Under the pieces are notes generated by a model, which did not search any database, had not been told where the DNA came from, and saw nothing but the letters and a program-made list of their open reading frames with translations. This document shows, one piece after another, positions 1 through 33,445 of a stretch of 33,445 nt of DNA (the first letter of the stretch is position 1; every line of letters starts with the position of its first letter). The translations under genes were made by a program, and so were the position numbers. This stretch comes from a virus. The DNA is taken from IMG/VR virus record IMGVR_UViG_3300023439_000003, positions 1-33,445 of that record; one strand, 5' to 3'.

Positions 1-409
1 GCACAAGAAGCTCGATGCCGTAGCGCATGAACATCCCACCACGACGGACGCCCTGCAGCGCGCTAACAGGGAGCAAGAGAGCAAAGGGTTTCCCAATGGC
101 ATAGCACCGCTCCAGAAATGCGTCCTTTTTCGAGTATGGCGGATTAGTTACTATGACATCCGCCTGTTTGTATTGGCTTGTATCAGTCAGGAAGTCATAA
201 TCATTATCTACACCTATGATTGCGTGCACCCCGAGCTGTTCGAGCGCTCGAACGATGTTCTTCGACTTGCCAGAAGTTGGCTCGAAGACGATACACCTTT
301 TGATGTAGGGAACGATCGGGCGTACCGCCACAAGCGGCGTGTAGCACTCATCAGCCTCTTGCGATCGACTTACCCGTAACAACATTGCAATGTTGCTACC
401 TGCCATCAT
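1..409 (-). CDS. N6-adenine DNA methyltransferase, N-terminal part (cut by window edge)
   Basis: An open frame of about 136 codons runs off the left edge. It starts at an ATG whose A is shared with the dUTPase stop (TGATG), so the two are translationally coupled. A second ATG follows immediately. Around residues 47-60 it reads FEPTSGKSKNIVRAL, resembling the S-adenosylmethionine-binding motif I, then IIGVDNDYDFL. About 35 residues later comes VIVTNPPYSKKDAFLE, which contains the NPPY catalytic motif of adenine-N6 methyltransferases. LLLPVSALQGVRRGG then runs to the edge. Known for the family: methylation of adenine in DNA. Inference: protection of phage DNA from restriction or regulation of its replication. 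The target-recognition part lies outside the window, so specificity is unknown. Confidence 0.85.
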   Translation of the reverse strand, partial: MMAGSNIAMLLRVSRSQEADECYTPLVAVRPIVPYIKRCIVFEPTSGKSKNIVRALEQLGVHAIIGVDNDYDFLTDTSQYKQADVIVTNPPYSKKDAFLERCYAIGKPFALLLPVSALQGVRRGGMFMRYGIELLV

Positions 410-903
410 CACACCCCCGTGCTGCCGAATCCCTTACAACCGCGCTCCGTGGCATTCAGCTCATCTACCTCATTCCACTCCACTCGCGTCACAGGCGCTA
501 CCACCAACTGCGCGATGCGCATGCCTGGCGTAACGATGTATGGCTCATCACCTAGATTGACGAGGATCACCTTAATCTCGCCGCGATAGTCGGCATCGAT
601 CGTGCCTGGCGCGTTGAGCACGGTAATCCCGTGCTTTGCCGCAAGTCCAGATCGCGGACGCACCTGTGCTTCGTAGCCTGGCGGAAGTTCTATTGCAATA
701 CCTGTCGGCACAATAGCTCGATGCAATAGACGGTCTCCTCTACGAACGCCGGCATGCATGAGCACATAGGCATCTTGACAGCCAGCGTCTGGGATCACAA
801 TCGACTCATCAATCGCCGCATGCAGATCCATCCCCGCCGCGCCAGCGGTGGCATAGCGAGGAAGGATGGCATTGTGGCGAACGCGCTTGATCTTTATCTG
901 CAT
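409..903 (-). CDS. dut: dUTPase (dUTP diphosphatase)
   Basis: This 164-residue trimeric-type dUTPase hydrolyses dUTP to dUMP and pyrophosphate, keeping uracil out of phage DNA and feeding dTTP synthesis. All five family motifs are visible: AGMDLHA (23-29), RPRSGLA (82-88), [13 protein letters not shown] (100-112, catalytic Asp), RIAQLVV (129-135) and the C-terminal glycine-rich arm [10 protein letters not shown] (154-163). The ATG at 903 is chosen because AGGAGG lies 5 nt upstream; an in-frame ATG seven codons earlier lacks such a site. The stretch between motifs 1 and 2 (about residues 36-64, with [20 protein letters not shown]) is longer than in compact bacterial enzymes. It is the gene just upstream of the methyltransferase and overlaps it by one base. 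Confidence 0.95.
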
Positions 904-950
904 TTGCTCCTCCTGATTCCGCATGCTCGATTCATGTGGCAGCTAGGCGC

Positions 951-984
951 GTGCCGCGAGGAATGCGATTGTTCCACGCGGCAC
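951..984 (-). other. Intercistronic hairpin before dut
   Basis: GTGCCGCG, a mismatch and GGAA face TTCC, a mismatch and CGCGGCAC across an 8-nt loop. The stem lies between the gene ending at 1006 and the dut start. No U-run follows on the minus strand, so an mRNA processing or stability element is more likely than a terminator. Confidence 0.6.
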
Positions 985-1005
985 AGCGCCAGCGCCATAT
1001 ATCAC

Positions 1006-1422
1006 TTACCATCCCCATCCTTCATTGTAGGGATCGACGTAGACGAAATTGTCGTCGTCGATCTGGATGGCAGCGCCCCTTGCCTCCTTCGCTGAGGGGT
1101 TGGCAAGGCTATGGACATACTTGACGAAGCGCTTGAACCATTGTCTGTCCGTGAAGGTGCACAGGTCATTGACGATCTCATCATATTTTCCTACCAGCTC
1201 GACATTCGCCAGACGCTTGAGAAGATGGTCTGGAAGATTTTCATAGTCTAGCTTTTTGAGATTTCCAATCTCCTCTTTGTAGAGTTTTGCGTGATAACGG
1301 ATCCAGCGCTGGACCCACTTTGATGGTTTATCGTCCGGGAAAAGATGCTCGGCAAGCTTCTCAGCAGCTTCTTTGCCGAGCTTTTCCTCGACAAGTTTGA
1401 TGTAGCGTTGACGGTTGGCCAT
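1006..1422 (-). CDS. Hypothetical protein, 138 aa
   Basis: I do not recognise this family. The product is charged and probably helical in its first 85 residues (KLVEEKLGKEAAEKLAEHLF, then KWVQRWIRYHAKLYKEE), rich in Lys, Glu and aromatic residues. It ends in an acidic and aromatic tail, DDDNFVYVDPYNEGWGW. There is no signal peptide or membrane segment. AAGGAGG lies 6 nt before the ATG, which supports translation. It follows the 50-residue gene and precedes dut in the same direction. The aromatic and acidic tail could be a protein-contact peptide, but nothing in the sequence fixes a function. Confidence 0.8.
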   Translation of the reverse strand: MANRQRYIKLVEEKLGKEAAEKLAEHLFPDDKPSKWVQRWIRYHAKLYKEEIGNLKKLDYENLPDHLLKRLANVELVGKYDEIVNDLCTFTDRQWFKRFVKYVHSLANPSAKEARGAAIQIDDDNFVYVDPYNEGWGW

Positions 1423-1450
1423 TGCTTCCTCCTTCTTTCTTTGTGTTTTT

Positions 1451-1465
1451 CCGCCTCAGCGGCGG
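1451..1465 (-). other. Hairpin overlapping a stop codon
   Basis: CCGCC and GGCGG pair around a 5-nt loop that contains the TGA of the 50-residue gene. A-rich sequence and the next ribosome site follow within about 28 nt on the minus strand, leaving no room for a promoter. It belongs to the series of intercistronic hairpins in this arm. Confidence 0.5.
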
Positions 1466-1608
1466 AGCTGAAGCCGTTGAGCTTTTAGCTCAACGAGCTT
1501 CTGCATCAGCGCAGCCATCTCTTGAGCTGCGACAATGGGATCGGAATCATGAATATACGGCACAACTACCTTGTACTGGCACTTAATGCTCATCGTATCA
1601 TTCGCCAC
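1456..1608 (-). CDS. Small hypothetical protein, 50 aa
   Basis: This small gene begins at GTG 1608, directly after the TAA of the upstream membrane-protein gene, with GGGAG about 6 nt ahead. An ATG five codons later is the alternative start. The product has a short N-terminal beta-like part (IKCQYKVVVPYIHDSD), then an amphipathic helix (VAAQEMAALMQKLVELKAQ) and an Arg-rich end. The helix has heptad-like hydrophobic spacing, so oligomerisation is plausible. Function is unknown. Support rests on the tight spacing, the ribosome site and the way it fills an otherwise empty gap in a packed operon. Confidence 0.6.
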   Translation of the reverse strand: MANDTMSIKCQYKVVVPYIHDSDPIVAAQEMAALMQKLVELKAQRLQLRR

Positions 1609-1797
1609 TTACTTCTCCCTTCCGAACATTTCTCCGATACAGAAATCAATAGTCGGAGCCAACACGGTAAAAACGATTGCATCTATCACTCTAGCAGCTG
1701 GATGCCAGTTTGCCGGATTTGGTTCCCATGCGACGAATGCCGTTACGGCGTATATCATTGGTATCAGAAACAACGAGTTTTTTACGATTTGATTCAT
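1609..1797 (-). CDS. Small membrane protein, 62 aa
   Basis: AGGAGGG lies 3 nt before the ATG. Residues about 8-24 (SLFLIPMIYAVTAFVAW) form one hydrophobic segment. A second hydrophobic stretch, VIDAIVFTVLAPTIDFCI, lies at about 38-55, giving a likely two-pass hairpin with a short NPANWHP turn. The stop is followed at once by the GTG of the next gene. Early-region membrane miniproteins in phages often interfere with host envelope functions or superinfection. That is inference only; no specific family is recognised. Confidence 0.7.
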   Translation of the reverse strand: MNQIVKNSLFLIPMIYAVTAFVAWEPNPANWHPAARVIDAIVFTVLAPTIDFCIGEMFGREK

Positions 1798-1805
1798 GTG
1801 CCCTC

Positions 1806-2027
1806 CTAGATTCTAAGTTGATCATAGAGCTTTATTAGCCGTTCTAGCTTAGTGTTGATCCTGGCAAGTCCAACGTCGCTGAGCTTGTTCCGTTTGTAAT
1901 AACTCGGGATGCGGGACAGGTAATACCTGTCCCTGAACCCAAGCAGCTCAGCTGCTTTTGCAGCCGTCATCCGCTTTCGGACTTCGCGATATAGCTCGTA
2001 GAACCTCGTTAACTCACGCATGTCCAT
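1806..2027 (-). CDS. Small helix-turn-helix-like protein, 73 aa
   Basis: The product is strongly basic and helical. Residues about 20-45 (MTAAKAAELLGF, then RDRYYLSRIPSYYKR) resemble a helix-turn-helix with a basic recognition helix. The rest (LARINTKLERLIKLYDQLRI) looks like a dimerisation helix. The ATG at 2027 has AGGAGG 6 nt upstream; an ATG two codons later is spaced less well. It overlaps the end of the upstream gene by 14 nt. A small DNA-binding regulator is plausible, but the match is by pattern only. Confidence 0.7.
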   Translation of the reverse strand: MDMRELTRFYELYREVRKRMTAAKAAELLGFRDRYYLSRIPSYYKRNKLSDVGLARINTKLERLIKLYDQLRI

Positions 2028-2328
2028 ACTGGACCTCCTGAAGCAGCTCTGATGCTGCTTTCAGCATTCGCATTGCCGCATCAAGCTTTGCATCAGCATC
2101 AGTTTCCACGGAGAAGCACTCAAGCACGCCAGACTCTATGTCTGCGTGCATGTGATCGACGAGATCGAGCAGACCCTTGGTTTGATAAGCGAGTGCGTCT
2201 GCCTCGATCGTGTGCACGTCGACGTAGCAACCCCGCATGATCATGTCGAGATACTGACCTGCCGCTTTCTTAAGTTCCTCGTCCTTTGCGTTGACGTACA
2301 TGTCATTCAGCCATTCTTTCAAATCCAT
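2014..2328 (-). CDS. Hypothetical acidic helical protein, 104 aa
   Basis: The start at 2328 is set by AAGGAGG 5 nt upstream; in-frame ATGs further upstream lie in the hairpin region. The product is acidic and mostly helical: MDLKEWLNDMYVNAKDEELK, then a cysteine/histidine-containing middle (MRGCYVDVHTIEADALAY), then LLDLVDHMHADIESGV and a C-terminal amphipathic helix. No domain is recognised. It lies between the Cas4-like nuclease and the HTH-like gene in one transcription unit, and its last 14 nt overlap the next gene. Confidence 0.75.
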   Translation of the reverse strand: MDLKEWLNDMYVNAKDEELKKAAGQYLDMIMRGCYVDVHTIEADALAYQTKGLLDLVDHMHADIESGVLECFSVETDADAKLDAAMRMLKAASELLQEVQYGHA

Positions 2329-2351
2329 GACCGCCTCCTTTTTCGAGTTAT

Positions 2352-2382
2352 GCCGCTGCCGGCAAGAGAGACTGGCAGCGGC
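2352..2382 (-). other. Hairpin at the end of the nuclease gene
   Basis: A perfect 9-bp stem (GCCGCTGCC with GGCAGCGGC, 13-nt loop) touches the stop codon of the nuclease gene. The next gene starts only 24 nt after it on the minus strand and no U-run follows. It therefore cannot be a complete terminator followed by a new promoter. Confidence 0.6.
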
Positions 2383-3215
2383 TAAACGCCGTTCTTGCAT
2401 TGCTGAGTGATTTCCTTGACGTTTGGCTCTTTCACGACTTTGACCAGGAACACGGGGCCCTTGCTGTAAAGGAACACCCGTGGGCCAAAGCCGTTGTTTG
2501 CATCAGCCCAGCAGTGCCACTTGTAAGCGCAGTAGCTGCACTCAGTTGGCAACTTCATGTTGCCGGACTTGCCTTCTGGAACAGGCTCATATGGCCTTTC
2601 CGGTGGATCATCTTGTTGGACGATTTGCTTCAGCTCATTGACGATCTCCTTTGCATTCGGGAGATACTCGTATTTCGCCTCAACGACGGCCACGTGTCCA
2701 AGCTGCTTGTCCATGATGATCCATCCTGCAGGCTCCATGCCCAATGCTTCTGCGTAAGCCGCAAGCTGGGCATAGTAGCCAAACGGATCATCACGGTGCA
2801 GCAGACCGCGGACGAACTTCTCGAATGACCTGCTGCTGACGGACTTGATGTCATAGAGCTGGCCATCGATGAGGCAATCGATGTGGCCCTTTATTCCATT
2901 CAGCTCAACCTCCTTCTGACAGTCAGTCACTTCGTGGCCTGACAGTTCAATCAGGCCAATCAGCAGTTGTTCAATGATGTCACCAAAGAGGAACTTGAGC
3001 CTGACCGCAGGATGAAGCGGCTCAGGCTCGTATCCCTTGGCGTGGTACCAGATGTAGCGCTTACAGCGCCCGATCATGGACAGACGGAGTTCCTTGCTCC
3101 GTTTGAACTCGCCAATGCGAGTTGCGATAACCTTTGCGATCCGTTCTGCCAGACGGGAGATCCACTCCTCGTCTGGCTCTTTGTCCAATGCGTCGTATAT
3201 GTCGAAGTTCAGCAT
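2382..3215 (-). CDS. Cas4/RecB-like PD-(D/E)XK nuclease with probable Fe-S cluster
   Basis: This 277-residue protein carries the signature of the RecB/Cas4 nuclease superfamily. It has an upstream acidic helix around E82, GHIDC (D113) followed by LYDIKS (D122 and K124 as the metal site), and Q150-x3-Y154 (QLAAY). One cysteine near the N-terminus (C51, IGRCKRY) and three near the C-terminus (C226, C229, C235; CSYCAYKWHC) reproduce the four-cysteine pattern that holds a 4Fe-4S cluster in Cas4 and AddB. Known role: exonuclease on DNA ends. Inference: phage recombination, replication or degradation of host DNA. Its ATG directly follows the TAA of the OB-like gene, with AAGGAG upstream. A CRISPR adaptation role is unlikely without cas1 or cas2 here. 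Confidence 0.85.
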   Translation of the reverse strand: MLNFDIYDALDKEPDEEWISRLAERIAKVIATRIGEFKRSKELRLSMIGRCKRYIWYHAKGYEPEPLHPAVRLKFLFGDIIEQLLIGLIELSGHEVTDCQKEVELNGIKGHIDCLIDGQLYDIKSVSSRSFEKFVRGLLHRDDPFGYYAQLAAYAEALGMEPAGWIIMDKQLGHVAVVEAKYEYLPNAKEIVNELKQIVQQDDPPERPYEPVPEGKSGNMKLPTECSYCAYKWHCWADANNGFGPRVFLYSKGPVFLVKVVKEPNVKEITQQCKNGV

Positions 3216-3722
3216 TTAGAACTCCTTTTTCACTTTGATGTTCCCGATTTCTTCGATCAGCTTCTGGTGATTGAAGTTTCCGTTGTTGACGTAGTCCTCC
3301 ATCGTCTTGACGATGAGAGCGAAGGCCTCGATCTTCTCGGCATAACCGGTAAACGGTTCGCCATCGAGAACCTTCGTAAGCCCGAGAGACTCCATAGCCT
3401 CAGCAGCGGTTCGAAGGATACTCAAGCGAGTGATTTGAGTATCTCGATTTGAGCTAGACTGTTGCTGCTGCTGGGAGCCACCTCCATTGAAGACTTTTTG
3501 CGTTGCACTGTCGCTTTCAAGCGTCTTGATCGATTCGATCCGGTTGTATTTCTCCGGATCATAGACGACTTCAACCTTGTCGCCTTTCTTGACCGTGAGC
3601 TTCTTGAAGCCCCAGTCAAGCCATGTTCCGTTAACTTTGATGCGATACGCCGGCTTCACGCCAAACTTGGTTTGGACCTCTTTCGCCGAAGTTGCTTCAA
3701 CGACACCACGGATGATTTCCAT
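3216..3722 (-). CDS. OB-like protein with Gln/Ser linker, possible ssDNA-binding protein
   Basis: The start is ATG 3722, with AAGGAGG 5 nt upstream; a GTG one codon earlier is too close to that site. The first 70 residues are beta-rich with alternating hydrophobic and basic residues (YRIKVNGTWLDWGFKKLTVK, then KGDKVEVVYD), consistent with an OB fold. A low-complexity Gln/Ser/Gly linker follows at about 84-93 (GGGSQQQQQSSS), then a helical C-terminal domain that may oligomerise. The order OB fold, flexible linker and adjacency to a RecB-like nuclease fits a DNA-binding replication or recombination partner. The usual acidic C-terminal tip of SSB is missing: it ends KVKKEF. Assignment is tentative. 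Confidence 0.7.
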   Translation of the reverse strand: MEIIRGVVEATSAKEVQTKFGVKPAYRIKVNGTWLDWGFKKLTVKKGDKVEVVYDPEKYNRIESIKTLESDSATQKVFNGGGSQQQQQSSSNRDTQITRLSILRTAAEAMESLGLTKVLDGEPFTGYAEKIEAFALIVKTMEDYVNNGNFNHQKLIEEIGNIKVKKEF

Positions 3723-3766
3723 CACGCCCTCCTTTTGAGATAAGATCTATGATTGTTAGTGCCGAA

Positions 3767-3794
3767 AGTATAGCGATTGTGTAAGGAGCTGCAA
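3767..3794 (-). promoter_or_regulatory. Possible sigma70-type promoter for the OB-like and nuclease genes
   Basis: On the minus strand TTGCAG and TATACT are separated by 16 nt and lie 45 nt upstream of the ATG at 3722. This is one of the few intergenic gaps in the arm with room for a promoter. The -35 match is weak. Confidence 0.3.
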
Positions 3795-3827
3795 GCAGCA
3801 GCCCGATGAAACAGGCTGCTGCGAGCA
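3790..3827 (-). other. Long imperfect hairpin
   Basis: GCAGCAGCC and GGCTGCTGC pair perfectly across a 10-nt loop. The stem is extended by CTGC/GCAG after a 2-nt mismatch. It lies 6 nt downstream of the gene ending at 3833. On the minus strand it is followed by TTGCAGCTCC, not a clean U-run, so termination would be weak. Confidence 0.6.
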
Positions 3828-3832
3828 GTTGA

Positions 3833-4015
3833 TCAGTTAAGCGCTTTACTGACATCCCTTGGAATCTCCGTCATCTCATTGCCTTCTAGCATCACGCCAA
3901 GGCGGATACAGGTAACGCCTGCGTCGATGAGCTGTTCGGGATTCATGTTCGTTTGCACTCGATACTCGCCTTCGTGGCTTTCGAGAAGGATGTATGGAGT
4001 CTTCGGTTCATTCAT
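3833..4015 (-). CDS. Small hypothetical protein, 60 aa
   Basis: The start at 4015 is chosen because AAGGAGG lies 7 nt upstream and the ATG overlaps the TGA of the previous gene (ATGA). The product begins MNEPKTPYILLESHEGEYRV, has a beta-like centre (VTCIRLGVML) and a helical, acidic end. No family is recognised. It is the last gene before the hairpin at 3790-3827. Confidence 0.7.
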   Translation of the reverse strand: MNEPKTPYILLESHEGEYRVQTNMNPEQLIDAGVTCIRLGVMLEGNEMTEIPRDVSKALN

Positions 4016-4221
4016 TTTTCTTCCTCCTTGAGTTTGATGATAGTCGCATTGTCTGCGTCGAACGTGCTCAGGTATTGCCTGAGACATTCACCGCAGAAGT
4101 AGGCGACATCTTTGCCAGCGATGGCAAACCAGTTGGCATCTTTGACGTAGATTGCATACTCGGCCTTCGTTTTGACGCCGGCCATTGCGCAGTATTCTGC
4201 GCAGTATTCGCATTCAGGCAT
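4012..4221 (-). CDS. Zinc-ribbon miniprotein, 69 aa
   Basis: Cysteines at positions 4, 7 and 11 (CEYCAEYC) and a second pair, CGEC, at about 43-46 form a probable zinc-binding knuckle pair around a compact beta core (YAIYVKDANWFAIAGKD). The C-terminus is acidic and lysine-rich. AAGGAGG precedes the ATG by 6 nt. It overlaps its neighbours on both sides and directly follows another small zinc-ribbon gene. Such miniproteins in phage early regions commonly bind nucleic acid or host polymerase. The exact partner cannot be read from the sequence. Confidence 0.75.
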   Translation of the reverse strand: MPECEYCAEYCAMAGVKTKAEYAIYVKDANWFAIAGKDVAYFCGECLRQYLSTFDADNATIIKLKEEEK

Positions 4222-4405
4222 TGCTGACCTCCTTTTTCACTAGCCTCACAAACTCGAAGTCTGCTGACCATTCTTTCTCGCACGCTTTGCATGCATAGAA
4301 GGCAACTATTAAGTCGCCTCGTATTGGATAGGCTTCAAGAAACTCGACTGCTATCTGGTTGCAGAACGGACAGCGTCCTGTCAGAAGAAGCTCACGATCG
4401 TTCAT
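4214..4405 (-). CDS. Zinc-ribbon miniprotein, 63 aa
   Basis: Two CxxC knuckles, CPFC at about 12-15 and CKAC at about 39-42, are separated by 23 residues of beta-like sequence (IAVEFLEAYPIRGDLIVAFY). This is the layout of a rubredoxin-like or ribbon zinc finger. The tail is basic and hydrophobic. AGGAGG lies 5 nt before the ATG. The last 8 nt overlap the next zinc-ribbon gene, so the two are translated together and may act as a pair. The function is unknown. Confidence 0.75.
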   Translation of the reverse strand: MNDRELLLTGRCPFCNQIAVEFLEAYPIRGDLIVAFYACKACEKEWSADFEFVRLVKKEVSNA

Positions 4406-4423
4406 GCATGCCTCCTTTTTGGA

Positions 4424-4457
4424 AGATAAAGCCGGCGGCCACGAAGAAACCGCCGGC
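4424..4457 (-). terminator. Terminator-like hairpin
   Basis: GCCGGCGG and CCGCCGGC pair around an 11-nt loop and are followed on the minus strand by TTTATCTT. The next start codon is only 26 nt downstream, so read-through (attenuation) or RNA processing is more likely than complete termination. Confidence 0.6.
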
Positions 4458-4463
4458 TGATGA

Positions 4464-4640
4464 TCAGTCGTAATGACCAGTCAGATACAGCTCCGCCTCC
4501 CACATTAGCTCTCGGATCTTTGCCACGTCAGAGAGCCTGATCTTGACGCTCTCGTTTCCGACACGGAACATCAGAGATCGATGTGGATCGACATAGATCT
4601 TGACCGTTCGTCCGTCGATTTCACGGCTCCAGCGACGCAT
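4464..4640 (-). CDS. Small hypothetical protein, 58 aa
   Basis: The start at 4640 has AAGGAGG 5 nt upstream, formed partly by the stop of the previous gene. The product begins MRRWSREIDGRTVKIYVD and is a compact beta-rich module (LMFRVGNESVKIRLSDV) followed by one helix (IRELMWEAELYLTG). It is basic at the N-terminus and acidic later. No family is recognised. A terminator-like hairpin follows 6 nt after the stop. Confidence 0.7.
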   Translation of the reverse strand: MRRWSREIDGRTVKIYVDPHRSLMFRVGNESVKIRLSDVAKIRELMWEAELYLTGHYD

Positions 4641-4650
4641 TACCACCTCC

Positions 4651-4917
4651 TTACGTGTATGCCACGATGATTCCGCCGTTGAACTCAGCAACGACTACGA
4701 AGCCATTCTCGCCGAGATCATCCTTGGCTTCTTCTTCGCTTCCGTATTCAGCGAAATCGCATCGGAAAGCGATTGGATCGAAGTTGACAGGCTCACCTGT
4801 GCTCTCGCTGTATTCTTCTAGGTATTCAAACAGCGCGCGAGCGCCTTCACGGGAAAACCCGTGCTTCGTCATGACATCAACGAATCGTTCAAGATAGACT
4901 TCTTCAATGATTGGCAT
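4651..4917 (-). CDS. Hypothetical acidic protein, 88 aa
   Basis: The start at 4917 has AAGGAGG 6 nt upstream. The product starts MPIIEEVYLERFVDVMTKHG, is strongly acidic in the centre (EYLEEYSESTGEPVNFD, then EEEAKDDLGE) and ends in a hydrophobic beta strand pair (GFVVVAEFNGGIIVAYT). The high negative charge is reminiscent of phage DNA-mimic inhibitors, but the structure cannot be judged from sequence. It is coupled to the next gene through a TAA lying just ahead of its ribosome site. Confidence 0.75.
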   Translation of the reverse strand: MPIIEEVYLERFVDVMTKHGFSREGARALFEYLEEYSESTGEPVNFDPIAFRCDFAEYGSEEEAKDDLGENGFVVVAEFNGGIIVAYT

Positions 4918-4930
4918 GATCCACCTCCTT

Positions 4931-5134
4931 TTACCAGGCTTTTCCATGGTTCTTTTTGGTTCCCTTTGCCGTATTCATTGTCCACCAGTCAGAAAGCGCA
5001 GCTCGCATAAATCGAACGCGATCAAACCGCGGATAACTTGCCCCGAATGAATCCGCGAATGCTTCGACAAGATGAGATGGAGCGTTGTTGTCCTTGAGAA
5101 TACGAGCAATGAGTTCGAAGTCCTTCTTCGTCAT
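4931..5134 (-). CDS. Small hypothetical protein, 67 aa
   Basis: AAAGGAGG lies 6 nt before the ATG. The product has a helical N-terminal half (MTKKDFELIARILKDNNAP, then HLVEAFADSFGA) and a basic aromatic C-terminal half (RVRFMRAALSDWW, then KGTKKNHGKAW). The first part resembles a short helical bundle of the kind seen in small phage regulators; the tail may bind nucleic acid. No family is recognised. Confidence 0.75.
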   Translation of the reverse strand: MTKKDFELIARILKDNNAPSHLVEAFADSFGASYPRFDRVRFMRAALSDWWTMNTAKGTKKNHGKAW

Positions 5135-5160
5135 ACTCGCCTCCTTTGAATATGTTTGGT

Positions 5161-5547
5161 TTACATAAACAACGTTAGCGGCTCCATTTTGACTTCATTC
5201 ACATAGTCAAATCCACTAACTCTGCGATCCTGCAGGAACACCCGAAGGGCCGTAACGACGAAGTCGTCAAGGTGACCCTCGTCCCAAGAATCGCGGGCCT
5301 CGAAGACCTCATCCTCATAGGCCTGAAAGTGATCAGACACGATTTCACGCCACACATCTATTCGGTTCGTTGACCAAATCACATTACCCATCAGATCTTT
5401 GATATAGAGTTCCTCGCCGTAACGCGTAGAACCCCACGACATATCCTCGGGCAGAACGAAGTACTCGTTCAGATAGTCCACGAGATCACGGAAATCTACG
5501 CTATAGACTCGTTCCCAAGCTTCATCAGACGAAATATTACAGCTCAT
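5161..5547 (-). CDS. Hypothetical acidic protein, 128 aa
   Basis: AAAGGAGG lies 6 nt upstream of the ATG. The protein is acidic throughout (many Asp and Glu, for example AYEDEVFEARDSWDEGHLDD) and has conserved-looking aromatic positions. The predicted order is helix (SDEAWERVYSVDFRDLVDYL), beta hairpin (YGEELYIKDLMGNVIW) and a helical C-terminal half. There is no membrane segment, signal or metal site. It is larger than the neighbouring miniproteins but in the same transcription unit. No family is recognised. Confidence 0.75.
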   Translation of the reverse strand: MSCNISSDEAWERVYSVDFRDLVDYLNEYFVLPEDMSWGSTRYGEELYIKDLMGNVIWSTNRIDVWREIVSDHFQAYEDEVFEARDSWDEGHLDDFVVTALRVFLQDRRVSGFDYVNEVKMEPLTLFM

Positions 5548-5613
5548 GATTTGCCTCCTTTGAATGAAATGAAGTGCGCAGCCCCGAGAGAGAAGGCCGC
5601 GCCGATAGATCCA

Positions 5614-5856
5614 TTACCTGATCTTCTTTCCATCACCTCTTTGGGCCCATTCGGTTTCGAGAATCCAATCCGACGGGAGATAACCATCATCGTCCCAAAG
5701 CTCTTTACTCGCTTTGGCGATGATGACGTCTGGCCTACGGACGGACTCGACTGCGATGTCCATCGGAATGCCAAAGTGGCGAGCATAGTCTTCGATCGCC
5801 TCGTCTGCAGTTCCGCCGACTCCGAGAACGATGTTTGCGCTCGCAATGATAATCAT
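5614..5856 (-). CDS. Hypothetical protein, 80 aa
   Basis: AAAGGAGG lies 7 nt before the ATG, which overlaps the TGA of the preceding gene. The product starts MIIIASANIVLGVGGTADEA, a beta-strand and Gly-rich turn, then helix AIEDYARHFG, a second strand (RPDVIIAKASKEL) and an acidic, Trp-containing end. This resembles small stress- or DUF-type alpha/beta proteins with a GTADEAIEDYARHFG-like helix. No named family is assigned. About 65 nt separate it from the next gene. Confidence 0.75.
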   Translation of the reverse strand: MIIIASANIVLGVGGTADEAIEDYARHFGIPMDIAVESVRRPDVIIAKASKELWDDDGYLPSDWILETEWAQRGDGKKIR

Positions 5857-6020
5857 TTGACCACCTCCTTTGCGTATTTGATCACAGCCTCTAGGGCCGA
5901 GATTGATGACTTAGTGATTCTGATCACTTCATCTCCGATTTTGATATAGCCATGTCTGGCTTTGTTTGGCGGATAAACTTCGATTGGTGTTTCGTCAGCA
6001 TGCACGATCAAAACTTCCAT
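5853..6020 (-). CDS. Small hypothetical protein, 55 aa
   Basis: The ATG at 6020 is preceded by AGGAGG 6 nt upstream, and the TGA overlaps the next ATG by 3 nt. The translation starts MEVLIVHADETPIEVYPPNK, continues with a strand-turn (HGYIKIGDEVIRI) and ends in a helix (SSISALEAVIKYAKEVVK). The repeated small beta-plus-helix design, also seen in the 5614, 6482 and 7166 products, suggests a set of related early miniproteins, although no alignment could be run. Confidence 0.7.
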   Translation of the reverse strand: MEVLIVHADETPIEVYPPNKARHGYIKIGDEVIRITKSSISALEAVIKYAKEVVK

Positions 6021-6047
6021 ACTCGCCTCCTAGCATCGAAAGATATT

Positions 6048-6084
6048 GAAAGAAAGCAGCCGCCACACGATGGAAGGCGGCTGC
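6048..6084 (-). terminator. Terminator-like hairpin after the Csx16-like gene
   Basis: GCAGCCGCC and GGCGGCTGC pair perfectly around an 11-nt loop and are followed on the minus strand by TTTCTTTC. The next gene starts 36 nt later, with no obvious promoter between. Confidence 0.65.
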
Positions 6085-6103
6085 CATGCCGCACGTTCAT
6101 ACT

Positions 6104-6469
6104 TCAAACTAATGTCCTTTCTAAGCCTGCAATCTCCCTGAATGCCATTGGTGTTAACGCGTGCGAAATCTGCACGCGAACTTCGCGGATTTCCGCACCT
6201 GCCTTATCCATCTGCTCAGGCGTCAGTTCTTTTCCACGCCATTCTCGCGGCAAGCGCGGAAGCTCTACCGCAAAGAACCGAGCGCCACGAGCATTGATCT
6301 TTGCAATCGCCCATGGCGGGAGAACGCCGATGATAACGTCTCCTTCGTTCAGGCCATTGAAGAAATCATCGTTAAGGTGCTCAACAACCTCGCCTCCAAG
6401 GATGAACCCGCGTTGAACGAGCCAGTCCTTGAGACCATTATGACGGGACACAATGTAGATGCGCTTCAT
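6104..6469 (-). CDS. Csx16-family protein (VVA1548 type), candidate ring nuclease and anti-CRISPR
   Basis: The 121-residue product matches what I know of the Csx16/VVA1548 family over its length. It has SRHNG (8-12), GLKDWLVQRGF, a conserved HL (31-32), GDVIIGVLP (43-51), AIAKINARGARFF (54-66), then LPRLPREWRGKEL (70-82) and a following GA (91-92). Known from the family: it occurs beside type III CRISPR loci and has been reported to cleave cyclic tetra-adenylate, as a ring nuclease. Inference: in a phage, with no cas gene in the window, it would switch off type III cyclic-oligoadenylate signalling, as the viral ring nuclease AcrIII-1 does. AAGGAGG lies 5 nt before the ATG. A terminator-like hairpin follows. 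The substrate is untested. Confidence 0.85.
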   Translation of the reverse strand: MKRIYIVSRHNGLKDWLVQRGFILGGEVVEHLNDDFFNGLNEGDVIIGVLPPWAIAKINARGARFFAVELPRLPREWRGKELTPEQMDKAGAEIREVRVQISHALTPMAFREIAGLERTLV

Positions 6470-6481
6470 GCTTACCTCCTT

Positions 6482-6685
6482 TCAGTTGTTTGCTGCTTCA
6501 ATCAGTGCTTTGGCAAGTTCTTTTGCGTTTTCTTGCGTCAGGATCATGGTAAACGTCCTGACGACTTTGCCATCAAACGTTTTGTCTCCCGCAATAACGA
6601 TACGGGAACCGGAACGGATAAGGCGAATACGCCTGCCGTCTTTCATTTTCTCATTCTCAATATCAACGATGATTTCATAGCCCAT
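6482..6685 (-). CDS. Small hypothetical protein, 67 aa
   Basis: AAGGAGG lies upstream of the ATG, which shares one base with the TAA of the preceding gene. The product is a beta-rich core (MGYEIIVDIENEKMKDGRRI, then LIRSGSRIVIAGDKTFDG, then VVRTFTMILT) followed by a C-terminal helix (ENAKELAKALIEAANN). The final helix resembles those in the 7166 and 4464 products. It is directly upstream of the Csx16-like gene with 12 nt between, so the two are probably co-translated. The function is unknown. Confidence 0.75.
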   Translation of the reverse strand: MGYEIIVDIENEKMKDGRRIRLIRSGSRIVIAGDKTFDGKVVRTFTMILTQENAKELAKALIEAANN

Positions 6686-6924
6686 TATTCTACCTCCTTT
6701 CCATGAAAGAGTTTTGCGACGCGCAGAAGATGCTCAAAGTTATACCCATGGCGCGTCAGCGCCATCCAAAAGAGATAAGACTGACTTTCCGCATATTCGC
6801 GGCTGCTCAGAACTAACTTTAAGTAGTAACCTTCCTCCTCGTCTGCCAGTCGCTTACGAACAACTGGCCCGAGGAACATCCAAACTAGCCTCACGTCTTC
6901 TTTCGAGATGCGAGGAGGGATCAT
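6685..6924 (-). CDS. Hypothetical protein, 79 aa
   Basis: GAGGAGG lies 6 nt before the ATG, which overlaps the TGA of the preceding gene. The product is basic and aromatic: MIPPRISKEDVRLVWMFLGP, then RKRLADEEEGYYLKLVLSSR, then YLFWMALTRHGYNFEHLLRV. The pattern suggests a small helical bundle. No membrane segment is long enough to count. No family is recognised. It sits two genes upstream of the Csx16-like gene. Confidence 0.75.
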   Translation of the reverse strand: MIPPRISKEDVRLVWMFLGPVVRKRLADEEEGYYLKLVLSSREYAESQSYLFWMALTRHGYNFEHLLRVAKLFHGKEVE

Positions 6925-7100
6925 TGGCCCCTCCTCTTCGGGATATAAAACTCCCGAAAGATGAGTTCACCATTGCAGTAATACACTGCAACGACAATGT
7001 TGTTTTCCAAGTCAATATCGATAACATCACAATCACGGCCTTGTAAGTATCTGGTAGAGATATAGTCTTCTAACTTAGTAAGATTAGAATACCGAATCAT
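6921..7100 (-). CDS. Small hypothetical protein, 59 aa
   Basis: The ATG at 7100 has AAGGAGG 6 nt upstream, and the TGA overlaps the next ATG by 3 nt. The product starts MIRYSNLTKLEDYISTRYLQ, contains two cysteines (GRDCDVIDIDLE and YYCNGELIF) and is otherwise a beta meander. A basic end (IPKRRGQ) is partly dictated by the ribosome site of the next gene. The function is unknown. The tight coupling and ribosome site are the evidence for a real gene. Confidence 0.7.
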   Translation of the reverse strand: MIRYSNLTKLEDYISTRYLQGRDCDVIDIDLENNIVVAVYYCNGELIFREFYIPKRRGQ

Positions 7101-7120
7101 ATTCGCCTCCTTTTTGTTGG

Positions 7121-7157
7121 TATAGAAAGCCAGCGCCCCGCGAGAAGAGGCGCTGGC
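7121..7157 (-). terminator. Terminator-like hairpin
   Basis: GCCAGCGCC and GGCGCTGGC pair perfectly around an 11-nt loop and are followed on the minus strand by TTTCTATA. The next start codon is only 28 nt from the stem. Confidence 0.65.
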
Positions 7158-7165
7158 GAAAGTGT

Positions 7166-7372
7166 TCAGTCGATAATGCCATCAAGAAAATCCTCTGCAG
7201 TATCGATGAGCTTGCGAAGTTTACGAATGTGATGTTTATTCAGCTTCGATACGATTACGGTTTCTCCTGGCCACGGCCCGTAGCCATCGAAGATCGAGAG
7301 ATAAACATTGTCGTTATCAATGGAAACTTTAAACTCATTGAGTCCGATGTATGTGATTGCTTCCCTTTTCAC
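7166..7372 (-). CDS. Small hypothetical protein, 68 aa
   Basis: The start is GTG 7372, with AGGAGG 6 nt upstream; this ribosome site overlaps the stop of the preceding gene. The product is a beta-rich core (ITYIGLNEFKVSIDNDNVYL, then GETVIVSKL) followed by a long basic-to-acidic helix (HHIRKLRKLIDTAEDFLDG). It has the same layout as the 6482 and 4464 products: strands, then one C-terminal helix. That makes distant paralogy possible. The function is unknown. Confidence 0.75.
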   Translation of the reverse strand: MKREAITYIGLNEFKVSIDNDNVYLSIFDGYGPWPGETVIVSKLNKHHIRKLRKLIDTAEDFLDGIID

Positions 7373-7382
7373 TATTCACCTC

Positions 7383-7670
7383 CTAGTCCTTGGTATACAT
7401 CTCAATCTCGCCAGCTGTCTCGCTCAACGCGATCAGCCAACGGCGAAGGGCCCCAACGCTCGGAAGTCCAAGATCGTCAAGGGGGATCTTGACTTTTTCT
7501 TGCTTTGTGCTATCAAGGATATTGATGACAATTTTCTCGTTCGCCTCTTCAGACTTTCCTTCAACAATATCAATGATCAAGTTGTTGCCATCCACGTTAA
7601 TCAAGATAGTAATCGGGATATATTCATTCGTTCCATATGGGAAAATCTTAAGCTCTAGCGCATACTTCAT
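7383..7670 (-). CDS. Hypothetical protein, 95 aa
   Basis: GAGGAGG lies before the ATG. The product is strongly beta-rich in the first two thirds (MKYALELKIFPYG, then YIPITILINVDGNNLIIDIV, then KIVINILD) and ends in helices (LPSVGALRRWLIALSETAGE). It may be a larger member of the strand-then-helix miniprotein set of this arm. No catalytic or metal motif is visible. It follows the gap holding the hairpin at 7699-7731. Confidence 0.75.
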   Translation of the reverse strand: MKYALELKIFPYGTNEYIPITILINVDGNNLIIDIVEGKSEEANEKIVINILDSTKQEKVKIPLDDLGLPSVGALRRWLIALSETAGEIEMYTKD

Positions 7671-7698
7671 TTTGTCCTCCTCAGGTATGGGTTTCGAG

Positions 7699-7731
7699 GG
7701 CCGCCGCCCCCACGGGGAGCGGGCGGCGGCC
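7699..7731 (-). other. Strong GC hairpin
   Basis: GGCCGCCGCCC and GGGCGGCGGCC form an 11-bp all-GC stem with an 11-nt loop. No U-run follows on the minus strand. It lies between the terminator at 7771-7797 and the start at 7670, and could be an RNA-processing or pausing element. Confidence 0.55.
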
Positions 7732-7770
7732 GGGATACAATGACTTTCTCACCTCATGGGGCCTGGGTTA

Positions 7771-7797
7771 AAAGGAAAGCGGGCCTTATAGGCCCGC
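7771..7797 (-). terminator. Rho-independent terminator
   Basis: GCGGGCC and GGCCCGC pair around a 5-nt loop, followed on the minus strand by TTTCCTTTT. The stop codon of the first leftward gene lies in the loop, an unusually compact arrangement. Confidence 0.7.
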
Positions 7798-8106
7798 CTC
7801 CTCATCTTCGCTGCTGTCTTCAGCGCCGGCCAAGAGCGCCAGCGCGTCGCGTCGAATGTCTGGCTTGAAGACAATCACCGTCCAGAGGTTCTTTTCCGGC
7901 TTTCGCCGGATGACGATCGAAACGTCGTTGCCAGCTGCAACCCACTGATCGCCTTTCCGCGAAAGCGGAAACTCCTTCTTGTTAACCACAGCAACCAGCT
8001 TGTCGCCTTCTCGGCGAAGGCCGAACTGCAAGCGCTTCTTCGACTGCGACTCAACCAGTTTCGCATATCCGTTGGAGAGAATGTATCCAGAAGCGAAAAG
8101 CGCCAT
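7786..8106 (-). CDS. Hypothetical protein with acidic tail, 106 aa (first leftward gene)
   Basis: AAGGAGG lies before the ATG. Residues 1-85 are beta-rich and basic (YAKLVESQSKKRLQFGLRRE, then DKLVAVVNKKEFPLSRKG, then VSIVIRRKPEKNLWTVIVFK). The last 20 residues turn acidic (GAEDSSEDEEAG). A basic beta barrel with an acidic tail is the layout of many single-strand nucleic-acid-binding proteins, in which the tail recruits partners; here that is inference. It is the first gene leftward of the non-coding region, followed at once by a terminator, so it may be the most highly expressed early gene. Confidence 0.75.
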   Translation of the reverse strand: MALFASGYILSNGYAKLVESQSKKRLQFGLRREGDKLVAVVNKKEFPLSRKGDQWVAAGNDVSIVIRRKPEKNLWTVIVFKPDIRRDALALLAGAEDSSEDEEAGL

Positions 8107-8139
8107 CTTTTACCTCCTTTTTAATGTTGTTTTTTAGAG

Positions 8140-8170
8140 GGGCGCGCGCCCCCATGCCCCGCGCGCGCCC
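8140..8170. other. GC-only hairpin
   Basis: GGGCGCGCGC and GCGCGCGCCC pair across an 11-nt loop, just upstream of the first leftward gene. On the plus strand a T-run follows after 7 nt, so weak termination of rightward transcription is possible; on the minus strand it lies in the 5' leader. Confidence 0.5.
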
Positions 8171-8490
8171 AAGGACTGTTTTTTGAGAAAGAGTTTTTAA
8201 GAAAGTGAAATGAAAAAAAGAAAAGGGGCGAAAACGGAAGAAAAATGCAACCAAGACGGCATAAGCAACCAGATTGGAACGAAGAGCAACGACAAAACGG
8301 CTCGGAAGCGAGACGGTAGCACGGAAGAGCAGAAACGCAGGACTGAGCACGAGAACAGCAGAGAGAAGACCACGGAAAAGAGCAAGCTGTGGAGAGGAAC
8401 GGAGGAGTGTGGAGAGGAGAGGTGTAGAGAGGGGCGAAGCCCCTCCCCTCTCCCTCTCAGCATCCCGTTCAGCCCTGCTGACAGGCTGTC

Positions 8491-8541
8491 CAGTCAGCGC
8501 TGACTGTTCGGCTGAGGAGCTTGCACAGACTGCGCAGTCTG
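8491..8541. promoter_or_regulatory. Two perfect 16-bp palindromes, candidate operators
   Basis: CAGTCAGCGCTGACTG (8491-8506) and CAGACTGCGCAGTCTG (8526-8541) are perfect palindromes of the shared form CAGnCnGC-GCnGnCTG. Their centres are 35 bp apart. A third short palindrome, CCCCTAGGGG, lies at 8551-8560. Spaced, similar palindromes are typical of binding sites for a dimeric regulator or initiator. Confidence 0.55.
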
Positions 8542-8834
8542 AGCTGACTGCCCCTAGGGGGAGGGTGTCTCGTTGGGATGGGGACTTTGGGGTTTTATTC
8601 CATCCCTTCTCTGAACGGGGTTCCTAAGGCCATCTAAGTTACCGTCGTTTCGTTGGTTTTCCTTTACTGACTGAGTGTTTTATTATCTGGTTATGTCAAC
8701 TGACTGTTTTTGGTGCGGGTTGTTTTTGCGGTCTGTGCTTACTGGGGTTTACTTAGGGGCCGTCGTAAACCCTTACTCTTGGTCCCCTTACCCTTGATTA
8801 CCTACCCTTGATTCCCTTAGTTACTTACTGACTG
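8500..8834. repeat. CTGACTG iterons
   Basis: Five direct copies of CTGACTG start at 8500, 8544, 8667, 8700 and 8828. One inverted copy lies at 8491-8497 inside the first palindrome. Three of the five are preceded by A. This density in 340 bp resembles replication iterons. Confidence 0.5.
8789..8813. repeat. Tandem TACCCTTGATT repeat
   Basis: TACCCTTGATT occurs at 8789-8799 and 8803-8813, a 14-bp period. Degenerate relatives flank it: CCCTTACTCTTGG upstream and CCCTTAGTTACTTACTG downstream. Confidence 0.5.
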
Positions 8835-8956
8835 CTATGGGATCAGGATCTTACTTACTAACTACCGTGGTTAGTTATTTTTGGTTAGTAAGGGAAAACA
8901 CTCACTACCAATCTACCGTAGTAGTAGGTTCATCCCCCTAGATCCTGATCCCATAG
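8835..8956. repeat. Nested inverted repeat (17-bp outer arms)
   Basis: The outer arms CTATGGGATCAGGATCT (8835-8851) and AGATCCTGATCCCATAG (8940-8956) are perfect complements. Inside, CTTACTAAC (8854-8862) and GTTAGTAAG (8884-8892) form a second stem, and CTACCGTAG lies further right. The 122-nt element could form a cruciform or a large RNA stem-loop. Confidence 0.65.
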
Positions 8957-9148
8957 ATCTCCCCTGTAGGGGATAGGGGATAATAGGGGATAGGGGATTA
9001 TAAGGGGAAAGGGGAAAGAAGGGGAAAGGGGAAGAAATGGGCAAGACGACAGCTACCGGCATATTCGTTGCCGTTTCAACGATTCCTGTTCTGTCAGCCG
9101 GATTGAGGACGGAAGAAACCCAGATGAACCGCTGAGGTTCATCCCCCT
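8926..9148. repeat. AGGTTCATCCCCCT direct repeat with hairpin
   Basis: The 14-mer AGGTTCATCCCCCT occurs at 8926-8939 and again at 9135-9148. The second copy forms the right arm of a hairpin, GATGAACC-gctga-GGTTCATC, at 9123-9143. GCGGG-gataa-CCCGC follows at 9173-9187. Confidence 0.5.
8969..9031 (+). repeat. Eight GGGG tracts, potential double G-quadruplex
   Basis: GGGG tracts start at 8969, 8976, 8986, 8993, 9004, 9011, 9021 and 9028. The loops are 3, 6, 3, then 7, then 3, 6, 3 nt. This makes two four-tract units with identical loop spacing and a 35-bp period, each able to form a four-tetrad quadruplex on the plus strand. Confidence 0.7.
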
Positions 9149-9391
9149 GAGTCCTTCACCCATGAGTCTCCAGCGGGGATAACCCGCAGGCGCAACCCTG
9201 CCACCTGATCCTGACCTTCGCAACCCATGCCATCCTAGGCTGTCAGCTCAGCATATGGGCAACGGTCAGCCTCAGGAATGCCTCTCAGAGGCTCTCAGAG
9301 CGTCTCTAGGCCAAGTTTCAGCTCTTCCGAGTATGGTAGGTGCTGAGAGCATCCGAAAACGCGATACGGACGCTCTCAGCGCCTCTGAGGG

Positions 9392-9416
9392 CCAAATCCC
9401 CTATAAGGGGATTTGG
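9392..9416. other. Hairpin between the duplicated units
   Basis: CCAAATCCCCT and AGGGGATTTGG form an 11-bp perfect stem with a 3-nt loop. It is followed on the plus strand by GTTCTGAGG, so it is not a typical terminator. Confidence 0.5.
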
Positions 9417-9465
9417 GTTCTGAGGCTCTCAGAGCGTCTCTGTTGCGGGTTTGATGCCTTCCGAG

Positions 9466-9474
9466 TGGTATGAT
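9466..9474 (+). promoter_or_regulatory. Possible extended -10 promoter for the late genes
   Basis: TGGTATGAT matches an extended -10 (TGn-TATnAT) about 70 nt upstream of the small terminase start, inside the core of the second duplicated unit. There is no good -35 at normal spacing, so the call is weak. Confidence 0.25.
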
Positions 9475-9544
9475 ACCTTCCGCACCGGAAACGCAGCTCA
9501 GAGACGCTCTCATCGCCTCTGAGAACCATCTGAGGGGGTGACTG

Positions 9545-10006
9545 ATGGCCGACATCGTGAAGGTCACGAAGATTGGGCGGCGTGAGCTGTCTGAGAAGGA
9601 CAAGAAGTTCCTCGAGGAATACCTCATCTCCGGTTCGCTCAAGCAGGCTGCGATTGCCATCGGCTACGAGAAGAACCCGAACCAGATGGGGTATTACTTC
9701 AAGAAAAAACTCTATCCGTTCATTCTTGCCAACATGAGGGAGTTTATTTCAAAGATGGCTCCGAATGCGTTGACTACCATCTACGAACTGGCAATGAACT
9801 GCGAAGATCCAAAGATCAGGTTCCAGGCTGCAAAGGACATCCTCGACAGAGCTGGGTTCAAGCCAGCAACTGAGCACAAGATCAGCATTGAGCAGATGAG
9901 CGACGAAGAGATCGATCAAGAGTTGAGAAGATTGCTCAAGAAGGCGAATGTTGTCGACGTCCAGATCGTTGACGATGGAGGGAACGATGCCGATTCAACT
10001 GGGTGA
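9545..10006 (+). CDS. terS: Terminase small subunit
   Basis: This 153-residue product selects phage DNA for packaging and loads the large subunit. Residues about 17-45 (LSEKDKKFLEEYLISGSLKQ, then AAIAIGYEKN) form the N-terminal helix-turn-helix typical of small terminases. The middle, APNALTTIYELAMNC and IRFQAAKDILDRAGF, is the usual oligomerisation and linker segment. An acidic C-terminal part follows (EEIDQELRRL, then VDDGGND), where such proteins contact TerL. GAGGGGG precedes the ATG. It is the first gene of the rightward block, and its last 20 nt overlap the start of the next gene. Confidence 0.8.
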   Translation: MADIVKVTKIGRRELSEKDKKFLEEYLISGSLKQAAIAIGYEKNPNQMGYYFKKKLYPFILANMREFISKMAPNALTTIYELAMNCEDPKIRFQAAKDILDRAGFKPATEHKISIEQMSDEEIDQELRRLLKKANVVDVQIVDDGGNDADSTG

Positions 10007-11471
10007 TTCGCTGTATCGAATCCTGACGAGTCGCGTTAACAAGAAATCGGGAGACATCCGATACCTGATCGACTCGTCGAAGAACGACGAGGGCGAACGC
10101 TCAGTGATGACTGAGTCGATCAAGATCGTCAAGCGAGAACTGAAGCCAAAGAAGAGGAACATCCCAGAGCTTGCTAAGCTGAGAAAGTATCGTATCTTGA
10201 CTCCGTCCGAACTTGATCGTCTTGCTGAGCGTGACGTTCCAAATAAGGATGCTCTTGCTGAGTTGTATGCCCTGCATGCAAAGGCATACAAGAACATCAT
10301 CAAAGCCGTTGCGAAGAGAAGCGACAAGCTGAAGAAGACTTTGCAGAAATACGACAACGACGTCTCAAAGTTCCTCAAGACGAATGCTGCAAAACAGATC
10401 GTTGAACGAGTCATCTTGGCCCGCAGAAAAACAGGGCGTGGCGACATTGAGAAGACGATTGAAGAGGCAAGAGGTCTCAAGTCGTCGTATAGGAGAGAGG
10501 ACTCAGATTTCAGACTGAAAACGATTGACAAGGTCTATTTGCTGTCAAAGCAGCTCAAGAGCGCTCTGATGAACGACATTACTGATTCAATCTCTTCTGT
10601 CGTCAATGACGCCAAGGTTTACGTCATCCCGACGAAGAAGCTTGAAAGGCTTTCGAAGGAATATTCCAAAATCCTTGGAGAGAGCTACGCAAGTGAGGCA
10701 TCAAAAGCGCTTGAAGAAATCGTTGACGTCGTCAATAGGTTTAATAAAGAGATTGCAAGTCTAGCAAAGCATGGTGGCATAACGAAAGCAAGGCTTGCAA
10801 AGATCAGAAAGAAATATTCCAACGAGATTACGAAGAAAACAGATAAACTAAGCAGAGCAATCAAGAAGGCTCATGGAGCTGTGAAAGACAGAGCTGATGA
10901 CGAATACGCAAAGTTTGGCGATGATTTAGCTGAAATCGAGAACAAGAAGAAGCCGGCGCATGGATCTGATGAAGCAGCCGGCGCAAGCACGGAAGAAGAT
11001 GAGGAGCTTATGCAGTTCTGGGGCAGAAAGAAAGGGAAGATGAAGTTCGGGTCCGGTGGCGAAGAGGAATCTGGGCCAAGAGCTAAGAAGATCCTTACTC
11101 CAAGGGAGATCAAACTCATTGCCGAGGGCATCAAGTCGGCAAGAAAGAAACTTCGTTACTTCGATACATTATACGTTAACGAATACACAAAGCACTCAGC
11201 GAAGATTGCAAGACAAGTGAACAAACTCATTAACGCATATAACGATGCTCTTGATAGATTCGAGCGCTTGAAGACTGAACTGAGAGTTACGAAGGACAAA
11301 AACAAGCGCGCTCTCATTAAGAGAGAAATGAAGGCGCTAAGGAGCAAGGTTGATCAAGTTATCAGCAGTCTTGAGGAAATCTCTAGCAGGTGGAAGAAGA
11401 AAGGAAGAGGTGTATATACGAGCAGGTATTCCTATCTTGGCGACAAGAAGAGCAGAAGGGTTGATCTATGA
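9987..11471 (+). CDS. Large charged coiled-coil protein between terS and terL, 494 aa
   Basis: The start at 9987 has GGAGGG 4 nt upstream. The product is almost entirely charged helix, rich in Lys, Arg, Glu and Asp. Three similar modules begin with an I-x-T-like turn and a helix: RILTPSELDRLAE (about 66), YVIPTKKLERLSKE (about 212) and KILTPREIKLIAEG (about 369). Each is followed by long helices, for example AYKNIIKAVAKRSDKLKKTL and HSAKIARQVNKLINAYNDAL. An acidic low-complexity linker (about 329-367, with STEEDEELMQFWGRKKGK) separates the second and third. There is no catalytic motif. Its place between terminase genes, with ATGA overlap onto terL, suggests a packaging or virion role. The family is not recognised. 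Confidence 0.75.
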   Translation: MPIQLGDSLYRILTSRVNKKSGDIRYLIDSSKNDEGERSVMTESIKIVKRELKPKKRNIPELAKLRKYRILTPSELDRLAERDVPNKDALAELYALHAKAYKNIIKAVAKRSDKLKKTLQKYDNDVSKFLKTNAAKQIVERVILARRKTGRGDIEKTIEEARGLKSSYRREDSDFRLKTIDKVYLLSKQLKSALMNDITDSISSVVNDAKVYVIPTKKLERLSKEYSKILGESYASEASKALEEIVDVVNRFNKEIASLAKHGGITKARLAKIRKKYSNEITKKTDKLSRAIKKAHGAVKDRADDEYAKFGDDLAEIENKKKPAHGSDEAAGASTEEDEELMQFWGRKKGKMKFGSGGEEESGPRAKKILTPREIKLIAEGIKSARKKLRYFDTLYVNEYTKHSAKIARQVNKLINAYNDALDRFERLKTELRVTKDKNKRALIKREMKALRSKVDQVISSLEEISSRWKKKGRGVYTSRYSYLGDKKSRRVDL

Positions 11472-12925
11472 CGAAAAAGGGGCTTACTGAAGAGGAAAAG
11501 AAGCTCATCGTCCAACTGCTAGCAGAAAAGGAACGGCGGAAAAGGGAGAACAAGCTTCTCCACTTCAAGCCATATCCATTCCAAAAGAAGTTCTACGACG
11601 CTGGGAAGAAGTATTCCCACAGGTTGCTTATGGCCGCCAACAGAGTTGGCAAGTCGTATTCAGCGGCATTCGAAGTCGCTATGCATCTAACTGGCATCTA
11701 TCCTGACTGGTGGGATGGTCTGCGCTTTGATCGCCCAATCATCGTCATCGCTGCTGGCGTAACGAACGAGAAGACGAGAGACATCGTCCAGGCTGCACTC
11801 TGCGGTGATCCTGCAAATCCTGAGGCGTTCGGGACGGGAGCAATCCCGAAATCTAGGCTCGTGAATAGAGTCAGAAAGGCTGGCATTCCGAATGCGTTCA
11901 GCGCTGTCGTCGTCAAGCATTCCTCTGGCGGTCATTCAAAGCTCGTTCTGAACGCCTATGAGTCTGGAAAGGACACATGGATGGGCGATTGTGCTGACCT
12001 CGTCTGGCTGGACGAAGAGCCTCCGTTCGACATCTACTCACAGGCCCTTCGCGCAATCGTTGACCGCGAAGGAAAGCTCATCATGACCTTCACGCCAGAA
12101 CACGGCGTAACGGAGATCGTCAGGGAATACCTATACGACAGAAAGCCGCATCAGTATTTGCAGAATGCAACCTGGGACGATGCGCCTCACATCACTGAGA
12201 AGATCAAGCAAGAAATCCTTGCGTCGCTTCCACCGCACGAAAGGGAAATGCGCTCGAAAGGAATCCCTGTCCTTGGCTCTGGACGAGTTTATCCTGTCCA
12301 AGAGGACAAGATCACTTGCAAGCGCTTCGATGTTCCTGATAGCTGGCTCCACATCGCAGGAATCGACTTCGGATTTGACCACGCAACTGCTTGGGTTCAC
12401 ATCGCATACGATCCGGACTCTGACACGATCTACGTCATTGACGCGGTCAAGGTCAACAGAACCGTCATGGTTGAAGTCGCTGAAGTCCTGAAGGCATACG
12501 GCGCAGACAAGATCCCAACGGCATGGCCGCACGACGGTCTGAAGCACGATCCTCAATCAGGCAGAACGATTGCCGACATCTATGCAGGATATGGCATCAA
12601 CATGCTGCCAGAACGGTTTACGAATCCGCCTGCGCCAGGTAAGCCAGAGGGTTCTGGCGGTATTGGAGTTGAAGCTGGTGTTGCTTTTATCCTTGACAAG
12701 ATGGAAGCTGGAAAGTTCAAGGTTTTCGAAGACTTACAAGATTGGTTTGAAGAGTTTCGTCTGTATCATCGCAAGAACGGCAAGATCGTTTCCAGAAATG
12801 ATGACTTAATGGACGCAACTCGATACGCCGCGCTTTCGCTTCGGTTTGCTCAAAGGCTTGATAAAAAGTTCGAGGCCTACGAGCCTAAGGAAGCTGACTT
12901 TGCTGATCCGATTGTTGCATACTAA
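11468..12925 (+). CDS. terL: Terminase large subunit (packaging ATPase and nuclease)
   Basis: This 485-residue motor pumps DNA into proheads and cuts concatemers. The ATPase half has the adenine-contacting YPFQ (36-39), Walker A AANRVGKS (56-63), Walker B VWLDEE (179-184) and the coupling motif TFTP (207-210). The RNase H-like nuclease half has GIDFGFDHATAW (D300), PHDG (D355) and DDLMDATRYAA (D446 and D449). Length and motifs are complete. The N-terminal 30 residues are charged and helical, a likely contact with TerS or the preceding coiled-coil protein. Its ATG overlaps the upstream stop as ATGA, so the two are translationally coupled. Confidence 0.95.
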   Translation: MTKKGLTEEEKKLIVQLLAEKERRKRENKLLHFKPYPFQKKFYDAGKKYSHRLLMAANRVGKSYSAAFEVAMHLTGIYPDWWDGLRFDRPIIVIAAGVTNEKTRDIVQAALCGDPANPEAFGTGAIPKSRLVNRVRKAGIPNAFSAVVVKHSSGGHSKLVLNAYESGKDTWMGDCADLVWLDEEPPFDIYSQALRAIVDREGKLIMTFTPEHGVTEIVREYLYDRKPHQYLQNATWDDAPHITEKIKQEILASLPPHEREMRSKGIPVLGSGRVYPVQEDKITCKRFDVPDSWLHIAGIDFGFDHATAWVHIAYDPDSDTIYVIDAVKVNRTVMVEVAEVLKAYGADKIPTAWPHDGLKHDPQSGRTIADIYAGYGINMLPERFTNPPAPGKPEGSGGIGVEAGVAFILDKMEAGKFKVFEDLQDWFEEFRLYHRKNGKIVSRNDDLMDATRYAALSLRFAQRLDKKFEAYEPKEADFADPIVAY

Positions 12926-12936
12926 GGAGGAATAAC

Positions 12937-13308
12937 ATGGGAATCTTCGCTGATCTCGCACAGAAGATGCTCTCTGGAGCTTCTGCTCTGAAGTCGAAAG
13001 CAGAGCCGATGTATAACAAGGCTGCTCTGAAGGTCAACAGGCAATATCACAAGCTCTTGAAGCGGGAGATGGAAAAGATCGCGATGAAGAAGTTTAACAC
13101 GCCATTCGACGAGCTCGACGAGGAGCTTAAGAAGAAGGTCCTCGCAGAGGCCGAGAAGTTGTTGAAAAAGAAGATCAAGGTTGGTAAGTATGCAGCAACG
13201 GCTGCAACTGCAGGCGCTATCGGCTATGCTCTTGGCGATGACGACGAAGACGATCGTCCTCGCCGTGGGCGCAAGCGCAAGATGGACTACGATTACGACG
13301 ACTATTGA
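12937..13308 (+). CDS. Small basic protein with acidic tail, 123 aa
   Basis: AAGGAGG lies upstream of the ATG. Residues 1-85 are basic helices (MGIFADLAQKMLSGASALKS, then YHKLLKREMEKIAMKKF, then KKKVLAEAEKLLKKKI). A short Ala/Gly-rich hydrophobic segment follows (KYAATAATAGAIGYALG, about 87-103), then acidic DDDEDD, basic PRRGRKRK and DYDYDDY. The hydrophobic glycine-rich helix resembles membrane-active segments of ejected virion proteins. It lies between terL and the portal gene. The family is not recognised; a minor virion protein is the best guess. Confidence 0.7.
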   Translation: MGIFADLAQKMLSGASALKSKAEPMYNKAALKVNRQYHKLLKREMEKIAMKKFNTPFDELDEELKKKVLAEAEKLLKKKIKVGKYAATAATAGAIGYALGDDDEDDRPRRGRKRKMDYDYDDY

Positions 13309-13318
13309 TGGATAGAAC

Positions 13319-15082
13319 ATGAACGACGAGAAAATCCTTGAGTTAGTAAACCAGTTCTGGTCTGAGGCAGAGTCGATCGTCGCCCAGTATCAGCAGCAAT
13401 GGGCGATCAACGAGCGGCTTACGAACGCGAAGCACATTACTCCCCGTAAACCAGGGCGCTCTGCGATCTTCGTGCCTAAGATCCCGAGTTACGTTCAGCG
13501 AAAGATTGCTGACTTCGTCGGCCAGTTCGTTGGTGAGACGCCGGTGACGTTCAAGCCGACGATGACTTCGGACATCGTTGGCGCGAAGATTTACCAAGTC
13601 GTTCACAATGAGTTTCTGGACGACATCGGATACGACTCGCTGATCTACAATGCTGCGTATTGCGCGTTAGTCTATAACTTCGCGCCTGCATACATCGACT
13701 TCACTGAGATTACTGACGAGAAGAGGTTTGATGCTGATGGCGAAGAGGTTGTCGTTCACGAGGTTCGTCAGCTCATCGTGAACGTTGAACTCTTACCGCC
13801 TGAGGACGTCTTCATTGACACGTCTGTTTCGTGGGACGACATCGATTCCGCTCGATACATCGGGTTCAGAAAGTGGATTTCTCAGAACGAGTATGAGGAA
13901 TACGTTGAGACGGCAGGCTGGAAGAAGGTTGACGACGTCGCTGAATACACGTCAACTCTTCCGCGTTCGTCGATGATCGATGCTGAACGCGTTCAGAATG
14001 CCGTTTCTCCGTTCTCTGGCATTGCTCAGTTTGGAAACAACTCGTTGATCGAAATCCGCTACCATCTGACGTTCATCGAAGTTGACGGCGAATACAAGCC
14101 ATACAAGATCATTACGCTTGCAGATCGGGAAGTCCTCTACAAAGAGGAAATCGACGTCGATTACTCCGTCCGCAATGGCCGGTTTGCATGGCCGTTCGTG
14201 ATTGGCGTTTGCACTCCGAAACCGTTTCACCTCTATGCACCTGCTCTTCCGGAGCTTGCTCGCGATCTTCAGATCGAAATCAATGCGATCCGCAACCAGC
14301 GGCGCGACAACGTCGCGCTCATTCTGAACCCTGAAAAGCTGGTAACGCCTGCTGCTGGCGTTGAGCCTGAGTCTCTGACGACGTCGTTCCCTGGGAAGGT
14401 CATCCCTGTTCGGACGCTCGGCAGCATTCAATGGCAAGTTCCACCTGACGTAACTGCATCTGGCCACAACGAGGAAAGCCGTGCCGAGCAGGATATGGAT
14501 CGCCTGTTCGGTGAAGGCAACTGGCGGTTTGGACAGCCAATGCGCCGCAAGGAGAGCGCAACGGCGATTCAGTTGATGAACCAGAACGCAAGCGCTCTCG
14601 TCGGGCTAAACACGTTCGTCTTTGCTCGATCGTTCGTCATTCCGCTCAACGAGAAGCTCTCCCAGCTCATTCGTCAGCGGGCCCCAGACGAGGTCTTTCT
14701 TGCTGCCGCTCATTTCCTCGGCATTGACGAAGATCCGGACATCATCCTCGATGCCGTATCTAGCGGCAAGTTCAAGATCAACGTCTTTGCTGGTTCTCAG
14801 CAGCAAGAGTTTGCGACTGTGTTCAGCAACGTCAGCAACATGATCGGGCTTATCCAGACGCTCTATGGCCCGAATGCGAACTATCGCCCATTGATCGAGA
14901 AGGCCATTGAAGCGCTTGGGTTTGATCCTGATCAGATCATTCCGCACGTTGATCAGAGGATGCCGAATGTCGCTGCTCAGGATCTCGGTGGTGTAGAACC
15001 GCAAGGGCAGCCTACGATCGTCCCGCGTGCTGCATTCCTTGGCGGTTCTGCAATGCCTGAGAACTCTGGCAAACAGGGGTAA
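13319..15082 (+). CDS. Portal protein
   Basis: This 587-residue protein is called the portal, the dodecameric ring through which DNA enters and leaves the head. The call is from its length, its position after terL and before scaffold and capsid, and sequence resembling podovirus portals of the P22/SU10 type. Features are an N-terminal helical part (ILELVNQFWSEAESIVAQYQ), the region KIPSYVQRKIADFVGQFVGE, the beta-rich wing (VNVELLPPEDVFIDTSVSWD) and the stem/crown part around ARDLQIEINAIRNQRRDNVA and QDMDRLFGEGNWRFG. The C-terminal tail is Gly/Pro/Gln-rich. No good ribosome site lies directly upstream (GATGGATAGAAC), so translation may depend on coupling to the gene ending 10 nt earlier. Confidence 0.85.
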   Translation: MNDEKILELVNQFWSEAESIVAQYQQQWAINERLTNAKHITPRKPGRSAIFVPKIPSYVQRKIADFVGQFVGETPVTFKPTMTSDIVGAKIYQVVHNEFLDDIGYDSLIYNAAYCALVYNFAPAYIDFTEITDEKRFDADGEEVVVHEVRQLIVNVELLPPEDVFIDTSVSWDDIDSARYIGFRKWISQNEYEEYVETAGWKKVDDVAEYTSTLPRSSMIDAERVQNAVSPFSGIAQFGNNSLIEIRYHLTFIEVDGEYKPYKIITLADREVLYKEEIDVDYSVRNGRFAWPFVIGVCTPKPFHLYAPALPELARDLQIEINAIRNQRRDNVALILNPEKLVTPAAGVEPESLTTSFPGKVIPVRTLGSIQWQVPPDVTASGHNEESRAEQDMDRLFGEGNWRFGQPMRRKESATAIQLMNQNASALVGLNTFVFARSFVIPLNEKLSQLIRQRAPDEVFLAAAHFLGIDEDPDIILDAVSSGKFKINVFAGSQQQEFATVFSNVSNMIGLIQTLYGPNANYRPLIEKAIEALGFDPDQIIPHVDQRMPNVAAQDLGGVEPQGQPTIVPRAAFLGGSAMPENSGKQG

Positions 15083-15085
15083 TAG

Positions 15086-15430
15086 ATGAGGATTCCGTTT
15101 CATCGCAGAAAGAACGATTTGGCAAAAGCAATCGTTGGTGAAGACAAGTATCTCGACGATCTAGAGAAACGGAAGCGGTTTGTTGACTCGGTAGTCTCAG
15201 CTCTCAATGGCCCATTCGGGCAAGTTCTCATGAATGCGCTTGACGCTGCTGAGAAGGACGCCTTTGAGCGGTTGCTGACTTCGAGGTTTCAGCATACGAT
15301 CGCTCAAGCAAAAGCTGAGATTAGGCTTGTGCGTCACATCAAACAGGCGCTACAGGCCTATGTCGTCGAGAAGCATCAGATCGACGATGCAATCAAAACG
15401 ATGCAGGAGGAAAGCTATGGCGAAGTATAA
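15086..15430 (+). CDS. Hypothetical helical protein, 114 aa
   Basis: The gene starts 3 nt after the portal stop. The product is basic at the N-terminus (MRIPFHRRKNDLAKAIVG) and then fully helical with heptad spacing (DDLEKRKRFVDSVVSAL, IAQAKAEIRLVRHIKQALQA). It ends by overlapping the next start by 14 nt. It has no catalytic motif. Its position between portal and scaffold suggests a head-assembly or minor virion component, which is inference. No family is recognised. Confidence 0.7.
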   Translation: MRIPFHRRKNDLAKAIVGEDKYLDDLEKRKRFVDSVVSALNGPFGQVLMNALDAAEKDAFERLLTSRFQHTIAQAKAEIRLVRHIKQALQAYVVEKHQIDDAIKTMQEESYGEV

Positions 15431-15617
15431 CTTCCCAGAAGAGCTGCCGATGTTCTTGCTGCACAAGGAAATGAACACGCTTGCCCGTGCGGTGCAGCAC
15501 ATCCTCGAGGCGCTTGAAGACGTCGATAAGCGACTTGGTGCTCTTGAGTCTGCTGGACAGCAGCAAAATCAGCAGGTTTCCCAGCAAAAGGCTGGGCGTG
15601 GACGCAAGAAGGCTTGA
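15417..15617 (+). CDS. Small coiled-coil protein, 66 aa
   Basis: The start at 15417 has AGGAGG 7 nt upstream; longer in-frame starts lie inside the preceding gene. The product begins MAKYNFPEELPMFLLHKEMN, continues as a coiled coil (LARAVQHILEALEDVDKRLG) and ends with a Gln-rich, then basic, tail (SQQKAGRGRKKA). It overlaps the upstream gene by 14 nt. A minor structural or scaffold-associated role is likely from position only. Confidence 0.7.
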   Translation: MAKYNFPEELPMFLLHKEMNTLARAVQHILEALEDVDKRLGALESAGQQQNQQVSQQKAGRGRKKA

Positions 15618-15741
15618 GAACGATCTACGATAGCACCTATAGTTATCGCATCGCGGAGGCAACCGCGTTACCAAGCCCGCGGGACGCAGCGTTACAGCGT
15701 CAACGAGTGCCAACCTCGTAAAAGGCAAAAGGAGATGACGG
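15618..15741 (+). ncRNA. Structured leader upstream of the scaffold gene (candidate cis RNA)
   Basis: This 124-nt gap is dense in stems. CCGCG at 15663-15667 can pair upstream with CGCGG at 15652-15656 or downstream with CGCGG at 15678-15682, so two hairpins are mutually exclusive. Two more follow: GACGC (15683-15687) with GCGTC (15697-15701), and ACGAG (15703-15707) with CTCGT (15715-15719). The scaffold ribosome site AAAAGGAG comes 8 nt after the last stem. The loop GTTACCAAGCCCGC resembles, from memory, the conserved loop-4 region of twister ribozymes. The remaining core was not matched, so the family is not assigned. Confidence 0.45.
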
Positions 15742-16719
15742 ATGGCTGATGAACTGAACCAGAACAACGAAGTTAGCATCATCGACGACATCGATCCGAA
15801 GGATCTTCCGCCAAGCCCGTTTGCTGATGAGCTTAGCCAAGCTCAGGAAGAGCCGGAAGCTGAGCCTGAAGAGAGCGCTGATCTCTTCAGTAAGGACGAA
15901 GAAGAGTCTGATGATGAGCGCGAAGATGCATCCGTCGATGACGACGTTGAGTTCGAGGATGACGACGAATACCTCGATGGTCTATCGGAAGACGGAGTCG
16001 CTGAGCTAGACGACGCAGAACTCAACGAGATCATCGACGAAATCGAGCAGGCCCTTGAAGAGGCTGGGCTTGGCGATGAAGACGATGATGCTGACGATGC
16101 TGACGATCAGCCATCCGTGGTTCCGCACCAGGCGCTTCATAAGGAGCGCATGAAGCGCAAGCAGGTGCAGGAACAACTGCAACAGGCGACGGAGGCTCTG
16201 CAGGTCTATCAAGCTCAGGTTGCCCATCTGCAACAGCAGCTTGCTGCGGTAAAGAAGGCGTTGAAGGACGCCAACCTCGACGGCGTGATTGACGTTGAGA
16301 TCGACGATCCGCCGTCTGAGGAGCAGGTAAAGCAGATGATTCAGCAGCAGCAGCAGCAGATGGAGCAGGCTCTGCAGAATACGGTTGCTCAGCTGAAAGA
16401 AGAGCTTGATGACCTTGCATCAGCGTATGGGATTGACAGCAATGACGAGACGCTCGCCGAGCTGATGCTTGCATCGACGGTTGCAGCCGTGATGCTCGGT
16501 GAAGATCCAACCGACGCGGTTGAGAACACGGTCAACCTCGTCCGCAAGTTGATTGCTCGTCAATCCCATACGGAGCGGCGTTCAGTTCGCCGAGTCGTTC
16601 GTCGTAAGCGCTCCCCTGCGAGGAAGTCGCAGGAAATCACGCCGTCTGTCTCTGACAAGATTCGTAAAGGGGACATTGACGGCGTGTTTGACGCACTTGC
16701 AGAGCAAATGTTCCAGTAA
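15742..16719 (+). CDS. Scaffolding protein
   Basis: This 325-residue product is called the assembly scaffold that shapes the prohead and is later removed. The evidence is its place just before the major capsid gene and its typical make-up. Residues about 1-118 are extremely acidic (DEEESDDEREDASVDDDVEF, then DDEYLDGLSE). A long Gln-rich coiled coil follows (about 135-235, with QEQLQQATEALQVYQAQVAH and IQQQQQQMEQAL). The C-terminus is basic (about 273-294, ERRSVRRVVRRKRSPARKSQ), the usual capsid-contacting end. No protease domain is seen. AAAAGGAG precedes the ATG. Confidence 0.85.
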   Translation: MADELNQNNEVSIIDDIDPKDLPPSPFADELSQAQEEPEAEPEESADLFSKDEEESDDEREDASVDDDVEFEDDDEYLDGLSEDGVAELDDAELNEIIDEIEQALEEAGLGDEDDDADDADDQPSVVPHQALHKERMKRKQVQEQLQQATEALQVYQAQVAHLQQQLAAVKKALKDANLDGVIDVEIDDPPSEEQVKQMIQQQQQQMEQALQNTVAQLKEELDDLASAYGIDSNDETLAELMLASTVAAVMLGEDPTDAVENTVNLVRKLIARQSHTERRSVRRVVRRKRSPARKSQEITPSVSDKIRKGDIDGVFDALAEQMFQ

Positions 16720-16730
16720 GGAGGTTGGCA

Positions 16731-17849
16731 ATGGCTGTCTTTCAGACTTACCAAGCAGCGGCTGGTAATCGCGAAGATCTGATTCCTGTTATCACGATGA
16801 TCTCGCCGACGGATACGCCGTTTACGTCGGCCATTGGCACTACGAAGGCAAACGGCATTGCGCACGAGTGGTTGACGGATTCTCTGTCTCCGCCTCGGCA
16901 TTCCGCGGAGCTTGAAGGCGCTGATGCGGTGTTCAATCCGCTGACGCCTCGTGTGCGGCACGTGAACTACATTCAGAACATCCGCGCAACGGGCATGATC
17001 TCGGATAACCAAGAGGCCGTTCTGAAGGCCGGCGTGAAGTCCGAGTATGCCTATCAGCTCAAGAAGGCGACGAAGGAAGTTGCGCTGAACATCGAGCGTG
17101 CGTTCATTCAGGGCACTCGGAATCCTGGCGCTCAGGGCGGTAATCCGCCGCAGCAGACTGTTCCTGCTACGCTTGGCGGCTTGATGTTCTGGGTGCAGAC
17201 GAACAACGTGAATGCCGTTGCTCCGGTGACCGGAACTGCTGTCGCTGCGACTGCAAACACGATCACCGTCGCTGGCGGCACGGGTGCCGTGGCGAATCAG
17301 TCCTACATCTACATCACCGGTGGCACCGGCCAAGGGCAATGGCGTCTGATCACTGCCGTTACGCCTGGCGCGAACGACGTGCTGACGGTGAACGTGCCGT
17401 GGGACGTGATGCCGGATGCCACGAGCACCTACGCGATCTACGTTACGCCTGCGCAGTTGACTGAGACGCTCCTCAACGACGCGTTCGAAAACTGCTACAA
17501 CCAAGGCGGTAATCCGAACGTCGTCTTCTGCGCTCCGCGTCACAAGCGGCAGATCAGCGGCTTCGCTGCGAACATCCGTCGTCTGACGGCTGACAAGCAG
17601 CGGCTGACGAACTCGATCGACATCTACGAGTCGGACTTTGGCGTGCATGCCGTGAAGCTGAACCGGTGGATGCCGACTGGAGTCGTGGCCGTCGTCGAGA
17701 CGCAGCACTTCAAGGCGGCATATCTCCGTCCGGTTCGTGCAGAAGAGCTTGCTCGCACGGGTTCGGCTCGGAAGTTCATGATCGAGGCTGCCGTGACGCT
17801 TGAAGCTCGTGCTGAGAACAGCTCGGCTCTGGTGCTTGGACTTGCGTAA
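16731..17849 (+). CDS. Major capsid protein (SU10-like, DUF5309 type, HK97 fold)
   Basis: The start at 16731 has AAGGAGG 6 nt upstream; an in-frame TTG two codons earlier overlaps that site. The 372-residue product matches the SU10-like major head protein family: FQTYQAAAGNREDLIPVITM, SPTDTPFTSAIGTTKA, HEWLTDSLSPP and a central EYAYQLKKATKEVALNIERA long helix. Residues about 163-238 form a beta- and Gly/Thr-rich block (TANTITVAGGTGAVANQSYI, then GGTGQGQWRLITAV) that looks like a surface domain inserted in the core. No prohead cleavage site is evident. A strong terminator follows the gene, which would raise capsid mRNA above that of the downstream tail genes. Confidence 0.9.
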   Translation: MAVFQTYQAAAGNREDLIPVITMISPTDTPFTSAIGTTKANGIAHEWLTDSLSPPRHSAELEGADAVFNPLTPRVRHVNYIQNIRATGMISDNQEAVLKAGVKSEYAYQLKKATKEVALNIERAFIQGTRNPGAQGGNPPQQTVPATLGGLMFWVQTNNVNAVAPVTGTAVAATANTITVAGGTGAVANQSYIYITGGTGQGQWRLITAVTPGANDVLTVNVPWDVMPDATSTYAIYVTPAQLTETLLNDAFENCYNQGGNPNVVFCAPRHKRQISGFAANIRRLTADKQRLTNSIDIYESDFGVHAVKLNRWMPTGVVAVVETQHFKAAYLRPVRAEELARTGSARKFMIEAAVTLEARAENSSALVLGLA

Positions 17850-17872
17850 AACGCAGTCCTGATGGGAAAATA

Positions 17873-17905
17873 AAGGGGCTGGGGAAACTCAGCCCCTTAT
17901 TCTTT
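17873..17905 (+). terminator. Rho-independent terminator after the capsid gene
   Basis: AAGGGGCTG and CAGCCCCTT form a 9-bp stem with an 8-nt loop followed by ATTCTTT. It lies 24 nt after the capsid stop and just before the next ribosome site, so downstream genes need read-through. Confidence 0.8.
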
Positions 17906-17919
17906 AAAGGGAGGCGGCG

Positions 17920-18207
17920 ATGCCGGTTGACGTCAAGAAATCTCTGATCGAGGGCCCGAATGGGGAGATCATCCTCGAAGTCGTTGAGGACGTGACTGAC
18001 ATCGTGGAGACGAACAAGGAGATCAGAGAGAAATACAACGGCTGGCATCCGAAGAAGCACAGGAAGATGCTTCTGTCCGTTCCTCCGAGGCTCTACTACT
18101 TCTGGGCGCAGAAGCTTGGTGAGGAATGCTGGTTCGATAAGGACTTCATCAGAAGCTTTCTGAAGCAGCACCCTGAATACGCAACCTGTGATCGGAGAGG
18201 AATCTGA
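17920..18207 (+). CDS. Hypothetical protein, 95 aa
   Basis: GGGAGG lies before the ATG. The product begins with a beta-like acidic part (MPVDVKKSLIEGPNGEIILE, then VVEDVTDIVETN) and continues as a basic aromatic region (KYNGWHPKKHRKMLLSVPPR, then YYFWAQKLGEECWFDKDF). Its stop overlaps the adaptor start by one base. In many podoviruses this slot holds a small head-completion or connector protein, but no family is recognised here. Confidence 0.75.
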   Translation: MPVDVKKSLIEGPNGEIILEVVEDVTDIVETNKEIREKYNGWHPKKHRKMLLSVPPRLYYFWAQKLGEECWFDKDFIRSFLKQHPEYATCDRRGI

Positions 18208-18875
18208 TGGCATCTGATACCTGCTTGAATCTGGTGAACAGGGTTCTCTTGGCAACAGGTGATTTTGATCCGTTGCCGACAGTCGTGAATAGCCCTGGGA
18301 ACATTGCAGACAGGATCATCCACTTCATGAACATTGCAATCGTCGATCTTGCAAGGAAGATCGACTTCCCTGAGCTATACACGACTTTCGCTGCAACTGG
18401 TGACGGCGTAAACGATAGGTTCTACGTCCAGACCCAATGCGTTGATGGCAGCAATATGAACGTGACCGTTAACCAATGGCCGCTGGAAGAGATTTCCATT
18501 GCCGAGATGCACAACCTCGTGGAGACTGGGTTCCTGAGAGGAAAGCTCGTTCCAAGAGGCGTGTCGCAATACTTCGCGAGGATCTCTGCAACTGGAAATC
18601 AGCCTGGCGTCTGGATTTATCCTGTTCCGAATGCAGGCGCAAGGATCAGCGTCCTTTACAAGCAGATGCCTACGCTGTTCCCAACTGGGAACGACAATGC
18701 AACGACTGAGATTAGCGACAACGACTTGATCGTTCTTGCAACGCTCGCTCACATGGATGCCTACGTTGGCATGGAGCGTGGTTACATGCAGCTATACGAG
18801 CACGAGCTTGCAACTAAGTGGTTGTCGCTCAATCGCAACAAGAACCTGAGAATCGTTGCGGAGGATTACCACTAA
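18207..18875 (+). CDS. Head-to-tail adaptor (tail tubular A / P22 gp4-like)
   Basis: This 222-residue product is called the ring docked under the portal. It starts MASDTCLNLVNRVLLATGDF, then NIADRIIHFMNIAIVDLARK, the helical hairpin typical of podovirus adaptors. A beta-rich middle (PLEEISIAEMHNLVETGFL, GVWIYPVPNAGARISVLYKQ) follows, and the C-terminal helical bundle (DLIVLATLAHMDAYVGMERG) returns to the N-terminal helices. Length and order fit the family. It is coupled to its neighbours by one-base overlaps at both ends. Confidence 0.8.
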   Translation: MASDTCLNLVNRVLLATGDFDPLPTVVNSPGNIADRIIHFMNIAIVDLARKIDFPELYTTFAATGDGVNDRFYVQTQCVDGSNMNVTVNQWPLEEISIAEMHNLVETGFLRGKLVPRGVSQYFARISATGNQPGVWIYPVPNAGARISVLYKQMPTLFPTGNDNATTEISDNDLIVLATLAHMDAYVGMERGYMQLYEHELATKWLSLNRNKNLRIVAEDYH

Positions 18876-20413
18876 TGCCTCTGATTGCGATCAGATCTCA
18901 AATCCCAGTTAAGGGGATGAACACCGTCCTCCAACCTCGGGAGATGGACCAAAACTTCGCCCCGAGGATTTTCAACTTCTGGTTCTACGACGGCATCTTC
19001 TTGCGCAAGAGGCCTGGAGTCGTCGATAACGACGCCATTGCTATTCCAGGTATTGCGCCAGCGTCGTTGAGAACGATGTTTGAATATTCGTATAGATCAA
19101 ACAACGCGGTTTTCGTTCAGGCGTCTGACAACGCTGTTTACAAGTATGTAGCTGGAACTGGATATACGGCACAGGCTGGAGTCTCGTTTACTGGCAAGGT
19201 CAGGTTTGCTCAGATGAAGAACCTTCTGATTATTGGAGACGGGACTGGCAATGCCATGGTATACGATGGTGCGGCTTGGAGGCAACCAGCAACTCTGTTT
19301 GGCGCGAATGACGTCGGCGGTCCTGCAATAGGGAACATCTTCCACGTTCACAAGAACAGGTGCTACGCGGCTGGAAACCCTCAGTTTCCTGCAACGCTGT
19401 TCATTTCCGACTCCGCCGCATCTAAGGGACTTGACTACTGGAGCCAGCAAGCTGGCGGCGCTGGGGAACTTGGTTACATCATCGACTGCACCTATGACAT
19501 TCAGCGCGGTGACGTGATTACGGGCCTTGCAACGCATAGAAACTACCTCGTCGTGTTCATGAGGAATCACATCCTCGTCTATGCGATTACTGAAGATCCA
19601 AATGCTGGTCTTAAGTCGTATCTCGTGAAGAAGATTACTGGAGATGGGTGCATTGCGACTGACAGCATTGCCCCGTTTGGGGAAGAGATCATTTTCCTGT
19701 CTGCAAACGGGTTTAAGAAGCTGACGACGAGTCTCGTGCAAGCTGATACGATCGTGAACGACATCTCGATTCCGATCAACAACGTCATCAGGGACATCAC
19801 CTCACACCCGAACTTCGATCCAAACACCGTCAGCGCAACCTATAATCCGAAGTATGGGATCTACGTCTGCAAGCTGTATGACCCGATCCTGATGAAGAAC
19901 AGAGTGTTCTGCTATCAAGTCAACTTCGAGGCGTGGTTCGAATGGAGCGGGATTGACGCGAATCTTTATACGTCTATCGATCAGGTAACGTATGTCCTAG
20001 GCCCGAGCTTCATGAAGAAGCTTGATCCGCTGGCGAAGTATGATGGTAACGCGGCAAATCAGATCCCGATCCAGTCGGAAATCGAGCTTGCTCCATTCCG
20101 GTCTCAAGCGCTTGAGAATAAGCCCCGTTGGAGAAAGGCGGAGTTTCTGTTCGAGACGAACTTGGCTAGCGAGACGATCTCTGTTCAAAAAATCGTAAAT
20201 CTTGATCAGAACATTGCGTTCAATCTTCAGTTGACAGCACTTGCGAATCAGAAGGCTCCGTCTGGACTGAATCAGGGGCTTTTCAGGATTCCGTTGAGCG
20301 AAAGAAGCGAGCTGCTTAGCTTTAGACTGACGCATTCAGCCATCAGCGATTTCAGGCTGAAGCTGTTTGAGGTTTACATCAACGAGACGAACATTAGAGA
20401 CATGGTGAGGTGA
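18875..20413 (+). CDS. Tail nozzle / stabilisation protein (P22 gp10-like)
   Basis: The start at 18875 overlaps the adaptor stop by one base; GGAGG lies 10 nt upstream. The 512-residue product has repeated beta blade-like elements: AVYKYVAGTGYTAQAGVSFT, LLIIGDGTGNAMVYDG, NRCYAAGNPQFPATLFISDS and LVVFMRNHILVYAITEDP. They suggest a beta-propeller as in podovirus tail nozzle or head-completion proteins of the P22 gp10 type. The C-terminal domain (QSEIELAPFRSQALENKPRW, then LSFRLTHSAISDFRLKLFEV) is a beta sandwich typical of the same family. Position directly after the adaptor supports the call. Exact homology was not computed. Confidence 0.7.
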   Translation: MPLIAIRSQIPVKGMNTVLQPREMDQNFAPRIFNFWFYDGIFLRKRPGVVDNDAIAIPGIAPASLRTMFEYSYRSNNAVFVQASDNAVYKYVAGTGYTAQAGVSFTGKVRFAQMKNLLIIGDGTGNAMVYDGAAWRQPATLFGANDVGGPAIGNIFHVHKNRCYAAGNPQFPATLFISDSAASKGLDYWSQQAGGAGELGYIIDCTYDIQRGDVITGLATHRNYLVVFMRNHILVYAITEDPNAGLKSYLVKKITGDGCIATDSIAPFGEEIIFLSANGFKKLTTSLVQADTIVNDISIPINNVIRDITSHPNFDPNTVSATYNPKYGIYVCKLYDPILMKNRVFCYQVNFEAWFEWSGIDANLYTSIDQVTYVLGPSFMKKLDPLAKYDGNAANQIPIQSEIELAPFRSQALENKPRWRKAEFLFETNLASETISVQKIVNLDQNIAFNLQLTALANQKAPSGLNQGLFRIPLSERSELLSFRLTHSAISDFRLKLFEVYINETNIRDMVR

Positions 20414-20416
20414 GAA

Positions 20417-21364
20417 ATGGGTTTGGGCATTGGTGGTTTCGTTGGCGGATTGATCAGGCATCCAGCAAAGACGATTTCGAGGACCGTAAAGAAAGTCGTC
20501 AGTCAGCCTGGAAAGGCAGTTCAAACAGCGGTGAAGTCAACCATCAATCAACCAGCAAAAGTCGTTAGCAACGTCGTAAACAAGACAGCGACGAACGTTG
20601 TAAGGACTGCAAAACAGCCAGCAAAAACAGTCGTTGATCTCGTCAAAAAGCCTGCTCAGAAAGTCGTTCCTGCGAACGTCAGGAACAGTAGTGGTTATCA
20701 GAAAGTCGTTAAGCCAGTCCTTAATGCTCCAAAGAATGCAGTCAGTAAAGCATCCACGAACATTTCCAGAACCATCAAGCAGCCAGGAAGTGCCTTCTCA
20801 AAGTTCATCAAAAATCCAGCAAAAAGCATTGTTCCGTATAACGTTCGGAAGACCAGTTGGTATCATACGACTGTTCGCCCAGCGGTGAAGATGGCAACCG
20901 CCATTGGAATCGGATATGCAACTGGCGGAACTGGCGGAGCCGTGCTTGCTGGACTCACTAGCGCAGCAACTGGCGGGCTTACGAAAGCCCCATTTCAGCC
21001 TGGACATGACCTAGCTATGCCTGCTGCTATCGGCATTGGATATGGTTGGTCTCAGGGAACAGGAATGTTTGCTCCTGGAGCTGCTCTTGGTAACTATTCT
21101 GCGCCAGCTCTTGGTATTAGCATTCCTGGCGGTGGATATACTGGCGCCGCATTGGGGAACATGCTTCTCGCTGGACTGTTTAGCGGCCAGGGTGGCGGAA
21201 ATAACACGACAAACGTTTACAACTACGTGCAGCAACAGAAGTCTGGAGCTGTTCTTCCGCCTGATCAGGGGTCTCCATACCAAGGGTATAACGCTGTTGC
21301 GCAATATGGAGACGCAGGTGTCGGCAATCCTAACGACATCGTTGCTCCGAAGGGGGTTGTGTGA
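20417..21364 (+). CDS. Basic repeat protein with glycine-rich membrane-like part, probable ejection protein
   Basis: In this 315-residue product residues 1-150 are strongly basic and built from imperfect repeats around KxPAK/QPGK (HPAKTI, QPGKAV, QPAKVV, QPAKTV, KPAQKV, NPAKSI). A longer duplicated block pairs KKPAQKVVPANVRNSSGYQ (about 76) with KNPAKSIVPYNVRKTSWYH (about 134). Residues about 155-260 are Gly/Ala-rich and hydrophobic (ATAIGIGYATGGTGGAVLAG, then ALGNMLLAGLFSGQGGG). The end is Gln/Pro/Gly-rich. A DNA-binding half followed by a membrane-inserting half, in the ejection-protein region, suggests a protein injected with the DNA. This is inference. Confidence 0.7.
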   Translation: MGLGIGGFVGGLIRHPAKTISRTVKKVVSQPGKAVQTAVKSTINQPAKVVSNVVNKTATNVVRTAKQPAKTVVDLVKKPAQKVVPANVRNSSGYQKVVKPVLNAPKNAVSKASTNISRTIKQPGSAFSKFIKNPAKSIVPYNVRKTSWYHTTVRPAVKMATAIGIGYATGGTGGAVLAGLTSAATGGLTKAPFQPGHDLAMPAAIGIGYGWSQGTGMFAPGAALGNYSAPALGISIPGGGYTGAALGNMLLAGLFSGQGGGNNTTNVYNYVQQQKSGAVLPPDQGSPYQGYNAVAQYGDAGVGNPNDIVAPKGVV

Positions 21365-21831
21365 TGGCGCTTCCGTGGGCTGTTGATTCACCGGCTTACA
21401 ATCCAATGAATCCGCCTGCTCCGCAGCCTTCTGGTGGCATTCCATGGCTGCCGTGGGCGCTTGGCGGCATGGCGCTCGGATTCCTTCTTCCGAAGCCGAA
21501 ACGGCCAAAGGTTCCGACTGCCGCTCAGCTTGACGCGGCTACGCTCCCAGCGATGCGTGAAATGGCTAAGCGTCGGCTTGCGTATCTCACTGGTGCTCAA
21601 GGCGCTAAGGGCGGCATCAGCTCTGCTGACCTTTGGGAGCGGAACAACTTGAACCTGATGCTCTCTCAGAGGATTGCTCAGCAGATGGCTGCGAACCGCA
21701 TTCAGGCTGCTCAGGCTTATAACGATGCAATCCAAGCTGATTGGCGTGCCCGTCTTGCTCCATGGATCAATCCGATCCTTGGATTCATGGGCGGGTATAA
21801 CTTCTGGAACATGACTCACAGGGGTTACTGA
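21364..21831 (+). CDS. Probable virion ejection protein, small, 155 aa
   Basis: The start at 21364 overlaps the previous stop (TGATG). The product has a Pro-rich N-terminus (YNPMNPPAPQPSGGIPWLPW), one hydrophobic segment (LPWALGGMALGFLL, about 30-43) and a basic patch (PKPKRPKVP). A long Ala/Gln/Met-rich helix follows (MLSQRIAQQMAANRIQAAQA), then a short aromatic end. A single membrane segment plus an alanine-rich helix is common in proteins that form the transenvelope channel of podoviruses. The neighbours are the larger candidate ejection proteins. No named family is recognised. Confidence 0.7.
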   Translation: MALPWAVDSPAYNPMNPPAPQPSGGIPWLPWALGGMALGFLLPKPKRPKVPTAAQLDAATLPAMREMAKRRLAYLTGAQGAKGGISSADLWERNNLNLMLSQRIAQQMAANRIQAAQAYNDAIQADWRARLAPWINPILGFMGGYNFWNMTHRGY

Positions 21832-23441
21832 TGGACACGACGGAAGCGACTCGTAAGAAGGCTGCTGAGTTCGCCGTCAATCAGGCTCAGAAGCCGATGA
21901 CGCTGTTCCATGGCGGGGCGGTGTATCCATTTGATCCTCGTCAGGCGTATCCTCACGTGCCGATGCAAGATCCAAGCTTGCAGCACATGGGGATCGTAAA
22001 CCCGTTCATTGCAAACTTTCTGAACCAGTCGCTTCCGTCCGTTCCTATTCCTGATGCAGAAGTTCCAGTTGCATCGCCGACGACGATGGCTGCTCTTGCC
22101 CCGCAGGGGTTTGCCATCTCTCCAATCCTTCAGATGGCGATGGGAACTGCTCGGTATCAGCAAGAGAAACAAGCTCATCGCCGTCAGCAAGCGATTGAGA
22201 ACTACAACGTTGCAATCAAGAGGAAGGCTCTTGAAGACGAGTTGAACAAGCGCAAGGCACTTGCTGCTGCGTCTATGCAATGGTTCAACTCTCTGTCCGA
22301 CAGTGACCGCAGGCTGCTCGAACAGATCTACGGTGGAGACATTACTGGTCTACTTCAGACTGGGCAGATTACGCCAGAGGCATTCATGGACATGAAGCGC
22401 AGGCTTTACCTGATGCGCGTCGAAGAAGGGAAGAAGAAAGAGCAGATCAGAAAGAACCTGCAAATCCTCAAAGGGACGCTTGGCGCAGAGCTTCTCGGGG
22501 AGGACAAGCTCAAGCAGCTTGAAGATACGAGTCCTGAAGTTGCGAAGCTCTACATCGATACGATCACGAACATGAACAAGCAGTTCATTGGATCGTTCGT
22601 CGTTGACGGCGATAAGGCCTATCAGGTTGACTCGTTCGGAAAGCTCGTTCCTGTTAGCCCTAGGCTCGTTGAGCTTGCCAAGAAGAAAGGCAAGGCAAAG
22701 GTCTATTCGATGGACGAGCTTCGTCGTGGAGTTGGAAAGATCACACAGACGACTGACCTTTTGGTCAGCATGGTCAGCGAGAACAAGTTCGTTCCTGCAA
22801 GTGATGCTCTGCGGTTGATCAAAGATCCTCAGTTCCGCTCTGAGCTGTTCAAGGCAGTTCACGACAACATGGTCCGTCTTGGAGTTCAGGAAGACGTTGC
22901 CAATGCAACTGCAGCTTACCTCGTTGACGCCATGGAGCAGGAGATTGCAACGAAAGCCGAGGAAGACCCGAACGTCATGGTCAACCTGAAGCTTCTGATG
23001 AACCACATTCTCTCCGCCCGCTGGGGAGAGGTCATGACTGGTCGTGGCGAGTTTCTCGGCGTCCCTGACGGCAAAGGAGGCGTCATTACGCTCCCGTTCA
23101 CGCAGGCAAGAAGGTTTCTGATCAAGAACCTTTACAACGACGTCTTCGGTGAGCCTGTCTGGATTGCGATCAGGAACGAAATCGCCCCATCGATGGGGCC
23201 AGAAGAGATCAAGCAGAGACTCATGAAGGACGATTCCTTTGCCAGAATGGCTGTCAGGGCCCTGCAGTCCAGATGGTCAATGAAGCAATACGATCAAGGA
23301 ATCTGGGGTAGGTTCATAGACTGGATGCATGGCGGCCTGCAGGGCATCTACGATCGTCTGTTTGGCGACGATACGACTTACAGCGCGCCTGCGCCTGAGA
23401 GGTTCCCTGACTACAAAGAGCCGTTCCGTAAGGAGCAGTAA
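21831..23441 (+). CDS. Probable internal virion / ejection protein, 536 aa
   Basis: The ATG overlaps the previous TGA (TGATG). The product is mostly helical and polar: AEFAVNQAQKPMTLFHGGAV at the start, a Met/Ala/Gln-rich portion (MAMGTARYQQEKQAHRRQQA), charged coiled coils (RVEEGKKKEQIRKNLQILKG) and a larger helical domain to the end. No lysozyme or transglycosylase motif is visible. Its size, composition and position between two other candidate injected proteins point to a virion core protein delivered with the DNA, by analogy with podovirus internal proteins. The stop overlaps the next start by one base. Confidence 0.65.
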   Translation: MDTTEATRKKAAEFAVNQAQKPMTLFHGGAVYPFDPRQAYPHVPMQDPSLQHMGIVNPFIANFLNQSLPSVPIPDAEVPVASPTTMAALAPQGFAISPILQMAMGTARYQQEKQAHRRQQAIENYNVAIKRKALEDELNKRKALAAASMQWFNSLSDSDRRLLEQIYGGDITGLLQTGQITPEAFMDMKRRLYLMRVEEGKKKEQIRKNLQILKGTLGAELLGEDKLKQLEDTSPEVAKLYIDTITNMNKQFIGSFVVDGDKAYQVDSFGKLVPVSPRLVELAKKKGKAKVYSMDELRRGVGKITQTTDLLVSMVSENKFVPASDALRLIKDPQFRSELFKAVHDNMVRLGVQEDVANATAAYLVDAMEQEIATKAEEDPNVMVNLKLLMNHILSARWGEVMTGRGEFLGVPDGKGGVITLPFTQARRFLIKNLYNDVFGEPVWIAIRNEIAPSMGPEEIKQRLMKDDSFARMAVRALQSRWSMKQYDQGIWGRFIDWMHGGLQGIYDRLFGDDTTYSAPAPERFPDYKEPFRKEQ

Positions 23442-26257
23442 TGGGCTTCGTTGGCGACTTCTTTTCGGGACTGACTTATCCGTTCCGTGAAGTCGCAGGT
23501 GGCGTTGCAACGACGTTTGGCGCTGATCCTCAGAAGACCAGAGAGTTCCTCGGCATCAGCGATGAAGACGAGACTGCAGGCTTCTGGGATACTCTGAAAG
23601 AGCATCCTGGGAAACTCATCGGCGAGGCGCTTCCATATTTGTTTATCCCTGAGACTCTTGCTGCAAAAGGCCTAATCAAGGCCGGCAGAATGCTTAAGTC
23701 AAAAAGAGTCATGAGAGCAGGGCAACGGCTTAGGAAGAACCGCCTTGCCTCTGCCGCCGTTACCTTCGGAGGCCTATCGGCCATTGAGGAATCATTGTCC
23801 GCTCAACTCCACGAGCGAGAGGCGCATCCATTCATTGCCGGTGCTACCGTTGCCGGCGGTATGCTTCTTCTCGGCAAGATTATCGAGAAGTCGTTTGGGA
23901 AACTGAACGAGAAGCTTGCAAAGGACAAAGCCGCTGCAACTGACGAGAGGAAACGGCGCTTTCTCTGGAGGAACTCTCTTCGCGAGACGCTGATTGAAAT
24001 CGGTCTTCGTCCTGATAGCGGCATTGGCAGGTTTCTCGTTCGCCAAAGCCCTGAGGACATGAAGGTTGCACTTGAAATCATCAGGCGGTCTTCTGAAGAC
24101 CTCAAGAAGACGATTGCAGCGTATAAGCAGGGCATTATGAGAGTTCCAGAACACAACAAGACGCCGACTGCGATCGTTCGGTCTCACGAAGAGCAGACGC
24201 CATTTCAGGAAATGGCTACCAACTATGAGAACGTTAAGATGTTTCCAGAGGACGTTGAGAAGTTCATCTCTTACCACGTTGACGACTCTGAAGCTTTCCT
24301 GAAATCCATCGGGATGATCAGAAATAACATTGAGTATGCTCTTCGTCATCTTCCAAAGGACTCTCAGTTGAACATCATTCATTACCTTGATACTGGGAAA
24401 CCATTGAACAGAGAGCTGACTGACGAAGAACGGCAGATTGCGCGCGAGGTCAGAAAGATTTTCGATACGCTGATCAAGGAAACGTATCCAGAGAAGTATC
24501 GAAAGAACTACTTCCCTCACTACTACGAGAGGGTTGATGAGACCAGCGCTAAGGCAACTGAAGAGTTCTTCGAGCTAATCAGGCGCAGACGGCTTTACCC
24601 TGAATCTGCAAGGTTCAAAGAGCGTTCGGAAGACGCTCCTCCGTTCCTCTTCGTTGAGGAAGAGACTGGTGGTGCCATTAGGCCGAAGACGACTGATCTT
24701 GATGCGATCGTGGGGCGATATGCCGAGGACATGGCACGGGTTATCGTCGCCAAACGACTTGCTGATAGCTTCCCGAAAGCAGATAAGCTCGGCAGCGCTA
24801 GGATCTATTCGTTCAACAAGGAACTCGGCGTTACTGGCGAAGTCAAGCTTGGAGATAGCCCAACTGACAAGATCATCTACAAGTGGCTCGTTGAGTTCGT
24901 GAACAAGAAAGAGCCAAAAAAGGTCATTAGCGTCTACGTTCACCCAGAAGTCTATAAGGCCCTGAAGAAGATGTTTGACGCATACGAGCCAGACGAGTTC
25001 ATGAAGGGCGTCATCTTCGTCAATGCAGCGTCTAAACGAGCGCTGCTGTCTCTAAGCTTGTTCCATCTGAATGCGCTTGCTGAATCAGCAATCTTTGCTG
25101 GTATTGGAAACTACAAGGCTATTGCCATTGGGACTGGTATTGGTGCCGTCGTCGGTGGTCTTCCAGGGGCTATTGCTGGCGCTACGATGGGCAATGCCAT
25201 TGGCATTCTCAAACAATGGAAGCTGCTCTACGACAGGCTTGCTCACTCAGGAACGCCTCTTGGCGATGCCGTTCAATACGCAATGCGATACGTCGAGGTC
25301 AATCCGCCTAGAGACGTCATGAGCGACGAGTTCTACATCATCACCGACAAGATTGACGAGATCATCTCCAAGTTCAAAAACAAGAGCGCCAGAAAGATCG
25401 GGAAAGCGCTGTCAAGGTCTTTGTTCCTGACGAACAAGGCAATCGACATCATCATGTGGCACAGGTTCATGTTCTCTGCAAAGATCGTTGCCTTCTATCG
25501 TTTGTTCGAGAACATGAAGATCGACTACATGAAACGCGGGATTAATATCAGCGATGACGAGATCGCCAGAAAAGCAGGTCAGATCGTCAACGACATGTTC
25601 GGCGGTCAGAACTTCCGCAAGCTGGCTGAGGAAACGACGAACAAGTTCGAAAAGAGGATTTACGAGGCTCTTGCTTCTGAATCTGGCAGACAGTTGAGCA
25701 ACATCCTCTTGTTCGCCCCTGACTGGACGATCTCGAACATCAGGGTCATTGCAAAGGCCTTCCCTGGCATTGAGAAAGATCCTGTCGTTCGGAAGCAATA
25801 CGCGCTTTATGCAATCCGCGGTGCCGTTTACGTCGCTGTCTTTGCCAACCTGCTCCAATGGGCGTTCACTGGCAAGACGATCTTTGAGAATGACGATCCG
25901 ACGAAGATTGACCTTGGAGACGGGCGTGTTCTCGTTATCTCCAAGCAGTTGTTTGAGCCGTTCGACTGGATTGAGCACCCCGTGAGAACTGCCATGTTCA
26001 AGCAAGGATCTCTCCTGAAGACTGGTGAGGAGCTGCTGCTGAACAAGCAATACCTGTCTCACGGCGCTCCAAACATCATCAAGGACGACGATTCAATCGT
26101 TGAGGCTGCAATGCACGTAGCGTCCCACGTTGGCAGTAAGTTCGTTCCCATTGCAATGCAGTCGCCAGAGAACGGGACAGCGTATGAGCACGTGCTTGGG
26201 ATGATGGGGCATCCTGTTTATCATCGCTGGTGGTATAAGCCTGATAGGAGCGACTAA
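23441..26257 (+). CDS. Large internal virion / ejection protein, 938 aa
   Basis: This is the largest protein in the window. It starts MGFVGDFFSGLTYPFREVAG and alternates helical charged regions with hydrophobic glycine-rich segments. These are FIAGATVAGGMLLLGKII (about 129), AIAIGTGIGAVVGGLPGAIA (about 560-580) and IRGAVYVAVFANLLQWAF (about 792-809). The centre has an aromatic stretch (YPEKYRKNYFPHYYERVDE). No enzymatic motif was found. Size and membrane-inserting segments match podovirus proteins that build the DNA conduit through the envelope. One-base overlaps with both neighbours place it in the ejection-protein operon. Confidence 0.7.
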   Translation: MGFVGDFFSGLTYPFREVAGGVATTFGADPQKTREFLGISDEDETAGFWDTLKEHPGKLIGEALPYLFIPETLAAKGLIKAGRMLKSKRVMRAGQRLRKNRLASAAVTFGGLSAIEESLSAQLHEREAHPFIAGATVAGGMLLLGKIIEKSFGKLNEKLAKDKAAATDERKRRFLWRNSLRETLIEIGLRPDSGIGRFLVRQSPEDMKVALEIIRRSSEDLKKTIAAYKQGIMRVPEHNKTPTAIVRSHEEQTPFQEMATNYENVKMFPEDVEKFISYHVDDSEAFLKSIGMIRNNIEYALRHLPKDSQLNIIHYLDTGKPLNRELTDEERQIAREVRKIFDTLIKETYPEKYRKNYFPHYYERVDETSAKATEEFFELIRRRRLYPESARFKERSEDAPPFLFVEEETGGAIRPKTTDLDAIVGRYAEDMARVIVAKRLADSFPKADKLGSARIYSFNKELGVTGEVKLGDSPTDKIIYKWLVEFVNKKEPKKVISVYVHPEVYKALKKMFDAYEPDEFMKGVIFVNAASKRALLSLSLFHLNALAESAIFAGIGNYKAIAIGTGIGAVVGGLPGAIAGATMGNAIGILKQWKLLYDRLAHSGTPLGDAVQYAMRYVEVNPPRDVMSDEFYIITDKIDEIISKFKNKSARKIGKALSRSLFLTNKAIDIIMWHRFMFSAKIVAFYRLFENMKIDYMKRGINISDDEIARKAGQIVNDMFGGQNFRKLAEETTNKFEKRIYEALASESGRQLSNILLFAPDWTISNIRVIAKAFPGIEKDPVVRKQYALYAIRGAVYVAVFANLLQWAFTGKTIFENDDPTKIDLGDGRVLVISKQLFEPFDWIEHPVRTAMFKQGSLLKTGEELLLNKQYLSHGAPNIIKDDDSIVEAAMHVASHVGSKFVPIAMQSPENGTAYEHVLGMMGHPVYHRWWYKPDRSD

Positions 26258-26463
26258 TGGCCATTCTCGTTCCAGAAGCAAAGGTTCAGAATGCAGTCCT
26301 CGTTGCCAACGATAAGCCAGTCGTTGGCGGCAACCAAGTCCTGAACGCGAGTGGTGTTGGAACTGCGCTTCCAAAGATCGTCGTCAATGGGTCAGGCATT
26401 CAGTTTATCGTTGATCGATTCGTCATTGCTGCAAACGGGAAAAGGATTCAGCTCTACTATTGA
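26257..26463 (+). CDS. Small structural-type protein, 68 aa
   Basis: The gene starts at the last base of the preceding stop (TAATG). The product is a small beta-rich module: MAILVPEAKVQNAVLVANDK, then KIVVNGSGIQFIVDRFVIAANGKR. Its C-terminal part resembles the end of the 26830 product (GAHFYIDKVVISANRVQYQ), so the two may share a fold or binding site. A small virion accessory protein is the best guess from position. The family is not recognised. Confidence 0.7.
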   Translation: MAILVPEAKVQNAVLVANDKPVVGGNQVLNASGVGTALPKIVVNGSGIQFIVDRFVIAANGKRIQLYY

Positions 26464-26521
26464 GATGATTGCAGCATGATCATATTCTGCATGCGTAATC
26501 GTAACCGTTGGAGGTAATGAG

Positions 26522-26830
26522 ATGAGCTTTCTCGTTCTTGATCAGACGAATCGTCCTGTGCAGGCATTTAGGCTTCCTTCTACTGGCAGCACGACGATCG
26601 TGTCCGTTACCGTCGGCAATACGGCTGCCGTAAGCGGTGCTCTTCAAGCAGGCGTCTATCGGATTATCTCAGATGCAGACGTCACGATTGCCCTTGGACA
26701 GACCGCAACGGCAAACGACATGCCTCTTCGGGCAAATCAACCTGAGTATTTCTACATCAACTCAGGCGCAACCGTCGCAGTCTTTGCTTCCATTGCTCCT
26801 GCGAACGTCTATCTTACGAGGATGCCGTAA
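26522..26830 (+). CDS. Small beta-rich structural-type protein, 102 aa
   Basis: GGAGG lies 7 nt before the ATG. The product is rich in Ala, Val, Thr and Gly, with repeated strands (TTIVSVTVGNTAAVSGALQA, YRIISDADVTIALGQTATAN and YINSGATVAVFASIAPANVY). This is the profile of phage decoration or fibre-adaptor proteins with a jelly-roll-like core. It lies between the ejection proteins and the fibre gene. Its stop overlaps the next start by one base. No family is recognised with certainty. Confidence 0.7.
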   Translation: MSFLVLDQTNRPVQAFRLPSTGSTTIVSVTVGNTAAVSGALQAGVYRIISDADVTIALGQTATANDMPLRANQPEYFYINSGATVAVFASIAPANVYLTRMP

Positions 26831-27189
26831 TGCTCGTTCATCCTGGAAGGGTTGGGCGTATTGCATCTGGCGATCAAGCTGCAACTAGCGGCTTTGTTGT
26901 TGAGCGTATCGCCGTTCTGAACCGCAATGGCCGTGAATACGGCGTTCAGCTTGGTGCATACAACAGGAATGGTCAGTTCGTTGCATGCATGCGCTGGGCT
27001 GAGAACAAGGACAACGTCCACTTTCTCTTGACGCCGAACTATACGCCAGGGAAGATGACTGTCGTTGGTCTTCATGGATCTTATACGCTAAACGAGCCAG
27101 TTGAGGTTCCGAACGCTCAAGGCGCTCATTTCTACATCGACAAGGTTGTGATTTCAGCAAATCGAGTGCAATATCAGGTCATCAAGTAA
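26830..27189 (+). CDS. Beta-rich structural-type protein, 119 aa
   Basis: The ATG overlaps the previous stop (TAATG). The product reads as a continuous beta protein: GFVVERIAVLNRNGREYGVQ, FVACMRWAENKDNVHFLLTP, MTVVGLHGSYTLNEPVEVPN. It ends HFYIDKVVISANRVQYQVIK, similar in pattern to the last part of the 68-residue product upstream. It lies directly before the fibre gene and may attach the fibre or decorate the particle. This is inference from position. Confidence 0.7.
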   Translation: MLVHPGRVGRIASGDQAATSGFVVERIAVLNRNGREYGVQLGAYNRNGQFVACMRWAENKDNVHFLLTPNYTPGKMTVVGLHGSYTLNEPVEVPNAQGAHFYIDKVVISANRVQYQVIK

Positions 27190-27206
27190 CGTAAGGGGGT
27201 AACGTC

Positions 27207-28817
27207 ATGGCGAAGCGAGACGTCGTCGTTCTGAACGAGCAAGCAAGCAGGCTTGAGGTTGCGCAGGCTGGTGATACTTACAACATGCCTCGCAGCCTTG
27301 ACGTTCAAGGCAACGTCAATGCGACTGGCAACGTCTCTGCGAACTCAGTTTCCGTTGGCGGCGTTGCTGCAAATGCTGGTGAAGTTGCAGCCCAAGCTCT
27401 TCGGTTGCCTGGCGGAACGGTTACTGCACCAAGCCAGATTTCTGGGCAAACGCTTGCTGCATCCATTGCCAATGGCGCAGAAGCAGATCTTGCAGTTGCA
27501 GGCCAACCTCGGTTTGCGTTGACAAATGGCAACCGAACGCTGTTTGCCGTTGATCAAGTCAAAGGCCTTGCTGGAATGCTTGGCAACATCGCCGACCCAT
27601 TAGTCTGGCTGCCGCTGCGCAGGCCTGAGGAGATCACCGGCACGCAGGCGGCTGCTGGTGCGCGTTACTCAGGGCAGGCAACCTTCACGCGCGCGTCCAC
27701 GGCCACCTACATCGATCCTCTGGATGGGCTGCTCAAGACCGCGGCTATCAATACGCCCCGATTTGAGAGGATGGCCGATGGCGGGATTGGCCTCTTGATC
27801 GAGGGCAGCAGCACGAATCTCGTGCTCCAGTCCGAGGCGCTTGATGCGGCAGATTGGATCAAGGCAAACACTACTGTGACTGCGAATGCAGCGGTTGCGC
27901 CAGACGGCAATACGACAGCGGATAAGCTCGTTGAAGGAGCTGTAAGTGGCGGTCATTATATCTATCAGTTGGTATCAGTGACGGGCGGTAATACATACAC
28001 GCTGAGTGTGTATGCAAAGGCTGCTGAACGAACGGTTCTATCCATATCACCATATGATGGGGTGTCTTCTTATGTTGCTGACTTTGACCTAGCTAATGGC
28101 ACGATCACCGTTATAGCAGGAAATCCGACTGCAAAGATAACACAACTCGCTAACGGATGGTATCGCTGCGAGTTGACATTTACCGTTGATCCTGCAGCAA
28201 CAACTCTCACAGCAGAGTTTGTTGTCCGTCAGGTCGTTGGTGGTGGGCCTTATCTCGGCGACGGCACGAGCGGCATCTATCTCTGGGGCGCGCAGCTGGA
28301 GCAGCTGCCCTTCGCCTCGTCCTACATCCCAACGGCCACGGCGCAGGTGACGAGGGCGGGGGATAGGCTATATATCCCAGCAGCAGGTAACCGTCCTGAT
28401 GATGGTAGCGCAACAGGACAGATGACGCTCATCGCTGATGTAGAGATTCGCGGCGCTGGGGCCATCTATCAGGATATATTCCGCTGGAATAATGGCAGCA
28501 CATACCGAATCCTGGCGATGGATACAGCCACTGGTGCCTTCCGCTGTCACCACGGGCCGACGCCGCGGGAGGCTGGATCGATCAACTACGGCACACGGCA
28601 GCGTGTGGCCGTACGCACCGATGGTGCGCTGATGAGCCTGTGGGTTGATGGCGTAAAAGTCGGTGAGTGGCCGGAAGAGGCGCTTACAGCCGATGCCGCG
28701 ACAACAGTCGGCGTTGGGTGTTATCCCAACGGAGACACTGAGCAACTATGGGGCATCATCGCCAATGCGCGCATATACGATCGCGCCCTCACGGACGCCG
28801 AGATGAGCGCCGCGTAA
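27207..28817 (+). CDS. Tail fibre / receptor-binding protein with lectin-like domains
   Basis: In this 536-residue product residues 1-130 are a repetitive beta shaft and probable tail-attachment part (SLDVQGNVNATGNVSANSVS). Residues about 150-370 resemble the carbohydrate-binding domain of phage head/tail spikes (FTRASTATYIDPLDGLLKTA, INTPRFERMADGGIGLLIEG, SSTNLVLQSEALDAADW and YTLSVYAKAAERTVLSISPY). Residues about 390-536 resemble a concanavalin/LamG-type lectin domain (MTLIADVEIRGAGAIYQDIF, VAVRTDGALMSLWVDGVKVG, IANARIYDRALTDAEMSAA). From about 27595 the DNA becomes visibly more GC-rich and changes codon choice, suggesting that the receptor-binding module was acquired separately. Confidence 0.8.
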   Translation: MAKRDVVVLNEQASRLEVAQAGDTYNMPRSLDVQGNVNATGNVSANSVSVGGVAANAGEVAAQALRLPGGTVTAPSQISGQTLAASIANGAEADLAVAGQPRFALTNGNRTLFAVDQVKGLAGMLGNIADPLVWLPLRRPEEITGTQAAAGARYSGQATFTRASTATYIDPLDGLLKTAAINTPRFERMADGGIGLLIEGSSTNLVLQSEALDAADWIKANTTVTANAAVAPDGNTTADKLVEGAVSGGHYIYQLVSVTGGNTYTLSVYAKAAERTVLSISPYDGVSSYVADFDLANGTITVIAGNPTAKITQLANGWYRCELTFTVDPAATTLTAEFVVRQVVGGGPYLGDGTSGIYLWGAQLEQLPFASSYIPTATAQVTRAGDRLYIPAAGNRPDDGSATGQMTLIADVEIRGAGAIYQDIFRWNNGSTYRILAMDTATGAFRCHHGPTPREAGSINYGTRQRVAVRTDGALMSLWVDGVKVGEWPEEALTADAATTVGVGCYPNGDTEQLWGIIANARIYDRALTDAEMSAA

Positions 28818-28828
28818 GGAGGTGAGTG

Positions 28829-29221
28829 ATGGCATACAACGATTTGATCACTTACTGCAGCGACACCAAGGCCCTGATGGCCGAGGTGGAACAGGTTGCG
28901 CCGGATAAGATCATCCGCGATGAGCAGGGAAACGCAGTCGGCATCAGCATCACCAAGACGCCGACGGTGCGTAATGGAACTGAGACGCTCGCCGTCGTGC
29001 GCGTGGACGATCAGGAGCTGCAACTGATTCAGCAGCTCAAGAGTTTGCAGATCCTCGCTCAGGTGTCTGCTGGCGGTGACCTGCTGACCGCGCTGCGTGC
29101 TGATCCTAAGGCGTCTGCGATCTACGATCGTGTCTATCCCCGCACGCCGCAGACGGTGACGCTGGAGGACGGCACGCAGGTCACGGTGCAACCGCCTGAG
29201 CTGATCGGGGCGATTGCATAA
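28829..29221 (+). CDS. Probable tail-fibre accessory protein, 130 aa
   Basis: The start at 28829 has AAGGAGG upstream; a GTG one codon earlier is less well placed. The product has a helical N-terminus (YNDLITYCSDTKALMAEVEQ), a beta centre (IIRDEQGNAVGISITKTPTV, LAVVRVDDQELQLIQQLKSL) and a C-terminal stretch (TPQTVTLEDGTQVTVQPPEL). It follows the fibre gene and shares its GC-rich composition. The two therefore probably moved together, as fibre and assembly or attachment protein usually do. The family is not certain. Confidence 0.65.
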   Translation: MAYNDLITYCSDTKALMAEVEQVAPDKIIRDEQGNAVGISITKTPTVRNGTETLAVVRVDDQELQLIQQLKSLQILAQVSAGGDLLTALRADPKASAIYDRVYPRTPQTVTLEDGTQVTVQPPELIGAIA

Positions 29222-29241
29222 TACAGACTGGAGTAAGCCTC

Positions 29242-29607
29242 ATGGACGAGATTGAGCGCAGGCTGATTAAGCTTGAAGAGCAGATGATCCGCCTCGCAGA
29301 AGGCATGGAGCGCATGGAAGAGGCTATCGAGCGCATTGCCCACATCATGGAACAGCAGGCCGAGATCAGGGCTGGCCACGACATACACGAAAAGGAAATC
29401 CAGCGGTTAAGAGAGGCATCCCATCGGCACGCCAATATGCTAGAACACATTCCTCTCATTGAGCGTCGCCTCGATCGTCTTGAGGGCGAGATCAGTCAGA
29501 TCAAGGCCTCTGTCAACGAGACGAAAGTGATTGCTGGAAAGGCCGCCGCTGTATCTGCTATCATTGCGTCAATCGTTGCGATCATTCTCCGTTGGGGGCT
29601 TGGATAG
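29242..29607 (+). CDS. Coiled-coil membrane protein, XhlA-like (lysis cassette)
   Basis: In this 121-residue product residues 1-95 form one long coiled coil (DEIERRLIKLEEQMIRLAEG, then EKEIQRLREASHRHANMLEH, then LIERRLDRLEGEISQIKASV). The end is one membrane helix (AAAVSAIIASIVAIILRWGLG, about 101-121). This is the layout of haemolysin XhlA-type proteins that assist holin function. It starts the lysis cassette, upstream of the endolysin and holin. A TolA- or spanin-like role is less likely because the membrane helix is C-terminal. Confidence 0.7.
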   Translation: MDEIERRLIKLEEQMIRLAEGMERMEEAIERIAHIMEQQAEIRAGHDIHEKEIQRLREASHRHANMLEHIPLIERRLDRLEGEISQIKASVNETKVIAGKAAAVSAIIASIVAIILRWGLG

Positions 29608-29627
29608 ATACTCACTAGGAGCATCTG

Positions 29628-29831
29628 ATGCGCGAGATGATTGAGCAAGTAATCAAAACTCTAAGAGATGCGACTACTGATCTTGATCGTTTAGTTAGAG
29701 AGTGGGATGATATTGATGATCATCGCAGGCATGAGATCGTAGAACGCGTGCTTGCAGAGCTGATTACTGCTGAAGAAGACATTGACATAGCTGAAATAGC
29801 GCTCGCTCATCGCATTGACCTAAAACGCTAG
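29628..29831 (+). CDS. Small acidic helical protein, 67 aa
   Basis: GGAGC lies upstream of the ATG (a moderate ribosome site). The product is acidic and helical (MREMIEQVIKTLRDATTDLD, then RHEIVERVLAELITAEEDID) with no hydrophobic segment. It sits between the XhlA-like gene and the endolysin. It may regulate lysis timing or be an unrelated passenger; no family is recognised. Confidence 0.65.
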   Translation: MREMIEQVIKTLRDATTDLDRLVREWDDIDDHRRHEIVERVLAELITAEEDIDIAEIALAHRIDLKR

Positions 29832-29856
29832 TGATAGCATCAGTGGAGGTATCACG

Positions 29857-30306
29857 ATGCGATTGTCTCAACACTTCTCACTCGACGAGTTCACGTTCAG
29901 TCAGACTGCCGCTCGCAAAGGAATCGACAACTCTCCTTCGCCTGAGGCTATTGCGATGATGATTGCTCTCTGTGAAGAGGTTCTCGAGCCGCTGCGTGCT
30001 AAGTTAGGCCGTCCCATCATCGTTACATCTGGCTATCGTTCGCCTGGTCTTAACGCGATGATCGGAGGTTCTCCAAACTCTCAGCATTGCAAAGGCGAAG
30101 CTGCTGACGTCGTCGTTCCTGGGTTATCTCCATTGGAAGTTTGCAGGGCCATCGAACAGCTCGGGCGCTATGATCAGTTGATCCATGAGTTTGGACGGTG
30201 GTGTCACGTGTCTTGGCGCGGAGAAGAGCTTTCGCGTCGCGAGACGCTGACCGCGACGCATAAGGATGGGCGCGTGGTATATCTCAGAGGGCTTTTGGAG
30301 GCATGA
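29857..30306 (+). CDS. Endolysin, peptidase M15 family (peptidoglycan D,D- or L,D-endopeptidase)
   Basis: This 149-residue zinc peptidase cuts peptide cross-links of the cell wall at the end of infection. The family motifs are present: IIVTSGYRSPGLN (about 54-66), SQHCKGEAADVV (75-86, with H77 and D84 as zinc ligands), the catalytic acidic residue near IHEF (E111), and WCHVSW (115-120, H117 as third ligand). There is no signal peptide and no separate wall-binding domain, so release depends on the holin. GGAGG lies before the ATG. Its TGA overlaps the next small gene. Confidence 0.9.
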   Translation: MRLSQHFSLDEFTFSQTAARKGIDNSPSPEAIAMMIALCEEVLEPLRAKLGRPIIVTSGYRSPGLNAMIGGSPNSQHCKGEAADVVVPGLSPLEVCRAIEQLGRYDQLIHEFGRWCHVSWRGEELSRRETLTATHKDGRVVYLRGLLEA

Positions 30307-30449
30307 TGATCATCGAAGAAGAGCTTGAGCTTGCAATCAAGCGCCTTCAGAAGATGAATCCTCACATTGACCCTGACGAAATCAGAAAAATCGTTCTGGA
30401 GGAGCAACATGTGGAATCTGATCGCGAGCATCGTAAGTCCGATCGTTGA
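30306..30449 (+). CDS. Small acidic protein, 47 aa
   Basis: GGAGG lies 4 nt before the ATG at 30306; another ATG directly upstream (30303) is too close to that site. The product begins MIIEEELELAIKRLQKMNPH, continues as an acidic-basic helix (DPDEIRKIVLEEQ) and has a basic end. The last 41 nt overlap the holin gene in another frame. It is probably a small lysis-cassette passenger or regulator. Support is moderate. Confidence 0.5.
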   Translation: MIIEEELELAIKRLQKMNPHIDPDEIRKIVLEEQHVESDREHRKSDR

Positions 30450-30798
30450 CTTGGTGAAAGAAGCCGTTCCTGACAAGGACAAGCAGGCGGAGATCCACGC
30501 AAGGATCGTCCGCATGGAAGCGGAGCTTTCTCACAAGATCATTGAATACGAAAAGCAACTGCTTGATGCCCACAAGCAAGTCGTCATGGCAGAAGCGCAA
30601 GGGCATTCGTGGCTGCAACGAAACTGGCGTCCGATTACGATGTTGACCTTCCTCGTTCTCGTCGTCCTTGACTCTCTCGGAATCCTGCCAAATAGGCTTG
30701 CTCCAGAAGCTTGGACTCTTCTCCAGATTGGCCTTGGCGGATACGTCATCGGACGAAGCGCTGAGAAACTGGTTGCAACCCTGAACAGAAAGAGCTAG
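30409..30798 (+). CDS. Holin, 3TM-type (GTA_holin_3TM-like)
   Basis: The start at 30409 has GGAGG 7 nt upstream. The 129-residue product has an amphipathic N-terminal segment (MWNLIASIVSPIVDLVKEAV), a charged helical middle (QAEIHARIVRMEAELSHKII) and the family-like GHSWLQRNWRPITMLTFLVL. Two membrane helices follow (ITMLTFLVLVVLDSLGIL, about 76-93; WTLLQIGLGGYVIGRSAEKL, about 101-120). It permeabilises the inner membrane to release the endolysin. It is the last plus-strand gene before the late terminator. Confidence 0.8.
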   Translation: MWNLIASIVSPIVDLVKEAVPDKDKQAEIHARIVRMEAELSHKIIEYEKQLLDAHKQVVMAEAQGHSWLQRNWRPITMLTFLVLVVLDSLGILPNRLAPEAWTLLQIGLGGYVIGRSAEKLVATLNRKS

Positions 30799-30896
30799 TA
30801 TTCGCATTGCGTTGATGGTTTCGCCTCCTTTTCCATCAGCGCCCTCCTCCTTGGTTCGCTCCCTGAGTCCCGTGACCACCTCCTCCTCCCCGCAAC

Positions 30897-30922
30897 GGGC
30901 GGCTAGGCCGCCCATTCTTTTT
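30897..30922 (+). terminator. Terminator of the late block
   Basis: GGGCGGC and GCCGCCC form a 7-bp stem with a 3-nt loop followed by ATTCTTTTTGTC. It lies about 100 nt after the holin stop, where the rightward block meets the leftward genes. Confidence 0.85.
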
Positions 30923-31009
30923 GTCGTCAGAAAACTACGGCCTATCAGATCGCCTATGATGGCGTTTTTCTGGCCTCTGAATGGTCAGATAGCCGAGAAA
31001 TGCAAAAAC

Positions 31010-31360
31010 TTATTCTGAGCCATCTGAGAGGCTCTGAGAGTAACATTGTAGGATAGTCTGTAGAGCAGAGCCTGATTTGATGTGGTTCGGAGCGAATCTT
31101 AGGACTTTCCATCCGAGCAGGACTGCTGAGTTGTATTTGTCGCAGTCCTTGACGAACCCTGATCCTCTGTTATGGCGTCCGTATATCCAGATCCCTCCTT
31201 CGACTTCAATGGCAATCTTTGCTGATGGGATTGCGAAGTCGAATCGCCACCTGCGTTCTGGGTGAAACTTGTATTCCTCTTCGAACGGAATACCAGCAGC
31301 TTTGAGCTGCATCGCGAGCTGCTGTTCAAGCCTGCTCTTACTTGACTGGGTCCGTGTCAT
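31010..31360 (-). CDS. PD-(D/E)XK endonuclease, DUF559/Vsr-like
   Basis: The start at 31360 has GGGGAG 5 nt upstream; longer in-frame extensions lie inside the helicase gene. The 116-residue product shows the compact nuclease core. It has SRLEQQLAMQLKAAGIPFEE, RRWRFDFAIPSAKIAIEVEG (catalytic Asp in FDF and Glu/Glu in EVEGG), a conserved GRHNRGSGF loop and a final strand GWKVLRFAPNHI. Phages carry such enzymes for resolving branched DNA or cutting host DNA; the target is unknown. Its start overlaps the helicase gene by 23 nt. It is the last gene of this minus-strand block. Confidence 0.8.
   Translation of the reverse strand: MTRTQSSKSRLEQQLAMQLKAAGIPFEEEYKFHPERRWRFDFAIPSAKIAIEVEGGIWIYGRHNRGSGFVKDCDKYNSAVLLGWKVLRFAPNHIKSGSALQTILQCYSQSLSDGSE
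31022..31040. repeat. Copy of the CTCTCAGAG repeat at the convergent junction
   Basis: On the minus strand this reads CTCTCAGAGCCTCTCAGAT. The control region has CTCTCAGAGGCTCTCAGAG (9282-9300), a near match. It lies within the last codons of the nuclease gene, opposite the end of the late block. Confidence 0.45.
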
Positions 31361-32516
31361 AGTATCTCCCCTTTGGGGCATCGATGTAGACGGTAAACCT
31401 GCCATGGCGGAGTTCTTCGATCGTGTTCTCATCCCCTGAGAGCTTGTTCTTGACGATTGATACGTATCTCTTGTTGTTCGGCTCTTCGTCTCGTCCAATG
31501 AGGATGATTGCGTCAGCCTCTTTCTGCTTCGCGACTCTGCTTCCTGCAAGCATGTTCATGTTCAACCATCTGCGCCCCTCAGCTTCTCCTGTCAACTGAG
31601 TCGTCGTGATCACAGGGCAGTATTCCTTAGCCAAAGACCTTGCCCATTGGTAGAGCTTGGCATACATGATGTCCTCTCGTTCGCCTTCGAATCCATAGAC
31701 CTTATCGAGCATGTCGAACACGACGAGATCAGGGCGAACTTCGTCGATGATCGCCTCAATCTCGTTGACCCTGTTCGCTTCAGAGAACTTAATCTTTTCC
31801 AGGAACCTCGGGTAAAACTCGGCATATCGAAGCTGATGCTCCATGATCGTCTGTCGAGTAACTCCGAATGCGCTCTGGAACACTCTGAAGATGACCTTTT
31901 CAGTTGCCTCTTCGTTGTTGAACCAGATGATCTTACGGCATTCCTTCATCATGAAGGAAACCTCGCTTGCAAGCAGAGTCGTCTTCCCAGTCTCAACACG
32001 AGCGCCGATGACGATGAAGTCTCCCTTTCTGATCGGGCCCAGTGACCTGTTCAGGCAATGCAACCGCCAATGAAGCCCGTTTTCTGCTGAGACGTAACCA
32101 AGGACGTCGTCAAACGACGGCTGAACGAACGCCTCCTCAGCCGGAACAGTCAGCGCCTCTTTGATAGCGAACGTCACTTCTTGAAGCGTTCTCTTGCCGT
32201 CAATGACGTCGTAACAGAGAGCAGAGATCTTCTCCGCAGCAACGACTTCGAGAAGCGCCTTGAAGGCATCTCCGTTGTATTTCTTCCCTGCCTCAATGTA
32301 TTCAATGAACTTCTCTCGAAAGTTCTTCTGATAACCAACCTTGATGAACTCCTCAAAGCCAGACTCGTGTTGCGAGTAGAACGTCTCAGCAACCTTCACG
32401 AACTCATACAGCTCCCTCGGAAGGGAAAGCCCGTAAAGGTTCTTCGCGACGGAAAGAAAGACGTCACGCCCCTCAATGGCGCAACGCGCAACGAGCGCCT
32501 CAACGTTGCTGAACAT
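31338..32516 (-). CDS. DnaB-like replicative helicase
   Basis: This 392-residue RecA-fold helicase is a hexameric type that unwinds DNA at the fork. Visible motifs are Walker A GARVETGKT (171-179), the catalytic glutamate region WFNNEEAT (198-205), Walker B DLVVFD (263-268), TTQLTG (305-310) and the DnaB-like SRVAKQKEADAIILI (326-340). The N-terminal 150 residues are helical and carry no primase motif. GGAGG lies 6 nt before the ATG, overlapping the stop of the upstream zinc-ribbon gene. It is in one operon with the nuclease at 31010-31360. A primase was not found in the window. Confidence 0.9.
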   Translation of the reverse strand: MFSNVEALVARCAIEGRDVFLSVAKNLYGLSLPRELYEFVKVAETFYSQHESGFEEFIKVGYQKNFREKFIEYIEAGKKYNGDAFKALLEVVAAEKISALCYDVIDGKRTLQEVTFAIKEALTVPAEEAFVQPSFDDVLGYVSAENGLHWRLHCLNRSLGPIRKGDFIVIGARVETGKTTLLASEVSFMMKECRKIIWFNNEEATEKVIFRVFQSAFGVTRQTIMEHQLRYAEFYPRFLEKIKFSEANRVNEIEAIIDEVRPDLVVFDMLDKVYGFEGEREDIMYAKLYQWARSLAKEYCPVITTTQLTGEAEGRRWLNMNMLAGSRVAKQKEADAIILIGRDEEPNNKRYVSIVKNKLSGDENTIEELRHGRFTVYIDAPKGRYYDTDPVK

Positions 32517-32517
32517 G

Positions 32518-33024
32518 TCAAACCTCCAGGTTCTTGAGTTTCTCCAGGATTTTCAAAGCAAGCTTTTCGTGCTCAATGAGAAGTGGAGATGCTTCGTAGG
32601 CCACGATCTTGAACGCGTATTTCGGGATGCCTGTTATTTCCGACAGTTCGTCTAGGTTGATGCGTCTTTTGAACCGCTTGAGTTGCTTGTTGACCTCTCT
32701 GAACAACCTAAGCCGGTAATAGAACCGATTGAAGTCTTCGTCGAAGATCTTGTAGGACCCATCACGCACCTCCTCCAGGTATTCGTCAAAGATCTTCTGC
32801 ATGTGCTTTTTCATTGAGACTTTGTCGTCCGCCTCAATCAGGATGTCCATAGCCTCAACGGCTGATATTTTCCTTCCAGGTTTCTGCTCTGGAAGCTCGT
32901 ATGGCCCACAGGACTTGCAAAGCGCTACGACTATGCTGTCCATTCGCCTAACAGCTCTTGGAACGAACGCTTTGCAGCCTGGGCATCTCGTCTTATGCCC
33001 TGTTGGAATGACCGGTAGCTTCAT
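32518..33024 (-). CDS. Zinc-ribbon protein upstream of the helicase, 168 aa
   Basis: A CPGC knuckle (14-17) and a CKSC knuckle (36-39) form a probable zinc ribbon in the first 40 residues. A basic helical part follows (SMKKHMQKIFDEYLEEV, RLFREVNKQLKRFKRR), then NLDELSEITGIPKYAFKIVA, which resembles a helix-turn-helix. The product probably binds DNA or RNA. Its position directly before the helicase (two bases between stop and start) suggests a role at the replication fork, such as loader or primer recognition. That is inference. The ribosome site is weak (GGAAG), so translation may be coupled to the upstream gene. Confidence 0.7.
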   Translation of the reverse strand: MKLPVIPTGHKTRCPGCKAFVPRAVRRMDSIVVALCKSCGPYELPEQKPGRKISAVEAMDILIEADDKVSMKKHMQKIFDEYLEEVRDGSYKIFDEDFNRFYYRLRLFREVNKQLKRFKRRINLDELSEITGIPKYAFKIVAYEASPLLIEHEKLALKILEKLKNLEV

Positions 33025-33026
33025 AG

Positions 33027-33236
33027 CTACTTCCGGTGCATCTTCTTCAGCGTCCTTGCCAGAACAACTCGTTTCAGCAACTTCTTGTTGCCGGTTTTCC
33101 TTGCGTGCGCCTCAAGCCTCTTGAGCGCAGAGGCAGAGAGCTTCTGATCGCCCTTGATAATCCCGAGCCGTTTTGCCGTTGCTCTAAGAGCGCCTGGCTT
33201 TTTGATTGCCCGTTGAATCCACTTTCTGTCGCTCAT
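33027..33236 (-). CDS. Small basic phage protein, 69 aa
   Basis: GGGAGGG lies before the ATG. The product is very basic (KPGALRATAKRLGIIKGDQK, then KRLEAHARKTGNKKLLKRVV) and helical. The layout (IQRAIKKPGALRATAKRLG, then a short linker and a basic helix) recalls a widespread small phage protein of unknown function found near replication genes. It overlaps the preceding gene by 53 nt. It is probably nucleic-acid-binding. Confidence 0.7.
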   Translation of the reverse strand: MSDRKWIQRAIKKPGALRATAKRLGIIKGDQKLSASALKRLEAHARKTGNKKLLKRVVLARTLKKMHRK

Positions 33237-33405
33237 GTTTCCCTCCCAGTTGAGACTTAAGCTTCCAGTTCTTCCGACGCAGGTAATCCACCGCGCTGGA
33301 CAGCGTCAAAAGCGTCTGAGAAAGCTCCACGTGGCCATTCTCAGCAGCCCAGGTTGCCCACTTGAATGCGTCTGCGATGACTTCAGATAGAGGACGATAC
33401 TTCAT
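33184..33405 (-). CDS. Hypothetical protein, 73 aa
   Basis: The start at 33405 has GGAGG 6 nt upstream and overlaps the tail of the gene entering from the right edge. The product begins MKYRPLSEVIADAFKWATWA and continues as a helix (ELSQTLLTLSSAVDYLRRKN). It ends basic (KARRS), with the last 53 nt overlapping the next gene. No family is recognised. Confidence 0.65.
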   Translation of the reverse strand: MKYRPLSEVIADAFKWATWAAENGHVELSQTLLTLSSAVDYLRRKNWKLKSQLGGKHERQKVDSTGNQKARRS

Positions 33406-33406
33406 C

Positions 33407-33445
33407 TCATTCCTCCAGTTGCATTCTGCCAACGACGTCTCCCAA
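33407..33445 (-). CDS. C-terminal end of a gene cut by the right edge
   Basis: The last 12 codons (LGDVVGRMQLEE) run into a TGA directly ahead of the next ATG, and the ribosome site of the next gene lies inside this tail. This is the usual tight packing of the block. Nothing can be said of the product. Confidence 0.4.
   Translation of the reverse strand: MGDVVGRMQLEE

Follow-up and report, generated by a model that had tools for sequence, protein, structure and literature searches.

Several virus-encoded ring nucleases act against type III CRISPR signalling. AcrIII-1 (viral Crn2, DUF1874) removes the second messenger cyclic tetra-adenylate (cA4), and both its activity and its anti-CRISPR effect have been shown experimentally. 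AcrIII-2 (a viral SAVED ring nuclease, PMC12751052) and phage Crn4b (PMC12830947) are likewise viral and directed against type III signalling, and they differ from Csx16 in fold and family. In case of Csx16, Hoikkala et al. (2025) found that one member of the family degrades cA4 completely, at 100-fold substrate excess, and that it leaves cA6 uncut, being cA4-specific even at 10 uM protein (PMC12409355). The same paper reports Csx16 in two phage genomes (PMC12409355), very probably those of the archaeal viruses Drs3 and PhiF3. The kind of protein discussed here is therefore already known, Csx16 being a published cA4 ring nuclease that has been reported in phage genomes. New are another virus with Csx16 and a wider spread of the family in viruses and plasmids than published.

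The window, that is the whole stretch of DNA analysed, is an entire IMG/VR virus record of 33445 bases. A minus-strand open reading frame at 6104-6469 (csx16), with an ATG start and 121 codons for amino acids, encodes what is by sequence a bona fide Csx16, a firm family assignment. Profile searches with the product hit Pfam PF09652 (Cas_VVA1548; E 3.2e-24, 85.4 bits, profile positions 1-90 of 91) and NCBIfam TIGR02620 (Csx16; E 1e-15, 57.7 bits, profile positions 1-92 of 93), far above the curated cut-offs of 25 and 46.35 bits, respectively. The PADLOC Csx16 profile matches as well (E 5.8e-24), and the PADLOC matches include models of CARF effectors with a fused Csx16 domain. These searches bear out the first-pass annotation, which had assigned the family from four landmarks, all of which were found in the product: SRHNG at residues 8-12, GDVIIGVLP at 43-51, INARGARFF at 58-66 and WRGKEL at 77-82. 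A PHROG search matched no family, and DUF1874, the AcrIII-1/Crn2 domain, is absent, with PF09652 as the sole Pfam match at E values up to 1. Further, all family-invariant residues (R9, H10, G48, L50, P51, A56, R78 and G79) are kept when the protein is aligned with 30 homologues. The ribosome site of the gene is a perfect AAAGGAGGT, and its third-position GC of 0.549 lies close to the mean of the other minus-strand (early) genes (0.553, sd 0.072). Reading 6104-6469 on the plus strand was rejected, as stops occur all along, so that the gene is assigned to the minus strand.

Cellular Csx16 proteins from type III loci share with the window copy the family (in three profile libraries), the invariant residues and the size class. 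Identity to relatives is only about 30-44%, with Allochromatium vinosum plasmid pALVIN01 (44%) and Aeromonas media pMC64A (33%) as cellular examples. While the cellular proteins adjoin cas genes and CARF effectors, the window copy is alone, diverged and marked by its own 3-residue insert and a C-terminal extension. Drs3 and PhiF3 resemble the window in setting, both being tailed viruses that lack cas genes and carry Csx16 on its own; they differ in their methanogenic archaeal hosts, in belonging to the Anaerodiviridae and in Csx16 sequence (about 33% identity, with 77% of the query covered).

Proximity to a type III locus is the usual context of Csx16 and is not part of the sequence definition of the family. 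We found cas or CARF neighbours (Cas1, Cas2, Cas6, Cmr, Csm6 or CARF) at 62 of 69 cellular Csx16 loci and at none of nine viral loci, the window included, a strong contrast that is imperfectly matched because many cellular loci have longer flanks than the viral loci. Such neighbours were likewise absent from 31 further viral loci (flanks of about 6 kb, some shorter). The window gene thus departs from the usual location of the family, as viral members generally do, and it is virus-encoded and away from any type III locus, as expected of a viral ring nuclease. The initial claim that the window has neither a cas gene nor a CRISPR array holds for array-like direct repeats, of which none were found, and for type III cas genes. 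It needs qualifying for a Cas4-type PD-(D/E)XK exonuclease encoded at 2382-3215 on the minus strand (phrog_1990, E 7e-41). All five near-complete siblings carry this exonuclease gene, at 48-55% identity, and it is a conserved phage gene outside any CRISPR locus.

An AlphaFold2 model based on the 30-homologue alignment (mean pLDDT 93.6) shows alternating strands and helices and a C-terminal helix, and confidently predicts a small Rossmann-like (CARF-like) alpha/beta fold. Using VIA-align, the model matched Sis0455 (Z 4.9) and Sso2081 (Z 4.5), both of them ring nucleases, and also the CARF proteins Can1 and Cad1. The ring nuclease matches are weak and tied with unrelated Rossmann folds, and we rejected them as proof of function because these unrelated folds score equally. 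Foldseek searches of the PDB and of viral models returned nothing at E < 0.001, and a sequence search for a solved Csx16 structure found none. The modeled fold is consistent with a ring nuclease without proving one.

The remainder of the genome is that of a phage with podovirus-like structural genes. The plus strand encodes the small and large terminase, a portal or head-tail adaptor, the major head protein and an endolysin, and the closest relatives of the large terminase, at about 47-50% identity, come from Pelagibacter and Vibrio phages. Between about 8.1 kb and 0.4 kb the minus strand carries small early-type genes, the Cas4-type exonuclease and a dUTPase, and a DnaB-like helicase gene sits at the right end. 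We observed a 23-bp element, AGAGCAACGACAAAACGGCTCGG, as an inverted pair at 8283-8305 and 33163-33185 (96% complementary), one copy preceding the early operon and the other, near the opposite end, preceding the helicase block; it is possibly a control or replication site. An ORF for a Vsr/DUF559-type endonuclease (31010-31549, minus strand; phrog_503, E 3e-43) has a possible start that overlaps the end of the DnaB-like gene. The host is probably a Gram-negative bacterium. No tRNA genes, which might have served as a host clue, were found in the window, and a search for TerL relatives in 100 genomes of the Hydrogenophilaceae, a single proteobacterial family, gave no match and settles nothing on the host. 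In matched genes, the IVYWREL fraction is 0.386-0.398 for the window phage versus 0.354-0.378 for siblings (G001, G002, G004, G006, G007, L006 and L008), which weakly suggests that the host lives in a warmer habitat.

Sibling phages (L004-L009 and L029) were retrieved via the large terminase at 60-68% identity. Packaging, capsid and tail genes are common to them and the window phage, while their early regions, apart from the Cas4-type exonuclease, are unrelated to that of the window. None of the siblings, including the five near-complete ones, has csx16, and no known ring nuclease family turned up when 75 ORFs predicted in their early regions were searched against Pfam. Because the five near-complete siblings are without it, csx16 is an accessory gene, gained or lost recently on the scale of these phages.

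Csx16 appears to be the last of four genes in a unit running from 7100 to 6104 on the minus strand, bounded by two GC-rich, T-tailed, terminator-like hairpins. The upstream one (7129-7157, minus strand; 11-bp stem, z-score -3.6) splits the unit from the preceding early genes, and the downstream one (6058-6086, minus strand), directly behind csx16, has a 9-10 bp GC-rich stem and the T-rich tail CTTTCTTTC, with a fold z-score of only -1.8. Similar hairpins at 5576-5602 and 4430-4458 on the same strand cut the remaining early region into short blocks, and the hairpins at block ends are possibly read-through terminators or RNA processing sites. Upstream of csx16 lie minus-strand ORFs of 67 (6482-6685), 79 (6685-6924) and 59 (6921-7100) residues, of which the 59-residue ORF is the first of the unit. 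The 67- and 79-residue ORFs had been proposed as possible partners of Csx16. They are real, with strong ribosome sites, yet neither they nor the 59-residue ORF matched a significant family in Pfam, NCBIfam, PADLOC or PHROG. Searches for phage homologues of the 67-residue ORF, and for phage or viral homologues of the 79-residue ORF, detected none. Naming these genes as partners is unsupported speculation. A scan for sigma-70 promoters on the minus strand of positions 1-9600 recognised no site, and the early expression of csx16 is therefore read from gene order.

We consider it probable that the window Csx16 is a viral ring nuclease which removes cA4 and so counters a host type III CRISPR system in the manner of AcrIII-1. 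By this hypothesis the two share their action; they belong to different protein families, and the window protein is known here from its sequence and a model. The anti-type III function suggested in the first-pass annotation is favoured by family, free-standing setting and absence from siblings, while the cA4 removal is predicted from published biochemistry, because the tested Csx16 is a cA4 ring nuclease (PMC12409355). Cleavage of cA6 is not expected, since the tested protein did not cut it (PMC12409355). A counter-defence role would fit a gene that is free-standing, without cas neighbours and absent from sibling phages. In the proposed mechanism, the phage would produce free-standing Csx16 from its presumably early minus-strand region while the host type III complex senses phage RNA and its Cas10 makes cA4, which would turn on CARF effectors. 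Csx16, presumably a homodimer with a pocket lined by the S/T-R-H loop and the R-G-x-E-L loop, would bind cA4 and convert it into linear products, and the effectors would remain off. Activity of the window copy, a host whose type III system uses cA4 and a growth benefit for the phage are what we infer in proposing this. Counting against the ring nuclease interpretation are the low identity to relatives, the long branch, the insert, the C-terminal extension and the weak structural match to ring nucleases.

Some of these features can be read differently. The protein might bind cA4 tightly and sequester it without efficient cleavage, as Csx15 does, which we think unlikely. Csx15 neutralises a cA4 effector though its cleavage is very slow (PMC13148439), and since catalytic residues are not established in the Csx16 literature examined, the conserved residues kept in the window protein cannot separate binding from cutting. 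However, the tested Csx16 fully cut a 100-fold excess of cA4 (PMC12409355), and type III systems make so much messenger that, as has been argued, a virus would gain little from sponging (PMC13148439). The long branch (1.9-2.0 changes per column), the unique insert and the C-terminal helix might instead point to a Csx16 fold redirected to another small ligand or defence, e.g. the cyclic nucleotides of CBASS-type systems. We regard this as highly improbable, as the protein keeps every family-invariant residue and the cA4 specificity of the tested Csx16 persisted even at 10 uM (PMC12409355).

The absence of csx16 from all sibling phages, a recent gain or loss on that scale, would also be expected if the gene were a passenger from a host type III locus, captured recently or in decay, with no present function in the phage. 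The state of the gene argues against this: its frame is intact, its ribosome site is optimal and its third-position GC is like that of other early genes. In addition, no other type III cas gene came along, and in the collections searched the cellular relatives reached no more than about 44% identity. Such functionless cargo is thus very unlikely, and removal of cA4 by an active ring nuclease is the explanation we prefer.

Relatives on other mobile elements were found with alignment queries, which were required because the window protein, used as a single sequence, retrieved no relative from viral contigs. Alignment-based scans recovered about 37 IMG/VR contigs with Csx16 besides the window (L032-L037 and L121-L155). 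A genome scan with a viral-only alignment gave no confirmed relative, and a second scan with plasmid Csx16 succeeded. Three plasmids carry the gene, Deinococcus pDEIPR02, Allomeiothermus silvanus pMESIL02 and an archaeal plasmid (L169, L170 and L171), with no annotated cas genes near their copies.

Many viral Csx16 proteins are of a short form, having 4-5 residues fewer between the mid-protein helix and strand. Maximum-likelihood analysis places the short forms, to which most of the viral contig and plasmid copies belong, in a clade of 33 rows, all from viruses or Deinococcus/Meiothermus plasmids, with support of 90/93 with the plasmids and 99/92 for the 31 viral rows without them. A short-form model run against 398 Pseudomonadota genomes found long forms only, in 12 genomes, nine of which had cas or CARF matches within the short loci examined. 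The short form as a mobile-element clade is a lead, other cellular phyla being hardly sampled. The window Csx16 is of the long form and falls, on a branch of about 1.9-2.0 changes per column, outside the short-form clade and without a firm place; an earlier tree joined it weakly to viral copies (94/48), and later trees did not.

About 40 viral records with Csx16 and no cas genes nearby now stand against the two phage genomes reported, and a confirmed cA4 ring nuclease family is placed in the early region of a tailed phage as an accessory gene. This abundance on mobile elements is a by-product of the analysis and more interesting than the window gene itself. The evidence leaves us evenly divided on whether Csx16 is a widespread mobile-element counter-defence family rather than one whose main job is housekeeping as an off-switch at CRISPR loci, comprising at least one mobile clade (the short form, with all sampled members on viruses or plasmids that lack cas genes) and separate viral branches (the window phage and the methanogen viruses). 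If so, Csx16 would join AcrIII-1 among the major families of viral ring nucleases. If active, these proteins would be a recurrent viral and plasmid means of silencing type III CRISPR signalling, and surveys that treat Csx16 as a cellular regulator would overlook its viral and plasmid side. On pMESIL02 (5998-8013, plus strand) the Csx16 domain forms the N-terminus of a 671-residue protein, and the other 580 residues could be placed in no clear Pfam family, with a weak match to DUF7639; by eye, residues of about 110-200 appear to hold a second, diverged copy of the Csx16 domain.
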